Assembly: GCA_021769965.1 (NCBI GenBank)
Contig: JAETRU010000018.1
Coordinates: 1 to 56,324, forward strand
DNA from: Eubacterium sp.
GTDB taxonomy: Bacteria; Bacillota; Clostridia; Peptostreptococcales; Anaerovoracaceae
Reading direction: 5' to 3'
DNA length: 56,324 nucleotides
Positions 1 to 56,324 of the stretch are shown one piece after another. Position 1 is the first letter of the stretch, and each line of letters starts with the position of its first letter. Below the pieces are notes generated by a model, which was not told where the DNA came from, searched no databases, and worked only from the letters and a program-made list of their open reading frames with translations. A program made the position numbers and the translations under genes.

Positions 1-115
1 ACAAAAAAGTAGAAAAAATGCTACAAATTGTGTCAATTAAGAAAACCGCCAAAGCTACTAATTGCAGTAGTTTGACGGTTTTTTACATGATTTGGCTGTC
101 AAAGACGGGATTATA
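1..115 (+). mobile_element. End of an insertion sequence, left copy (partial)
   Basis: The first 115 bases are repeated in reverse complement at the other end of the window (56209-56323) with a single mismatch (A at 85). The copy holds the last 12 codons of an ORF (reading QKSRKNATNCVN, stop TAA at 38-40), a terminator hairpin, and then about 30 bases up to GGGATTATA, where the two copies stop matching. This is what the 3' end of a multicopy insertion sequence looks like, with the element continuing outside the window. The family cannot be assigned from so short a piece. A candidate terminal repeat core is TGTCAAAGACGGGA. Confidence 0.7.
42..84 (+). terminator. Terminator behind the IS-encoded ORF (left copy)
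   Basis: Two nearly complementary arms, AAAACCGCCAAAGCTACT (42-59) and AGTAGTTTGACGGTTTT (66-82), enclose a six-base loop and are followed by more T residues. One mismatch and one bulged G interrupt the stem. It sits two bases after the stop codon of the IS ORF. The same hairpin is present in the right copy. Confidence 0.75.
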
Positions 116-180
116 CTACATTCTTTTACAAAAATCACTAAATTTTCACAAAAAGCGCACATATCGACCAAGATTATATA

Positions 181-348
181 CTATGGTCCGTCAGATCCTG
201 TCATGCAATATCTGGCAAAACACAACCGGCTTTCTTTGAGGCACTTCCTGCTGATGGGTATAAAAGTTCCGTCGGTCAGCTGAAACGATTCGTCGACAGT
301 TGGATCGGATATGAGGATTTCAAGAAAGTAATAGATAAAAACCTTTAG
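181..348 (+). pseudogene. Possible C-terminal fragment of an unrecognised protein
   Basis: A reading frame without its own start runs through this stretch and ends at TAG 346-348. Its last part has ordinary protein-like composition (for example ...FFEALPADGYKSSVGQ... and ...SWIGYEDFKKV...). It begins shortly after the IS end, so it could be the tail of a gene truncated by the insertion. I do not recognise the family. The rest of 116-440 holds no supportable gene. One copy of the AATATGGCGY motif lies at 375-385. Confidence 0.3.
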
Positions 349-448
349 CAGATGACGGATACAGGCCGATCCTGAAATATGGCGTCTGCTTCTTCAAAAA
401 GGGCTGTAGGATATTAAAAAGTTAAACGATCGACAGAAGATAACAGCA

Positions 449-487
449 AAATGCTGCGCAGAGCGTCCAATACGCCGCGCAGCATTT
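449..487 (-). terminator. Terminator of the agmatinase gene
   Basis: A perfect 11-bp stem AAATGCTGCGC (449-459) / GCGCAGCATTT (477-487) lies about 30 bases beyond the agmatinase stop. A-rich and T-rich flanks make it plausible in both directions. Confidence 0.8.
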
Positions 488-515
488 TTAAATTTCTAAA
501 TTACTCAGCTGGCTT

Positions 516-1448
516 CTATTTTCTCTCCAGCTTTCCGATCTCCTCGGCCCAGTAGCCCCAGGCTTCCGTGATCAGCTTCCGTCCCGCGTACATGGCCGCC
601 AGAGACGGATCCAGCGCCGGCGCGATCTCCACCACGTCGAAGGCGATGATATTCAGACCCCGGAACAGCTTTTCCAGCAGGGTCAGCGCCATCCGGGACG
701 TCAGCCCGCCAAACTGAGGCGTGCCCGTTCCCGCCGCATAGCCGGGATCCAGCGCGTCAATATCAAATGTCAGATAGACCTTGCTGAACTTTTTCATCTT
801 TTCAACGCAGTCAGCCGCGACTGCCTCGATCCCCTCATGGTAACAGTCGTAGGCGGTCTTGACCTGAATGTTTCCTTCCTTATATAACGCGAACTCATCC
901 GGTTCAATGGAACGGATTCCGATAAAATAAAGGTTTTCCAGCGACTTTACGTGAGAAAGCTCCAGCGCTCTCCGCTCCGTGCTGCCGTGGGACAGCGGAT
1001 CGCCCTCCAGCGCCTCGCACAGATCCATGTGCGCGTCGATATGAATGATGCCAAAATCCTCACCGACTGCGTCATTGACCCCGCGCTCCACCGGGATCGT
1101 CACTGAATGGTCGCCGCCGACCATAGTGAAGCGAACGCCTTTGCGTACCAGTTCCGCTGTATACCGCTGTACCTCCGCAAACACAGCTTCCCTGTCGTCA
1201 CCCTCAAAATCGCCTCCGTCGACCACATTCAGCGTGTCGAACCATTCCAGCCGCTCGGTACATGGCGTGGAATGCAGCGTATTCTCCCGCAGAGTCTGCG
1301 GCGCCGCAGCCGCGCCTCCCCGGTAGCTGACTCCTCCATCATAGGGGATCCCGAAAATCACCACATCAGCGTTTTCTTCCTTCATCTCCGGCCGGTTCAG
1401 TCCGCACCAGGAACCGGCACTTTTCGCAAATTCATTTTTTACCTGCAT
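516..1448 (-). CDS. speB: Agmatinase (ureohydrolase family)
   Basis: Manganese-dependent hydrolase of the arginase/agmatinase family, predicted to convert agmatine to putrescine and urea in the cytoplasm. The metal-ligand motifs are all visible: GGDHS, DAHMD, a following SHGS loop and TFDIDALDP. The length of 310 residues is normal for the family. The frame could begin at a GTG nine bases upstream, but that codon overlaps the ribosome site AAAGGAG, so the ATG at 1448 is preferred. The gene has its own sigma-54 promoter just upstream and lies next to a sigma-54 activator and a basic amino acid decarboxylase, which together suggest an arginine-agmatine-putrescine route. A guanidino- or formimino-substrate relative cannot be excluded from sequence alone. 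Confidence 0.85.
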   Translation of the reverse strand: MQVKNEFAKSAGSWCGLNRPEMKEENADVVIFGIPYDGGVSYRGGAAAAPQTLRENTLHSTPCTERLEWFDTLNVVDGGDFEGDDREAVFAEVQRYTAELVRKGVRFTMVGGDHSVTIPVERGVNDAVGEDFGIIHIDAHMDLCEALEGDPLSHGSTERRALELSHVKSLENLYFIGIRSIEPDEFALYKEGNIQVKTAYDCYHEGIEAVAADCVEKMKKFSKVYLTFDIDALDPGYAAGTGTPQFGGLTSRMALTLLEKLFRGLNIIAFDVVEIAPALDPSLAAMYAGRKLITEAWGYWAEEIGKLERK

Positions 1449-1484
1449 GACACTCACTCCTTTACTTTGTTACCACTATTAATA

Positions 1485-1500
1485 AGCAATAATCATGCCA
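1485..1500 (-). promoter_or_regulatory. Sigma-54 (-24/-12) promoter of the agmatinase gene
   Basis: On the minus strand the sequence reads TGGCAT, five bases, then TTGCT. This matches the consensus TGGCAC-N5-TTGCW with invariant GG and GC at the required spacing. The start codon follows 37 bases downstream. Confidence 0.85.
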
Positions 1501-1542
1501 AAGTAGAAAGTCTGAAATTTTAACACTCTCCACCCGCAGCTC

Positions 1543-1590
1543 CCTGAACAGGAAAAAATTTTACCCCCTGACCGGCAAAAAATTTTACCC
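1543..1590 (-). promoter_or_regulatory. Tandem upstream activator sites for the sigma-54 regulator
   Basis: Two adjacent 24-bp direct repeats occupy 1543-1566 and 1567-1590. Each reads on the minus strand GGGTAAAATTTTTT, then a GC-richer tail ending CAGG. They lie about 45-90 bp upstream of the -24/-12 promoter and touch the stop codon of the activator gene, a usual position for enhancer sites of NtrC/RocR-type proteins. Confidence 0.7.
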
Positions 1591-2945
1591 TATTCCTTTA
1601 AAAGCTTCTGATAATCGATCCGCAGCTTTTGGATCTTGTATTTCAGCGCCTGCCTGGTGATCTGCAGCTTTGCGGCCGCCTGATTTAAAGAAGCCGCGCT
1701 CTTTAAGGTCTTTTCCAGAATTTCTTTTTCATACCGGTTCATCATCTCCGCCAGACTGCAGTCAGAATCTGGCGGACTGCTGCTTTCGCCCAGCATACCG
1801 CTTCCCGAAATGAGATGATCCGGCAGATCCGTCAGCCTTATCGTCTCGCCATCGACCAGATTGAAAGCAGATTCCATTACGTTTTTCATTTCACGTACAT
1901 TACCCGGCCATCTATAATCCCGCAGGACCTTTTCCGCAAAAGGGCTGATCCCCTGCACGGATTTCCCCATTTTCTCATTATACACCGAAATAAAATGAGA
2001 AATAAGCAGCGGAATATCTTCCTTTCTTTTCCGCAGCGGCGGTACTAAGATCTGCACGACACTGAGACGGTAAAACAGATCCCTTCGTATTTTCCCGCTT
2101 TCGATCGCAGTCTCCGGATCGACATTCATCGCGGAAATCAGGCGAACGTCTACTTCAGTATACTGCTCCGCGCCGATCTTCATATACTGCTGCTCTTCTG
2201 CCGCTTTCAGCAGCTTTGCCTGCAGTTCCGGACTCATGGAATTAATTTCATCCAAAAACAAAGTGCCTCCGTCAGCAAGCTCAAAAAGTCCTTTTTTGTT
2301 CTCCGCGCCGGTAAAACTGCCCTTCACCGTTCCAAACAGCGTACTTTCAATTAACGCGTCAGGGATCGCCGCACAGTTAAGCGAAATAAACGGTTTTTTC
2401 TTTCGTTTGCCATGACTGTGAATGGCTTCTACGATAAGCTCCTTGCCCGCTCCGGATTCACCGATGACCATCACCGGCGAGCCGTTTTCCGCGATTTTCA
2501 GCAGCTTCTTCTTGATCTCCGCCATATCAGGACTTTGGGACACAATGTCTTCTATCGTATATAAGGCTCTTCTTTTCGCCCGGTGTTCGCCCTGCTCAGG
2601 AAGTTCAACAGACAGATCGATGCTGCCGATCAGCTTCCCGTCATTTTCAATCGGAAATGTGCTTGTTATCGTAGTATGCCGCCTCCCGGAAGGTTCTGTC
2701 AGCGTCTGCTTCTGATTCAGCACCGGCCTGCCCGTTGCCATCACCCTTGCATGAGTGCTGTTTTCCTCATTCAGCTCCGGATATACTTCAAAAAGATTTT
2801 TGCCCAGAATATCATCCGTGCGCAGGTATTCTTTGTCTTCCGTCACCATCGCAGAATATTCAATGATATTATCCCGGTTGACAATCAGTATCGCGTCGAT
2901 TCTTCCATATGAATTTGTGAATTTTTCCAAACAGTTAATCTGCAT
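1590..2945 (-). CDS. Sigma-54-dependent transcriptional activator (PAS-AAA+-Fis)
   Basis: A 451-residue enhancer-binding protein. The N-terminal ~110 residues look like a PAS sensor domain. A central AAA+ ATPase follows, with Walker A GESGAGKE, Walker B GGTLFLDE and the sigma-54 contact loop in the variant form GSFTGA instead of GAFTGA. The C-terminus carries a Fis-type helix-turn-helix (SLNQAAAKLQITRQALKYKI). It resembles RocR-like regulators of arginine catabolism. It lies directly upstream of the agmatinase gene, whose sigma-54 promoter and twin upstream sites it most likely serves. It starts 52 bp after the decarboxylase gene and may be co-transcribed with it. Confidence 0.9.
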   Translation of the reverse strand: MQINCLEKFTNSYGRIDAILIVNRDNIIEYSAMVTEDKEYLRTDDILGKNLFEVYPELNEENSTHARVMATGRPVLNQKQTLTEPSGRRHTTITSTFPIENDGKLIGSIDLSVELPEQGEHRAKRRALYTIEDIVSQSPDMAEIKKKLLKIAENGSPVMVIGESGAGKELIVEAIHSHGKRKKKPFISLNCAAIPDALIESTLFGTVKGSFTGAENKKGLFELADGGTLFLDEINSMSPELQAKLLKAAEEQQYMKIGAEQYTEVDVRLISAMNVDPETAIESGKIRRDLFYRLSVVQILVPPLRKRKEDIPLLISHFISVYNEKMGKSVQGISPFAEKVLRDYRWPGNVREMKNVMESAFNLVDGETIRLTDLPDHLISGSGMLGESSSPPDSDCSLAEMMNRYEKEILEKTLKSAASLNQAAAKLQITRQALKYKIQKLRIDYQKLLKE

Positions 2946-2997
2946 CTTCTGTTTCCTCTTTGACCATCATAAACCCGTGCCGCCGTCTGCCATTCTC

Positions 2998-4416
2998 CTA
3001 CTTCTTTCCTGCCAGCACGCAGCCGTCCTCGTCGATACCCATGACCTTCTCACCCGCAGCCCGCAGAGACTGCGCATAGGCCAGCACTTCCCCGTCCATG
3101 ACCTCACCAGGACAGATGATCGGGATCCCCGGCGGATACGGAATCAGCGACGATCCGCACACCCGTCCAGCCGCCTGAGACACAGGCACCCGCTCGCAGA
3201 CCTGAGGAATTTCCCGCTGCAAAAGCTTCTTCACCGTCACAGCCTGTCTGCCAGAAGGCCTTTTTTCCATCAAAAGTGTTTTTGTCGAAATTTCACGAAG
3301 CGCCGAAAGCAGGCGGTCGTAGTCACATCGTTTATTGCCGATTCCTGTCATACACATGAGAATATCCCCGGTGACCAGTTCCACAAAGATATCCTTTTCC
3401 ATGAGCAGTTTCTCCAGCTCCAGACCGGTCAGCCCGCAGGCGCTCATATCCAGATTGATCTTCGTATGATCCAGCATCGGATGCTCCAGAACTTTCAGCC
3501 CCGGGATCTCTTTGGCTTTTCCATAGAAATACTGCAGATCAGCCTCCCAGGTTTTTGTCAGCTGCTCTCCCTTCCGCTCTATCAGATCCGCATTGATGTC
3601 CAGAGAGGCCATCAACAGATACGAAGGACTGGTGCTTTCGATCATCTGCAGCTTATCCGCGAAAACATATTGGTCAACTTTGTCTGAATTCAGGTTGACG
3701 ATGGCGCTCTGGGTATAGGAAGCAAGCGTCTTATGGGCGCTCTCCACTATGATATCCGCGCCCTGGTTTTCCGCAGCCCGCGCGCATCCTCCGATATATT
3801 CGTCAAACAGCTTCAGATGTGCTCCGTGGGCCTGATCCACGATCAATACCTTCCCAGCCTCATGGACAACGTCCGCGATCGCTTTGATGTCGCTGCAGAT
3901 GCCGTAGTAGTTGGGGCTTGGCAGGATCACCGCCGACGCGTCCGGATACTCCGCCAGACACCTTTTGATCTCCGAAGGCAATACGGCACCGGAAATGCCC
4001 GCGCCGGCAAGTTCTTCGGGATAAGCGTAGACAGGCCGGCCGCCCGCCAGACGCAGACCGTTGAAAACAGCCTTATGACAGTTGCGCGCCATGATCAGCT
4101 TCCCGCCTGCCGGTACACAGGTCATGATCGCCGCGATAAGCCCCGCGCTGCTGCCGCCCACCAGCAGGAAACTCTCTTTTACGCCATAGATCGCCTTATA
4201 ACGATCCATTGTTTCACGAATGATCCCTTCGGTCTGAAACAGATTGTCGGCGCCCGGGATCTCTGTCACATCGCAGTCCATGATCGAGTCCAGAAAATCT
4301 CCATAACCGTGGTCACGATACAGATCCGCGCCCTTGTGCCCCGGCATATGAAAAGATACCGGGCTGCATGCCGCATGCCGCAGCAGAAATTGTGTGATGC
4401 CTCGCTTCTCGTCCAT
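2998..4416 (-). CDS. Orn/Lys/Arg decarboxylase family protein (PLP-dependent)
   Basis: A 472-residue fold-type I PLP enzyme of the short, Gram-positive arginine/lysine/ornithine decarboxylase group. Recognisable parts are FHMPGHKG near the N-terminus, the VGGSSAGL cofactor loop, DQAHGAHL, and ESAHKTL with the lysine expected to hold PLP. The smaller C-terminal domain typical of the group follows. Adjacency to agmatinase favours arginine as substrate (giving agmatine), but lysine or ornithine cannot be ruled out by motif. Ribosome site GGGGGAGA precedes the ATG, and a sigma-A promoter is visible upstream. Confidence 0.85.
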   Translation of the reverse strand: MDEKRGITQFLLRHAACSPVSFHMPGHKGADLYRDHGYGDFLDSIMDCDVTEIPGADNLFQTEGIIRETMDRYKAIYGVKESFLLVGGSSAGLIAAIMTCVPAGGKLIMARNCHKAVFNGLRLAGGRPVYAYPEELAGAGISGAVLPSEIKRCLAEYPDASAVILPSPNYYGICSDIKAIADVVHEAGKVLIVDQAHGAHLKLFDEYIGGCARAAENQGADIIVESAHKTLASYTQSAIVNLNSDKVDQYVFADKLQMIESTSPSYLLMASLDINADLIERKGEQLTKTWEADLQYFYGKAKEIPGLKVLEHPMLDHTKINLDMSACGLTGLELEKLLMEKDIFVELVTGDILMCMTGIGNKRCDYDRLLSALREISTKTLLMEKRPSGRQAVTVKKLLQREIPQVCERVPVSQAAGRVCGSSLIPYPPGIPIICPGEVMDGEVLAYAQSLRAAGEKVMGIDEDGCVLAGKK

Positions 4417-4446
4417 ATTTATCTCCCCCGCAAGTATATTACACTT

Positions 4447-4476
4447 ATTTTATCATTGATCCATGCAGCTTGACAA
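4447..4476 (-). promoter_or_regulatory. Sigma-A promoter of the decarboxylase gene
   Basis: On the minus strand TTGTCA (4471-4476) and TAAAAT (4447-4452) are separated by 18 bases, about 30 bases before the ATG. Confidence 0.55.
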
Positions 4477-4546
4477 GGGATATCTCTCTGCTTCGGGATC
4501 TTGAGGCGGAAGCGAATAAGAGTACCTCAGAAGTTCAAACGGTTTA

Positions 4547-5665
4547 TCATTCGTTTGCCTTCAACGCATCCGGATTCAGCGCCAGCAGTTCTTCGACTGC
4601 AAACAACCCGTCTTTCCGGATCAGCCTGTCGTCAAACCAGATCTCTCCGCCGCCGTACTCCGGTCTTTGTATCAGCACCAGATCCCAGTGCACGGAAGAA
4701 CGATTGCCGTTATCCGCGTCTTCATATGCCATGCCCGGCGTCAGGTGGATACTGCCGCAGATCTTTTCGTCGAACAAAATATCCTTCATCGGTTCAAGGA
4801 CAAAAGGATTTACGCCGATGGCAAACTCTCCGAAGTACCGCGCGCCTTCGTCGGCGTCAAGGAAAGCATTGATACGCGCAGTGTCATTGGCAGTTGCCTT
4901 GACGATGCGCCCCTTTTCTATTTCAAAGCGCACGGTTTCATAGACGAAACCCTGCATCTCGCTGGGCGCGTTATAGGTGATCACGCCGTTCATGGATTCT
5001 CTGACCGGAGCGGTGTAAACCTCACCGTCGGGAATATTCATCTTTCCATCGCACTTGACAGCCGGAATATCTTTGATGGAAAAGGTCAGATCCGTGCCGG
5101 GTCCTGTGATTCTCACTTGGTCTGTCCGATTCATCAGATCCACCAGAGCGTCCATCGCCCGGCTCATCCGTCCGTAATCCATATTGCAGACCTGAAAATA
5201 GAAGTCCTCAAAATCCGCCAGGCTTTTTCCTGCAAGCTGGGCCATGGAAGGCGTCGGATAGCGGAGAATCACCCACTTCGTCTCATTGACACGCTGGTCC
5301 AGCACAGGCTGCAGCATCTTATCGTATAGCTGCAGCTTTTCCGCGGGAACATCGGAAAGCTCCGCAATATTATCCCCGCCGCGAACGCTGATATAGGCGT
5401 TCATCTCTTTCATGCGGACAAGCTCCATTTCGCGCTGCAGGGAAAGCTGCTCCCTGCCTGCGCCCATCAGAAGCTCCCGCAGCACCCGGTCGTTTTTCTC
5501 CTCCGCAAAAGGCACCGCGCCCAGCCTGTACGCGTCCCGGATCAGCTGCTGCACCAGCGGAAGAGTTTCCTTCCCTTCATATTCAATGAGTACTTTCTCG
5601 CCTTTCTGCAGATTGCAGGCATACTCTGTAAGCTGCGCAGAAAGTTTTTCGATTCTGCTGTCCAT
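4547..5665 (-). CDS. M29-family aminopeptidase (AmpS/AmpT-like)
   Basis: A 372-residue metallopeptidase of the thermophilic aminopeptidase (M29) family, cytoplasmic, expected to remove N-terminal residues from short peptides. The metal-site region is seen in the C-terminal half: conserved glutamates around NAPSEMQGFVYETVRFE, the ARYFGEFAIGVNP stretch and the AYEDADNGNRSSVHWDLVLI segment. An in-frame start 45 codons upstream lies inside the D-aminoacylase gene. The ATG at 5665 is preferred because GGAGAA stands in front of it and alignable sequence begins there. It is the last gene of the OPT transporter operon, starting one base after the D-aminoacylase stop, so translational coupling is likely. 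Confidence 0.9.
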   Translation of the reverse strand: MDSRIEKLSAQLTEYACNLQKGEKVLIEYEGKETLPLVQQLIRDAYRLGAVPFAEEKNDRVLRELLMGAGREQLSLQREMELVRMKEMNAYISVRGGDNIAELSDVPAEKLQLYDKMLQPVLDQRVNETKWVILRYPTPSMAQLAGKSLADFEDFYFQVCNMDYGRMSRAMDALVDLMNRTDQVRITGPGTDLTFSIKDIPAVKCDGKMNIPDGEVYTAPVRESMNGVITYNAPSEMQGFVYETVRFEIEKGRIVKATANDTARINAFLDADEGARYFGEFAIGVNPFVLEPMKDILFDEKICGSIHLTPGMAYEDADNGNRSSVHWDLVLIQRPEYGGGEIWFDDRLIRKDGLFAVEELLALNPDALKANE

Positions 5666-5666
5666 A

Positions 5667-7433
5667 TTACCGTTCTCCTTTCCGAAGCACTCTTCCCGCG
5701 CCAACGCCCGCAAACCTGCCTTCGTAAACCGCAGGCTGTCCGTTGACAAACACATACTCGATGCCTTCAGGATCCTGCAGCGGATTTTCGTCCTCGTCAA
5801 AGCTGCGCAGGCGCTCCCTGTCCAGAATTACCAGATCCGCAAAATTCCCTTCACAGATCACGCCTCTTCCTGCGATATCAAACCGCTCTGCCACAAAACC
5901 GCTGGCTTTCCGCACCGCTTCCTCAAAGCTGCTACCGCTGCCGCCTGCGCCTTTGCCGTATCTGTTTAAATATCTTGGAATATAGCCGATGTTCATACTG
6001 TTTGGGTACAGCGGAATCTCTGCATCTCCGGTCAGATTGGTCTCCTTTGCATAGCTGCTGCCGTCTGAGCAGGGCATCGCGTAAGGCGCTCTGCACAGCA
6101 GATCGACAGCCTCTCCAAAGTCAGGTGCAATAACATCCGCCGCCATGTCCGGATCTTCCGCGAAAAGGTTCATCATGGCATCCGCAGGCGCCAGTCCCAT
6201 CTTATCTGCGATCTCAACCAGCCGCCTGCCTTTATATGCCGGATCTCTGTGCCTCAGAATGCTAAACTCCGTCAGCCAGCCTGTTTCATCGTTTTCATCC
6301 AGTGCCGGAAGTTTTCCGTCCGCGATCATGGCATGGACACACTCACGGAACGCCGGATCTTTGAGCTGCTCCGCCAGCCTTTTCCGCGTGCCCGCCATTC
6401 TCACAAGCGGTTTGATAAAATAGCCCAGAGACACCTGTGTAAAGTCAGCGCAGGCAGGCGAAGGTATCACATCCCAGGTTAAATCAGTTCCTGCTTTGCG
6501 CACTGTTTCAAAATACGCAAGGATCGACTCCGCCGCGCGAACCGCGTCTTCCCTGTTTTCTGCCATGCCCATCACATGGACGTGAGAAATATTCACTTTC
6601 AGCGGCAGTCCCTCTGCCTGTCTGACCATCTCCCGGTAGCCGCCCGGACGGTCAGGCTCACCTGCCTGATTATAGTTGTAAGTATGACTGGAAAAAATGC
6701 CGTCATAGTCTGCCGCCACTTTTAACAGTCGGTGAATTTCTGCATCTGTGCCGTAAGGACCCGGTAAGTAGATCGGATCTCTGCCTGTGGATATGCCGAA
6801 CGCGCCGGCTTCCATAGCAAGCCGTACCTCTTCCTCCATGGAAGAAACTTCCGTTTCTGTCGCTTCCCGCAGGCAGTCCACTCCCATAACCGCGGTTCGA
6901 AGCGCGCTGTGACCTAAAAGAGGCGCCATATTGCACCCGAGAGGCAGCGCCTCGCACTTTGCCTGAAACTCCGAAAAAGTCTGCCAGTCCAAATCAATAC
7001 CATATCTGTCTTTTAACGCCGCAGCGCCTTTTTCCCGCTGAAAGATCAGCGGATTCATATCCGATTCATCCGCGCCGGCTTCTTTTAGAAACCGGCAGTC
7101 AAGGTCGGAATAGTAAAGAATCTCTTTTCCCTGCGGCGCAATACTGTAGCCGCAGTTTCCGGTGACTACAGTAGTTACGCCCTGCTTCAGATACGGCTCC
7201 ATGGCCGGCTCTGCAAGCACCGACAGATCCACATGGGTATGGGGATCGATAAAGCCGGGAGTTACAGTCTTTCCGCGGGCATCGATGATTTTTGCGGCAG
7301 CCTGCCCCTTCCCGCTTTCCCGGGCATTCCCGATATATGCGATCCTGTCTCCGACAATACCGATATCCGCCATGTACACTGGCTTTCCCGTACCGTCACA
7401 GATCAGTCCGTTTTGAATTAATATATCAAACAT
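5667..7433 (-). CDS. N-acyl-D-amino-acid deacylase (D-aminoacylase)
   Basis: A 588-residue amidohydrolase-superfamily enzyme that hydrolyses N-acyl-D-amino acids to the free D-amino acid and an acid. The N-terminus (FDILIQNGLICDGTGKP) is the small beta-sandwich part. DPHTHVDL supplies the first metal ligands, with further histidines in SSHTYNYN and SHVHVMG. The C-terminal GRGVICEGNFADLVI segment is typical of the family. It lies between a peptide transporter and an aminopeptidase, so a role in using D-residue-containing or acylated peptide products is inferred. It could also act on related N-acyl substrates. Confidence 0.88.
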   Translation of the reverse strand: MFDILIQNGLICDGTGKPVYMADIGIVGDRIAYIGNARESGKGQAAAKIIDARGKTVTPGFIDPHTHVDLSVLAEPAMEPYLKQGVTTVVTGNCGYSIAPQGKEILYYSDLDCRFLKEAGADESDMNPLIFQREKGAAALKDRYGIDLDWQTFSEFQAKCEALPLGCNMAPLLGHSALRTAVMGVDCLREATETEVSSMEEEVRLAMEAGAFGISTGRDPIYLPGPYGTDAEIHRLLKVAADYDGIFSSHTYNYNQAGEPDRPGGYREMVRQAEGLPLKVNISHVHVMGMAENREDAVRAAESILAYFETVRKAGTDLTWDVIPSPACADFTQVSLGYFIKPLVRMAGTRKRLAEQLKDPAFRECVHAMIADGKLPALDENDETGWLTEFSILRHRDPAYKGRRLVEIADKMGLAPADAMMNLFAEDPDMAADVIAPDFGEAVDLLCRAPYAMPCSDGSSYAKETNLTGDAEIPLYPNSMNIGYIPRYLNRYGKGAGGSGSSFEEAVRKASGFVAERFDIAGRGVICEGNFADLVILDRERLRSFDEDENPLQDPEGIEYVFVNGQPAVYEGRFAGVGAGRVLRKGER

Positions 7434-7448
7434 TTACTGCCCCTTTCC

Positions 7449-9113
7449 TTACATGACCATGGTCATAATCACCATAATCACGCAGACTATGGCATCTCCA
7501 ATGACAAGTCCGGTGGCAGCATTATCCAGTTTTTCTGCAAGGACTTCCCCTTTGATCTTTTCAATCGCGAAGCGAACCATACCGCCCAGCGTAATGCCCA
7601 TAATAGTCTTCGGCGCCAGATACAGCGCAAGGGCAATGCCGCCGGCAGGAAGTCCTACAACGCTGAGAATCGTTCCCAGTCCCGCACCCATAGCAAAACG
7701 CATCGGATTGAACAGAGTCGCCGCGCCTCCCTCAGATACGCCGGAAATAATGGAATAGTACATATTGCCGAACGGGAAGGTAAACAGCTCGCCATCAAGG
7801 CCAAAAGCTTTGATAATTCCCGCGAAGAGGAACACACCGGCGATACATCCGAAGAAAATACCGATCAGCTGCGCCTTGATCTGCTTCTTTGGAGAAGCTT
7901 TTACCATCTGTCCGATTTTGAGGTCGTACATAGTATCCTGAGCTAAAATAAAAGTGTTAAAGTTCATGAATGCGATGAGCATGGAAAAGACCGGATTTTT
8001 GGTCAGTCCGTAAGCGATGACGATCATAAAGATATTCAGGGCAAGACCCGCGCTGAGTCCTGATTCTGCCGACACCCGCACAGCAATCATCGCAAAGAGC
8101 AGACTGATAACTATGCAAATCAGCAGATGAACCACGGAAATGCCATAGTACAGATTGCAGAATCCCATCAAACCGGCTGTCAGAACAAGAAGCAGGATCA
8201 AAACAGATCTCATGGAATAATCTCTGTCACTTTCCTCTGCCGTACCTTTTTTGAAGCTGAAAGCTGCGGCTATGCTTCTCCACTGTCTGGCGATCGGCAC
8301 CAGGGCAGCGAAGAGAGCCGCACCCACTGCAACCGGCAGATTGAAGTCCTGAATGCCTGCAAAATAATCTTCTGTCGGATTGGCGAACCAGCCTTTTCCC
8401 GTGCCGACCGGTCCTTCCACCAGACAGACGATGAGGCTTGCAGCCATCATGCACAGGGCATTTCTTGCACCCAGCACATAGCCCATACCAAGCATCAGCG
8501 GCATCACCAGAATATCCAGCGACATGCCCTCTATCGGAAGCAGAGAGGTGAAACTTACCATCCATGGCATATAATCCATGTTCTGCAGAAAGGAAACCAC
8601 CAGTCCGACCACTACAGCGCCCGCCAGAATTTTTGTGGAAGACTTATCCTTTGTATCAATCTGGTCCATGGCGGTGGTGCACATGACGGCGCCCGGAAAC
8701 GGCAGGTTCGGGTCGTAAACAAACTGATCACGCAGAATGGAAACAAAACAGATTCCCATAGCGTCAGCTAAAAGCAGTACCACAAAGGTCGGAAGCAGTC
8801 TCAGTTCCTCGCCCATCATCAGCATCGGCACCACGTTTCCTGTCAGCGAATATGCCGCAAAGGTCGTCGCCGTGGCGCAGGTCTGCATGATATTGACCTC
8901 TTTCCTGTTTGTCGGGCCGCCAAAGAGCGGAATTAAAATTACACCGATCATCGACGCAATAGGCGCTACGTCCGTATCGAGTCCCAGCACTGCGTCCAGA
9001 TACATCATTAAAGCCATCAGAAGAAGGCCGATTAAAATACCGAAAAATATTGCGCGGAAGCTGAACTCCTGTCCGCTGCCCGGCAAAGTCGGTGCTTTTG
9101 TTTCTTTTTTCAT
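7449..9113 (-). CDS. OPT-family oligopeptide transporter
   Basis: An integral membrane protein of 554 residues with about 14-16 hydrophobic segments, matching the OPT (oligopeptide/metal-chelate) transporter family. Conserved features include GGPTNRKEVNIMQTCATA near the second segment and GFCNLYYG in the middle. The track start lies 12 codons upstream; the ATG at 9113 is chosen because GGAGG precedes it at good distance. It heads an operon with D-aminoacylase and an aminopeptidase, and is expected to import peptides or similar compounds that the two enzymes then break down. Expression is probably controlled by the divergent TetR gene through the palindrome on its promoter. Confidence 0.88.
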   Translation of the reverse strand: MKKETKAPTLPGSGQEFSFRAIFFGILIGLLLMALMMYLDAVLGLDTDVAPIASMIGVILIPLFGGPTNRKEVNIMQTCATATTFAAYSLTGNVVPMLMMGEELRLLPTFVVLLLADAMGICFVSILRDQFVYDPNLPFPGAVMCTTAMDQIDTKDKSSTKILAGAVVVGLVVSFLQNMDYMPWMVSFTSLLPIEGMSLDILVMPLMLGMGYVLGARNALCMMAASLIVCLVEGPVGTGKGWFANPTEDYFAGIQDFNLPVAVGAALFAALVPIARQWRSIAAAFSFKKGTAEESDRDYSMRSVLILLLVLTAGLMGFCNLYYGISVVHLLICIVISLLFAMIAVRVSAESGLSAGLALNIFMIVIAYGLTKNPVFSMLIAFMNFNTFILAQDTMYDLKIGQMVKASPKKQIKAQLIGIFFGCIAGVFLFAGIIKAFGLDGELFTFPFGNMYYSIISGVSEGGAATLFNPMRFAMGAGLGTILSVVGLPAGGIALALYLAPKTIMGITLGGMVRFAIEKIKGEVLAEKLDNAATGLVIGDAIVCVIMVIMTMVM

Positions 9114-9147
9114 CACTATCCTCCAAATAGTTTCTAAGAAATACATC

Positions 9148-9169
9148 AATAGTGAGTCGACTCACTATT
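9148..9169. promoter_or_regulatory. Perfect 22-bp palindromic operator, probable TetR site
   Basis: AATAGTGAGTC is followed at once by its exact reverse complement. It starts immediately after the -10 box of the OPT promoter and so would cover the transcription start. It sits in the gap shared with the divergent TetR gene. Confidence 0.8.
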
Positions 9170-9198
9170 TTTATACACCTATTGCCGGGCCGTGTCAA
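9170..9198 (-). promoter_or_regulatory. Sigma-A promoter of the OPT/D-aminoacylase/aminopeptidase operon
   Basis: On the minus strand TTGACA (9193-9198), 17 bases, TATAAA (9170-9175). Near consensus, and directly abutted by the 22-bp palindrome. Confidence 0.85.
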
Positions 9199-9319
9199 CT
9201 AGTTTTTATTCTTTCTAAAAATTTTTCCAACAAATCTCAAGCTTTTTTTCCCTTGCGCCAAAGATAAAAATATGATACAACAAAAACACAGGAAGTTTCC
9301 TGCAAAAGGAGATAACACC

Positions 9320-9931
9320 ATGCCAAAAAAACTTTTTTTCAAGCTGCCACCGGAAAAACAGCAGAAGATTTTAGACGCGGCCGCAGAAGAATTTATCGAA
9401 TACAAGGACAACTACAAGAAAAGCAGTGTCAACCGCATCGCAGAAAAAGCCGGTATTGCCATCGGCAGTATTTACAAATATTTCTACGATAAAAATGATT
9501 TATTCATGTATCTGTTCAATCAGCACAAGGTCAGACCTGATTCCCGCCCTGACTCCGATACTTTTTATGCCTATTCTGCCAAGGAAATCACCTCAGAGGA
9601 TCAGTTTACCCCCACAGGAAAACTGCTTCTTGATATCATCAGCGATACACCCGCCCTTTTCCAGGACCTGGTGTTTAAAAGCAAAGATAATGACGATTAT
9701 CTGAACCTGCTGCTCTCTTATATGCAGAACGATAAATCCAGAGGCTATCTGAGAGAAGGCTTAGACGGCGAACTTTCCGCCTACATGTATTCATCTTTGG
9801 AATTTATCGCGTATCAGTACCGTCTGAGCAAAGATTTAGATCCAGCTGAAGAAACAGAAATTTTCCGCAAAATGACCGAACTCTTCTTCTTCGGGCTGTA
9901 CAAAGACGGCATCGAAGATGAGATCAGATAA
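9320..9931 (+). CDS. TetR-family transcriptional regulator
   Basis: A 203-residue TetR-type regulator. The N-terminal ~50 residues hold the helix-turn-helix (ILDAAAEEFIEYKDN... SVNRIAEKAGIAIGSIYKYF), with a helical ligand-binding domain behind it. ATG at 9320 follows AAAGGAGA and is preferred over an in-frame start 16 codons earlier. The gene diverges from the OPT operon, and the perfect palindrome between them is the likely operator. The effector is unknown; a peptide or acylated amino acid would fit the operon. Confidence 0.88.
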   Translation: MPKKLFFKLPPEKQQKILDAAAEEFIEYKDNYKKSSVNRIAEKAGIAIGSIYKYFYDKNDLFMYLFNQHKVRPDSRPDSDTFYAYSAKEITSEDQFTPTGKLLLDIISDTPALFQDLVFKSKDNDDYLNLLLSYMQNDKSRGYLREGLDGELSAYMYSSLEFIAYQYRLSKDLDPAEETEIFRKMTELFFFGLYKDGIEDEIR

Positions 9932-9947
9932 GCTGCATGCAGCGCCC

Positions 9948-11249
9948 CTATATCTCTATCTTCTGCCACTTTCCTCCGCGGAATCTCGCTAAGAGCAGCA
10001 GGCCTCTCACCACCAGATCGGCAGCATAGGCAAGCCAGACGCCGGAAAGCCCCATGCCGGAAGGCACTGCCAGAAAGTAACCAAGACCGATCCGCAGTCC
10101 CCAGATGCCTATAAAAGTCGCATACATGGGAAAGCGGGTGTCTCCCGCGCCCTGAAGGGCGCCGGTCATGATCTGCACCAGCGCCGCAAAAGGCTGAAAC
10201 CACGCGATGATCCTGAGGACCCGGACCACCTGCTCCTGCACCGCCGCTGTCTCCGAAAACAGAGCCGCAAGCTGCGGCGCGAACAGATAAAATACCGCGC
10301 CGATTCCAATCATAACCACTGTAGACAGCAGATACGTCTCTTTCACCGCTGTCTTTGCGCCGTCAATATTTTTCTCGCCCAGAAAGACCCCCGTCATGGT
10401 GCTGACCGCAAGGCCAAAGCCCATGGCAGGAATATAAGAATAACTTTCGATGCTTCCCGCCACATTATGGGCCACATAAGCGTAAGTCCCGATGGAAAGA
10501 ATCATCCCGTTGTAGATCAGCTGTCCGACGCGCATGATCAGCTTTTCCATTCCTGCCGGAACACCGATCTTCAGCAGCGTATAGAATTCCTCCCGCCGCA
10601 GTCCATTACGGGAAAACAGACTGATATTCCTTTTCCCAAGCAGTACTCTGCCCATCACGGCCATAGCAAGCCCCCTCGATATGGTAGTCGCAAGACCAAG
10701 GCCAAAAATCCCCAGTCCCAGTTTCATAAACACAAAATTCAGCGCCAGATTCAGTATATTGGATGCACCGGTCACATACATGGGCGTTTTCGTATCCTTC
10801 ATGGCGCGCAGGCAGGCGGACAGAATCAGCTGCAGGCAAAGAAACACGCAGGGCACTGCCACGATGAGAAAGTACGGCATCGCTGTCTGTATCACGTCTG
10901 CGTCCGCGCCCGTTACGCGAAGCAGCCCCCTGCGAAATACCGCGCAGAAAAGCCCCGACAAAAGTCCCAGCACAAGGCCTGCATACAAAGAATGGACAAC
11001 AGCAGAATTGACTTTCTGCTCTGCGCCCTCCCCGTAATACCTTGCAGTCACAGCAGTACTTCCTACGCTGACCGCCGTAAAAACCGAAATAAACATATTC
11101 ATGATCAGACTGGTTACGCCAATGCCCGCGATGGCGCAATCCGATAACTGTCCGGCAAAATACAGATCCGCCGTGCCAAGAAGGGTCTGCAGCAGATTTT
11201 CTGTGATAACCGGCACCGCCAGGCAAAGGATCTCTCGTTTCATTGACAA
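9948..11249 (-). CDS. MATE-family efflux transporter
   Basis: A 12-helix multidrug and toxic compound extrusion protein of 433 residues (NorM/DinF-like), expected to export cationic compounds with sodium or proton exchange. The two homologous halves are visible (PVITENLLQTLLGTADLYF near the N-terminus and KIGVPAGMEKLIMRVGQLIY in the second half). Two starts are possible: TTG at 11249 stands 7 bases after AAGGAG, while the ATG at 11243 is 13 bases away, so the rarer TTG start has better spacing. The gene diverges from a TetR regulator with an inverted-repeat operator between them. Confidence 0.88.
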   Translation of the reverse strand: MSMKREILCLAVPVITENLLQTLLGTADLYFAGQLSDCAIAGIGVTSLIMNMFISVFTAVSVGSTAVTARYYGEGAEQKVNSAVVHSLYAGLVLGLLSGLFCAVFRRGLLRVTGADADVIQTAMPYFLIVAVPCVFLCLQLILSACLRAMKDTKTPMYVTGASNILNLALNFVFMKLGLGIFGLGLATTISRGLAMAVMGRVLLGKRNISLFSRNGLRREEFYTLLKIGVPAGMEKLIMRVGQLIYNGMILSIGTYAYVAHNVAGSIESYSYIPAMGFGLAVSTMTGVFLGEKNIDGAKTAVKETYLLSTVVMIGIGAVFYLFAPQLAALFSETAAVQEQVVRVLRIIAWFQPFAALVQIMTGALQGAGDTRFPMYATFIGIWGLRIGLGYFLAVPSGMGLSGVWLAYAADLVVRGLLLLARFRGGKWQKIEI

Positions 11250-11283
11250 AATAAGCTCCTTTATGATAACATATTATCTGTCC

Positions 11284-11308
11284 TTTATAGAACAAATCGT
11301 TCTATAAA
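11284..11308. promoter_or_regulatory. Inverted-repeat operator between MATE and TetR genes
   Basis: A perfect 10-bp inverted repeat TTTATAGAAC-AAATC-GTTCTATAAA (5-base centre) lies upstream of both divergent genes. It has the usual size and symmetry of a TetR-family site. Confidence 0.75.
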
Positions 11309-11420
11309 ATATTATATCTTCGCGGTGCAGCCATACAAGAAGCAAACTGAATCATTTGTCCGATACGAAACATTCTTGCGAAACTGTTCCGCAAACGATC
11401 TATCGGGGGAGGGAGGTCTT

Positions 11421-11993
11421 ATGGACAGACGGCAGCAAAAAACCAGAGCAGCTATTTTTGACGCTCTGGCACAGCTTTTAGCAGAAAAACAATTTCATCA
11501 AATCACGGTACAGGAGATCATCGACAAAGCCAACGTAGGGCGCAGTACCTTTTACGCCCACTTTGAAACAAAGGATCATCTCCTGAAGGAACTGTGTACA
11601 GATCTGTTCTCTCACGTATTCTCAGACAGACTGACCACCGAGAATACCCACGACTTTTCTGATTCCACAGGCGATACAGCAGCACTTGTCACCCATCTTT
11701 TATACCATTTACGTGACGATAAGCGCAATATTATGGGCATCCTTTCCTGCGAAAGCGGTGAGCTGTTTCTCCGCTATTTCCGGGAATATCTGTACGGCTT
11801 TTTTGAAAAGACCCTGCTGCCGGATCTTTCTGAAAAGGAAGAAGCCCTGCGGCAGATTCCACAGGACTTCCTGATCCATCATTTTTCATGCAGTTTTATC
11901 GGCATGGTGCAGTGGTGGCTAGGCCAGAATCTGTCACAGACGCCGGAAGAAATGACAGCCTGGTTTCTCGCGCTGTTCCCTGCAAACAGATAA
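11421..11993 (+). CDS. TetR-family transcriptional regulator
   Basis: A 190-residue regulator. Its N-terminal helix-turn-helix is typical (IFDALAQLLAEKQFHQITV... IIDKANVGRSTFYAHF), and the C-terminal part resembles the TetR_C domain of DhaS-like proteins. The ATG at 11421 follows GGGAGG; a longer in-frame start is not supported. It diverges from the MATE pump and probably represses it through the inverted repeat at 11284-11308. The inducer is not predictable from sequence. Confidence 0.88.
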   Translation: MDRRQQKTRAAIFDALAQLLAEKQFHQITVQEIIDKANVGRSTFYAHFETKDHLLKELCTDLFSHVFSDRLTTENTHDFSDSTGDTAALVTHLLYHLRDDKRNIMGILSCESGELFLRYFREYLYGFFEKTLLPDLSEKEEALRQIPQDFLIHHFSCSFIGMVQWWLGQNLSQTPEEMTAWFLALFPANR

Positions 11994-12022
11994 GACCGGC
12001 TGATTTGTCCCCAGCCGGTCTT
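11992..12022. terminator. Bidirectional terminator between convergent tetR and M20 genes
   Basis: An 11-bp perfect stem AAGACCGGCTG (11992-12002) / CAGCCGGTCTT (12012-12022) overlaps the tetR stop codon and lies 18 bases beyond the stop of the convergent M20 gene. Confidence 0.85.
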
Positions 12023-12039
12023 GTATGTATCTGTTTTAT

Positions 12040-13227
12040 TTATTTATTTACCTTCTGAAATTCCTTCTTAATTTCTGCAAGGTGTGTCTCGTCAGTCATC
12101 AGCTTCAGTGCTGTAGCAACAAAAGCTTCAATAATCAACAGTCCCTGACGGATTCCGTAGTCGGAACCTGCGCACTCGGCAAATTCTGCCGTATGCGCGC
12201 CGCACGGCTTTCCGTCGGAAATATCAAAAGTAGAATGAATTGCAGGACACGAATAGCTGACATCACCAAGGTCTGTGGAACCCGGCATGGATTCTCCCTT
12301 GCAGCGAAGCACATCAATGCCCAGAGCTTCCATGCTGTCTGCCTGAAGTCCTGCCAGATACAGGTTGCTGTTCAGATCCTTGAAGTCTTTCTGATGGTGT
12401 TCAAACTTCATAGTCGTTCCAGTGCCGAGGGCGGCGCCCTTTGCGCAGTCTTCCACCTTCTTTGTCAGTTCTTCCAGATATGGGCTTTTCGCTGCTCTGA
12501 TATAGAATTCCGCGTCGGTAAAATCCGGAATGATATTGGCTGCCTCACCGCCGTGAAGAATAACGCCGTGAATTCTGGCATCGTCTTTGGTCTGCTGTCT
12601 CAGCGCGTTGACCATGTTATAGAAGTTGATCATCGCGTCCAGAGCGTTTTTCCCTTCCTGAGGCGCTGCTGCCGCGTGGGCGGTTTTTCCATAGAAAGAA
12701 ATTCTTCTTCCGTTAATCGCCATGGTATTGCCTGTATCCATCCACAGATTCATAGGATGTGCCATCATTGCCACGTCGAACTCGTCAAAGACTCCGGCCG
12801 CTGCCATATCTACTTTTGCGCCTTCAGTCTCCTCTGCAGGTGTACCGATGACATAGATCTCTCCACCGTATTCGTCTGCCAGATGTCTCATTGCAAGACC
12901 TGAACCGACACCGACCATGGCGATCAGATTGTGACCGCAGCCGTGTCCCAGTCCCGGCAGCGCGTCATACTCTGCCAGCATGGCGATCTTCGGTCCCTGT
13001 TTACTGCCTTTGTAGCAGGCCTTATAGGCCGTTTCAATGCCGCAGAATCCTGTTTCTACCTCAAATCCGTACTTTTCTAAAAGTTCCACCTGTGCTTTGC
13101 AGGCTTTTACTTCCTTCAGGCCAAGCTCCGGATTATCATGAATATATAAGGTGAGCTCCCGCAGCTCTTTTTCATATTTTTCCACTTCTGCATGGATATC
13201 GTTCAGATTGATCTCACTCTGTTTCAT
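12040..13227 (-). CDS. M20-family amidohydrolase (AbgB/ACY1L2-like)
   Basis: A 395-residue zinc-dependent amidase/peptidase of the M20D type, as in AbgB (p-aminobenzoyl-glutamate hydrolase subunit) and aminoacylase-1-like 2. Visible motifs are LAEYDALPGLGHGCGHN and the catalytic TPAEETEGAK. The protein is cytoplasmic and expected to cleave an amide bond of an acylated amino acid or dipeptide. It is the third gene of an operon; its ATG immediately follows the stop codon of a membrane protein gene. The two upstream membrane proteins probably bring in its substrate. Confidence 0.85.
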   Translation of the reverse strand: MKQSEINLNDIHAEVEKYEKELRELTLYIHDNPELGLKEVKACKAQVELLEKYGFEVETGFCGIETAYKACYKGSKQGPKIAMLAEYDALPGLGHGCGHNLIAMVGVGSGLAMRHLADEYGGEIYVIGTPAEETEGAKVDMAAAGVFDEFDVAMMAHPMNLWMDTGNTMAINGRRISFYGKTAHAAAAPQEGKNALDAMINFYNMVNALRQQTKDDARIHGVILHGGEAANIIPDFTDAEFYIRAAKSPYLEELTKKVEDCAKGAALGTGTTMKFEHHQKDFKDLNSNLYLAGLQADSMEALGIDVLRCKGESMPGSTDLGDVSYSCPAIHSTFDISDGKPCGAHTAEFAECAGSDYGIRQGLLIIEAFVATALKLMTDETHLAEIKKEFQKVNK

Positions 13228-14007
13228 TTATTCCGCGTCTCCCTCAATCTTTTTCTCCTCAGCAGCTGCTGCCGTCTCTCCCGGCATTTCTACGACGATT
13301 TTGCCCTTCTTATACAGATACTTGCAGCTGAAGTAAATGATCGGAATGAATACAACGGCGATCACGCCTTCCCAGGATTCGTAGCTTTCCGGCATAACGA
13401 AGAAATACAGCACCAGACCGATGATGATCGGAATAATATTTGCCGCCATTCTTCCGTGGATCCTTACGCCGCCGCCAACGTCTTTGCTGAAGTTTCCAAG
13501 GACCATGCAGCCGAACAGTGCAGGAAGCACGTAGCCAGACGCTGTGGAAACCACTTCAGAAGCCAGGAGCGGTTTCAGCGGAGTCAGAAGCAGAACGCCT
13601 AAAGCAAGTAATACAATGGTAACCAGAGAAGATACCGCGACAGCGATACCGGTTACAGCGTCGGCTTCTTCTGTGCCGGCTTTTACGTTGGCAACCTTCT
13701 GCGCGTTCATAGCGGCAGGCAGCTTCAGATTCAGAATGTTACCTGTGGTGGAGGCGATATAGTAGGAAGAACCCATTACCGGAACTTCCGCGATGATCTC
13801 TGCGATGCCCATCGGCAGGAAGATCAGGACGATACCGCTGGAAGCCAGCATGATCTCGCTGAACTTCGGCATCACGCCATAGACCAGACACATGATGAGA
13901 GGTACACCGAAGAATACCGCCATAGAACCGAGGGTGATGAATTTTCCCAGTCTGTGCATACTGTTATAATATGGACTCTGATTTGGGTTAGGTTTATTAT
14001 TACTCAT
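13228..14007 (-). CDS. Conserved membrane protein, partner of the DUF5058-like protein
   Basis: A 259-residue protein with about six to seven hydrophobic segments, a polar N-terminus (first ~18 residues, Asn/Pro-rich) and an Ala/Glu-rich cytoplasmic tail. I cannot name its family. It stands between a DUF5058-like membrane protein and an M20 amidohydrolase, spaced 15 bases from the first and abutting the second. A two-component transporter for the hydrolase substrate is the simplest reading, but it is an inference from context. Ribosome site GGAGG precedes the ATG. Confidence 0.75.
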   Translation of the reverse strand: MSNNKPNPNQSPYYNSMHRLGKFITLGSMAVFFGVPLIMCLVYGVMPKFSEIMLASSGIVLIFLPMGIAEIIAEVPVMGSSYYIASTTGNILNLKLPAAMNAQKVANVKAGTEEADAVTGIAVAVSSLVTIVLLALGVLLLTPLKPLLASEVVSTASGYVLPALFGCMVLGNFSKDVGGGVRIHGRMAANIIPIIIGLVLYFFVMPESYESWEGVIAVVFIPIIYFSCKYLYKKGKIVVEMPGETAAAAEEKKIEGDAE

Positions 14008-14022
14008 TATGACTCGACCTCC

Positions 14023-14727
14023 TTAATTAAACAGTTTATCAAAACCAACAGACGCAGCCATTGCGCCGATCAAACTGAAGGTCAGGGTAAATCCTCCCAG
14101 CCATCCCCAGTTTGTCTTCTTGATGATAACGGAAATCAGTACTGCGATCAGTGCGCTTGTTACGAAGGTCAGGCAGGATACGATGCCGCTTCCGAACATA
14201 GGGATACACATCGCGATCAGCAGAGCAGCCATGAATGTTGTCTGGGAGATCTGTCCCCATTTCTCGTCCTTGTCACCCAAATGCAGAGTTCCCAGGTGCA
14301 CCTTTCTGCACATGAACACATTCAGGATCAGCGGAGCGGTAATTCCCATGCACATGGTCCACATGATCAGACCAAAACCATAGGCGTCAGCATTTGCCAG
14401 ATCCAGTCCCAGTGCGGACAGTGCCATGTTGGACGCCATCAGCTCATATCCTACAGAACCTAGTACGGACAGTCTGAGCCATGCATATGGCATACCGATT
14501 ACGGTAACCAGTGCTACCAGACCGGTCACAACAGCGATGGACGGAACGATCGCAAAGGAAATTGAAGATTTAACAACTGCCATCAGTCTCTCCTTTTCAA
14601 CACCGCATTTCAAAGCGTGTTTCCAGCAGAGTCTGAGATAAAATAAGGTTATCAGGGTAACCAGAATAATTGCGCCTGCAGCTAAGACATAAAGCAGTCC
14701 GCTTTCAGAGATTTCACTATAACTCAT
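14023..14727 (-). CDS. DUF5058-like integral membrane protein
   Basis: A 234-residue membrane protein with about six transmembrane segments. The central stretch (SIVPSIAVVTGLVALVT... LSVLGSVGYELMA) resembles the DUF5058 family, which is found in Clostridia beside M20 amidohydrolases and is thought to be part of a transporter. It is the first gene of the three-gene operon that ends in the M20 enzyme. The upstream promoter has the long spacing recognised by MerR regulators, and a MerR gene lies next to it. Function remains unproven. Confidence 0.7.
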   Translation of the reverse strand: MSYSEISESGLLYVLAAGAIILVTLITLFYLRLCWKHALKCGVEKERLMAVVKSSISFAIVPSIAVVTGLVALVTVIGMPYAWLRLSVLGSVGYELMASNMALSALGLDLANADAYGFGLIMWTMCMGITAPLILNVFMCRKVHLGTLHLGDKDEKWGQISQTTFMAALLIAMCIPMFGSGIVSCLTFVTSALIAVLISVIIKKTNWGWLGGFTLTFSLIGAMAASVGFDKLFN

Positions 14728-14789
14728 GAATTTTCTTCCTTTCTCTTAATGGATTCTTTTCATTCTTTTCAAAAGCTTTTGATACGTTT

Positions 14790-14820
14790 ATTTTAAATTC
14801 TGGTTTAACTCCAAAGTCAA
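14790..14820 (-). promoter_or_regulatory. MerR-type promoter (19-bp spacer) of the DUF5058/M20 operon
   Basis: On the minus strand TTGACT (14815-14820) and TAAAAT (14790-14795) are separated by 19 bases, the overlong spacing characteristic of MerR-activated promoters. The spacer holds an imperfect dyad (TTTGG ... CCAGA). Confidence 0.65.
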
Positions 14821-14825
14821 TAAAA

Positions 14826-14874
14826 AAATTGGTCAGAATTTCACTTTTTTTGTCGGTATCATTCTGACCAATTT
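14826..14874 (-). terminator. Terminator behind the merR gene
   Basis: A perfect 14-bp inverted repeat, AAATTGGTCAGAAT (14826-14839) and ATTCTGACCAATTT (14861-14874), has a 21-base loop and is followed on the minus strand by a T run. It separates merR from the MerR-type promoter, which begins six bases further on. An operator role is a less likely alternative. Confidence 0.7.
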
Positions 14875-14979
14875 CTAAAAATATTTTCTTTTTATCTAAG
14901 TTTTTTGATATTTTACGCGATTTTTGTTCGTCAAATTATAACGATTTCTGTTCAACAACCTTGAAGCAGGTGCAGACTT

Positions 14980-15828
14980 TTACTCCTGCTTTTTCTTTAC
15001 AGGAAGATACATCTCATAGTAGTCTTCCTCGCTTCCCTTCCGTTTGGAATGCCCCAGAAACCGAACCATGATCTTCCCCGCGACTTTTAAATCGTGTTCT
15101 CTCGCATAGGAAAGGATCTCCATTGTACTGAAACGTTCCTCTTTATACGCGACTTTTCTCATTAAATGAATACAAAGCTGCGGCGGAATCATCTCTATCT
15201 CAGAGTTCTCGACCACAAGCCCGCTCTCCACTAATCCTTCTTCATCTACGATAGTAATATAGCTTTCCTCTCTGTTTCTGACTTTGTCCAGATATTCATG
15301 ATACGGCAGTTCTTCATGATCCTGCACATCCTCCACCGGCGCAAAGACAGTGAACATCGGGATCTGATGGGATGTCAGCTTCTGAAAATCTTCAAAGACC
15401 CGATTCACCTCCCGGTCAACCTTTCCGCAGATAAAGACCGGCGACATTTCCACTCTGATCTGCCCTTCGTTACGCAGAAATTCTTCATACGTCCTGATAT
15501 AATGCCGCAGCATTCGTCTCGCCTTCGTCAGTTCATCAAGCTGCTTCTCCAGATCCTGTTCGTGCTTCTGAAACGCGTCAAGCACCTCATCTAACGTATA
15601 TTCATTGACGATGTGCCCGATCTGCTGCAGCGGAAAACTGATCCGTTTCAAACGCAGGATCTCCTCAATAGAAAGCAGATCACCCCAGGTATAGTACCTG
15701 TAGTTGGTGGCTTCATCCTTTCTGGGACACAAGATTTTCTGATTGTCGTAATATCGGATCGTATCCGCGGAGATCCCGAGAAATTCAGCAGCTTCGCTGA
15801 TCTTATACTCATCCTTGATTTTTACCAT
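14980..15828 (-). CDS. MerR-family transcriptional regulator
   Basis: A 282-residue regulator with an N-terminal winged helix (ISEAAEFLGISADTIRYYDNQKIL), a long dimerisation coiled coil around residues 80-120, and a C-terminal domain of about 160 residues resembling GyrI/BmrR-type effector-binding modules. It is transcribed in the same direction as the downstream membrane/M20 operon, whose promoter has the 19-bp spacer MerR proteins act on. That operon is the obvious target. Ribosome site AGGTGAG precedes the ATG. Confidence 0.85.
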   Translation of the reverse strand: MVKIKDEYKISEAAEFLGISADTIRYYDNQKILCPRKDEATNYRYYTWGDLLSIEEILRLKRISFPLQQIGHIVNEYTLDEVLDAFQKHEQDLEKQLDELTKARRMLRHYIRTYEEFLRNEGQIRVEMSPVFICGKVDREVNRVFEDFQKLTSHQIPMFTVFAPVEDVQDHEELPYHEYLDKVRNREESYITIVDEEGLVESGLVVENSEIEMIPPQLCIHLMRKVAYKEERFSTMEILSYAREHDLKVAGKIMVRFLGHSKRKGSEEDYYEMYLPVKKKQE

Positions 15829-15873
15829 ACCGTCTCACCTGATATTCGCGTTTTTATTCTACCCTTTTGTTTT

Positions 15874-15903
15874 ATTTTATCACAATCCATCCGCAATACT
15901 CAA
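15874..15903 (-). promoter_or_regulatory. Promoter of the merR gene
   Basis: On the minus strand TTGAGT (15898-15903) and TAAAAT (15874-15879) are 18 bases apart, 45 bases before the ATG. Confidence 0.45.
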
Positions 15904-15927
15904 GTAATTTTAAGCGCCAATAAAATA

Positions 15928-15951
15928 ACCCCGCGGAAAGATCCGCAGGGT
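15928..15951 (-). terminator. Terminator of the permease/DUF917 operon
   Basis: A 10-bp stem with one mismatch, ACCCCGCGGA / TCCGCAGGGT around a four-base loop, is followed on the minus strand by TTATTTT. It lies 12 bases beyond the stop of the last DUF917 gene. Confidence 0.7.
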
Positions 15952-15962
15952 CTTCTACTGGT

Positions 15963-17078
15963 TTAATGCGCCTTTCTCTCGCCAAAAGGCCGGTAATCCG
16001 CGTCAATGCCAAAATGTCTCGGTCCGAAGATCTCAAGACCGGTTTCGCAGGTCCAGATTTTCGGGGCCGGCAGCACGACGACGTTCATTTCATCGCCCGC
16101 TTCAAAGTCCGGCGTTGTCATCGGATCGCCGTTTTGATCGATCATGCAGATCAGATCCGGCACCATCACATCCAGCTCGCCGTCCAGATAGGAGGCAATG
16201 TTTTCATTTTTAAAGGTGATCCGGTACTCTCTGCCTTCGTATTCACCTTGTCCGTCCAGATAAATATCCCCAAACTGAAAACCGTCCCGCAGTTCCCATG
16301 GAAATTCTCTGATTATGCCGCCGAAAAGCACCGCTCCGTCCATCTCTTCCGCAACCAGCGCAGCGATTTCCCTTCCTGTTTTTCCCGCCTCTTTGGCGCT
16401 GCGCAGAAGTCTGCCGATTTTCAGCGCGTAGGTGATCGCGCCGGGAATGATGGCATTTTTGTAATCAGCAATGGTCATCGGGTGGTCGCTGACACTGATA
16501 TCATCACCGCTGACTGTGGCGATGGAGCGCACCAGTGTTTCAATACGGAAATCATCCAGCATTTCTCTGAAGATCATGACCTCTCCAAACTTTGTCACCA
16601 CCGCCATCGGCGCGCTCGGAAGCCCTTTGATATAGAAAGTGGAGTGAGAGAGCTCCGGTACGGCTCTTCCCGCGGGGTCGCCGTCTGCCAGCGGAATATC
16701 TAAAAGGCAGGCGATGTGCAGCGCTTCCGCCGTATTCATGCCGCCCATTTCAGAAGAGGAAACCGCGGCAAACTTATGACCGATCTCTTCCTCCAGCGCG
16801 TGAAACGCCATGACGGCAGAAGATTCCACTTTCGGCAGCCTGTCAAGCTCCGGCGGCAGCGGCGCGCCAATGGCGGCAGGAGCCCCGCACCCGTAAGGAA
16901 TGGTAATATAGCCGTCCTCCGGAAGTTCCTCCAGGTCAGCTATCTTCAAAGTCCTTCCCAGCTCAAAATCCTCTTTCATAATTTCAAATCCGTGCTCTAT
17001 TTTTCCGCCGCCGCCTGTGCCCAGTACCGTACAGCCGTAAAGCAGATCTATCATATCCTGTTTATTTAACTCCAGCAT
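15963..17078 (-). CDS. DUF917 / S-methyl-thiohydantoin desulfurase-family protein, copy 2
   Basis: A 371-residue protein of the PF06032 group (formerly DUF917). The N-terminal LYGCTVLGTGGGG motif and the ADGDPAGRAVPELSHSTFYIKG segment are typical. Members occur with hydantoin and related ring-compound genes, and at least one acts on a thiohydantoin. This gene is a close tandem paralogue of the next one (17100-18221) and is read from the same transcript, together with an NCS1 permease. The two copies may form a heteromer or have different substrates; the sequence does not decide. Confidence 0.8.
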   Translation of the reverse strand: MLELNKQDMIDLLYGCTVLGTGGGGKIEHGFEIMKEDFELGRTLKIADLEELPEDGYITIPYGCGAPAAIGAPLPPELDRLPKVESSAVMAFHALEEEIGHKFAAVSSSEMGGMNTAEALHIACLLDIPLADGDPAGRAVPELSHSTFYIKGLPSAPMAVVTKFGEVMIFREMLDDFRIETLVRSIATVSGDDISVSDHPMTIADYKNAIIPGAITYALKIGRLLRSAKEAGKTGREIAALVAEEMDGAVLFGGIIREFPWELRDGFQFGDIYLDGQGEYEGREYRITFKNENIASYLDGELDVMVPDLICMIDQNGDPMTTPDFEAGDEMNVVVLPAPKIWTCETGLEIFGPRHFGIDADYRPFGERKAH

Positions 17079-17099
17079 AACACATATCCCTCATTTCTT

Positions 17100-18221
17100 T
17101 CATCGTTCCTGAAACGGAATATAGTCCGTATCAATTCCAAAATACCGCGGTCCGAAGATGGCAAGTCCCTCTTCAGTGGTCCAGACTTCCGGCGCGGGCA
17201 GCGCGAATACATGCATCTCGTCTCCCTCCGAAAAATCCGGATTCGTCATCGGCTCCCCTTCGGCGTCCAGCATACAGATCAGATCCGGTACTGTTGCCTC
17301 CACCGCATCATTGCGGTAAGCCGCCATATTCTCATTTTTAAACTCGATCCGGTAGCTTTCTCCTTCATAGGCGCCGGTGCCTGAAAGCAGGATCGTCCCA
17401 TAATCGAATCCGTCCCTGCATTCCCAGGCAAGCTTCGCGACGTTTCCCGAAAACAGGAATCTGCCGTCAAAAGCGGCCGCGATACGCCTTGCGGCAGCCG
17501 CGCCTTTTGATCCGTCCTTCTTCGAAGCTTCCTCTCTCGAAACCCGCAGCATTCTTCCGATTTTCAGCGCGTAGGAGATCGCCCCGGGAATGACCGCTTC
17601 GCGGTATTCTTTTCCTGTCATAGGGTGGTCGCAGACACTGACTTCATCGCCGCTGACGCAGGCCATAGATCTGACCAGCGCTTCCGCGCGAAAGTCATCT
17701 GCCACATCTTTTAAGATCACTACATCCGCGAACTGCGTCGCTACCGCCAGAGGCGCAATGGACTTTCCTTTCAGATAAAAGGTAGAGTGGATCAGCTCCG
17801 GCACTGAGCGCCCCGCCGGGTCTCCGTCTGCAAGAGGCAGATCCAGCATGCAGGCGATGTGCATTGCCTCCGCTGTGTTCTGGCCGCCAAGCTCTGTGGA
17901 AGATACCGCGCAGAATTTCTCTCCCAGAAATTCTTCCAGCCCGCGGAATGCCAGTATGGCAGGCGAACCGGGATATTTGGGAATATCCGCAAAGGCTGTG
18001 TTTTCAGCCGATGAGGCCGATGGCGCGCCGCAGCCGTATGGAGAGGCAATATAGCCTGCGTCCGGAAGTTCATCAAGAGGGAGAAGTTTCAGTGTTCTTC
18101 CCGCGTCAAAATCCTCCTGCATCATGGCGATCCCTTCCTGCAGATTTCCGCCGCCGCCTGTGCCCAGCACGGCGCAGCCGTAAAGCAGATCTATCATATC
18201 CTGCTTCTGAAGTTCCTGCAT
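17100..18221 (-). CDS. DUF917 / S-methyl-thiohydantoin desulfurase-family protein, copy 1
   Basis: A 373-residue paralogue of the neighbouring protein, sharing the N-terminal LYGCAVLGTGGGG motif, GCGAPSA, SSTELGGQNTAEA, ADGDPAGRSVPEL and the C-terminal IFGPRYFGIDTDY. It contains a short Lys/Ala-rich insertion around residue 220 absent from its partner. The ATG follows GGGAGGTG and stands one base after the stop of the NCS1 permease gene, so the two are translated in tandem. A role in breakdown of a hydantoin- or purine-like ring compound imported by the permease is inferred from context. Confidence 0.8.
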   Translation of the reverse strand: MQELQKQDMIDLLYGCAVLGTGGGGNLQEGIAMMQEDFDAGRTLKLLPLDELPDAGYIASPYGCGAPSASSAENTAFADIPKYPGSPAILAFRGLEEFLGEKFCAVSSTELGGQNTAEAMHIACMLDLPLADGDPAGRSVPELIHSTFYLKGKSIAPLAVATQFADVVILKDVADDFRAEALVRSMACVSGDEVSVCDHPMTGKEYREAVIPGAISYALKIGRMLRVSREEASKKDGSKGAAAARRIAAAFDGRFLFSGNVAKLAWECRDGFDYGTILLSGTGAYEGESYRIEFKNENMAAYRNDAVEATVPDLICMLDAEGEPMTNPDFSEGDEMHVFALPAPEVWTTEEGLAIFGPRYFGIDTDYIPFQER

Positions 18222-18222
18222 C

Positions 18223-19485
18223 CTACTTCACCTCCCGCGATCCGGACGGAATGAATTTTTCTACTATCACATAAGCGATCATCGAGATAATGATACCCGT
18301 CCACGAGTAGGTTGACAGATACGCGAGTACCGCCCCGACAGCCCAGCTGATGATGCCCGCCCAGCAGATACCATCCGCGGAATGCCAGTTTTCCGGTTTT
18401 CCCTTTCCGACAAACCAGTAATCCGCGATCATAACGCCGCCTACAGGGCACACCAGATATGCCAGAAAACTGAGAAAAGCTTCGATATGATCGAGGACGC
18501 CGAAGGCACCAAGCAGCGTTCCGATGACACCTGCCGCAATGGTGACCTCACGTCTTCTGTTGTCAGGAAGATTGAAAGCCATGACAACGTCCAGTCCTCC
18601 GCTGTAAATATTGGAGGAATTGGTCGTCCAGGTAGAAAGGATAATCGATAAAATTCCGACAAAAGGAAGCCCAACCTGAATCAGTACCATGCTGATATCA
18701 TATTCTCCGGAAATCTTAGTTAAAACAGCGCCCAGCGCCAGCGTAATCACAGCGATAGGCAGAACGCCCCAAACTGTTGATTTGCAGGTTTCCACTCTGT
18801 TTTTCTGAAAACGGGAAACGTCGGCAGCTGTAACTACGCCCACTGCATAGAAATCAAACGCCAGACTGACTCCGGCCAAAAAGCTCATGCCTCTCTCCAC
18901 CTCAGCGTTAGCGCCCGCAAAACCGTATTCTTTGATGGCGAGAACCGTGCCTGCCGCCATTACGATCAGCAGGAATGGGATCGACACTGCATTGAGTTTT
19001 TCCATGGCGCGCATCCCGTACACAGCAGTGACCAGCATGATCATGCCCCACAAAATATTAGACGCTAAAAGCGGAAAATGTACACCGAAAGTCTCCGCCA
19101 TAAAGTTGGTGAAAGCATCGCCGCAGATCTCATTGGTAATGCCGAACCAGCCGACCAGATTGATGGCAAAGACCACACTGACCAGATATCTGGCGCCCAC
19201 CTTTCCGAAGCAGGATTCCGACAAAGTGCACGAAGCCAGTCCCAGGTCGCTGCCCTGAAACCCGATGATCGTCATAAAGATGACTACCAGAACATTTCCG
19301 AGAGCGCCGGATAAAATCGCTTCCCAGAGAGGCATGGCTTCTGCCAGAAGCGCGCCTTCTAAGAAAGATGACGCGCAGACACAGATGCCTGCCTGTACCA
19401 GTGCCAGAGATATCCAGCCCTGTCTTTCTTCTTTCGGGATCGGCGCAAGTGCATTGGTTTCTACATGTTTATTGTTGTTTTCCAT
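18223..19485 (-). CDS. NCS1-family permease (cytosine/purine/hydantoin type)
   Basis: A 12-helix transporter of 420 residues resembling CodB-type nucleobase:cation symporters. Family features include SLALVQAGICVCASSFLEGALLAEAMP at the N-terminus, MTIIGFQGSDLG and YLVCPVGGVMIADYW near the C-terminus. A longer frame exists, but the ATG at 19485 follows AAAGGAGAA. It is the first gene of an operon with two DUF917 enzymes and diverges from a PucR regulator. Substrate import for these enzymes is the likely role; cytosine, allantoin and hydantoins are all possible. Confidence 0.82.
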   Translation of the reverse strand: MENNNKHVETNALAPIPKEERQGWISLALVQAGICVCASSFLEGALLAEAMPLWEAILSGALGNVLVVIFMTIIGFQGSDLGLASCTLSESCFGKVGARYLVSVVFAINLVGWFGITNEICGDAFTNFMAETFGVHFPLLASNILWGMIMLVTAVYGMRAMEKLNAVSIPFLLIVMAAGTVLAIKEYGFAGANAEVERGMSFLAGVSLAFDFYAVGVVTAADVSRFQKNRVETCKSTVWGVLPIAVITLALGAVLTKISGEYDISMVLIQVGLPFVGILSIILSTWTTNSSNIYSGGLDVVMAFNLPDNRRREVTIAAGVIGTLLGAFGVLDHIEAFLSFLAYLVCPVGGVMIADYWFVGKGKPENWHSADGICWAGIISWAVGAVLAYLSTYSWTGIIISMIAYVIVEKFIPSGSREVK

Positions 19486-19514
19486 AACCGTTCTCCTTTT
19501 TTTAGGTTGAACAA

Positions 19515-19544
19515 AGTATATCACTTTTCAGATTATTTTGTCAC
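19515..19544 (-). promoter_or_regulatory. Promoter of the NCS1 permease operon
   Basis: On the minus strand GTGACA (19539-19544) and TATACT (19515-19520) are 18 bases apart, 30 bases before the permease ATG. Confidence 0.55.
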
Positions 19545-19571
19545 TAAGCGCTGTCATAATAATTCCGCGTA

Positions 19572-19593
19572 TTTTTGTGATGGTGCACAAAAA
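19572..19593. promoter_or_regulatory. Inverted repeat in the pucR/permease divergent region
   Basis: TTTTTGTG-ATGGTG-CACAAAAA, an 8-bp perfect inverted repeat, lies about 28 bp upstream of the permease -35 box and just upstream of the pucR promoter. It is a candidate PucR binding site. Confidence 0.5.
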
Positions 19594-19595
19594 CA

Positions 19596-19624
19596 TTGTA
19601 AAAAGATCCGGGCTGTGCTACCAT
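19596..19624 (+). promoter_or_regulatory. Promoter of the pucR gene
   Basis: TTGTAA (19596-19601), 17 bases, TACCAT (19619-19624) with TG one base ahead of the -10. The radical SAM gene has a promoter of the same form. Confidence 0.6.
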
Positions 19625-19643
19625 AACGACAGGAGGTGATAAA

Positions 19644-21203
19644 ATGAGCATTACGATCAGAGACTGTCTCAAACTGCCTTCGCTCAGTCTCGGAAAAGTC
19701 ATCGCGGGTCACGGAGGTCTTGACAGCATTGTTACCACGGTCAGCGTTCTGGAGTTTGACGATGAAGCAGAAGAGGAACTGATCACTCCCAACGAACTTC
19801 TCATTTCCGCATTTTATTGCGCCCAAAACGATGCTGACGCCCAGTGCCGGATTCTGAAAAAAAGTAAGCAGAACGGCGACGTAGGACTGGTGCTGTTTTA
19901 TTCAGACGTCATCATGGGCTCCATCAGTCAAAAACTCATCGATACGGCGGATATGCTGAATCTTCCCATCATTCTGCTTCCCGAAAAGGATATGAATCTG
20001 AAATACAGCGACGTCATCAGCGATGTGATGGAGGCTGTACTTTACGACAAAAAAGCAAACAGCAATTTCGTCAGCAGCACGATAGAGCGTCTCAACCAGG
20101 TCCCCGAGGCAAAGAGAACACCTGCTCTGGCTCTGCGCTATGCCAGCGACTACGCCAAAGCCAGCTTTTTTCTATGCGATGAAAACTGTAACATCATCAT
20201 ATCATCTTTCTGGCCGCAGAACAATAAACAGGATATGGCTTTGATCTCCGGCTGGCTTTCAGATCAGAACGAAAGCCCGGCAGATGCGAAGATCTTACAT
20301 ATCGATTTTTCCGGACGCAGAGAGGAAAAACTGAAGCTGTACGCCGTGGCACACAGCGCGGTCTTAAATTCCGGTGTTATGAGCCAGGTGGCTGAAGTCA
20401 TACAGCTGTTTTCCGCGGTTTGGAATTATAATTTTAACGTATCGACAAAAGAAGCCGTCATCGGCGCGCTCTTTGACGGGAATACAGAGCTGATTGAACG
20501 GATCTGCCAGAATACCGGGATCAGAAAGGAATCCTATAACGCGCTCAAAGTCATCGAGCTGTCAGAAGAAACGCCAAAGTACCAATACGCCGATATGCTG
20601 ACAGAGTTCCGCGGCGCCCTTTCAAAACCGGGCAGCCAAATGATCCTGGACTTTACCGGACGGCATCTGATTATGCTCTATCACAAAAGCTCTGAAACAG
20701 GAGAAATGCTTTTAGAAGACGAATTCAACCGGTTATTGAACGAAAACGACCGGATCTCACTGATAACAGATTTCGCCTCCGACCATCTTTTTGAAAACGC
20801 GCCGCTTTTTCTGAAACAATACGTAAAAGCCGTAAGCAGCGCGCGCAGGCTCTACCCGCTGCGCAAAACATTCACAGCAGCGGAGATCCGCTATACCTGT
20901 CACATCTTAGAGCTCTGCAGCTCTGTAGACGGCGAGAAAAAATATTACCGGGACCGTCTTGCCCCTCTTCTCGCAGACAGCGAAAAAGAAAATCTGGAAA
21001 CCCTCTGCTGTTATCTGCTGGACGCGGACTCCGAGCTGAAAGCCGCCGCGAAGCTTCTCTACGTGCACAGAAACACAGTGCTTTACAGGCTTGGGAAAAT
21101 TCGCGAACTTCTCGGATGCGAACTAAACAAAATGCCCGAGGCCTACGACATCTATGTCGCCGCGTCTATTTACCGGCTGGAATTACAAGAACCCTGCACT
21201 TAA
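19644..21203 (+). CDS. pucR: PucR-family transcriptional regulator
   Basis: A 519-residue regulator of the PucR type. An N-terminal PucR domain of about 120 residues (ITIRDCLKLPSLSLGKVIAG) is followed by a central region and a C-terminal PucR helix-turn-helix (LKAAAKLLYVHRNTVLYRLGKI). PucR proteins activate purine or nitrogen-compound catabolic genes. It diverges from the NCS1 permease/DUF917 operon, its probable target. The ATG follows AGGAGGTGAT. The stop codon TAA lies inside the loop of its own terminator hairpin. Confidence 0.85.
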   Translation: MSITIRDCLKLPSLSLGKVIAGHGGLDSIVTTVSVLEFDDEAEEELITPNELLISAFYCAQNDADAQCRILKKSKQNGDVGLVLFYSDVIMGSISQKLIDTADMLNLPIILLPEKDMNLKYSDVISDVMEAVLYDKKANSNFVSSTIERLNQVPEAKRTPALALRYASDYAKASFFLCDENCNIIISSFWPQNNKQDMALISGWLSDQNESPADAKILHIDFSGRREEKLKLYAVAHSAVLNSGVMSQVAEVIQLFSAVWNYNFNVSTKEAVIGALFDGNTELIERICQNTGIRKESYNALKVIELSEETPKYQYADMLTEFRGALSKPGSQMILDFTGRHLIMLYHKSSETGEMLLEDEFNRLLNENDRISLITDFASDHLFENAPLFLKQYVKAVSSARRLYPLRKTFTAAEIRYTCHILELCSSVDGEKKYYRDRLAPLLADSEKENLETLCCYLLDADSELKAAAKLLYVHRNTVLYRLGKIRELLGCELNKMPEAYDIYVAASIYRLELQEPCT

Positions 21204-21217
21204 CGGTCAGGGTTCTT
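21187..21217 (+). terminator. Terminator of pucR, overlapping its stop codon
   Basis: A perfect 10-bp stem AAGAACCCTG (21187-21196) / CAGGGTTCTT (21208-21217) is followed by TGTTTT. The stop codon at 21201-21203 is in the 11-base loop. Confidence 0.8.
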
Positions 21218-21245
21218 TGTTTTCCATATTAAACGGCTGTGCATC

Positions 21246-21692
21246 TTACTGATCTGCAAGTTCCACTTCTGGCATCAGTTCATCATCGATGACGCCCAGA
21301 ATCTCCTCAAGTTCCGCGACCTGCTCCGGAGAAAACCGTTCCCGGATCCGCTTCATCACAGTGCCGATATAATCATAGGTCACGCCGTAGGTCTGCATAT
21401 ATTTGTCGGTCACTTCCAGATAGTATTCCCGCTTGTCCTCTTCACTTCTCACCTTATTGATATAGCCTTTTTTCACGAGACTGCCGACTTTGTAGGCAGC
21501 ATTGGGCGGCGATAACTGTGCGAAAGACGCAAACTCGTTGATAGTAGGTCTTCCCAGCGCGTAAATCAGCTCCACGCAGAGCACCTCCATAGCGGAAAGG
21601 GCATCCTCCACTTTGATGTCCTGATTGAATACCTTGGAATAGAGACTCATCTTAAATTTTGTATAGATATCAGAAAAATTCTTTTCCAGCAT
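21246..21692 (-). CDS. MarR-family regulator, probable FabT-like repressor of fatty acid synthesis
   Basis: A 148-residue winged-helix protein (ELIYALGRPTINEFASFAQLSPPNAAYKVGSLVKKGYINK, wing KVRSEEDKREYYLEVTDK). It lies on the same strand as, and 423 bp downstream of, the type II fatty acid operon. In several Firmicutes a MarR protein next to fab genes (FabT) represses them when bound to acyl-ACP. Here a nearly identical AT-rich motif (TTTAAAGAATTTTAAT) occurs both upstream of this gene and at the acpP promoter, which supports shared control. The identification as FabT is inferred, not proven by motif. Confidence 0.75.
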   Translation of the reverse strand: MLEKNFSDIYTKFKMSLYSKVFNQDIKVEDALSAMEVLCVELIYALGRPTINEFASFAQLSPPNAAYKVGSLVKKGYINKVRSEEDKREYYLEVTDKYMQTYGVTYDYIGTVMKRIRERFSPEQVAELEEILGVIDDELMPEVELADQ

Positions 21693-21726
21693 GATCCTGC
21701 TGCTTCCTTCCTACAAGACTGATTTT

Positions 21727-21755
21727 ATTTTACCAGATATATCAGCTTTTTTCAA
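21727..21755 (-). promoter_or_regulatory. Promoter of the marR gene
   Basis: On the minus strand TTGAAA (21750-21755), 17 bases, TAAAAT (21727-21732), about 35 bases before the ATG. Confidence 0.6.
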
Positions 21756-21778
21756 GGGGACAAGATCTGAGCGGCAGC

Positions 21779-22080
21779 ACCGCAACCGCGCGCCACATTA
21801 GTCCTTATTTTTCTTTTACATGGCGGCACCCCTCTGAAAAACGCCATATTTTAAAGAATTTTAATCAAAGCTGGCGGCCATCAGCGGTTTTACACCATCT
21901 TCCTTTTCAAATTAATATAACATGACGCAGTCTCCTGAGGATACAGCCGGCAATTCCCGATTATCTCATCAAATGCGCGCCATTCTTTCTCAAAAGCAAG
22001 CAGAATATGGCGCATTTCATTACCCCACCGCCGTTTTTACAAAAAATAAGATGAATTGTGGCGCGGAACTGGGCAAAGCA
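21779..22080. other. Non-coding stretch downstream of fabZ with repeated GCGCCA-type motifs
   Basis: No credible gene lies in the 423 bases between fabZ and marR. The stretch holds four good copies of a 10-bp motif AATRTGGCGY, in both orientations (21790-21799, 21841-21850, 22004-22013 and a variant at 22055-22064). It also holds the motif TTTAAAGAATTTTAAT (21850-21865), which recurs at the acpP promoter. Confidence 0.6.
21850..21870. promoter_or_regulatory. Candidate FabT-like operator upstream of marR
   Basis: TTTAAAGAATTTTAATCAAAG differs by only a few bases from the reverse complement of the distal half-palindrome at the acpP promoter. It lies about 95 bp upstream of the marR -35 box. 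Confidence 0.45.
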
Positions 22081-22115
22081 CAAAGCACAGAATATTAATC
22101 CGCCCCCACTCTGTA

Positions 22116-22601
22116 TTACTCTGTTATCACAAAGGACAGTTCTCCCTGTGCGGCGATTTCGCCGTCCACCTTTGCCACAGCTTTTCCATAGCCTACAGGC
22201 CCGCGGCGGTCAGTCAGCTCACAGAAAAGTTCCAGCACATCTCCCGGTACTACCTGCCGTTTAAATCGGCAGTTTTTAATGCCGCCAAAGACCGCCAGCT
22301 TACCTCTGTTTTCTTCCTCCGCCAAAATTGCCACAGCGCCGGTCTGTGCCAGCGCTTCCATGATCAGAACCCCCGGCATGATCGGCCTGCCCGGAAAATG
22401 TCCCTGAAAGAACGGCTCATTTGCTGTCACACATTTGATAGCGCGTGCCCGCTTTCCCGCCTCCAGGTCAGTCACTTTATCAATGAGGAGAAAAGGATAG
22501 CGATGCGGCAAGATTTCCTGAATCTGCCGGATATCCAGCGTCCGCGATTCTGCCATATTTCCCGCACCTATATTTCCCTCAGCCATTTTTTTCTCTGTCA
22601 T
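22116..22601 (-). CDS. fabZ: 3-hydroxyacyl-ACP dehydratase FabZ
   Basis: A 161-residue hot-dog-fold dehydratase that removes water from 3-hydroxyacyl-ACP in the elongation cycle. The catalytic histidine in [12 protein letters not shown] and the glutamate in [11 protein letters not shown] are both present. The N-terminus carries about 20 extra Gly/Glu-rich residues compared with typical FabZ; an internal ATG (MAESRTLD) would give the usual length, but the first ATG overlaps the fabF stop as TAATG and is kept. No FabA/FabM/FabN-type isomerase for unsaturated fatty acids is seen in the cluster. It is the last gene of the fab operon. Confidence 0.92.
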
Positions 22602-23836
22602 TATTTCACCCTCCGAAACACAATAGAGCCGTTATGCCCGCCAAATCCCAGAGAATTGGACATAGCGTAATCACCTGTTATCGGTTTTCCGGCATTTGCC
22701 ACAATGTCCAGATCACATTCCGGATCCGGCACCTGGTAGCCGATGGTCGGCGGCGCGAACTGCTCCTTCAGCGCGTATACGGTCAGAATCGCCTCCACTG
22801 CGCCGGAAGCGCCCAGCAGATGTCCCGTCATGGATTTGGTCGAAGACATCAGAAGACCGGATGCCGCATCGCCAAATGCCGATTTTACAGCGCGGGTCTC
22901 ACACTTGTCGTTCATCGGCGTGGATGTGCCGTGGGCATTGATATAGACTACCTGCTCCGGCAAAACACCGGCATCTGCCAGGGCCGCTTTCATACATGCC
23001 GCGGCGCCGCTTCCGTCTTCCAGCGGCGCAGTCATGTGATTGGCGTCACAGCTTGCGCCGTAGCCAGCGATTTCGCCGAGGATCTCCGCGCCCCGGGATA
23101 CGGCGTGTTCATATTCCTCAAGAAGCAGAACTCCGGCGCCCTCGCCCATGACGAACCCGTTTCTCTCTTTATCAAAGGGAATGGACGCCCGCGTCGGATC
23201 GCAGGATTCGGACAGCGCTTTCATCGATGTAAATCCGCCGATGCCCAGCTCGCTGATACAGCTTTCGCTGCCGCCGGTGAGAAAAACATCCGCGTAGCCG
23301 TCCCGGATCTGCCGGAATGCTTCGCCGATGGCGTTGGTCGCGGAAGCACACGCCGTCACAACACAGGTGCAGCTTCCTTTAAATCCGAATTCAATAGCCG
23401 TCATCCCCGCCGCCATATTGGTGATCGCCATGGGCACAAAAAGAGGCGACACCTTGTCGAATCCCCGCTTTATACCCTTGTAATGTTCCTCTTCAATGGT
23501 AGGAAGACCGCCGATGCCGCTGGAAATATTGACGCCGCACCGCGCCGCGTCTTCGCGGCTCATGTCAAGACCGCCCTGTGCCATGGCTTCTCTTGCCGCG
23601 ACCAGGGCCAGCTGGGTAAACCTTGCGGTTCTTCTCGCCGTCATTTTGTCCATATGGTCCGTAATATCAAAGCCTTTCAGCTCACCGGCGACTTTTACCT
23701 TATGGTCTGTCGTATCAAAGCTTTTGATAAAATCAATGCCGCACACGCCCGCTCTGGCGCTCCGCCACATTTCGTCTGCTGTGTTTCCGATAGGCGACAC
23801 AGCGCCCATACCGGTGATTACAACTCTTCTCTTCAT
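22601..23836 (-). CDS. fabF: 3-oxoacyl-ACP synthase II (FabF)
   Basis: A 411-residue condensing enzyme that elongates acyl-ACP with malonyl-ACP. The Cys-His-His triad is visible: cysteine in [12 protein letters not shown], histidine in [11 protein letters not shown], and histidine in [13 protein letters not shown]. Its N-terminus [13 protein letters not shown] is standard. Ribosome site AAGGAGA precedes the ATG. It overlaps fabZ by one base and follows fabG by 14 bases in one operon. Confidence 0.95.
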
Positions 23837-23850
23837 GATTCGTCTCCTTT

Positions 23851-24585
23851 TTAATACATGCCGCCGTCAACTGCCAGCACCTGACCGGTCACATAAGCCG
23901 CTTTTTCTGAAGCAAGAAATGCTGCTGCCGCTGCTACATCCTTCGGTGTTCCCATTCTGCCAGCCGGAATCGACGCGGATACCGCGCTGACAGCCGCCTC
24001 CGGCATTTTCGCAGTCATATCCGTTTCGATAAAACCCGGCGCCAGCGCATTGACTGTGATGCCGCGGCTTGCCACTTCCTTGGCGAAGGATTTCGTCATG
24101 CCGATGACTCCCGCCTTGCTGGCCGCGTAATTGACCTGTCCGGCGTTGCCCGAAAGTCCGACCACGCTGGAAAGGTTCACGATCCTCCCATAGCGCTGTT
24201 TCATCATCTGCCGGCTGGCTGCCTTCATCATCAGAAAACCGCCCCGCAGATTGGTCCTGATCACCGCGTCAAAATCTTCCTCGCTCATGCGCATGAGCAG
24301 ATTATCTCTGGTGACGCCGGCGTTGTTGACCAGAATATCCACCCTGCCGAAAGTCTCAAGCGCAGTGTTCACAACAGTCTCGCAGGTTTTCGCTTCTGCC
24401 ACGTCTCCCTGCACGGTAACCGCTGAGACACCCTGCGCTTTACAAAGGGCCGCAGTTTCCTCCGCCGCCTGCTGATTTCCCGCAAAGTTTATGACTAAAT
24501 TGGCGCCTCCCTTTGCCAGTTCGATACAAATGGCTCTGCCGATCCCCCGGCTGCCGCCGGTTACAATGGCTGTTCTTCCTTTCAT
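23851..24585 (-). CDS. fabG: 3-oxoacyl-ACP reductase FabG
   Basis: A 244-residue short-chain dehydrogenase that reduces 3-oxoacyl-ACP with NADPH. Visible are the cofactor loop VTGGSRGIGRAI, NNAGVTRDN, the catalytic serine region LSSVVGLSGNAGQVN and the YAASKAG active site. The length is normal. The ATG follows AAAGGAGG and stands one base after the fabD stop codon. Confidence 0.95.
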   Translation of the reverse strand: MKGRTAIVTGGSRGIGRAICIELAKGGANLVINFAGNQQAAEETAALCKAQGVSAVTVQGDVAEAKTCETVVNTALETFGRVDILVNNAGVTRDNLLMRMSEEDFDAVIRTNLRGGFLMMKAASRQMMKQRYGRIVNLSSVVGLSGNAGQVNYAASKAGVIGMTKSFAKEVASRGITVNALAPGFIETDMTAKMPEAAVSAVSASIPAGRMGTPKDVAAAAAFLASEKAAYVTGQVLAVDGGMY

Positions 24586-24586
24586 A

Positions 24587-25546
24587 TCAGGCCGCGCCTC
24601 CTTTCGATTCTTTTAATGCTTTCAATTCTTCCACCACTTTCTGCGAATCTTCCCAGGTCTCAATATTCATGACTTTCATATTCCGGTCCGTTTTTCTCAC
24701 AAATCCGGATAACGCTTTCCCCGGTCCGATCTCAATGACCGTATCCACGCCGGCTGCTGCCATGACTTTGATGGTATCCTCAAAGTACACGCTGCCGGAC
24801 ACCTGACGCACCAGCAAGTCCGAAACAGCCTCCTCCGGTCTTTTCTCCCGCCCGACCGCATTAAACACCACCGGAAAGCGCATCTCCTCAAAAGCTGTCT
24901 CTGCAAAAATTCCAGCCAGAACACGACCTGCCGGCTCCATAAACTTCGTATGAAAAGGGCCGCTGACAGGAAGAGGAACGCAGCGCTTCGCGCCTTTTTC
25001 AAGAGCCAGCGCCGCCGCGCGCTCTACCGCGTTTCTTTCTCCTGCAATGACGATCTGGCCGGGGCAGTTATAGTTGGCGATCTGTACCGTGCCGTAATCT
25101 GCCGCCTCCGCGCAGCAGCCTGCTAAAGTTTCCCGCGCCATACCCAGCACCGCTTTCATGGCGCAGTCCACCCCTTCGGCAGCGTCAGCCATGGCCGCCG
25201 CACGCTTTGCCACAAGGTCTATGACAGTCTTCGCGTCAAAGACGCCTGCGGCGTGAAGGGCGGAATACTCTCCAAGAGAAAGTCCTGCCGCCATAGCCGG
25301 CTCCACGCCGAGTTCTGAAAGAGCCGGAAAAAGTTCTGCCACCACGCCGGCGGCAAAAGCTGCCATAACAGGCTGGGTATTTCTCGTATCTGACAGTACC
25401 TCCATAGGTCCCTCAAAAGCTGCCCTGCGCTGTGCCTGCGGCAATAGATCAAACACCGCCTGAAACCGCCGGGACTTTTCATAAAGATCCGCGCCCATAC
25501 CAGGCTTCTGACTGCCCTGTCCCGCGAATAAAATTCCTAATTTCAT
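24587..25546 (-). CDS. fabD: Malonyl-CoA:ACP transacylase FabD
   Basis: A 319-residue transacylase that loads malonate onto ACP. The active-site serine is in GLSLGEYSA, the histidine in SGPFHTKF, and GQGSQKPGM forms the oxyanion part at the N-terminus. An upstream ATG would add four residues; the ATG at 25546 is chosen since it shares ATGA with the stop of the preceding gene and follows GGAGAAAG, the signature of translational coupling. Confidence 0.95.
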   Translation of the reverse strand: MKLGILFAGQGSQKPGMGADLYEKSRRFQAVFDLLPQAQRRAAFEGPMEVLSDTRNTQPVMAAFAAGVVAELFPALSELGVEPAMAAGLSLGEYSALHAAGVFDAKTVIDLVAKRAAAMADAAEGVDCAMKAVLGMARETLAGCCAEAADYGTVQIANYNCPGQIVIAGERNAVERAAALALEKGAKRCVPLPVSGPFHTKFMEPAGRVLAGIFAETAFEEMRFPVVFNAVGREKRPEEAVSDLLVRQVSGSVYFEDTIKVMAAAGVDTVIEIGPGKALSGFVRKTDRNMKVMNIETWEDSQKVVEELKALKESKGGAA

Positions 25547-26574
25547 ATCTTTCTCCATTCTGCGGTCAGTTCTTCCATCAGCTCCGTCACCGTAGTCATC
25601 TCACCAACTTTTCCGACGTTTCCGCCGCAGAAGAACAGACCCTCTTCATAATTTCCATAATAGCCTTCTATCAGCGCGCGGTTGATGCAGTAAGGGGTCT
25701 GCCCCGGATCACAGCCGTGAATACAGCCCACACACTGTTTCGGCGGAAATTTCACGCCTTCGCTGACCTTTTCCATCAAAGGGGTCCTGAGGCCCCGTCC
25801 CGGCATGCCCACAGGACTTTTCAAAATCATCACGTCCTCTTCTGACGCCGCCAGGATCACATCTTTAAATCCCTGACTGGCGTCACATTCCTCCGTTGCG
25901 ATAAAAGGGGTTGCCATCTGCACGCCGAAGGCTCCCGCCGCTTTGACCGCTTTCATGTCGTCTCCGTCAAAGATGCTGCCTGCCGCAAAAACAGGAATTC
26001 CTTCCCCTTCGCGCGCCACCTCGGAAACCAGCTGCGGCAGCGGTTTTGCCGTCCCTTCTGCTTCTTCCTTCGTAAAACCCAGATGTCCCCCTGCCCGGCT
26101 ACCCTCAACTACGATAAAATCCGCCTTGCGGCTGTGGCGCTTGTTCCACATAGCAAGGACTGTTCTCGCGGCGCGCCCGCCAGATACGATCGGCGCGATC
26201 ATCACGTCAAAGCCCTTTGTCAGCTCCGGCAGAGACAGGGGAAGTCCCGCGCCGCTGATCACCGCATCGATTCCGCAGCTGCACGCAAGTCTGACCAGAT
26301 CAGAAAAACCTGTGGTCGCCACCATAGCGTTGACCGCAAGGAGTCCTCTACCGCCGGAAAGGACCCGCGCCTTTTCAATCTCCGCTTTTAAAGCCCTTCG
26401 ATTCGCTTCCTCTGGATTTTCCCAAAAATCCGCCTCGCGAAAGCCGATATTGACAGTAGATATGACGCCCATACCGCCGCAGGCAGCCACCGCTCCCGCC
26501 AGTCCGCCCATGGAAATACCAACGCCCATGCCGCCCTGAATGATCGGCACCGTAAGCTTATCTAACGTTTTCAT
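25543..26574 (-). CDS. Second FabK/nitronate monooxygenase-like flavoprotein with a cysteine cluster
   Basis: A 343-residue FMN TIM-barrel protein of the nitronate monooxygenase/FabK superfamily (PIIQGGMGVGIS at the N-terminus, EGSRAGGHLG flavin loop). It is distantly related to the FabK next to it. It differs by a C-terminal cluster CVGCIHGCDPGQTPYC (C-x2-C-x3-C-x7-C, around residues 279-294), which looks able to bind an iron-sulfur centre or a metal. It sits between fabK and fabD, overlapping both (17 and 4 bases), so it is co-translated with the pathway. It may be a second enoyl reductase, a redox partner or an unsaturated-acid isomerase; none is established here. Confidence 0.8.
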   Translation of the reverse strand: MKTLDKLTVPIIQGGMGVGISMGGLAGAVAACGGMGVISTVNIGFREADFWENPEEANRRALKAEIEKARVLSGGRGLLAVNAMVATTGFSDLVRLACSCGIDAVISGAGLPLSLPELTKGFDVMIAPIVSGGRAARTVLAMWNKRHSRKADFIVVEGSRAGGHLGFTKEEAEGTAKPLPQLVSEVAREGEGIPVFAAGSIFDGDDMKAVKAAGAFGVQMATPFIATEECDASQGFKDVILAASEEDVMILKSPVGMPGRGLRTPLMEKVSEGVKFPPKQCVGCIHGCDPGQTPYCINRALIEGYYGNYEEGLFFCGGNVGKVGEMTTVTELMEELTAEWRKI

Positions 26575-27469
26575 ATTCTTTTACCATTTCTTCAAAGATC
26601 TGACGCAGCGGGCGGATCTCTTTTACCATACCGCTGACCTGACCTGCCATGAGAGAGCCGTATTTTACATCGCCGTCTACTACAGCTTTACGCAGGGAAC
26701 CTAAGGTGAATTTTTCCAGTTCCATCTTCTCCGCGCCCCTCTGCTCCATCCTAAGATACTCTCTGGTCATCGGGTTTTTCAGACAGCGAACCGGCGCGCC
26801 GGCGCTTCTTCCTGTAACGATCGTCGCGTTATCTCCGGCTTTGATGATGGCTTCCTTGTAATTCTGATGGATGGGACACTCAACGCTTGCCAGAAGACAG
26901 GTCCCCACCTGCACGCCGCTGGCGCCCAGAATAAAGGCTGCCGCCATCTGCCTGCCGCCTGCAATGCCGCCTGCCGCGATGACCGGCACGTCTACCGCGT
27001 CGCAGACCTGCGGCACCAGTGCCATGGTAGTCAGTTCACCGATGTGTCCGCCGCTTTCGCAGCCCTCCGCAATGACTCCGTCTGCTCCCGACGCGGCCAG
27101 CCGTCTCGCCAAAGAGACCGTCGATACTACGGGGAACACTTTAACCCCTGCTTTTTTCCATGTCTCTACGTATTTTCCTGGATTTCCAGCGCCTGTTGTC
27201 ACCACGCATATCTGCTCCTCGGTGACAATTTTCGCCATTTTTTCCGCTTCCGGATTCATCAGCATGATATTGACGCCGAAGGGTTTTTCGGTCAGTTCTT
27301 TGCAGACTCTGATCTCTTCCCGCAGTGTCTGCGCATTCATTCCACCGGCGCCGATGATCCCCAGAGCACCGGCATTAGAAACCGCCGCCGCGAAGCTTCC
27401 GGTGGCGATATTTGCCATGCCGCCCTGGAAAACTGGGTACTCTATTCCTAAAAGCTCATTGATTTTCAT
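26558..27469 (-). CDS. fabK: Enoyl-ACP reductase II (FabK)
   Basis: A 303-residue FMN-dependent reductase that completes each elongation cycle by reducing trans-2-enoyl-ACP. It matches the streptococcal FabK pattern: YPVFQGGMANIATG, KPFGVNIMLMNP, VVTTGAGNPGKY, AEGCESGGHIGELTTM, PVIAAGGIAGG and the C-terminal MAGQVSGMV. No FabI, FabL or FabV gene is seen in the window, so the organism appears to rely on the flavin-type reductase here. It overlaps the next gene by 17 bases. Confidence 0.9.
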   Translation of the reverse strand: MKINELLGIEYPVFQGGMANIATGSFAAAVSNAGALGIIGAGGMNAQTLREEIRVCKELTEKPFGVNIMLMNPEAEKMAKIVTEEQICVVTTGAGNPGKYVETWKKAGVKVFPVVSTVSLARRLAASGADGVIAEGCESGGHIGELTTMALVPQVCDAVDVPVIAAGGIAGGRQMAAAFILGASGVQVGTCLLASVECPIHQNYKEAIIKAGDNATIVTGRSAGAPVRCLKNPMTREYLRMEQRGAEKMELEKFTLGSLRKAVVDGDVKYGSLMAGQVSGMVKEIRPLRQIFEEMVKEYENVR

Positions 27470-27483
27470 AAACTATTTTACCT

Positions 27484-28428
27484 CTATTTTATCTCGCTCG
27501 TAATGTACATGCCGCCGTAGGAAAGCCCTGCGCCAAAGCCGGTGCAGATAAGCCTGCTGTGCTTCCCGATAAGTCCCTGCTGCGCCATCTCACATAAGGC
27601 GATGGGAATGCTGGCCGCCGACGTATTACCATAGTGATATAAGTTTTTAAAGAATTTCTCTTTTTCCGACTGCTCTGTGGAAATACGCCTTGCGGCAGCG
27701 TCGATGATCCGCTCATTTGCCTGATGACAGACAAAGTAATCGATCTCGCCGGCGCTGCGGCCTGATTTTTCCAGCAGCTTTTTTATGCAGGCAGGCACCT
27801 TGCTCACCGCGAACCGGTAGACCTCCTGACCTCCCATTTCAATAAAGCTGTTCCTCCGGCAGTGCAGCACCTGCCTGTCAGGCACACATCCTCCGTGAAA
27901 AACAAACTCCGCCGCGTCATCCCACTTTACCACCGCGGCGCCTGCGCCGTCCCCAAAGAGCACGCAGGTGCTTCTGTCCTCCATATTGATAAAAGAAGAG
28001 ATCTTTTCGCTGCCGATGATCAGCGCGTATTTTTCCGGCTGCAGCGCCAAAAGTCCGTTTGCCAGATGACACCCGTAGATAAAACCCGCGCAGGCCCCGT
28101 TGAGATCCAGCGCCAGTACTTCCTCAGGAAGCCCCAGTCTGCCGCACACGCTGCAGGCTGTGGCCGGCGTATGATCGTCGGACGTAAAAGTGCAGACGAT
28201 GCACGCCGCGATCTCTTCCGCTGCAATGCCTGCGTGTTTCACTGCCATCGCAGCCGCTTCCGCCGCCATATCGGCGTTGCTTTTCTTTCTCGCGAAATAT
28301 CTCGTGCGGATGCCTGATTTTTCTCTGATCCAGCTGTCACTGGTATCTACTGTCTTCGCCAGATCATCATTGGTCACCGTCACATCACCGGTCGCTTTTC
28401 CAAGTCCGGTTATCTTTATTCCTGCCAC
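27484..28428 (-). CDS. fabH: 3-oxoacyl-ACP synthase III (FabH)
   Basis: A 314-residue initiating condensing enzyme joining acetyl-CoA (or branched acyl-CoA) with malonyl-ACP. Active-site cysteine is in NGACAGF, histidine in VCHQANERI and asparagine in YGNTSAASIP. The start codon is GTG, 10-12 bases after GGAGGA. It begins two bases downstream of accA. Confidence 0.93.
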   Translation of the reverse strand: MAGIKITGLGKATGDVTVTNDDLAKTVDTSDSWIREKSGIRTRYFARKKSNADMAAEAAAMAVKHAGIAAEEIAACIVCTFTSDDHTPATACSVCGRLGLPEEVLALDLNGACAGFIYGCHLANGLLALQPEKYALIIGSEKISSFINMEDRSTCVLFGDGAGAAVVKWDDAAEFVFHGGCVPDRQVLHCRRNSFIEMGGQEVYRFAVSKVPACIKKLLEKSGRSAGEIDYFVCHQANERIIDAAARRISTEQSEKEKFFKNLYHYGNTSAASIPIALCEMAQQGLIGKHSRLICTGFGAGLSYGGMYITSEIK

Positions 28429-28430
28429 AG

Positions 28431-29228
28431 TCAGTCCTCCGTTTTATATTTTAATGTTCCGATTCGTCTCAGTTTCCTGTATCGTTCTTTGGCCAGATTT
28501 TCTCCGCTGATTTTCTGGAGCTGCTGCAGCGCAGTCTCAATTTCACGGGACAGGCTGACGAAAATATTTCCCTTTTCTAAAACCACCCTGTCACAGATAC
28601 CTAAACGCCGCAGATCCTCCGCAGTCAGTTTCATGACCTCCGCGGCTTCTTCCCAGCGCGATGCGTCTTTCCACAAAATGCTGGCAAAGCCTTCCGGCGA
28701 CAAAATGGAAAAGATGCTGTTTTCCAGCATGATCGTCCTGTCAGAAACACCAATGGCAAGGGCGCCGCCGCTGCCGCCTTCCCCGATAAACACAGAGACC
28801 GTCGGTACCCTCAGACGGGACATCACCGCAATACAGCGGGCAATCGCCTCTCCCTGTCCGCCGGCCTCGGCTTCTATGCCCGGATAAGCACCGGGCGTAT
28901 CGATGAAGGTGATCACCGGCCGTCCGAATTTCTCCGCCTGTTCCATCAGCCGGATGGCTTTTCTGTAGCCTTCCGGATTCGGCATGCCAAACCGGTACTT
29001 CAGATTTTCTTCCAGATCCGACCCTTTCTGATGGCCGATCACTGTCACAGGCAAGCCCCGAAACAGCGCCAGACCGCCCAGTATACTGGGATCCTCTCCG
29101 TGGTTTCTGTCTCCTGCCATCGGAAAAAAATCATCAAAAATCGCCTCGATATATTCCTTTGTCGTCGGCCGCAGGCTGTCTCTTGCCAGTTTTACGCGTT
29201 CTGCCGCAGACACTTTTCTATGACTCAT
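28431..29228 (-). CDS. accA: Acetyl-CoA carboxylase carboxyltransferase subunit alpha
   Basis: A 265-residue subunit that, with AccD, transfers carboxyl from biotin to acetyl-CoA. Typical sequence: RFGMPNPEGYRKAIRLM, FIDTPGAYPGIEAE and FIGEGGSGGALAIGVSD. It is shorter than the E. coli protein, lacking most of the N-terminal helical part, as in many Firmicutes. Its ATG overlaps the accD stop (ATGA). Confidence 0.93.
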   Translation of the reverse strand: MSHRKVSAAERVKLARDSLRPTTKEYIEAIFDDFFPMAGDRNHGEDPSILGGLALFRGLPVTVIGHQKGSDLEENLKYRFGMPNPEGYRKAIRLMEQAEKFGRPVITFIDTPGAYPGIEAEAGGQGEAIARCIAVMSRLRVPTVSVFIGEGGSGGALAIGVSDRTIMLENSIFSILSPEGFASILWKDASRWEEAAEVMKLTAEDLRRLGICDRVVLEKGNIFVSLSREIETALQQLQKISGENLAKERYRKLRRIGTLKYKTED

Positions 29229-30064
29229 CTTTTTGCCCTCCTGTCGTGGACCTTCAGAAGAAATGCCAGCTGTCTCCGCAGATCCTGCCTGCTGACTACA
29301 CGGTCCACAAAGCCGTGGGCCAGAAGATACTCTGCCGACTGAAAGCCCTCCGGCAGTGTTTCGCCAATGGTCTGCTCGATGACCCGCGGACCCGCAAATC
29401 CGATGAGAGCGCCGGGCTCTGCCAGAATAATATCACCAAGGCTCGCAAAGCTGGCAGTTACGCCGCCTGTGGTCGGATGGGTCATCACTGATATGAACAG
29501 GTTTCCAGCTTCACTGTGCCGGCTGACTGCCGCTGCCGTCTTTGCCATCTGAAAAAGTGATAAAATCCCCTCCTGCATTCTGGCGCCGCCGGAAGATACG
29601 AAGATGATCAGGGGCAGCTTATTCTTTGTCGCGTATTCACAGGCTCTGGTGATTTTCTCGCCGACGACAGTGCCCATGCTCGCCATCATAAAACGGATGT
29701 CCATCGCGCAGACCACTGCCTTATAGCCGTCGATTTTTCCGGTGCCTGTAACGACCGCTTCCCGAAGTCCCGTCTTCTGGCGCTCCTTTTGCAGTTTTTC
29801 ATCGTATCCCGGAAAAGACAGAGGATTTTTCCCTTTTACTCCCCCGCATATTTCGTGAAAAGACTTGGGGTCCAGGGTGATCTTCAGTCTGTACTTCGCC
29901 GAAACGCGAAAGTGATACCCGCATGCCGGACAGACATACAGATTTTCTGCCAGCGTTTCTCTGGCGTATTTGCTGCCGCATGCCCCGCAGGTGACGATAT
30001 GCTCGCCGTCTTTCAGACCCCGAAGGGCCGCCAGCAGATCTCTCTTCTGTTTAAATGGATTCAT
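29225..30064 (-). CDS. accD: Acetyl-CoA carboxylase carboxyltransferase subunit beta
   Basis: A 279-residue subunit with an N-terminal four-cysteine zinc ribbon (CGACGSKY ... CPACGYHF) and a crotonase-fold carboxyltransferase domain (FVSSGGARMQEGILSLFQM, MTHPTTGGVTASFA, GFAGPRVIEQT). Start at 30064 is preferred because it follows GGGAGGCAAAG; the frame is open for ten more codons inside accC. It overlaps accC by 14 bases. Confidence 0.93.
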   Translation of the reverse strand: MNPFKQKRDLLAALRGLKDGEHIVTCGACGSKYARETLAENLYVCPACGYHFRVSAKYRLKITLDPKSFHEICGGVKGKNPLSFPGYDEKLQKERQKTGLREAVVTGTGKIDGYKAVVCAMDIRFMMASMGTVVGEKITRACEYATKNKLPLIIFVSSGGARMQEGILSLFQMAKTAAAVSRHSEAGNLFISVMTHPTTGGVTASFASLGDIILAEPGALIGFAGPRVIEQTIGETLPEGFQSAEYLLAHGFVDRVVSRQDLRRQLAFLLKVHDRRAKR

Positions 30065-31439
30065 CTTTGCCTCCCGCTGCTTCATAAATGGCAAGAAGCT
30101 CCGGCAGATGGGCTTCTATAAAGCCGGTATCATAGCCGCCCCGCAGAAAATCCTGCTGATACATGAGCAGATGCTGCACCGGCAGAGTCGTCTGAACGCC
30201 ATTGATCACAGTCTCTTCCAGCGCTCTTCTCATGCGGCGGACAGCCTCCAGACGCGAACTTCCCTTCGCAATGATCTTCGCCACCATAGAATCATAATAT
30301 GGGCTGATCTCGCAGCCGTTATAGAGGGCGCTGTCCACCCGGATCCCTGCCCCTGCCGGAAAGTGAATGAAGTCTATCCTGCCCGGACACGGCGCGAAGT
30401 TCTCAAAGACTTTCTCAGCGGTAATTCTGCACTCGATGGCGTGGCCGCAGATCTGCACTTCTTCCTGCGTCCGTGAAAGAGGCATACCTGCCGCGATGCG
30501 AAGCTGCTCCCTGACGATATTCATGCCGGTCACCGCCTCTGTCACCGGATGCTCCACCTGGATCCTGGTATTCATTTCTATAAAATAGAAATTGTCGTCT
30601 TTGTCCACGATAAATTCCACGGTTCCGGCGTTTTCATACCCGCAGGCTTTTGCCGCTTTGACCGCCGCCTCACCCATGGCGCCGCGCAGTTTCTCAGAAA
30701 GTCCCCATGCAGGTGCTTCTTCTAAAAGTTTCTGATTCCTCCGCTGAATGGAGCAGTCCCTCTCCCCCAGATGGATCACATTGCCGAAGCTGTCCCCCAG
30801 GATCTGAAACTCGATATGCCGCGGATTTTCAATGAGTTCTTCCACATACATATCCCCGTTTCCAAAGCAGCTTTCTGCCTCTGCTCTGGCCGCCTCAAAA
30901 GCATCTTTGACCTCTTCCTTGCAGCAAGCCCTTCGCATGCCTCGTCCGCCGCCGCCAGCGGCAGCTTTCAGAAGCACCGGATAGCCGATGCGCTCTGCTT
31001 CTTTCTCAGCATCATCTGCTGTCTGCGCGATGCCGTCCGAACCGGGCACGACCGGCACTCCTGCCTGCCTCATCATGCGCTTTGCCGCCGCTTTGTCTCC
31101 CATCATGTCAATGACCTTTGAAGGCGGACCGATAAATTTCAGTCCCGCTTCCTCACAGCTTCTCGCAAAATCGCTGCTTTCCGAAAGGAAACCGAAACCG
31201 GGATGTACCGCGTCACAGCCCGTCGCTTTGGCTGCTTCGATGATATTCGCGGCGTTCAGGTAGCTCTCGCCGGCTCTGGGCCCGCCGATGCAGACCGATC
31301 TCGTCGCAATGATCCTGTGAAGAGCCTGACTGTCTGCCGTCGAGTAGACCGATACCGCTTCAATAGAACTATCCAGGCATTCTCTGATGATCCGCACGGC
31401 GATCTCTCCCCGATTTGCGATCAAAACTCTCTTTAACAT
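30051..31439 (-). CDS. accC: Acetyl-CoA carboxylase, biotin carboxylase subunit
   Basis: A 462-residue ATP-grasp enzyme that carboxylates biotin on AccB using bicarbonate. Features: RVLIANRGEIAVRIIRE, HPGFGFLSES, the glycine-rich loop KAAAGGGGRGMR, FIEMNTRIQVEHPVTE and GHAIECRITAE. The usual length is about 450. It overlaps the end of accB by seven bases. Confidence 0.95.
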   Translation of the reverse strand: MLKRVLIANRGEIAVRIIRECLDSSIEAVSVYSTADSQALHRIIATRSVCIGGPRAGESYLNAANIIEAAKATGCDAVHPGFGFLSESSDFARSCEEAGLKFIGPPSKVIDMMGDKAAAKRMMRQAGVPVVPGSDGIAQTADDAEKEAERIGYPVLLKAAAGGGGRGMRRACCKEEVKDAFEAARAEAESCFGNGDMYVEELIENPRHIEFQILGDSFGNVIHLGERDCSIQRRNQKLLEEAPAWGLSEKLRGAMGEAAVKAAKACGYENAGTVEFIVDKDDNFYFIEMNTRIQVEHPVTEAVTGMNIVREQLRIAAGMPLSRTQEEVQICGHAIECRITAEKVFENFAPCPGRIDFIHFPAGAGIRVDSALYNGCEISPYYDSMVAKIIAKGSSRLEAVRRMRRALEETVINGVQTTLPVQHLLMYQQDFLRGGYDTGFIEAHLPELLAIYEAAGGKDESI

Positions 31440-31903
31440 GGTTCGACCTCAAATAAAACCTGATCGAACTCTACCAGTTTCCCGTTGATTCCGCTGACGG
31501 TTCTGATGATCCCGTCTACAGGTGATTTCAGTTCGTTCATCATTTTCATCGCCTCCACAAGGCAGAGCACCTGCCCTTTTTCCACCCTCTGGCCTATTTT
31601 GACAAAAGGTTCCTGCTGCGGACCTGCCGCGGCATAATAAACGCCGACGATGGGGGACCTGACCTGCCTGTAGTCTGACGCAGGCTCTGATTCCGCCTTA
31701 GTGGTTGCCGCTGCTTCAGGCTGTGCTGCTGTTTTCGTTGCTGTCTCTGCCACTTTCGCGATCTGTGCTGCGGCCTGCGCTGCTACCTTCGGCTGCCCGC
31801 CTTTTTCCAATTCCAGTGTGAAATCCCCGTTTCGCAGCTTCAGTCCGATCAGATCCGACCCTTCAAATCTCTCTATCAGATCGTAGATCTTTTTCTCGTC
31901 CAT
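31433..31903 (-). CDS. accB: Biotin carboxyl carrier protein (AccB)
   Basis: A 156-residue carrier. The C-terminal biotinyl domain holds the attachment lysine in CLVEAMKMMNEL. The middle (residues ~45-75) is an Ala/Thr/Lys-rich linker typical of these proteins. The N-terminal 40 residues are the conserved dimer part. It follows acpP by two bases and lacks a strong ribosome site of its own, which suggests coupling to acpP translation. Confidence 0.93.
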   Translation of the reverse strand: MDEKKIYDLIERFEGSDLIGLKLRNGDFTLELEKGGQPKVAAQAAAQIAKVAETATKTAAQPEAAATTKAESEPASDYRQVRSPIVGVYYAAAGPQQEPFVKIGQRVEKGQVLCLVEAMKMMNELKSPVDGIIRTVSGINGKLVEFDQVLFEVEPC

Positions 31904-31905
31904 GA

Positions 31906-32136
31906 TTATGCCTGATACTTTTCGACAGCTGCTACGATATCGCTGACCAGTTTCATATTGCCCAGTTCCTCATCAGGAATCTTGATCCCGTACTTTTCTT
32001 CGATGGCCATTACGAGTTCCACTGCGTCCAGAGAGTCGATATTCAGATCGTCGGAAAGCCTTGCTTCCGGCGCGATTTTGTCCTCGTCACATCCTAAAGT
32101 ATCAACCATGATTGCTTTCACTTCTTCAAATTTCAT
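31906..32136 (-). CDS. acpP: Acyl carrier protein
   Basis: A 76-residue carrier protein with the phosphopantetheine serine in DSLDAVELVMAIEEKYGI. It is the first gene of the twelve-gene fatty acid operon, preceded by AAGGAGAA. The strong promoter and twin AT-rich palindromes lie in its 5' region, so carrier protein and pathway are controlled together. Confidence 0.95.
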   Translation of the reverse strand: MKFEEVKAIMVDTLGCDEDKIAPEARLSDDLNIDSLDAVELVMAIEEKYGIKIPDEELGNMKLVSDIVAAVEKYQA

Positions 32137-32173
32137 TTTTATATTCTCCTTTTCTTCTGTTCTGGTTCAAATT

Positions 32174-32213
32174 TTTTAATTAAAATTATTTACTTAAAAA
32201 CTTTTAATTAAAA
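32174..32213. promoter_or_regulatory. Twin palindromic operator in the acpP leader
   Basis: Two exact copies of the palindrome TTTTAATTAAAA (32174-32185 and 32202-32213), 28 bases apart centre to centre, lie downstream of the -10 box and upstream of the acpP ribosome site. A near copy of the distal one with its flank occurs upstream of marR. These are likely sites of a MarR/FabT-type repressor. Confidence 0.65.
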
Positions 32214-32223
32214 TTCTTTAAAG

Positions 32224-32252
32224 ATAATAGCATCATCGGAAGGATTTGTCAA
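32224..32252 (-). promoter_or_regulatory. Sigma-A promoter of the acc/fab operon
   Basis: On the minus strand TTGACA (32247-32252), 17 bases, TATTAT (32224-32229). Near-consensus, giving a leader of about 80 bases before acpP. Confidence 0.88.
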
Positions 32253-32280
32253 TAAAAGAAATGAAATTTCACAGGAACTA

Positions 32281-32628
32281 CAAAAACGTACGTCACTTTT
32301 ACAATTGACGGACAGTCTGCGCGCCACATTTTGCGGCAAAAACGTTTCATACGGCACGCGTTGCCGGGCACGCGCCACATTTTTGATTGTTAACGCGTTC
32401 ATATGGCGTTTCGCTCCTTGCTGCAGAGATATTTTCAGTTTGAATGCTTCGCGTGACAATAAAAAACAGTAAAAAACAGCACAGCTTCGGCTTCGCGCGC
32501 CGTGTAGCTGCAAAATCATGTGAAAATATGGCGCGTATCAGAACGAGCGTGCCGTATGAATGCAAAAAAGCGAAAAAAGTGGCGTGAGTCAGGCCACTGT
32601 AAATCGTAACAGACACAGTAAGAACAGA
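32281..32628. other. Non-coding stretch with repeated GCGCCA-type motifs
   Basis: Between the fab operon promoter and the hipA-side terminator no convincing gene is seen; the open frames have no ribosome sites. There are clean copies of AATRTGGCGC/GCGCCAYATT at 32321-32330, 32372-32381 and 32525-32534, with variants at 32400-32409 and near 32578. A 13-bp inverted pair TTCATACGGCACG (32346-32358) and CGTGCCGTATGAA (32548-32560) is also present. Confidence 0.6.
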
Positions 32629-32671
32629 AAAACCATAGCACAGCGGCCTCTCAGCCACTGGCTATGGTTTT
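32629..32671 (-). terminator. Terminator of the hipBA-like operon
   Basis: A perfect 11-bp stem AAAACCATAGC (32629-32639) / GCTATGGTTTT (32661-32671) around a 21-base loop lies 30 bases beyond the kinase stop codon. Confidence 0.75.
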
Positions 32672-32700
32672 CATCATGGATTAGTTGTTATTGTGAGTGT

Positions 32701-33594
32701 TCAGGCTTTGCTGCCATTCAGCTTATCCAGCGAAAAATCCAGGATTCTTTGTTTTCGCTCTGTGAGGACCTTCATATAGAATTTTTTCTGTAAATCACTG
32801 ATATATGGGGTATCCTCGATAAGCCGCTGAATTTTATCCATATCAATTTTTGATACGATTCTTTGAAGTGCCTGATTGCACCCTTCATATTTTAAAGAAG
32901 AAATAAAGTCAAAATAATTTATTCTTCTCCCATTTTCCATAATCGCTGATGTCGGAATTTCAAAGATTCTAAAATTCAGTTCATCAGGATCAGATAATAC
33001 CGACCGCATGATCTCTTCGTCTGCCTGTGGAAACAAACTGCTGCCACAATCATATACCGGCGCAAGTTCCATTTCATCTGTCATCGTATCATAGAGAAAT
33101 CCCCAGTTTCCATTATGTCTGTCCCAATTTCCAATTAGAGCATCTATAATAAACATATCCCAAAATCTTTCACTCACTTCTGAAATATCTATTGCAGTCT
33201 GCTCCTGAAAAGTCATCAGAATATCAGCAAGTTCTGTTCCGTATCCGCTTCTCTCAGAATCTATCATTTGATTTTTTAATGCGCCAAAATCCTGCAGGAT
33301 CACTCCGAGTCTCGTAAAGTCTTTACAAGCAACCACAATTTTTTCTTTACTTCCCTTTTTAAAAGTGCCCAGCAGAGTTTTCTGTACGGGAACTCCCGCT
33401 ATTTCAAAAATCTGACATCCCAAATATTCCGCAAAACAACTATTGCTGTAGCTTATTCTTTTATTTTGCTTCGGGATGGGCGGAAATTTGAGCATATACT
33501 GTTCATCTTCATAAATAACTGAAATTTTGTTTCCGTTTGCACCTGCATATGCTTTATTCCTCTTTTGCAAATTGGTAAAATCAATCCTCTTCAT
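32701..33594 (-). CDS. HipA/CtkA-like serine/threonine kinase (probable toxin)
   Basis: A 297-residue protein with the HipA C-terminal kinase pattern: catalytic loop LIGNWDRHNGNWGFLYD and metal-binding APVYDCGSSL. It lacks the N-terminal HipA_N domain, so it is closer to the short CtkA/HipT-like kinases. An in-frame start 20 codons upstream lies within the partner gene. The ATG at 33594 follows AGAGGA and overlaps the preceding helix-turn-helix gene by 14 bases. Such pairs act as toxin-antitoxin or stress-signalling modules; the target is unknown. Confidence 0.78.
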   Translation of the reverse strand: MKRIDFTNLQKRNKAYAGANGNKISVIYEDEQYMLKFPPIPKQNKRISYSNSCFAEYLGCQIFEIAGVPVQKTLLGTFKKGSKEKIVVACKDFTRLGVILQDFGALKNQMIDSERSGYGTELADILMTFQEQTAIDISEVSERFWDMFIIDALIGNWDRHNGNWGFLYDTMTDEMELAPVYDCGSSLFPQADEEIMRSVLSDPDELNFRIFEIPTSAIMENGRRINYFDFISSLKYEGCNQALQRIVSKIDMDKIQRLIEDTPYISDLQKKFYMKVLTERKQRILDFSLDKLNGSKA

Positions 33595-34042
33595 CGGTAT
33601 CATTCCTCTCCATTCGCAGATACTTCTCCCTGAGATACCACGCCTGTTTTTCACTGATCAACTGATTTACCTCTGCATTGTTAATATCGCTTTGCAATGT
33701 GCAGTAATCGCAGTCCCAGCGCAGATACTTCTCCCCTCTGTCGATTCGTTCCCACGCGATCCGCATTCCATTTACAGATGCTTGCAAAAAATCCGGCAGA
33801 CCGCACTCTAAGTAGCTCTTGTCATATGGCAGACCTGACTCATCTACAGACGCGATATCCATAATTTCTTCCATCGTGCAGGAAAGCGCACGAGCCAAAA
33901 GCTGAACCGTTTTCGCCGAGCATCTTCCTATATCACTTCTCCCTGCACAAATATCCGCAATTGTCGTCTTAGGAATTCCACTGATCTTTGAGAGGTAGTA
34001 TTTCGTAATCTTTTTCTCATCGAGCAATGTCTGTAATCCCAT
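33581..34042 (-). CDS. XRE-type helix-turn-helix protein, partner of the HipA-like kinase (probable antitoxin)
   Basis: A 153-residue protein with an N-terminal HTH (LLDEKKITKYYLSKISGIPKTTIADICAGRSD) and a C-terminal part rich in charged and aromatic residues (KYLRWDCDYCTL, AWYLREKYLRMER). The frame is open 40 codons further upstream, but the ATG at 34042 has the ribosome site AAGAGG and lies just downstream of the promoter. It probably represses its own operon and restrains the kinase encoded immediately downstream. Confidence 0.78.
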   Translation of the reverse strand: MGLQTLLDEKKITKYYLSKISGIPKTTIADICAGRSDIGRCSAKTVQLLARALSCTMEEIMDIASVDESGLPYDKSYLECGLPDFLQASVNGMRIAWERIDRGEKYLRWDCDYCTLQSDINNAEVNQLISEKQAWYLREKYLRMERNDTDEED

Positions 34043-34060
34043 TTTATATCCTCTTTTCTT

Positions 34061-34115
34061 AATATTTCTTACAGTATATCGGCATACCGACCCATTGTCA
34101 ATATCTATCTTACAG
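34061..34115 (-). promoter_or_regulatory. Promoter of the hipBA-like pair with flanking repeats
   Basis: On the minus strand TTGACA (34096-34101), 17 bases, TATACT (34073-34078). Two similar sequences, CTGTAAGATAGATATT (34100-34115) and CTGTAAGAAATATT (34061-34074), flank and overlap the promoter boxes. A near-palindrome TCGGTATGCCGA fills the spacer. These are candidate autorepressor sites. Confidence 0.7.
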
Positions 34116-34167
34116 AAAACAGCTTCCCGCGTTTCCGGGAAGACAGCCTTCTGCGCGGACAAAAATA

Positions 34168-34196
34168 TTGTAAACCTTCCGGTATTGTGTTACCAT
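34168..34196 (+). promoter_or_regulatory. Promoter of the radical SAM gene
   Basis: TTGTAA (34168-34173), 17 bases, TACCAT (34191-34196). The boxes and the following bases closely match the pucR promoter. Confidence 0.55.
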
Positions 34197-34249
34197 AGCG
34201 GCAGGAAGCAATAAAGAGCACCCAAAATTCTTTGAAGGAGTCCTTACCT

Positions 34250-35140
34250 ATGCCACATTATCAGATCATCTCCTGTAAATCCGCCCTTAACAGGATCAAC
34301 AGCAGATATCTTCCCTTTCACTGGGATCTCAATATCTATCGTGGCTGCGCCCACCGCTGCCAGTACTGTTACGCCCTGTACACCCACGACTATATGGACG
34401 ACCACCGCTTTTTTGATACCATCTACATCAAAAAGAACGCTACAGACAGGCTGGCGCTGGAACTGGCAAAGCCGTCGTGGAAACGGGAGGTCGTCAACAT
34501 CGGCGGTATCACCGACAGCTACCAGCCCATTGAAGCAGAACAAAAAATAATGCCGGATGTCCTGCGCCTTCTCATCCGCTACAAGACACCCTGCATTATT
34601 TCTACTAAATCTGATCTGATCCTGCGTGATTTTGATCTTCTGGATCAGCTGTCCCGAATCACTTATGTCAACGTAGCCGCAACCATCACCACTACAGACG
34701 AAGCGCTGCGTCAAAAACTGGAGCCGGGCGGCGTGCCTTCGGCGCGGCGTTTTGAAATGCTGAAAGCCTTTGAAAAAACCGAAGTTTCCACAGGCGTTCA
34801 TATGATGCCCATCGTACCGCTGCTTACAGACAGCAGAGAAAATCTGGAGGCTGTCTATGCTGGCGACAAAACGGCCGGCGTGGACTATCTGCTGCCGGGA
34901 CTTCTGAATCTGAAAGGCAGGACACGCCAGAACTTCTTTGACTTTCTGCACCGGGAATTCCCGCAGCATATGGACTATTTCCTGCTGCTCTATGGCAGAG
35001 GCGATCTGGACAAAGAATATCGCCAGTCCTTTTACAAGAAACTCCATGCCGTCAAAACAAAGTACGGCATCCCTTCTATGCACAGACCGCCGGAAGCCGC
35101 GGCTGAATCTGAGGACGGTCAGCAGCTGTCCCTGTTTTGA
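34250..35140 (+). CDS. Radical SAM protein (SPL-like family)
   Basis: A 296-residue radical SAM protein with the iron-sulfur motif CAHRCQYC (C-x3-C-x2-C) near residue 35, in the sequence WDLNIYRGCAHRCQYCYA typical of the spore-photoproduct-lyase-like group. An internal IISTKSDLILRD stretch also fits. The specific reaction is unknown for this group. The first in-frame start is a TTG inside the ribosome site; the ATG at 34250 after AAGGAG is chosen. It diverges from the hipBA-like pair and has its own promoter. Confidence 0.82.
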   Translation: MPHYQIISCKSALNRINSRYLPFHWDLNIYRGCAHRCQYCYALYTHDYMDDHRFFDTIYIKKNATDRLALELAKPSWKREVVNIGGITDSYQPIEAEQKIMPDVLRLLIRYKTPCIISTKSDLILRDFDLLDQLSRITYVNVAATITTTDEALRQKLEPGGVPSARRFEMLKAFEKTEVSTGVHMMPIVPLLTDSRENLEAVYAGDKTAGVDYLLPGLLNLKGRTRQNFFDFLHREFPQHMDYFLLLYGRGDLDKEYRQSFYKKLHAVKTKYGIPSMHRPPEAAAESEDGQQLSLF

Positions 35141-35172
35141 CCTGTATTTACAGGCTCGGATCCCACACAAAA

Positions 35173-35191
35173 GGGCGGCCAGAGGCCGCCC
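35173..35191. terminator. GC-rich terminator between radical SAM and YfcC genes
   Basis: A perfect 8-bp stem GGGCGGCC-AGA-GGCCGCCC. On the minus strand it is followed by TTTTG, so it most likely ends the YfcC operon; on the plus strand it is 32 bases after the radical SAM stop. Confidence 0.7.
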
Positions 35192-35271
35192 GGTTTCGCA
35201 TGGCAAAACTGCCATTCCAGTTTATGATTTGTAACTAAAGTTGACTTCTAACAAATGCCCGTCTAAAACGA

Positions 35272-36690
35272 TCAGCCGCCGAAGTTGATAGCTACACCAA
35301 TGAAGATCAGAACGATCTGTACGCAAATGAGGAGGCCGAACAGCTTGAAGGCCAGCTTCCACCACTTGTCAAGAGGAACTCCTGCCAGACCACTGACAAC
35401 AGCAGCATATGCTGTAGGCCAGATAATGTTAGACAGACCGTCACCAAACTGGTAAGCAAGTATTGCTATCTCTCTGTTGAGTCCGATCAGATCTGCCACC
35501 GGAGCCATGATCGGCATAGAAACGGCAGCCTGTCCGGAACCGGATGGAATGAAGAAATTCAAAAGCGTCTGGATAAACAGCATGAATACTGCGGATATAG
35601 CCAGCGGCATGTGGGAAAGCGGAACAGTCAGACCGTTTACAACAGTATCGATGATACCGCCTTCGGTAAGCACCAGCTTAACACCACGTGCGATACCTAC
35701 CATCAGCGCAGCTGTACACGCATCCTTAAATCCTTCTGCAAGCATCTCACCGATCTTGTTGAGATTCCATCTCATGATGATAGCCACGACGATGGCCATG
35801 ATGAGAAATACTGCGCAGATCTGTGAGAAATACCATCCGTATTTAATGGTGCCGAAAATGACGATACCGATCGTAGCAACCAGGGTTAATATTACCAGCT
35901 TCTGCTGGGTGCCAAATCTCATCTCTTCGATATTCGCCGCATTTTCAGAAGTGACCATATCCTGGAGCTTCGTTCCATAGAGATAGGATTTCTTCGGATC
36001 ATCCTTAACTTTTGATGCGTAGCGCATGATAAATGCACTGGCTACGATCAGCATAGCCATATGGCAGATAAACCGGAATCCCATGCCTGACATGTATGTA
36101 ACTTCAGCGATTCCCTGTGCTACACCGACGGTAAACGGATTCATCATAGCGCCCGCATAGCCGATACCAGCACCGAAAGCTATAACAGCCAGACCGACCA
36201 GCGCGTCATATCCCATGCCCGTATAAACAGCAGCGAAGATAGGAATGAACGGCAGCCATTCTTCAAACATACCTATTGTAGAAGAAGCAATTCCGACCAG
36301 GAACATGAAAATAGGAATCGTAATAAGAGAGCTCTTACCCTTGAAAACCTTCAGCAGCACAGCTACAGCGCCGTCAAATGCACCGGATTTGGTGACAAAG
36401 GAGACACCTGCGAACGTGATAAATACAAGGAACGCGATATCTGCCGCGTCGAGCATTCCTTCATAGATCAGCTCAAACATCCTGAATGGTCCTACCGGTG
36501 TAGCTTCCACCGAGTGCCAGGTTCCGGCAACGGCTACGCTTCTTCCGTCGGCATTTTCCACATAATCAAATGCGCCTGCAGGAATGATCCATGTGAGGAT
36601 CGTACATAACACTATGATTCCAAATAAGATAATAAATACGTGTGGGACATTGAACTTTTTCTTTTCCCCGATTTTAGGTCCACTACTCAT
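35272..36690 (-). CDS. YfcC-family transporter (C4-dicarboxylate/basic amino acid carrier type)
   Basis: A 472-residue membrane protein with about 11-12 helices of the YfcC/DcuC group. Family sequence: FNVPHVFIILFGIIVLCTILTWIIPAGAF at the N-terminus, GMFEEWLPFIPI, MMNPFTVGVAQGIAEV and IPSGSGQAAVSMPIMAPVADL, where the Ser/Gly-rich turn is typical of ion-coupled carriers. It follows an M20 deacylase gene by 48 bases, so it may import the substrate or export the product of that enzyme. Ribosome site AGGAGG precedes the ATG. Confidence 0.82.
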   Translation of the reverse strand: MSSGPKIGEKKKFNVPHVFIILFGIIVLCTILTWIIPAGAFDYVENADGRSVAVAGTWHSVEATPVGPFRMFELIYEGMLDAADIAFLVFITFAGVSFVTKSGAFDGAVAVLLKVFKGKSSLITIPIFMFLVGIASSTIGMFEEWLPFIPIFAAVYTGMGYDALVGLAVIAFGAGIGYAGAMMNPFTVGVAQGIAEVTYMSGMGFRFICHMAMLIVASAFIMRYASKVKDDPKKSYLYGTKLQDMVTSENAANIEEMRFGTQQKLVILTLVATIGIVIFGTIKYGWYFSQICAVFLIMAIVVAIIMRWNLNKIGEMLAEGFKDACTAALMVGIARGVKLVLTEGGIIDTVVNGLTVPLSHMPLAISAVFMLFIQTLLNFFIPSGSGQAAVSMPIMAPVADLIGLNREIAILAYQFGDGLSNIIWPTAYAAVVSGLAGVPLDKWWKLAFKLFGLLICVQIVLIFIGVAINFGG

Positions 36691-36738
36691 AAAAAACCTC
36701 CTTTTCTTTCTTAATTCAAAGAATCAATCACAAACTGG

Positions 36739-37818
36739 TTACTCAGTGCAGAGTTTTTTGATCATATTTATATATATCTCTGAAGCTTTTTCCAGAGAAT
36801 CTGCATTGACATGTTCATTGGCTTCGTGAGCTGTCATAGGTCCGGGACCGAGTATTACCCGGTCGCCTTCAAAGAACGAAGCTTCTGTAATTCCGAAAAA
36901 CGGTTTTCCTTCTTTACCGCTCAGCGCCTCGTATTCCCCTACAAGCTCGCCACGGTTCTGGAAGGACGGAATATCATTGATGATGACATAGGACCCGTCA
37001 AGACCTTCCATGGCCTTATCCACAGTCTCTCTGATGATCGGATACTCGGCTTCCGAGTCGCAGATACGGAAGTCAAGATACACCGTGGTCTTATCCGGCA
37101 CTTTGTTGATGGATGTGCCGCCGTTTATGATCCCTATGTTCATGGTCGGATACGGAACATCAAAGAACGGGCTTGGCGTTTTGCGCAGCTCTTCCTCAAA
37201 GTCCAGCATCCGGTTCAGAAAGCGCACCGCGTTTTTATTGGAATTCTTCCCGTCGATAGGCGTGCTGGAGTGGGTCGTAACGCCGGTAAAGGTAAAGATA
37301 TATTCCAGCAGACCCTTTGATCCGATCATAGGGACCAGATCTGTCGGTTCCGCGACCAGAACGTGCGCCGGAAAATCTACGCCGGCCTCTACCAGATCCT
37401 TGATGCCGCCGAACAGGATCTCTTCATCGTACGTGCAGTACACTTTCAGACCTCTCTTCAGCCGGGGCAGGTCAGTATTTGCAATTGCCGCAAGGAACGC
37501 CGCAATGCCGCCTTTCATATCGCAGGCACCCAGGCCGTACAGTTCTCCATCCATTTCCGTCAGCACGAAAGGATCTGTCGTCCACCCTTCAGTAATGTCG
37601 ACAGTATCTGTATGCCCGAGGAATCCGATTGCAGGATCTTCACCGTACTGCGCGATCAGGACCTCCTTCTCCGTGGTGTCGTTCTTCTGGCGTTTCACGT
37701 CAAATCCAAGACCGGCAAGAAAATCTCCGATATAATTCATGATCAGATCATTATCCTTATCGGCAATGGTATTGATGGCCACAAGATCTTTCAATATTTC
37801 TTTTGCAGTCACTTTCAC
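36739..37818 (-). CDS. M20-family deacylase/peptidase (ArgE/DapE type)
   Basis: A 359-residue zinc-dependent deacylase. Metal and catalytic motifs are GFLGHTDTVD, GLGACDMKGG and TYDEEILFGG; a dimerisation lid follows. It resembles acetylornithine deacetylase and succinyl-diaminopimelate desuccinylase, but the exact substrate is not clear and it clusters with a transporter rather than with biosynthetic genes, so a catabolic deacylase is equally possible. The start codon is GTG, seven bases after AAGGAAGG. Confidence 0.8.
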   Translation of the reverse strand: MKVTAKEILKDLVAINTIADKDNDLIMNYIGDFLAGLGFDVKRQKNDTTEKEVLIAQYGEDPAIGFLGHTDTVDITEGWTTDPFVLTEMDGELYGLGACDMKGGIAAFLAAIANTDLPRLKRGLKVYCTYDEEILFGGIKDLVEAGVDFPAHVLVAEPTDLVPMIGSKGLLEYIFTFTGVTTHSSTPIDGKNSNKNAVRFLNRMLDFEEELRKTPSPFFDVPYPTMNIGIINGGTSINKVPDKTTVYLDFRICDSEAEYPIIRETVDKAMEGLDGSYVIINDIPSFQNRGELVGEYEALSGKEGKPFFGITEASFFEGDRVILGPGPMTAHEANEHVNADSLEKASEIYINMIKKLCTE

Positions 37819-37859
37819 ACATTCCTTCCTTAATTAAAAGATAAACCTTCCTCTTTATT

Positions 37860-37888
37860 ATTATACAGCACAGCCCCCTTATTCACAA
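37860..37888 (-). promoter_or_regulatory. Promoter of the M20/YfcC operon
   Basis: On the minus strand TTGTGA (37883-37888), 17 bases, TATAAT (37860-37865), with TG one base ahead of the -10 box. Confidence 0.7.
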
Positions 37889-37982
37889 CAATCACTTTGT
37901 CGAAAAACTCAATTATATTGCGCAAAATATCATTTTATTGCTTTCAGAACTGTGTTGAATATCCTTTACAAACAAAAAAATT

Positions 37983-38831
37983 TCAGCCCTTTCTTGCCGC
38001 CACGATCTCCCCTTCTACGGTGATCTCCGTGACCACGGACAGATCCAGCGAGCCTTTCTCCACGTCAAACAGAAGCGGCGTCATCCGTATCAGGTCTTCC
38101 AGCAGCGCGCCGCTTACCGGCAGCGTTTTCGACACGGTAAAACGCTTCACCAGCTCAAACCTTTCCAGAAAATAATCCAGAACCTCTTCATTGGAATAAT
38201 CCTTGTGGCGAAGCTGCTTTGACGCTGCCTCCCGCAGCTGTCTCATATGGCCCGCGCCGGGGATCACTTTCACCACCAGGCCGTCATCAGCCAGGATACG
38301 CTGAAATTCACCGTAATTCGCCGGCGTGAACACGTCCAGTATGCAGTCTGCCATCCCGTCCTTTACCGGAATATTGGTGATATCCGCCACCATCCATTTG
38401 ACCGGCGCGTCGCTTTTTGCCGCTGTCTTCACCGCGTCGGCGGCAATGTCAAAGGCCAGCAACTGCACGTTTTCCCCGCCCAGCCGCCGTGACAGAGCCA
38501 GACTGTAAAAGCCCTCTCCGCAGCCTGCGTCCACCACAGCCGCTCCGGCACCGCGGTCTTTGATACTGCCGCGTACCGTTTCGATCACCCCGTCTACGAT
38601 GTGATCGTAGTATCCTGCCTCAAAGATCCTGCGGCGGCAGTTAAAAAACTCCCTGTCATAGCCCTTCATCGGCTTTGACGCCTGCAGAAAGTTGACATAG
38701 CCCTTTGATGAAATATCAAAGCGATGCTCCTTTTTGCATACGAGCCCTCCGGCGTGAAAGCGGATCTTCTTGCCGCAGACAGGGCACTGCAGCAGATTTT
38801 TTACATCGTAAAACTTGTCTATTTTGTTCAT
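37983..38831 (-). CDS. rlmA: 23S rRNA (guanine-N1)-methyltransferase, RlmA type
   Basis: A 282-residue SAM-dependent methyltransferase. The N-terminal zinc finger (LLQCPVCGKKI ... LVCKKEHRFD) and the following GYVNFLQASKPMKGYD are characteristic of RlmA, which methylates G745 or G748 of 23S rRNA. The SAM loop is VVDAGCGEGFYSLAL. In some Gram-positive bacteria the RlmA(II) form affects tylosin sensitivity; sequence alone does not separate the types. It lies 54 bases downstream of cls. Confidence 0.85.
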   Translation of the reverse strand: MNKIDKFYDVKNLLQCPVCGKKIRFHAGGLVCKKEHRFDISSKGYVNFLQASKPMKGYDREFFNCRRRIFEAGYYDHIVDGVIETVRGSIKDRGAGAAVVDAGCGEGFYSLALSRRLGGENVQLLAFDIAADAVKTAAKSDAPVKWMVADITNIPVKDGMADCILDVFTPANYGEFQRILADDGLVVKVIPGAGHMRQLREAASKQLRHKDYSNEEVLDYFLERFELVKRFTVSKTLPVSGALLEDLIRMTPLLFDVEKGSLDLSVVTEITVEGEIVAARKG

Positions 38832-38885
38832 CTACATTCTCCCTGCCGTTTTGCGCCGGCATTTCCTTTGACTACAGCGTATGCC

Positions 38886-40421
38886 CTACAGCAGAGGGCT
38901 CAGTACCCGCAGCAGGCTGTCCACCAGCAGACCGAAAAAGCCCCGGCGGCAGTCTTTCTGCCGGATCTCCTTTGACAGCGCAAAGACGTCGTTACAGTCT
39001 TTCTTCAGGTCATAGAGAGCCTGGCAGCCGATGAGCAGGGTCCCGCACTCAAAGTGCAGAAACAGGCTCCGGTAATCCATATTGATCGTTCCCACTACGC
39101 CGATCCTGTCATCTGACAGATAGCTCTTCGCGTGTATAAAGCCCGGCGTGTATTCATAGATCCTGACGCCCGCCTTCATCAGAGGCCGGTAATAGGAGCG
39201 GGTCAGCCGGAAGATCGTCTTCTTGTCCGGTATGGCGGGAGTGACGATGCGCACGTCCACGCCCCGCTTCGCCGCCAGCTCCAGAGAGGTCTTCATCTCG
39301 TTGTCGATAATCAGATAAGGCGTGAATATATATACATAATCTTCTGCCTGGCTGAGTATCTCCAGATAAACATTTTCCCCGATATTCTCATCGTCCAGCG
39401 GGGAATCAGCATAGGGCTGGATGATACCGTCGCTGCCGAACTCGTCGGGATGATGAACGTGAGGCCGGAAAGGCCGGTAGTCCTCTTCCGTCGGCCGGAA
39501 GGAATTCCACATCTTCAGAAACATGACTGTAAAGTTCCAGACAGCATGTCCGCAGATGCGTATGCCGGTATCCTTCCAGTGGCCAAACCGGCTGATCCGG
39601 TTGATATATTCATCTGCCAGATTGAAACCGCCGGAATAGGCGATATAGCCGTCCACCACCAGGATCTTCCTGTGATCCCTGTTGTTATAGACCAGAGAAG
39701 CGAAAGGCTTCAGCGGGTTAAACGCCAGTATCTTGACGCCCTCTTCCCGCAGCCTCGCGGCCTCACGCCAGGAGAAGGTGTTAATGCTGCCCAGATCGTC
39801 ATAGATCAGACGCACGTCGACGCCGGCTCTTGCTTTTCTCGTCAGGACCTCAGCGATGGAGGACCACATCTCCCCTTCGGAAATGATAAAATACTCCATA
39901 AAGATAAAATGCTCCGCGCCTTCCAGATCAGCAAGCATGTCCGGATAGGCGTCATCACCCAGAGCATAGTAGCGGCTGGTCGTATCAGTCCACGCCGGAT
40001 ACGGCCCCCTCTTTCCTATATAATTGACTGTATTCAGAAGCCGGGTGCCCATGATCTCTCCCAGGTCCTCTTCCTGCACCAGATTGTCATTCTGCCGTCT
40101 GTCTACCACGTCGATCTTCCGTTTGAGAGACTTTGAAGGTCTCTTGTTTCCGAAGAAAACGTACATGGTGACGCCCAGCACCGGCAGAAGACAGACCAGA
40201 AGGATCCAGCCCATCTTATACGCCGGATTATCATCACGCCAGACGATAAACAGACACATCAGCGCCGCGCTGGCGATAAACAGCAGATAGATCCAGATAG
40301 CGTAGTTGGCAAGGCGCAGAAACATCAGGCCCAGCCATCCCATCTGCACCAGTATCAGGAATACCGTGATCGTAAGCCTGTTAAAAACCTTGTTGAAACC
40401 TTTTGCCAGTGTTGATTTCAT
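38886..40421 (-). CDS. cls: Cardiolipin synthase
   Basis: A 511-residue phospholipase-D-superfamily enzyme that condenses phosphatidylglycerol into cardiolipin at the membrane. Two N-terminal hydrophobic segments (residues ~13-60) precede two HKD motifs: HRKILVVDGYIAYSGGFN and HAKSYLSDDRIGVVGTINMD. The PLDNc domain GNKRPSK lies between. Full length for the family. Ribosome site GGAAAGGGA precedes the ATG. Confidence 0.92.
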   Translation of the reverse strand: MKSTLAKGFNKVFNRLTITVFLILVQMGWLGLMFLRLANYAIWIYLLFIASAALMCLFIVWRDDNPAYKMGWILLVCLLPVLGVTMYVFFGNKRPSKSLKRKIDVVDRRQNDNLVQEEDLGEIMGTRLLNTVNYIGKRGPYPAWTDTTSRYYALGDDAYPDMLADLEGAEHFIFMEYFIISEGEMWSSIAEVLTRKARAGVDVRLIYDDLGSINTFSWREAARLREEGVKILAFNPLKPFASLVYNNRDHRKILVVDGYIAYSGGFNLADEYINRISRFGHWKDTGIRICGHAVWNFTVMFLKMWNSFRPTEEDYRPFRPHVHHPDEFGSDGIIQPYADSPLDDENIGENVYLEILSQAEDYVYIFTPYLIIDNEMKTSLELAAKRGVDVRIVTPAIPDKKTIFRLTRSYYRPLMKAGVRIYEYTPGFIHAKSYLSDDRIGVVGTINMDYRSLFLHFECGTLLIGCQALYDLKKDCNDVFALSKEIRQKDCRRGFFGLLVDSLLRVLSPLL

Positions 40422-40471
40422 AATCTATAAATCCCTTTCCTTTGCAGCATACATTTTTTCATCCTGATGGC

Positions 40472-40503
40472 AAAAGGCCCGGATCGTTATAATCCGAGGC
40501 CTT
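40472..40503 (-). terminator. Terminator overlapping the end of the ornithine cyclodeaminase gene
   Basis: On the minus strand the last codons (GGCCTCGGAT) pair with ATCCGGGCC and are followed by TTTT. The stop codon TAA at 40487-40489 lies in the loop. Confidence 0.7.
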
Positions 40504-41578
40504 TACATACGTTGGTCATGAAGTCCTGTACGTTAGTGACAATACCCTTGGCAGAAAGACTGCCCCGGTCGCCCAGTTTGTTGGCGGCAAATTCGGATGT
40601 ATCCACCATATAGAAGTAGACCGGTCTGATCGTACCGTCAGCGAGGACCCGATAAGTCGGCGTCATATTTCCTGTGGCGATGGTATGCAGCACCGTAGCC
40701 ATGCCGATGACTGTAGTAGCCTTCCTCACATGGGACCGGATCGTGTCCTGCCCCACATAAGTGTGCTCATATACCTCAGGCAGCGGTCCGTCATCGCGGA
40801 TCGACCCGTTGAGAACGAAAGGCACATCGCATTTGACGCAGGCACGGATAATGCCGTCCTGTATGCCCTCCTTTTCAATAAAGGTCGGGATGGATCCGTG
40901 TGTATTGATACAGTTGATGGTATCCAGATGATTGTAATGTCCGTCCATATGAGGCGTCTGGTTGCGGATATCCATGCCTAAAGCGGTGCCCAGATAGCCT
41001 CCCTCCAGGTCATGGGTGGCCAGTGCGTTGCCCGCCAGCAAAGCGCTGACATAACCGTTTTCCACCAGTCTGGCAAAGCATTCCCTGGCGCCGGCGTCAA
41101 AGGAGCAGGCCGGCCCCAGAACCCATACCACATAGCCTCCGTGGGTCCGCTCATACTGCAGCAGTTCGATCAGCTGCTGGTAATCATGGCTGAAGCCGGT
41201 CTCGCGGCTCCGGCTCTGGCGGAAACCAAAAGTGGCGGCTTTGGCCTGTTCTCCCTTTTCAAAGCAGTCGGCGTGAACATATATACCCTCTTCACAATCC
41301 TCCGTGCGGCCTACCACTACCTGATCTCCCTGCTTCAGGTTGCGGAACTCCCTCACGTGGATCTTTCCGTTTTCAAAGACCGGTACGCAGTCCATACGGC
41401 TGTCCTCTGCCAGATACCACTTTCCGCCTACTTTGAAGTATTCAGGAAAGATGGAGGTGGCGTGAAAGCCTTTCGGCGCGGCTTTGTCCACCGGCGCCGC
41501 CAGCAGCTTTGCGTTAGGCGCTTTGACGAATTTCTCCTGAGAGAAATCCGGTTCAATATATTTCGGTAATTTAAACAT
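40487..41578 (-). CDS. Archaeal-type ornithine cyclodeaminase (LOR/SDH-domain protein)
   Basis: A 363-residue protein matching the LOR/SDH conserved region found in the archaeal ornithine cyclodeaminase group (ornithine to proline and ammonia). Diagnostic stretches are GYVSALLAGNALATHDLEGGYLGT, VPFVLNGSIRDDGPLPEV and VIGMATVLHTIATGNMTP. The better-known bacterial mu-crystallin-type enzyme is unrelated. A TTG start six codons upstream lies within the ribosome site; ATG at 41578 after GGAGAG is preferred. It stands 20 bases downstream of serS. With the decarboxylase and agmatinase at the other end of the window it points to active arginine/ornithine use. Confidence 0.8.
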   Translation of the reverse strand: MFKLPKYIEPDFSQEKFVKAPNAKLLAAPVDKAAPKGFHATSIFPEYFKVGGKWYLAEDSRMDCVPVFENGKIHVREFRNLKQGDQVVVGRTEDCEEGIYVHADCFEKGEQAKAATFGFRQSRSRETGFSHDYQQLIELLQYERTHGGYVVWVLGPACSFDAGARECFARLVENGYVSALLAGNALATHDLEGGYLGTALGMDIRNQTPHMDGHYNHLDTINCINTHGSIPTFIEKEGIQDGIIRACVKCDVPFVLNGSIRDDGPLPEVYEHTYVGQDTIRSHVRKATTVIGMATVLHTIATGNMTPTYRVLADGTIRPVYFYMVDTSEFAANKLGDRGSLSAKGIVTNVQDFMTNVCKGLGL

Positions 41579-41598
41579 TTCTATCTTTCTCTCCAAAT

Positions 41599-42888
<1,290 letters not shown>

Positions 42889-44808
42889 TTATAATAAATT
42901 CTTCTTATATCTGATATACAGGTCGCTCAGCTCGTTGGTCTTTCTCTGGATCTCCAGCTGCAGATCTGACGCCAGACCGTACTCGCCTTCATCGAGTGCT
43001 GCCTTGGCTCTGGTGAGCAGACACTTTTCTGTGATCGTGTCCTTGGCTATCTCGTGTCTGATCCTGTCGATCTCCAGCCAGTTTTTAATATCGTAATCAG
43101 AAAAGTCATCCTGAGAATGAGCCTTCTTGCAGCTTCTGATGAAATCCATGGTCTGTGGAATGATCCTGTCGTGAAGCTCTGTCTTCCACTGTGACAGGGT
43201 CTGCTCATGATAAGACGCCAGCACGATGTCCTGCATGACGCCGCCTTCCTTAAAGATCTTCAGTTTCTCCGGGTACTTATCAAAAGCGGTCAGGTTTTCC
43301 CATACCGTAGCCGGAGCCTTGCCGAAGAGGTGCTCCCGCTCCTCCTCTGTGAAATCCTCAAAGACGTCGTCTTCACTGCGGTATTCCCGTTCTGTTTCCA
43401 GATAGAAGTCCGCTTCTCCGCGCTTCTTGGACAGAGATCTCTCCAGCTCGGCAGGTGTTTTGCCCGCCGCCAGCACAGCTTTGATGCCGTCCAGAATAGC
43501 CAGATAAGACGCCGCAATGACCAGATATGTATTGCTCTTCGGGTTAGGCGCTCTCAGCTCAAAGCGGGTAGACATCGGGCTTTTCGGATCTCTGATCAGC
43601 CCTACCAGCACGGTCCTGTTTCTGGACGGTTCATCCACCGCTCTGCCAAGAGAGGTCACGATGCACACCGGCGCTTCGTAGCCCGGCTTCAAACGGTTGA
43701 AAGAATCGTTGGAGGAGCTGACAAAGGGATTGATGACCTCGTAGTTTTTCAGGATGCCCATCAAAGCGCCGTAGCCCAGCGGATTCATAAAGTCCTTCTT
43801 AAAATCTGCCGGGGCAAAGAGGCTGACCATCTTTCCGTTTTTCAGCTTCGCGGCCAGCCCCAGATGGGTGTGCTCGCCGCTTCCCGCCACGCCTTCAAAC
43901 GGCTTGGCCATAAAGGTCACGTCCAGTCCGTACCCGGTGAAGATATCTCTCACCACATACTTGACCTGATTTTCATTATCAGCCGCCTGCATAGCGTCCG
44001 CGTATTTCCAGTCGATCTCCAGCTGCTCCATAACGTGGTCGTAATGGCCGGTATTTCCCATTCTGGCTTTGACGCCGCCGACTTCCTTGTGTCCCATTTC
44101 CACTTCAAAGCCGTATTTGTCCAGGATCATCAGGGTCTCTTCCAGAGCAGTCCGCACTTCGCCGTAGGTTCTCTTCCAATACTGTTCTTTCAGCACCTGT
44201 GCTGTAAACAGCTGCTCCCGGTCGCCTTTGTCATCCGGCGTCTTGACCCAGAATTCCAGCTCGGTGGCGCTGGTGATGACCAGATCCTCGATCTCATCGG
44301 CGCTGTCGATCCCTTTGATATATTCAAAGACATACGGATTGGCCCTGAGCTGCTGGATCAGTTCCTCCTTGAAACAGCGCAGCGCGTCTCTGAGGATAAC
44401 TCTGGAGCCCACCTCGAAATTATCGTTATGGACCAGGAAGGAAGGAATCCGCAGGGTGCCTGTCGGCAATCCTGTTCTATAGCTGATATTGCGGAAGTTA
44501 TAGTCAACATACCAGTGGACGCCCAGATCCGGGATAATGTCCACCTTGGCATTGTTCAGTTCTGCGATCTTCGGCAGAGCAACGCTGGATCCATCGGTCT
44601 GAACACCACAGGACAGCACCTTGTCGATATCATCTAAAAAGGACCTGACTGGAATTTTTTCATCCGTATCGTGTCCGCCGATGTCGATACCGACCAGAGA
44701 TACGAACTGGACCTCCGGATGTTCCTCTAAAATAGCCTTGATTTCTTCGGCAGAATGCTTGTCTGCCGGAATTCTGAACAACATTTTGTCTAAATCGTAG
44801 TCCAGCAT
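42889..44808 (-). CDS. glnA: Glutamine synthetase, long clostridial form
   Basis: A 639-residue enzyme that makes glutamine from glutamate, ammonia and ATP. The catalytic core is type-I-like: EQLEIDWKYADAMQAADN, FMAKPFEGVAGSGEHTHLGLAAK (metal and ammonia site) and MSTRFELRAPNPKSNTYL. About 170 extra residues at the C-terminus are helical and charged and end with a coiled-coil-like stretch; such extensions occur in clostridial forms. The ATG at 44808 follows AAAGGAGGG; an upstream in-frame start 26 codons earlier is unsupported. Confidence 0.88.
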   Translation of the reverse strand: MLDYDLDKMLFRIPADKHSAEEIKAILEEHPEVQFVSLVGIDIGGHDTDEKIPVRSFLDDIDKVLSCGVQTDGSSVALPKIAELNNAKVDIIPDLGVHWYVDYNFRNISYRTGLPTGTLRIPSFLVHNDNFEVGSRVILRDALRCFKEELIQQLRANPYVFEYIKGIDSADEIEDLVITSATELEFWVKTPDDKGDREQLFTAQVLKEQYWKRTYGEVRTALEETLMILDKYGFEVEMGHKEVGGVKARMGNTGHYDHVMEQLEIDWKYADAMQAADNENQVKYVVRDIFTGYGLDVTFMAKPFEGVAGSGEHTHLGLAAKLKNGKMVSLFAPADFKKDFMNPLGYGALMGILKNYEVINPFVSSSNDSFNRLKPGYEAPVCIVTSLGRAVDEPSRNRTVLVGLIRDPKSPMSTRFELRAPNPKSNTYLVIAASYLAILDGIKAVLAAGKTPAELERSLSKKRGEADFYLETEREYRSEDDVFEDFTEEEREHLFGKAPATVWENLTAFDKYPEKLKIFKEGGVMQDIVLASYHEQTLSQWKTELHDRIIPQTMDFIRSCKKAHSQDDFSDYDIKNWLEIDRIRHEIAKDTITEKCLLTRAKAALDEGEYGLASDLQLEIQRKTNELSDLYIRYKKNLL

Positions 44809-44850
44809 ATTGCCCTCCTTTGCATGTTTTTTCTCTATCAGTTTAACGGG

Positions 44851-44888
44851 TTTTGGGACATTGCAGTAACCTCGCGAATGTCCCAAAA
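44851..44888. promoter_or_regulatory. Inverted repeat between UPF0182 and glutamine synthetase genes
   Basis: A perfect 12-bp inverted repeat TTTTGGGACATT / AATGTCCCAAAA with a 14-base centre. It could be a terminator for the UPF0182 gene, although only a weak T run follows, or an operator for glnA. No clear sigma-A promoter for glnA is seen in the gap. Confidence 0.45.
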
Positions 44889-44922
44889 ATCCATTTGTTT
44901 ATTCAGTTCATATCGTTTTCGA

Positions 44923-47805
44923 TCAGCTCAGCTTTTTCAGCGCGTCTTCCAGCTCCTGCATGTACTCTCCGTACTTGGCCCAGTCGCCGTTCTTCAGGGC
45001 TGACTGCGCGTTATCATATGCCTTGGACGCTTTCTGGATCAGGTCAGAGGTCGTCTCAGCGCCGCCTTCCTGACCTTCGCCGCCGCTGGCAGGCGGTTTT
45101 TGATCGTTGCCGCTGGTACCGTCGCCGAACAGAGCGTTCAGCGCTTCGTCCAGGGTCGCCTCATACGCGATCTTATCGTCATAGGCGACGATGACCCGCT
45201 TCACCTCCGGGATCGCGGAGTTCTCCGCTTCCAGATAAACAGGCTCTACATACAGCAGTGAAGACTCGATCGGAATAACGAAGAGATTTCCTCTCTTGTA
45301 GGAAGAACCCTTGGAACTCCACAGGGTGAAGTCACTGGATATCTCCGTGTTCTGGTTGATCTGGGCTTCGATCTGCATCGGTCCGTAGATGGTCTTGCTC
45401 TTCGGGAACTGATACAGGATCAGCTCGCCGTAACGGTCTCCGTCATTTCTTGCCACCATCAGAGCTGTCATATTCTGCTTGGATTTCGGCGTATACGGGA
45501 TAGAATTGATAAATTCCGCGTCCTTCTCGCCCGGAAGCTTCGCTACATAATAGTTCGGCTCCATGACCTGCTGATCCTTGCCGTAGATCTCGTTGGCGAT
45601 ATCCCAGACGTCCTCGTTCTGATAGAATACTTTCACGTCTTCCATGTGGTAACGGCTGTAGACATTGGCCTGGATCTGGAACAGCGTGTTCGGATATCTG
45701 ATATGCGCCTGCAGGCTCTCCGGCATCTGATCCAGAGACTTGAACAGCTTCGGATAGATCTTCTGATAGGTCATGGCGATCGGATCGTTCTCATCCACTA
45801 CATAGAAGCTGGTATCGCCGTTGTACGCATCTACCACTACCTTCACGGAGTTTCTGATGTAGTTGGTGCCGCCGATCTTTCCGGCATACGGCTCAGAGTA
45901 TGGATAATAGGAACTGGTGGTATAAGCGTCCATCATCCAGTAGACCTTACCGTCAACAACTACGGTATACGGATCGTTCTCGTAGCTGAGATACGGCATG
46001 ATCCTCTGCACTCTGTCCACAACATTTCTGTTGATGATGATCTTGGAATCGCTCTTGATATTGGAGGATACCAGGATCTTCATGCTGCGTTCTCTGATGG
46101 AGAAGAGGATCCTGTTAAACAGGTTCATCTTGATTCCCGCCGTACCTTCGTACTGGGTATACTTATTGGAACTGCCCTCAGGATAGTCGAATTCATCCTC
46201 GCTGGTGTTTACCATGATGTAGTCGTTGGAAAGCTCGCCGAAGTAGATCTCCGGACGATCCACTTTGATCTCATCCACTGTGGATTCAGGCGGAATATTC
46301 TTGATCAGCACATCAGGCTGTCCGCTGGCGGTCACGGAGTCTACTCTTGACAGAGTGATACCGTAGCCGTGGGTATACTTCAGATGCTTGTTCAGCCATG
46401 TCTGATTGATCTTCTCTTCGTCGATCTCTCTTGTTGAAAGATAGGTCTGTGTCAGCTCGCCGTTGACCATGTATCTGTCTACGTCTACGTCGTTGAACTT
46501 ATAGTACTGACGGATACTCTGGGTCTGGTTGTAGAACGTGTTGACCGGCTGATAGTCGTTGATACGGATATTGTTGATCGTCTCCGGATTGGCCTGAATA
46601 TCTTCACTGCTCAGGTTGTTATCAGCCGCAAAGGATTTCTCCTCCACATCGTTAAGCTGATACGCGTACTGCGTATATTCGATATTGCTCTTCAGATATT
46701 TTGACTCTTTGTTGATCTCGTCAGGAGATACGATAAAGCTCTGTACCAGGTAGCTTGCGCCGATGCCCACAGCGCCGATAACGATCATGATCACCGGAAT
46801 GGTCAGGATCTTCTTAAACTGCTTCTTTCTGATATGGTGCACGACAGTCACCGCTCCCAGAAGAGCCAGTACCGCCAGCACTCTGTAAACCCACAGAGTA
46901 ATATTGACATCGGTAAAACCTGCGCCGTATACAGCTCCCGTATGGGCGTGGAGCAGATCAAACTGCTTCAGAACGAAGTTCAGCGCGATCATGACAAAGA
47001 AGATGACGCCCAGCAGGGACAGCTGTCCGCTGGCGATCCCCATCAGCTGTTTGAAATTATTGTCATCCAGCTGTTTTTTCTTCTTCGGCGGAGCCTGAGA
47101 AGGTCCTTTCTTTCCGAACGCGCCGAAGATCTTATCGAACGGATTGTTTCCGCCGATACCCTCGAACGGATTTCCGCCGCCGGTATATCTGTCCTCTTCA
47201 TCACCATAATAAGTGGTCTCAGACGCGTCCTCATCATCGTGTTCGAAGATGTCAGGACTGTGCATGGTCAGCAGAATGGTATAGTAGACCACGGTAACGA
47301 TGATCAGAAGCAGTACTACGCCGATAAACATCTCGTTCAGCTGCTTCAGGAAATCCAGTTTAAAAATGTAAAACGAAATATCCAGATTAAAGATCGGATC
47401 CTTGATATCAAAGTCCGTCGCATTGGCATACTGCAGGATCTCGAACCACAGGTTGGTCACGGCGTAGAACGCGGTCACCAGGCCGAACACCAGTGAAATG
47501 ATCACTGTATAGCGGTTCAGCTTCTTCATGTCTGTCGCCTCGTGGGAAGCGATCTTGGCAAAATAGCCTTTTTTCAGTCGTCTCAGGTACAGATTGACCA
47601 GAAATGACAGGATAACGAACACAGGTATTCCTACCTTCAGCTCGGTAAACAGCTGTTTAAAGAATACGCTGACATATCCCATTTCCTTGAACCATAGCCA
47701 GTCCGTGATGAAGTTGATCAATAGTAAGAATAATCCTAAGATGATAACGATAAACAACACGATCACGCTAAGGCGTCTCTGCCCTTTTGCATTGCTGTTA
47801 CTCAA
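44923..47805 (-). CDS. UPF0182-family membrane protein
   Basis: A 960-residue protein with seven or so N-terminal transmembrane segments (residues 1-360) followed by a large domain presumably outside the membrane, and a Gly/Gln-rich linker before a short C-terminal helical region with AYDNAQSALKNGDWAKYGEYMQELEDAL. This matches UPF0182, a widespread family of unknown function in Gram-positives and cyanobacteria. The start codon is TTG, five bases after AGGAGGAG; no in-frame ATG is nearby. It is the third gene of an operon with a zinc-ribbon protein and a small membrane protein. Confidence 0.88.
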   Translation of the reverse strand: MSNSNAKGQRRLSVIVLFIVIILGLFLLLINFITDWLWFKEMGYVSVFFKQLFTELKVGIPVFVILSFLVNLYLRRLKKGYFAKIASHEATDMKKLNRYTVIISLVFGLVTAFYAVTNLWFEILQYANATDFDIKDPIFNLDISFYIFKLDFLKQLNEMFIGVVLLLIIVTVVYYTILLTMHSPDIFEHDDEDASETTYYGDEEDRYTGGGNPFEGIGGNNPFDKIFGAFGKKGPSQAPPKKKKQLDDNNFKQLMGIASGQLSLLGVIFFVMIALNFVLKQFDLLHAHTGAVYGAGFTDVNITLWVYRVLAVLALLGAVTVVHHIRKKQFKKILTIPVIMIVIGAVGIGASYLVQSFIVSPDEINKESKYLKSNIEYTQYAYQLNDVEEKSFAADNNLSSEDIQANPETINNIRINDYQPVNTFYNQTQSIRQYYKFNDVDVDRYMVNGELTQTYLSTREIDEEKINQTWLNKHLKYTHGYGITLSRVDSVTASGQPDVLIKNIPPESTVDEIKVDRPEIYFGELSNDYIMVNTSEDEFDYPEGSSNKYTQYEGTAGIKMNLFNRILFSIRERSMKILVSSNIKSDSKIIINRNVVDRVQRIMPYLSYENDPYTVVVDGKVYWMMDAYTTSSYYPYSEPYAGKIGGTNYIRNSVKVVVDAYNGDTSFYVVDENDPIAMTYQKIYPKLFKSLDQMPESLQAHIRYPNTLFQIQANVYSRYHMEDVKVFYQNEDVWDIANEIYGKDQQVMEPNYYVAKLPGEKDAEFINSIPYTPKSKQNMTALMVARNDGDRYGELILYQFPKSKTIYGPMQIEAQINQNTEISSDFTLWSSKGSSYKRGNLFVIPIESSLLYVEPVYLEAENSAIPEVKRVIVAYDDKIAYEATLDEALNALFGDGTSGNDQKPPASGGEGQEGGAETTSDLIQKASKAYDNAQSALKNGDWAKYGEYMQELEDALKKLS

Positions 47806-47816
47806 TTTTTCTCCTC

Positions 47817-49448
47817 CTAAATTTTCTTGACGGCTACGATCTTCATAGCCTTTTCATCCGGCTCCACATACACCACATGCTCTTCCTGTTTTTCCTTCTT
47901 CTTGCTGTCTACAATAGTAACAGATGTCCGCACGTAAAAGCCGGTGCTCCCCACCCGGATCTCTCCAATAGCGAGGCGGTTCATGCCGTATTCCAGATCC
48001 TCGTCTCCTTCCAGAGCTTCGATCTCCTCGTAGAAGTCCGAGGTTTCGTCGATGACTTTCAGAACCTCTTTGTTTTTTCCATTTATTTTATCTATCCAGG
48101 ATGAATAGTACTGGACCAGCGTACCGACCAGTTCCTGGCCGTAGGTCACATCGACGCCGTCTTCGGTATACCACGGTTTGTCATCAAAGGTATAGGCGTT
48201 GCCGAAATCTTCGAATCCGTAGTCTTCTCCGTCGGCAAAGGTCAGCGTCTGATCTTCCTCAATCAAAGCGATATTTTTTCCCTGATCCTTCTGGGCGCTG
48301 ATCAAAGCGGCCAGAGGGGATTCCTGTTCCTGCGGCTCATCAGCCGGCTGGCTGTCTTCACTGCCGTCATCAGCGCGGAACAGATCCATAACGGTCCCAT
48401 AAGCTTTGTTGATGGTCTTTGCCGCCTCTGAATCCGGAGCAAAGTACTGGATACCGATCACTGCCAGTTCCGCCGCTACCAGGATGCATAATATTATGGC
48501 GATAACCTTCAGGGCTTTCCCTTTCTTAGGGCTTTCATCAGGATCATCATCGCCAAACACGTCATCAAAGGTAAGCTTATGCGTTTCTTCGCTGGGGGGC
48601 CGAACCTCGCTCTTCGCGGCAGGTTCCGCACCTTTCACCTCTTTCGCGGCAGGTTCCGCTTCCAATGATTCTGCAGCAGCTGCCATAACGCCCTTCGGCG
48701 CCTGTGACAGCACTACCCCCACAAACTCCAGGGCCACTTCTTCTTTTTCTTTACAGGGGGGATTCTCCGGCTGGCTGCCGGCCTCCTGTGCGTCGGACGC
48801 ACTGTCCTGCCCCGGCTCTGACTTTTCAAGCAGATCACTTATGACCTGCTCCGGGCTGCGTTCATCTCCCGCGCCCGCTGCCGGCGGCTCTTCTTCCGGT
48901 TCCTCACCGGTCTTCAGTTTCTCATACTCTCTGTCCAGCATAGCCTGCAGAGCTTCATTTTTCTTATTATACGTATAGAATTCTGTTCTGGTCTCTTTAT
49001 GTCCGAGGATCCTGGTCGGTTCCTCGTTATCTGCCGCCTTGCCCTCATCCAGGCTTCCCATATCGGCAAAGAGAGCTTCTTCCAGAGATTCTCCTTCCTC
49101 CGTGCCGTCTTCAGCCTCTGCTTCTTCTGCCCGCGGCGCAGTCTCTGATTTTGGTTTTCCATAAAGGTCCTGACGTTTCTCCTCTAAGACGGAAGACCAG
49201 TTAAAGTCCACGTCCTCTGTCTTTTTCCGGGCTGTCGGGTAGCCTTCCAGATCCCAGTTAAATTCTTCTATATGAAATTTCCTCTTTGGCCGTTCCTCAG
49301 GCTGCGGCGCCGCCCGGTTCAGTGGAGCCTCCTTCTGCGGTTCTTCCATCCGGAAGGCCGGTACGAAATCCTCTGTGACTCTGGTACCGCAGTTACTGCA
49401 GAACTTATCACCCTCGTCCAATAACTTGCCACATTTCTTACAATACAT
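47817..49448 (-). CDS. Zinc-ribbon membrane-anchored protein
   Basis: A 543-residue protein of unknown function. The N-terminus is a zinc ribbon (YCKKCGKLLDEGDKFCSNCG). A long acidic, Glu/Ala/Pro-rich stretch follows with two FNW motifs at residues ~60-85. One transmembrane helix (VIAIILCILVAAELAVIGI) lies near residues 315-340, and a C-terminal domain of about 190 residues follows it. The arrangement resembles zinc-ribbon proteins that place a sensor or enzyme-like domain outside the cell. Start at 49448 is set by the zinc-ribbon Met-Tyr-Cys. It is co-transcribed with UPF0182. Confidence 0.75.
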   Translation of the reverse strand: MYCKKCGKLLDEGDKFCSNCGTRVTEDFVPAFRMEEPQKEAPLNRAAPQPEERPKRKFHIEEFNWDLEGYPTARKKTEDVDFNWSSVLEEKRQDLYGKPKSETAPRAEEAEAEDGTEEGESLEEALFADMGSLDEGKAADNEEPTRILGHKETRTEFYTYNKKNEALQAMLDREYEKLKTGEEPEEEPPAAGAGDERSPEQVISDLLEKSEPGQDSASDAQEAGSQPENPPCKEKEEVALEFVGVVLSQAPKGVMAAAAESLEAEPAAKEVKGAEPAAKSEVRPPSEETHKLTFDDVFGDDDPDESPKKGKALKVIAIILCILVAAELAVIGIQYFAPDSEAAKTINKAYGTVMDLFRADDGSEDSQPADEPQEQESPLAALISAQKDQGKNIALIEEDQTLTFADGEDYGFEDFGNAYTFDDKPWYTEDGVDVTYGQELVGTLVQYYSSWIDKINGKNKEVLKVIDETSDFYEEIEALEGDEDLEYGMNRLAIGEIRVGSTGFYVRTSVTIVDSKKKEKQEEHVVYVEPDEKAMKIVAVKKI

Positions 49449-49467
49449 AAATGCCTCCTGCATGAAT

Positions 49468-49980
49468 CTATTCTCTGATCTGGTCGTTTAATTCCTCAAG
49501 TGTATAGTATTTCCCATTCTTGGACACAGCGCAGTCCCTGCTGAAATATTTCCGCACAGGCTGCGCGTCTTTCTTTTCGTCATTCTCCTGTGTCCCATCT
49601 GCCTCTTCTGCCGCCTCTGATACTTCTACAGGTTTCTGTTCCTCCTGCCCGGCGTCATCTGACGCGTGATCTGACGCATCATCATCAGGCTTCGCGGTCT
49701 CAGCCGTTTCTTCCTCCGCTTCCTGCGGGCGCGTGTCGGCACCGCCTCTGTTATCTATGTACACCACGCCTTTCTGCTTATCATTGATGCTGCTGACGGC
49801 GGTGTTGATCTGGGTCACCGTATCATTGATCTGGGAGAGCAGCTCCCGCTTTTTGCGGCCAGCGCGAACAATGCGCCCGATAAAGATGATCGCCGCTATA
49901 GCTAAAATGATGATGAAGGCGATCTCTATCTCATCCTGATATTTCCACATGAATTCTGCCAGTTTACCGAACATATTCAT
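49468..49980 (-). CDS. Small membrane-anchored coiled-coil protein
   Basis: A 170-residue protein with one N-terminal transmembrane helix (AFIIILAIAAIIFIGRIV), a short heptad-like helical segment (LLSQINDTVTQINTAVSSIND) and a long acidic, disordered middle ending in a conserved-looking C-terminal motif (KNGKYYTLEELNDQIRE). I do not recognise the family. It is the first gene of the UPF0182 operon, with its own strong promoter. ATG follows AGGAGG; a second ATG two codons later is possible. Confidence 0.7.
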   Translation of the reverse strand: MNMFGKLAEFMWKYQDEIEIAFIIILAIAAIIFIGRIVRAGRKKRELLSQINDTVTQINTAVSSINDKQKGVVYIDNRGGADTRPQEAEEETAETAKPDDDASDHASDDAGQEEQKPVEVSEAAEEADGTQENDEKKDAQPVRKYFSRDCAVSKNGKYYTLEELNDQIRE

Positions 49981-50008
49981 CCGCGTTTCCTCCTAACGTA
50001 TTCTATTT

Positions 50009-50037
50009 ATTATACAATAAATCCTTCCTCTTGGCAA
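50009..50037 (-). promoter_or_regulatory. Promoter of the UPF0182 operon
   Basis: On the minus strand TTGCCA (50032-50037), 17 bases, TATAAT (50009-50014), about 29 bases before the ATG. Confidence 0.78.
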
Positions 50038-50100
50038 ATCGAAATGGCTGTTTTTTGTGGTTTTTGTGAAATTCCAGGGTAAAAATCGGAGAAAAGTTCC

Positions 50101-50125
50101 AAGAAAAAAGAGCCGATCCCGGCTC
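50101..50125 (-). terminator. Terminator of the Lys/Asn-rich small gene
   Basis: GAGCCG-GGAT-CGGCTC on the minus strand, directly followed by TTTTTT. It lies 54 bases beyond the small ORF and just before the promoter of the next operon. Confidence 0.8.
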
Positions 50126-50178
50126 CCGTTGTCAGCTCTTTCCTCTCTTCGTGCTGGAACACGTACGATTTACATGCT

Positions 50179-50301
50179 TTAGTACTCGTTCTTTTCGGTC
50201 TTGTTCCAGTTATTTGCCTTGTCACAGTCCTTCTGGCTGTTCTTCTTGCTGTTGTTCTGCTTGTTCTTGCTCTGGTTTTTCTGGTTGTTTTTCTTATCCA
50301 T
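50179..50301 (-). CDS. Very small Lys/Asn/Gln-rich protein (40 residues)
   Basis: A 40-codon ORF, starting MDKKNNQKNQ and ending NKTEKNEY, preceded by a perfect AGGAGG eight bases before the ATG and followed by its own terminator. It is extremely polar: about half the residues are Lys or Asn, with one Cys and one Trp. No hydrophobic segment or known domain is seen. The composition recalls small acid-soluble or nucleic-acid-binding peptides of Firmicutes, but no family is assigned. Signals for translation and termination make it a real gene rather than chance. Confidence 0.7.
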   Translation of the reverse strand: MDKKNNQKNQSKNKQNNSKKNSQKDCDKANNWNKTEKNEY

Positions 50302-50401
50302 TTTTCATCCCTCCTCGCATAAGTATTGTGTGCAGAGACGCGGGAAATATAATTGGAAAAAGTTGAAGGCAGCTGCGGTCACTATACACAGTTTTCTTCC
50401 A

Positions 50402-50430
50402 TTTACTTTTTTACCGGGGTGTACTACAAT
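50402..50430 (+). promoter_or_regulatory. Promoter of the AEC transporter gene
   Basis: TTTACT (50402-50407), 17 bases, TACAAT (50425-50430) with TG upstream of the -10 box, 40 bases before the ATG. Confidence 0.55.
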
Positions 50431-50469
50431 AGAAAGAAGATATTTTAGAAAAGGACAGACTGACAGATT

Positions 50470-51441
50470 ATGCTGAACAACTTACTATTTTGCCTCAACG
50501 CGACGATCCCCGTTTTTTTGCTGATGATCCTGGGACTGCTCTTCATGAAGCTGCATATTTTTGACGATATCTTTGTAAAAAAGCTGAACGCTTTTGTATT
50601 TAAGGTCGCCCTGCCGGTGCTGGTGTTCTACGATCTGTGCAAGGAGGATTTCTACGCGGTTTGGGACACCAGATACGTGCTTTTCTGCTTCTTTGCCACT
50701 CTGCTGTCCATCGGGCTGACTGTAGCCATATCTTTCACACTGCGGGACAAGTCTGTTCAGGGAGAGTTTATTCAGGTGGCTTACCGGAGCAGCGCCGCTA
50801 TCATGGGCGTGGCTCTGGTACAGAATCTCTACGGGGACTCCGGCATGACCCCGCTGATGATCGTCGGCTCCGTGCCCCTTTACAATATCTTCGCCGTCAT
50901 CGTGCTGTCAGTCTTCCAGCCGCAGACCGGTCCGCAGAGCTGCCAGCGCAGCCATAATTCTGCCCGCGGGCAGCTGGCAGCCACAGCAAAAGGCATCGTG
51001 ACCAATCCGATCCTGATCGGCGTGCTTGCCGGCCTGGTCTGGTCCCTGCTGCAGATCCCCCTGCCCCCTGTCGCAGACAAGACGCTGGAAAGCGTGGCCT
51101 GGGTCGCCACCCCGCTGGGACTCATGGCCATGGGCGCTGCTTTTGACATCAAAAAAGCCCTGTCGGGCATACGCACTGCCGGACTGGGCGCTTTTATAAA
51201 GCTGATCGGCCTCGGCTGCATCTTTCTGCCTGTCGCCGTAGCTCTGGGATTTACCGGGGACAAGCTGGCAGCCGCTCTGATCATGTGCGGATCTCCGACC
51301 ACCGTCAGCTGCTATGTCATGGCAAAGAACATGGGCCACGAAGGTACCCTGACCAGCAGCACCGTCATGCTGACCACATTCTTCAGCGCCTTCACTTTGA
51401 CCGGATGGCTGTTTCTGCTGAAAAGCCTGGGACTGCTGTAG
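50470..51441 (+). CDS. AEC-family transporter (auxin efflux carrier type)
   Basis: A 323-residue membrane protein with ten or so helices. It has the AEC-family N-terminus (ATIPVFLLMILGLLFMKLHIFDD), KLNAFVFKVALPVLVF, YRSSAAIMGVALVQNLYG and the C-terminal MCGSPTTVSCYVMAKNMG. Bacterial members export or exchange malate, malonate or amino acids. The substrate cannot be set from sequence and the gene is not in an operon. A convergent small gene begins nine bases past its stop. Confidence 0.85.
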   Translation: MLNNLLFCLNATIPVFLLMILGLLFMKLHIFDDIFVKKLNAFVFKVALPVLVFYDLCKEDFYAVWDTRYVLFCFFATLLSIGLTVAISFTLRDKSVQGEFIQVAYRSSAAIMGVALVQNLYGDSGMTPLMIVGSVPLYNIFAVIVLSVFQPQTGPQSCQRSHNSARGQLAATAKGIVTNPILIGVLAGLVWSLLQIPLPPVADKTLESVAWVATPLGLMAMGAAFDIKKALSGIRTAGLGAFIKLIGLGCIFLPVAVALGFTGDKLAAALIMCGSPTTVSCYVMAKNMGHEGTLTSSTVMLTTFFSAFTLTGWLFLLKSLGLL

Positions 51442-51449
51442 GGAATCGT

Positions 51450-51659
51450 TCAGTTTATGCCGCCCAGCGAAAGCAGCTTCAGTATCCGCCGGTAAAGATG
51501 ATCCAGCCAGCCGCCCAGCATCGACTCTTCATATGCATCACCAGTATAAAAGGATTCCCATCTGTCCAGATCATGATACATGCAGATCTGCCTGATCAAA
51601 ATGACGATAAGCAGAATGATGATCACGATCTTCAGTCCGCATCTGATCTTCTTATTCAT
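51450..51659 (-). CDS. Small single-pass membrane protein (69 residues)
   Basis: A 69-residue protein with one N-terminal transmembrane helix (LKIVIIILLIVILIRQICMY) and a basic/acidic tail. No family recognised. Its ATG overlaps the end of the preceding small gene by eight bases (ATGAATAA), with AGGAGAAG in front, so the two are translated together. It is the last gene of the secreted-protein locus downstream of the LytTR-type promoter. Membrane location and pairing would fit an immunity or accessory role, but this is speculation. Confidence 0.65.
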   Translation of the reverse strand: MNKKIRCGLKIVIIILLIVILIRQICMYHDLDRWESFYTGDAYEESMLGGWLDHLYRRILKLLSLGGIN

Positions 51660-51858
51660 CTTCTTCTCCTAACGCGTCAGACATGATATAATTTAGATCT
51701 TCCACCTGACGAACTGCTTTTTCGTGGAAAGCATCAATCGCATCCCTGGTTTTCTGCTGTTGTGACTCGATCATAAACTGCATGATCAGGATCGCGGCTA
51801 TCAGCACCGCCACCGCGATATGCCATACGTTGTCAGCTGTAATCTTATGTTTTTTCAT
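51652..51858 (-). CDS. Small single-pass membrane protein (68 residues)
   Basis: A 68-residue protein with one transmembrane helix (HIAVAVLIAAILIMQFMI) followed by a helical, charged tail (SQQQKTRDAIDAFHEKAVRQVEDL). No family recognised. GGAGG stands ten bases before the ATG. It is 74 bases downstream of the second secreted protein; an inverted repeat (51886-51920) lies in the gap and may partly end transcription. It overlaps the next small membrane gene. Confidence 0.68.
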   Translation of the reverse strand: MKKHKITADNVWHIAVAVLIAAILIMQFMIESQQQKTRDAIDAFHEKAVRQVEDLNYIMSDALGEEDE

Positions 51859-51885
51859 ATTAGCTTGCCTCCGTTAAATTAATGT

Positions 51886-51920
51886 TGCTTCATCTTGGTT
51901 TAAGAACGCAGAATGAAGCA
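51886..51920 (-). other. Inverted repeat between second secreted gene and small membrane genes
   Basis: TGCTTCAT (51886-51893) and ATGAAGCA (51913-51920) form an 8-bp stem. No long T run follows, so it is more likely a processing or attenuating hairpin than a strong terminator. Confidence 0.4.
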
Positions 51921-51932
51921 GCACAAACCTTT

Positions 51933-52820
51933 CTATACAGCCTTTGGAACTATCTTCCCATTTTTCGGACTAAGTTCTTTCACACCTGAGTTAAAAACAA
52001 CCGCAGGTGTTATACCATTCGCACTCACTGAAAATGAAGGGCTAACGGTTAATTGCGTATGTCCGTATGCTACATAGTAGTAAAAATCTTTCATAGCATG
52101 TACATCGGATTTCAACTTGAATGTTACTTGACCATTTTTTGCAAAAAGATTTGAACTGGTTGGTACTACAGGAAATTTATACCCTGCTCCCCCAATTCCT
52201 CCCGATGCCGATGATGGCGAAATTTTAGTTCCAGAACGATTTTCCTTATATGCATGACTTGTCATATCAAAATACCTTATTGAACTTGAACGGCTAGTGA
52301 TTGACCACCCATTCCATCCAACCGCCACTATATCATTTGACTGTGCTAATGGTTTACCATCCCATTCCCAACCAAATTCAAAAGTGCCTTTTGTGTACCT
52401 ACTTTCTAGCGGCTGGCTTTTATCATATTCAAATGTAGCAATTCTCACTCTCAAGGAAAGCGTGGCAGAAAGCGCATATAATTCAGCTTCGCTCCCCTTG
52501 AAGTCGCGTATCATTTCTATCTGTTCTTCACTATATCCAAAATCATAGAGCACTTCATCATCTAGTTCATCCAACTTTTCAATGTGCTCAATATATCTTT
52601 GACGATAATCTTTAATCTCAGTAATTTCCGCCTTCGTGAACCCCTCTCTCTCAAGCTGTGCTTCGCTTTCCTTGGCCAATTCTTTCATGACTGAATACTC
52701 TTTACTAACCGTAGTATCTGAAATATCCATTGGTTCACTGCTATCATTTGCATATGCAAAAGTAGGCATTCCTATAATAGTCAACATTAAGCTTAATGTT
52801 ATAGCACAAATTTTCTTCAT
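51933..52820 (-). CDS. Secreted protein of unknown function B (295 residues)
   Basis: A clear N-terminal signal peptide (MKKICAITLSLMLTIIGMPTFAYA, cleavage near residue 24) is followed by an acidic helical region of about 90 residues with two similar segments (LEREGFTKAEITEIKDYRQRYI and LYDFGYSEEQIEMIRDFKG). The C-terminal ~170 residues are beta-rich, Ser/Gly-rich and aromatic, ending in a repeated hydrophobic/polar pattern. No catalytic motif, Cys or cell-wall anchor is seen. I do not recognise the family. It is the second secreted gene behind the LytTR-controlled promoter; whether it has its own promoter is unclear. Confidence 0.75.
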   Translation of the reverse strand: MKKICAITLSLMLTIIGMPTFAYANDSSEPMDISDTTVSKEYSVMKELAKESEAQLEREGFTKAEITEIKDYRQRYIEHIEKLDELDDEVLYDFGYSEEQIEMIRDFKGSEAELYALSATLSLRVRIATFEYDKSQPLESRYTKGTFEFGWEWDGKPLAQSNDIVAVGWNGWSITSRSSSIRYFDMTSHAYKENRSGTKISPSSASGGIGGAGYKFPVVPTSSNLFAKNGQVTFKLKSDVHAMKDFYYYVAYGHTQLTVSPSFSVSANGITPAVVFNSGVKELSPKNGKIVPKAV

Positions 52821-52892
52821 ACCAATTCACCATCCTTTTAACATATAAATAAATGAATTCAAATAGTATAAATCTGTCTTTAGGTTACTATA

Positions 52893-52931
52893 CTATTTTG
52901 AGAAACTCTTTTTCACTTTATCCGCTCTCAT
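52893..52931 (-). CDS. Tiny ORF (12 codons) with a strong ribosome site
   Basis: ATG-AGA-GCG-GAT... encodes MRADKVKKSFSK and stops at TAG. AGGAGGTGAT, one of the best ribosome sites in the window, lies seven bases ahead. It sits in the 157-bp gap between the two secreted protein genes, so it is on the same presumed transcript. It may be a leader peptide, a small basic peptide product or a degenerate gene start. It lacks a signal peptide, so export as a pheromone would need another route. Confidence 0.4.
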   Translation of the reverse strand: MRADKVKKSFSK

Positions 52932-52977
52932 AAGCATCACCTCCTCAATAAACCCTCTAACTCCACTTTTCTATCAT

Positions 52978-53790
52978 CTACGCAATCCTCGTCAGGCTCC
53001 ACGCATGACCAACTTCGATTCTTTTGCCCGCCTTATCATGGGCTAGATACTTCACCGCAGTGTCTAATTTATACTCTCTAACATCCGTTGTTTTCCCATC
53101 ATTTATTTTCACCGTATACTCACAATACATATTCACGTCAGATGCGCCCGGTGTTCTCGCAACACCATCAGTAATTTGGGGATTTTTCCAAGTTATTGTC
53201 CCTATTACTTTTTTCAGATTGCCACCTGGGACCCCTTTATTTTCATCAATTCCCGAGGAGGAAACCTTATAATGGTTTTCCAAGCTTAAGGTGACGCTTC
53301 CCACCTTGCAATCCACCGTAGCGGTCGCGGTGAAGTAGCGATTGCCGTAATCCTTCCACATTTCACTGCTTCCGGAAGTTGCCAGAGGCATAATCGAAAT
53401 TCCTTTACTACTACCTTCAGCACGGTCTTCTAATTCCACCCGCAGTATGCAGTTATCACCCAAGTCATATTCCTTTGCCGCATAGGCTCTGCCACCCGGC
53501 AAATTTTTCAGCGTCATATCTTCACTGCCTTTTAAGATTTCCTCCGCCGCATCCAGTTTCCCACCGATCAGCGCTGCAACTGCCTCGTCTGTTGTCTGTG
53601 CTAACAACGCTTCCTTCTCGGACATTGTCATCGGACCGTCTTCCATGCAAGCATTTATCCCTGTCTTCAGCTGCTCTGCCGTTTCAATAGGTCTGATGTC
53701 ATTCATTACTGTCTCTGCAAAAGCAGGAGCTGTCATAGTTATCATTATTAAAGATAAATTTAATATTAATATAATTATTTTCTTGTTCAT
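52978..53790 (-). CDS. Secreted protein of unknown function A (270 residues)
   Basis: A signal peptide (MNKKIIILILNLSLIMITMT, cleavage after APAFA near residue 22) precedes a helical region (residues ~25-85: a run such as MTMSEKEALLAQTTDEAVAAL) and a beta-rich C-terminal half with one Cys in TVDCKVGSVTLSLENHY and one in MYCEYTVKIND, possibly a disulfide pair. No known domain recognised. The ATG at 53790 follows AAAGGA; an ATG three codons upstream overlaps that site. It is the first gene downstream of the second LytTR-box promoter, and so the most direct output of the two-component system. Confidence 0.75.
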   Translation of the reverse strand: MNKKIIILILNLSLIMITMTAPAFAETVMNDIRPIETAEQLKTGINACMEDGPMTMSEKEALLAQTTDEAVAALIGGKLDAAEEILKGSEDMTLKNLPGGRAYAAKEYDLGDNCILRVELEDRAEGSSKGISIMPLATSGSSEMWKDYGNRYFTATATVDCKVGSVTLSLENHYKVSSSGIDENKGVPGGNLKKVIGTITWKNPQITDGVARTPGASDVNMYCEYTVKINDGKTTDVREYKLDTAVKYLAHDKAGKRIEVGHAWSLTRIA

Positions 53791-53837
53791 ATATATCATC
53801 CTTTCATTTTTTAATTTTTCACTCTATTTCTATATCC

Positions 53838-53866
53838 AACATATCACGCCTTCCTATAAATTGCAA
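53838..53866 (-). promoter_or_regulatory. LytTR-controlled promoter of the secreted-protein genes
   Basis: On the minus strand TTGCAA (53861-53866), 17 bases, TATGTT (53838-53843) with TG one base before. The twin LytTR sites end 10 bases upstream of the -35 box, the same layout as at the response-regulator promoter. Confidence 0.75.
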
Positions 53867-53876
53867 GAATTTTGCG

Positions 53877-53905
53877 ACGAACGGTCGAAATTTGCGACGA
53901 ACGGT
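53877..53905 (-). promoter_or_regulatory. Twin LytTR binding sites, secreted-gene copy
   Basis: Two exact ACCGTTCGT nonamers (53877-53885 and 53897-53905), 20 bp apart, on the minus strand. Each fits the LytTR/AgrA consensus [TA][AC][CA]GTTN[AG][TG]. They lie in a 46-bp block (53862-53907) repeated exactly at 56111-56156. Confidence 0.82.
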
Positions 53906-53947
53906 CATTGACAACAAAAATAACAGCGCTTTCTCCCCAATTTAAAA

Positions 53948-53967
53948 GAGACAGTCCTCACTGTCTC
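53948..53967 (-). terminator. Terminator behind the sensor kinase gene
   Basis: On the minus strand GAGACAGT-GAGG-ACTGTCTC followed by TTTT, about 35 bases after the kinase stop. It insulates the regulator/kinase transcript from the next LytTR promoter. Confidence 0.88.
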
Positions 53968-54001
53968 CGTCAAAATCACTATATATTTCAAGACTGCCAC
54001 C

Positions 54002-55294
54002 CTATACCGGAATCATAATCTCTGTCACCACCTGCCCGTTCTCTTCACGCCAGGTTATACTTCCGCCGGCTCTTCGGGCAGCTTCCGTCATATTGCGTGT
54101 TCCCAGGCCATGATTTCTCTTATCATCACTATTTGTTACAGGAATACTGTTTCTTAACTCCAAGCTCTCACAACAGGAATTTCTGACCGATATGAAGAGA
54201 AAATGTTCTCCATCATTCTCGATAGAAACTTCGATTCCCCTGTTTCCTCTGCATTTTCGTGCCGCGTCATAGGCGTTCTTAAGTCCATTGGAAAGAATAA
54301 TACAGAGATCCGTTTCCGCAATCAGCAGATGATCAGGGAATTTTCCATCTACCGACAAAAAGATTCCCGCCTCTCTGCATAAACTCTCATAGCGATTGAA
54401 AATCGCATCCCCGATGACGTTGTTGGAGCTGATGAAACGCAGGCTTTCCTCTACCACATTTATCTCATCCAGATAGCTGAGCACCCGCTGTGCCGAATCA
54501 GCTTCTGCCAGCTTGCGAATCACAGCAAAATGCTCCTTGTGATCATGCCGGAACCTGCGCAGCTCCATATCCGTCTTTCCCTGCAGCTGATACTGCTCCG
54601 TCTGCTCTTGAATGCACTTTTCATTAAAGAGGATCATACGCCGCAGTTCCTTTCTCTGGTTGACCAACACTAAGCAAATCAAAAAGAACGCTAGAATAAT
54701 CAGGCCTGTAATACCATTTTTAATTAAATTCTCACCAAAAGTAATCTGTGCTCTCTCATTAAAAATATCACCAAAGTACCATGAGTTATAATGTATAATA
54801 ATAGCACAAAGCAAAAAAGGTACAAACGAAAAAGGATTCATTTGTTCAGTGAGCTGATATAAATTTATCTTTTTCTGATTTAAAATGACTGTCAATCCCA
54901 GGATAATAATGCTTGTAAAAACAAGTCCCCCTACATAGGTCATGGAAGGATCTAAGGTATCTGTTTTTCCCTTTAATGCAATGATACTCCCGCCCCAGCA
55001 CAAATACTGCATCAGTTCAAACACCACATCCATACACAAGCCGATGCCCAGCACCACCAGCTTCCGTCCCTGAAAGCACAGCACTGGGATGACTACAGGT
55101 ATTATTTTCCACAGGATATTCAACTCCCAGAGCATGTCACTTGATAACAGGAAAAATCCGGCGTAGTGAAAGACCGCCAGCAAGGCAGCTACCGCCAGAG
55201 CCGAGCGGTTTGTCCGAAAACTGTAGCCCAGAAGCACCTTAAACAGCAGAAACATATTGATCAGTTCCAGTGTAAATCCTATATTCCCCAGCAT
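54002..55294 (-). CDS. AgrC-like sensor histidine kinase (HPK10 type)
   Basis: A 430-residue kinase with six or seven transmembrane segments in the first ~210 residues and no large outside domain, as in peptide-sensing AgrC/ComD/PlnB kinases. A coiled-coil linker leads to the phosphoacceptor region ELRRFRHDHKEHF, followed by a GHKL ATPase with ILSNGLKNAYDAAR and RNHGLGTRNM. It stands 18 bases downstream of the LytTR response regulator. The ligand is unknown; no AgrB protease or AgrD peptide gene is seen in the window, although upstream sequence ends at an IS. Confidence 0.88.
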   Translation of the reverse strand: MLGNIGFTLELINMFLLFKVLLGYSFRTNRSALAVAALLAVFHYAGFFLLSSDMLWELNILWKIIPVVIPVLCFQGRKLVVLGIGLCMDVVFELMQYLCWGGSIIALKGKTDTLDPSMTYVGGLVFTSIIILGLTVILNQKKINLYQLTEQMNPFSFVPFLLCAIIIHYNSWYFGDIFNERAQITFGENLIKNGITGLIILAFFLICLVLVNQRKELRRMILFNEKCIQEQTEQYQLQGKTDMELRRFRHDHKEHFAVIRKLAEADSAQRVLSYLDEINVVEESLRFISSNNVIGDAIFNRYESLCREAGIFLSVDGKFPDHLLIAETDLCIILSNGLKNAYDAARKCRGNRGIEVSIENDGEHFLFISVRNSCCESLELRNSIPVTNSDDKRNHGLGTRNMTEAARRAGGSITWREENGQVVTEIMIPV

Positions 55295-55312
55295 AGCCGC
55301 CTCCTGAATCCA

Positions 55313-56014
55313 TTAGATATACCGAGTATACCTTCTGCAATAGTCTTTAAATCTCTCAAAGCACTCCGTCCTCCGCCGCCTGCTGGGTTCTGCGGTCTCA
55401 CCGTTTTTCAGCCTGATCACAGGGCCGTCAAAGGCTTTGATCTGCCTGCAGTTTAGGAGACAGGATTTACTGATACGAATAAAGCCCTGCTGTCCCAGCA
55501 GTTCTTCCCAGCTTTGAAGACTTCTGCGAAGCCACTGTTTCTTTGTTCCATCGGCAAAGACGGCCTCCGTCAGCTTCCCTTCTGCACGGATCAAGACCAG
55601 ATCCCGGCTGCTGACTACGCTGCCATCCTCAAACTCAACAGGAAAATCCCTGTGCAAAAGCTTGTAAGCGCTGCAGAGCCTCTTCTGAAAAAACTCCCAC
55701 TGCACCGGCTTTGCCAGGAAGCCGATCACATTGGCGCCATAGGCCTCCGGCATCATTTCATCATGACTGCTTACAAAGATGATCAGCGGCTTCTCCTGTC
55801 CAAAATAGCTATCTTTGACTCGGATACCATCCATCTCAGGCATCTCAATATCCAACAGCAGCACATCGGGCGGTTCTTCCTCAGAGAGCAGCCGCGGGTC
55901 AGAAATCCCTTTGATCTCCACGTCCACCGCATTCTCCTTTGCAAAACGCCTGCATAGTTCGGTAAGTGTCTCTATTTCCAGTAACGAATCATCGCATATC
56001 GTAATTTTTATCAT
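55313..56014 (-). CDS. LytTR-type response regulator (AgrA/ComE-like)
   Basis: A 233-residue response regulator. The receiver domain has the acidic pair (ICDDS), phospho-aspartate in VLLLDIEMPEMDG, and the FVSSHD and FLAKPV signatures. A C-terminal LytTR DNA-binding domain (RDLVLIRAEGKLTEAVF ... FIRISKSCLLNCRQIKAF) follows. Such regulators bind direct repeats like those at 53877-53905 and 56126-56154. It is first in the operon with the sensor kinase, and the sites on its own promoter imply positive feedback. Confidence 0.9.
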   Translation of the reverse strand: MIKITICDDSLLEIETLTELCRRFAKENAVDVEIKGISDPRLLSEEEPPDVLLLDIEMPEMDGIRVKDSYFGQEKPLIIFVSSHDEMMPEAYGANVIGFLAKPVQWEFFQKRLCSAYKLLHRDFPVEFEDGSVVSSRDLVLIRAEGKLTEAVFADGTKKQWLRRSLQSWEELLGQQGFIRISKSCLLNCRQIKAFDGPVIRLKNGETAEPSRRRRTECFERFKDYCRRYTRYI

Positions 56015-56045
56015 ATTATCTATCCAGAAATCCTTTCCTGCACTT

Positions 56046-56075
56046 ATTATACAGCAAAGGGATACGCGATGTAAA
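56046..56075 (-). promoter_or_regulatory. Second, LytTR-independent promoter of the regulator/kinase operon
   Basis: On the minus strand TTTACA (56070-56075), 18 bases, TATAAT (56046-56051), between the LytTR promoter and the response regulator ATG. It could supply basal expression. Confidence 0.6.
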
Positions 56076-56086
56076 TACCTGCTTCC

Positions 56087-56115
56087 ACCATAGCACCGAT
56101 GAGGCCCGTGTGCAA
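56087..56115 (-). promoter_or_regulatory. LytTR-controlled promoter of the regulator/kinase operon
   Basis: On the minus strand TTGCAC (56110-56115), 17 bases, TATGGT (56087-56092) with TG one base before. The LytTR nonamers end 10 bases upstream. Confidence 0.75.
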
Positions 56116-56125
56116 GAATTTTGCG

Positions 56126-56154
56126 ACGAACGGTCGAAATTTGCGACGAACGGT
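56126..56154 (-). promoter_or_regulatory. Twin LytTR binding sites, regulator-operon copy
   Basis: Two exact ACCGTTCGT nonamers (56126-56134 and 56146-56154) on the minus strand, 20 bp apart, in a 46-bp block identical to that before the secreted genes. Confidence 0.82.
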
Positions 56155-56208
56155 CAATAGTGCTAGACTAGAAAGTGGACAGGAGTTTTGAGAAATTCTT
56201 CCGTGTGA

Positions 56209-56323
56209 TATAATCCCGTCTTTGACAGCCAAATCATGCAAAAAACCGTCAAACTACTGCAATTAGTAGCTTTGGCGGTTTTCTTAATTGACACAATTTG
56301 TAGCATTTTTTCTACTTTTTTGT
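56209..56323 (-). mobile_element. End of an insertion sequence, right copy (partial, inverted)
   Basis: Reverse complement of bases 1-115 with one mismatch. It contains the same ORF end (stop at 56284-56286) and the same terminator (56242-56282). The element thus points its 3' end into the window from both sides. It lies about 50 bp upstream of the LytTR sites of the regulator operon. Confidence 0.7.
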
Positions 56324-56324
56324 G

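What the first reader, a model, noticed from the sequence alone, without database searches (positions are those of the whole stretch)
51450..53790. Unrecognised secreted-protein locus as dedicated output of a peptide-type two-component system
Behind the second LytTR promoter lie two signal-peptide proteins without recognised domains, a 12-codon ORF and two overlapping single-pass membrane proteins. Both secreted proteins share an order of parts (signal peptide, acidic helical segment, beta-rich C-terminal half), so they may be distant relatives. A gene set of exported effectors plus small membrane partners under AgrC/AgrA-like control recalls bacteriocin or surface-factor loci, yet no known bacteriocin, ABC exporter or immunity family is seen. 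It may be an undescribed exported system.
Basis: partly seen in the sequence, partly recalled or inferred. Interest (0 to 1): 0.75.

Follow-up and report, generated by a model that had tools for sequence, protein, structure and literature searches.

The report
Swappable secreted-protein cassette behind Agr-like sensor
A bacterium related to gut Emergencia carries a sensor-and-switch gene pair followed by one conserved secreted protein, an exchangeable secreted protein and small membrane proteins, which looks like an undescribed weapon-and-protection locus, though no activity has been shown.

Summary
No curated Pfam or NCBIfam cut-off is met by SP1, SP2 or the small proteins. SP1 and SP2 align only in their signal peptides. 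New here: (1) SP1 is the constant partner: RR-HK-SP1 recurs in 11 of 18 other SP1-family loci. (2) The gene after SP1 varies: SP2-type, other unknown secreted proteins, once an RHS-repeat protein. In one pair, regulator and kinase DNA is 85% identical but the cargo differs, similarity ending at the cargo signal peptide. (3) Displaced 3' ends of SP1 lie downstream in two loci. (4) One close pair has a replaced kinase sensor. (5) AgrB was found in 0 of 9 such genomes (42 of 101 phylum genomes have it), so an ordinary Agr cyclic peptide is unlikely. Best reading: a Sec-secreted, bacteriocin-like antagonism locus with exchangeable cargo. Activity, ligand and immunity are inferred; a test for sensor-SP1 coevolution found none.

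The parts
55313..56014 (-). response regulator, receiver + LytTR DNA-binding domain (AgrA-like)
   Evidence: Pfam Response_reg 1.8e-11, LytTR 6.5e-10
54002..55294 (-). histidine kinase: six hydrophobic N-terminal segments + GHKL ATPase (AgrC-like)
   Evidence: HATPase_c_5 7.1e-19; hydropathy
56111..56156 (-). operator before the regulator: two direct repeats, 20-nt spacing; next to -35-like TTGCAC (56110-56115), 17 nt, -10-like TATGGT (56087-56092)
   Evidence: 46-nt exact repeat; 16/16 repeat, 0 of 200 shuffles; hexamers read by eye
53862..53907 (-). same operator before SP1; next to -35-like TTGCAA (53861-53866), 17 nt, -10-like TATGTT (53838-53843)
   Evidence: hexamers read by eye
52978..53790 (-). 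SP1: constant secreted protein (signal peptide, acidic helical part, beta-rich C-terminal part)
   Evidence: family of 19 distinct loci including this one; AlphaFold pLDDT 69.5, pTM 0.68
52893..52931 (-). 12-codon ORF with strong Shine-Dalgarno; not conserved as a peptide
52861..52898 (-). intercistronic stem-loop (11-bp stem) where some relatives have a stronger hairpin
   Evidence: here not above shuffles (z -0.18); L029/L028 z -4.21/-3.75
51933..52820 (-). SP2: exchangeable secreted cargo (signal peptide, helical part with two GYTxxEI-like units, beta-rich C-terminal half with YGH motif; secondary structure from the alignment and a poor model)
51652..51858 (-). 68-aa single-pass membrane protein, immunity-like candidate
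   Evidence: relative follows SP2 in L029, 48% identity
51450..51659 (-). 69-aa single-pass membrane protein, overlaps the former by 8 nt
   Evidence: relative in L029, 44% identity over 43 residues

Best explanation
The locus is a self-contained, Sec-dependent antagonism (bacteriocin-like) module. The AgrC-like kinase senses an extracellular signal and phosphorylates the LytTR regulator. The regulator binds the 20-nt-spaced direct repeats before its own gene and before SP1, giving positive feedback and secretion of SP1 plus the cargo (SP2) through the general Sec route. The small membrane proteins at the end of the gene row protect the producer. SP1 is the fixed partner of the sensor system. 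The cargo and its membrane partner are exchanged as a cassette by recombination between the SP1 3' end/intergenic region and the cargo signal peptide. Shown by sequence: gene order, operators, conservation, cargo exchange, sensor polymorphism, no AgrB found. Inferred: promoter activity, one transcript, signal, secretion, toxicity and immunity.
For: Exact operator copies only in this locus. RR-HK-SP1 in the same order and strand in 11 of 18 other SP1 loci, and in 11 of the 11 that have both regulators. Repeats at 20-nt spacing before SP1, at most 1 of 200 shuffles as good, in 8 of 12 loci, window included. L028 and L029: DNA 85% identical over 2041 bp of regulator+kinase and 80% over 935 bp from within SP1 into the cargo signal peptide, then no match; the two cargoes share only 25 residues. 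L028-type cargo (34% identical) also stands in L030, whose kinase is only 44% identical to that of L028, against 83% for L028/L029. Displaced SP1 3' ends: 197 bp at 91% in the own-genome paralog L030, before a second cargo; 87 bp at 97% in L034, near a 562-bp duplication at 99%. RHS-repeat protein (RHS_repeat 7.5e-31, DUF6531 8.7e-13) next after SP1 in L100. Small membrane proteins downstream of cargo in loci read. SP2-type proteins elsewhere have recurrent small membrane neighbours: L071/L072 47%, L044/L045 44% identical. Sensor polymorphism: L034 vs L041 kinase blocks 80-100% identical outside, 10-55% within the sensor.
Against: No SP or cargo protein reaches a toxin, bacteriocin or immunity family cut-off (sub-cut-off only, e.g. 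L037 cargo to Colicin_Pyocin E 0.021, 15.3 of 21.2 bits, and L031 cargo to JUQZ_fam_ocin E 0.022 over the signal-peptide end). No activity data exist. Seven of 18 other SP1 loci have no regulator pair in the DNA held (L099, L040 and L103 have under 1.5 kb on one side). The RHS case is a single locus. 13 of 14 SP2-type loci not behind SP1 show no such regulators (four of the 14 have under 1.1 kb on one side), the exception L076 being weak (E 4e-6 and 3e-7). The number and type of small membrane proteins vary, so immunity is a guess. SP1 has no fold match.
Confidence: 0.5

Rival explanations
1. SP1 is the signal: a Sec-secreted protein pheromone (or the source of one by proteolysis) read by the linked AgrC-like kinase; the cargo is the response. 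It can be true together with the antagonism reading.
For: AgrB found in 0 of 9 genomes with such loci but in 42 of 101 phylum genomes. SP1 is the gene next to the kinase in all 11 other loci with the pair (in L030 two genes lie between). In L028/L029 one 20-residue SP1 block falls to 45% between blocks of 100% and 75%, while three kinase-sensor blocks fall to 45%. The sensor is replaced between otherwise near-identical L034/L041.
Against: A partial Mantel test over 9 loci gives no excess correlation of sensor identity with the SP1 C-terminal part (r 0.06, p 0.37) or N-terminal part (r 0.17, p 0.19). L028/L029 kinases have another low block (55%) outside that stretch. The C-terminal part of SP1 in L041 is not held. 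SP1 occurs without the pair in up to seven loci. Genes beyond the contig end (310 bp upstream of the regulator) are unseen.
Confidence: 0.25
2. Host- or surface-directed secreted factors: SP1 and SP2 are wall-associated or shed proteins for colonisation, diversified by immune or phage pressure, with small membrane proteins as assembly partners.
For: No toxin domain; a beta-rich C-terminal part in SP1; variable cargo would also fit antigenic variation.
Against: No LPXTG-type wall anchor seen by eye. The RHS protein in the same slot and the displaced-cassette pattern recall conflict systems.
Confidence: 0.2
3. Envelope-stress response: the kinase senses antimicrobial damage, and SP1, SP2 and the membrane proteins protect the envelope.
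For: An autoregulated kinase/regulator pair with small membrane proteins resembles some antibiotic-sensing modules (recalled).
Against: Complete replacement of cargo behind an 85%-identical regulator/kinase pair is not expected for a protective function with one target.
Confidence: 0.1

Closest known systems
agr quorum sensing (AgrC/AgrA, Staphylococcus and clostridia)
   Same: GHKL kinase with polytopic sensor, LytTR regulator, direct-repeat operator at own and output promoter, variable sensor (agr side recalled)
   Different: no AgrB found in any of nine genomes, hence no AgrB-made cyclic peptide expected; in this genome exact operators lie only before the regulator and SP1
blp/com-type regulated class II bacteriocin loci (recalled)
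   Same: LytTR regulator, exchangeable effector + small membrane immunity-like genes
   Different: Sec-type signal peptides on proteins of 270-295 aa instead of double-glycine peptides; no ABC exporter noticed by eye among the ORFs of 44000-56324, the genome was not searched for one
Geobacillin 26 / alicyclobacillin 24 class III bacteriocins (PMC13176240, passages seen)
   Same: Sec signal peptide, about 240-300 aa
   Different: those have a predicted C-terminal membrane helix; SP1 and SP2 have none by hydropathy; the paper's main text mentions no immunity or two-component gene (0 occurrences)
Polymorphic toxin systems (PMC3482391, abstract start in search listing only)
   Same: cassette replacement, displaced 3' remnants, variable effector followed by small genes, an RHS member in the slot
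   Different: exchange is at gene level just after the cargo signal peptide, behind a constant separate secreted protein, not within one large toxin

Membership tests
agr quorum-sensing system | AgrC-like GHKL kinase with polytopic sensor | tested here: met
   HATPase_c_5 7.1e-19; six hydrophobic segments
agr quorum-sensing system | LytTR regulator with direct repeats before own and target genes | tested here: met
   binding itself not testable
agr quorum-sensing system | AgrB peptidase | tested here: not met
   0 of 9 genomes (two are 73% and 82% complete); the method rings in 42 of 101 phylum genomes
agr quorum-sensing system | AgrD precursor next to the kinase | tested here: inconclusive
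   none noticed by eye in the ORF lists read; no dedicated search; the contig ends 310 bp upstream of the regulator
class II bacteriocin locus | small peptide with double-glycine leader | tested here: not met
   SP1/SP2 are 270 and 295 aa with Sec-type signal peptides; the 12-codon ORF is not conserved
class II bacteriocin locus | dedicated ABC exporter | not tested
   none noticed in 44000-56324; only seven of its proteins were scanned and the genome was not searched
class II bacteriocin locus | immunity protein | not testable with these tools
   small membrane proteins present; protection needs an assay
Geobacillin 26 family | sequence match to the family | tested here: inconclusive
   no NCBIfam family over cut-off for SP1/SP2; whether the library holds such a model was not checked
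Geobacillin 26 family | C-terminal membrane helix | tested here: not met
   only the signal peptide passes in SP1 and SP2
polymorphic toxin system | variable effector behind a constant part, with displaced remnants | tested here: met
   the constant part is a separate gene here
polymorphic toxin system | recognised toxin domain | tested here: not met
   none over cut-off in SP1, SP2 or in ten cargo-slot or related secreted proteins; an RHS-repeat protein in one locus only

The most novel reading that the evidence does not exclude
An AgrB-less Agr-like circuit in which a whole Sec-secreted protein (SP1) is the cognate, polymorphic ligand of the kinase, and which works as a standing platform: sensor and SP1 alleles diversify together while effector/immunity cassettes are swapped in behind SP1 at the signal-peptide junction. 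This would be a protein-pheromone quorum system driving exchangeable antibacterial effectors of unknown families.
Probability: 0.2. Interest if true: 0.85.

Novelty: new variant of a known kind. Interest (0 to 1): 0.62.

Why it matters
It would define a bacterial competition module with effectors of no known family and without the Agr peptide machinery. It raises a testable question: what does an Agr-type kinase read when no AgrB is encoded? The exchange junction also gives a simple rule for finding further unknown secreted effectors: read whatever lies behind SP1.

Tried and rejected
SP1 and SP2 as relatives: rejected. The 12-codon ORF as pheromone: rejected. In 11 intergenic regions a Shine-Dalgarno+ATG ORF of 1, 5, 6, 7, 12, 14 or 15 codons is found in seven and none in four (L029, L030 after the full SP1, L034, L036); only the second L030 copy resembles the window's, MRVDKMKKSFSKKVQ. 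The letters shared with L028/L029 run in another frame there (read by eye), so what is shared looks like nucleic acid, perhaps a hairpin: z -4.21, -3.75, -2.04, -1.04, -2.61 in L029, L028, L030, L031, L032 and -0.18 here. Rfam: no match at gathering threshold in 50400-56324.

Sensor-SP1 coevolution: the formal test gave nothing. Structure: SP1 model moderate, best Foldseek E 0.035 with TM-scores 0.14/0.17, i.e. no match; SP2 model useless (pLDDT 37.6). Solved structures by sequence: nothing credible. Plasmids (SP1, SP2) and phages (SP2 only): no match. Viral contigs: one SP1 relative, L082, the same DNA as part of L102; none for SP2 or the SP2-type protein of L071.

Dropped before counting: L042 (E 6.2e-5, inside a 704-aa ORF) and the G399 match (E 6.3e-5, model positions 4-104 of 266). 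Secondary SP1 fragments in L030 and L034 were counted with their loci. L033 = L028 and L029 = start of L104 were counted once. An earlier count said 13 of 19 loci with regulators; the recount is 12 of 19 with the window, 11 of 18 without it.

Full report
ANATOMY. The window is the whole contig C65 of a 2.99-Mb, 82-contig genome. The two named relatives fetched with such loci are Emergencia sp.. On the minus strand stand, in order: a LytTR response regulator (56014-55313), a GHKL histidine kinase with six hydrophobic segments (55294-54002), SP1 (53790-52978), a 12-codon ORF (52931-52893), SP2 (52820-51933), and two membrane proteins of 68 and 69 aa overlapping by 8 nt. A 46-nt element is repeated exactly before the regulator and before SP1. 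The four perfect 15-mer half-sites of the genome are in these two copies. Read by eye, each copy adjoins a -35-like hexamer with a 17-nt spacer to a -10-like hexamer, the place where LytTR activators are known to sit (established knowledge).

SP1 IS THE CONSTANT PARTNER. SP1 relatives occur in 15 of 349 genomes of the family and 5 of 13 of the genus, own genome included in both. Of 299 genomes drawn across the phylum, two matched: the own one, and one weak match to the N-terminal part only. These searches give 19 distinct loci. Among the 18 other than the window, 11 have regulator and kinase upstream on the same strand, always in the order RR-HK-SP1 (L028, L030, L031, L032, L034, L036, L037, L041, L100, L101, L104). 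Seven have neither in the DNA held (L035, L038, L039, L040, L099, L102, L103), of which L040, L099 and L103 have less than 1.5 kb on one side, and L103 is a remnant of about 36 SP1 residues. This genome has eight LytTR domains, so adjacency by chance would be rare (inference). It holds three paralogous loci (C65, C38, C21), with different operator letters. The C38 version occurs at two places, both in C38, plus one 3-mismatch site on C80; the C21 version was not searched across the genome.

OPERATORS. In 24 upstream regions of 12 loci (window included) I scored the best 16-mer direct repeat at 19-22-nt spacing. Fourteen reach a score met by at most 1 of 200 mononucleotide shuffles: eight before SP1, six before the regulator. 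L034 and L041 are near-identical and not independent. One of the fourteen (L036, regulator side) is an unrelated AT-rich repeat, and that of L036 before SP1 lacks the GACC start. GACC-type pairs at 20 nt are visible by eye also in weaker cases (L031, L037, L032 regulator side, and with one deviating half in L101 before SP1). Neither L100 region, nor the regulator regions of L028 (137 bp held), L036 and L101, shows a convincing one. The SP1 start of L101 was set approximately.

CARGO IS EXCHANGED. After SP1 stand SP2-type proteins (window, L029, L036), another type (L028, and second position of L030, 34% identical), other secreted-looking proteins (L030 first position, L031, L032, L034, L037) and an RHS-repeat protein (L100, 167 bp after SP1). 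L028 and L029 are the key pair: regulator and kinase DNA 85% identical over 2041 bp, then 80% over 935 bp from within SP1 through the intergenic region into the cargo, and the similarity ends 75 nt into the cargo, at the end of the signal peptide. L028 and L030 share the cargo type although their kinases are 44% identical, against 83% for L028/L029. In L030 a second, 91%-identical copy of 197 bp from the SP1 3' end stands before the second cargo. In L034 an 87-bp copy (97%) stands near a 562-bp duplication (99%). Such displaced ends are what cassette insertion leaves (inference). SP2-type matches occur in 15 of 299 phylum genomes at E<=1e-4 (own included), several covering only the N-terminal end. 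Of 14 such loci not behind SP1, one (L076) has a weak regulator/kinase match nearby. Small membrane neighbours recur in L071/L072 and L044/L045.

SENSOR POLYMORPHISM AND THE MISSING PEPTIDE. In L034/L041 the DNA is 99% and 97% identical on either side of about 470 bp of the kinase gene without a DNA match. At protein level 20-residue blocks fall from 80-100% to 10-55% in the sensor. In L028/L029 three sensor blocks fall to 45%, and one other block to 55%; SP1 has one block at 45% between blocks of 100% and 75%. AgrB is found in none of nine such genomes (two are only 73% and 82% complete). The same search finds it in 42 of 101 phylum genomes; its 14 built-in control genomes gave one sub-cut-off hit. 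The signal is thus probably not an AgrB-made peptide, and SP1 is the gene most constantly linked. But a partial Mantel test over nine loci finds no specific sensor-SP1 link (r 0.06, p 0.37), so the ligand reading stays a hypothesis.

STRUCTURE AND LITERATURE. The SP1 model (four sequences, pTM 0.68) shows a helical N-terminal part and a beta-rich C-terminal part, with no Foldseek match at E<=0.001. Eight paper searches listed no paper whose title or abstract start describes such a locus. I saw passages of PMC13176240 and PMC8895600, and otherwise listings only. The library is open-access only, so 'undescribed' is limited to that.

VERDICT. The most likely function is regulated, Sec-dependent antagonism with swappable cargo. 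Toxicity, immunity and the signal are not shown.

Noticed in passing
G000 C80:329-364 (L106:329-364): A fourth operator-like pair (3 mismatches to the C38 version) with promoter-like hexamers, but no SP1 or evident secreted gene behind it; perhaps a remnant of a lost locus.
   Followed up: partly
window 52861-52931 and intergenic regions of L028-L032: A Shine-Dalgarno+ATG mini-ORF (seven of 11 regions) and a hairpin lie between SP1 and cargo in several loci; ORF length 1-15 codons, so perhaps an RNA control or mRNA-stability element.
   Followed up: partly
L030:5198-6696: Two genes inserted between kinase and SP1 in the own-genome paralog; they look like an AbiE-type pair (recalled, not searched).
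   Followed up: no
L101 (SP1 near 9340-9570): SP1 loses similarity after its WK motif behind an intact regulator/kinase pair: apparently a degraded locus.
   Followed up: partly
L028 (signal peptide of SP1): An in-frame stop lies in the SP1 reading frame of this genome near its start; its cargo frame also appears split.
   Followed up: no
L076:4188-9514: In another family a weakly similar kinase/LytTR-type pair stands beside two secreted-looking proteins, one SP2-type, with small membrane proteins nearby.
   Followed up: no
L099: Two tandem SP1-like proteins (360 and 315 aa) behind a multi-pass membrane protein that looks like a CAAX-type protease (recalled, not searched).
   Followed up: no
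L035:9598-10080: A DUF3990 protein (3.7e-50) close to an SP1 gene that has no regulator pair in the DNA held.
   Followed up: no
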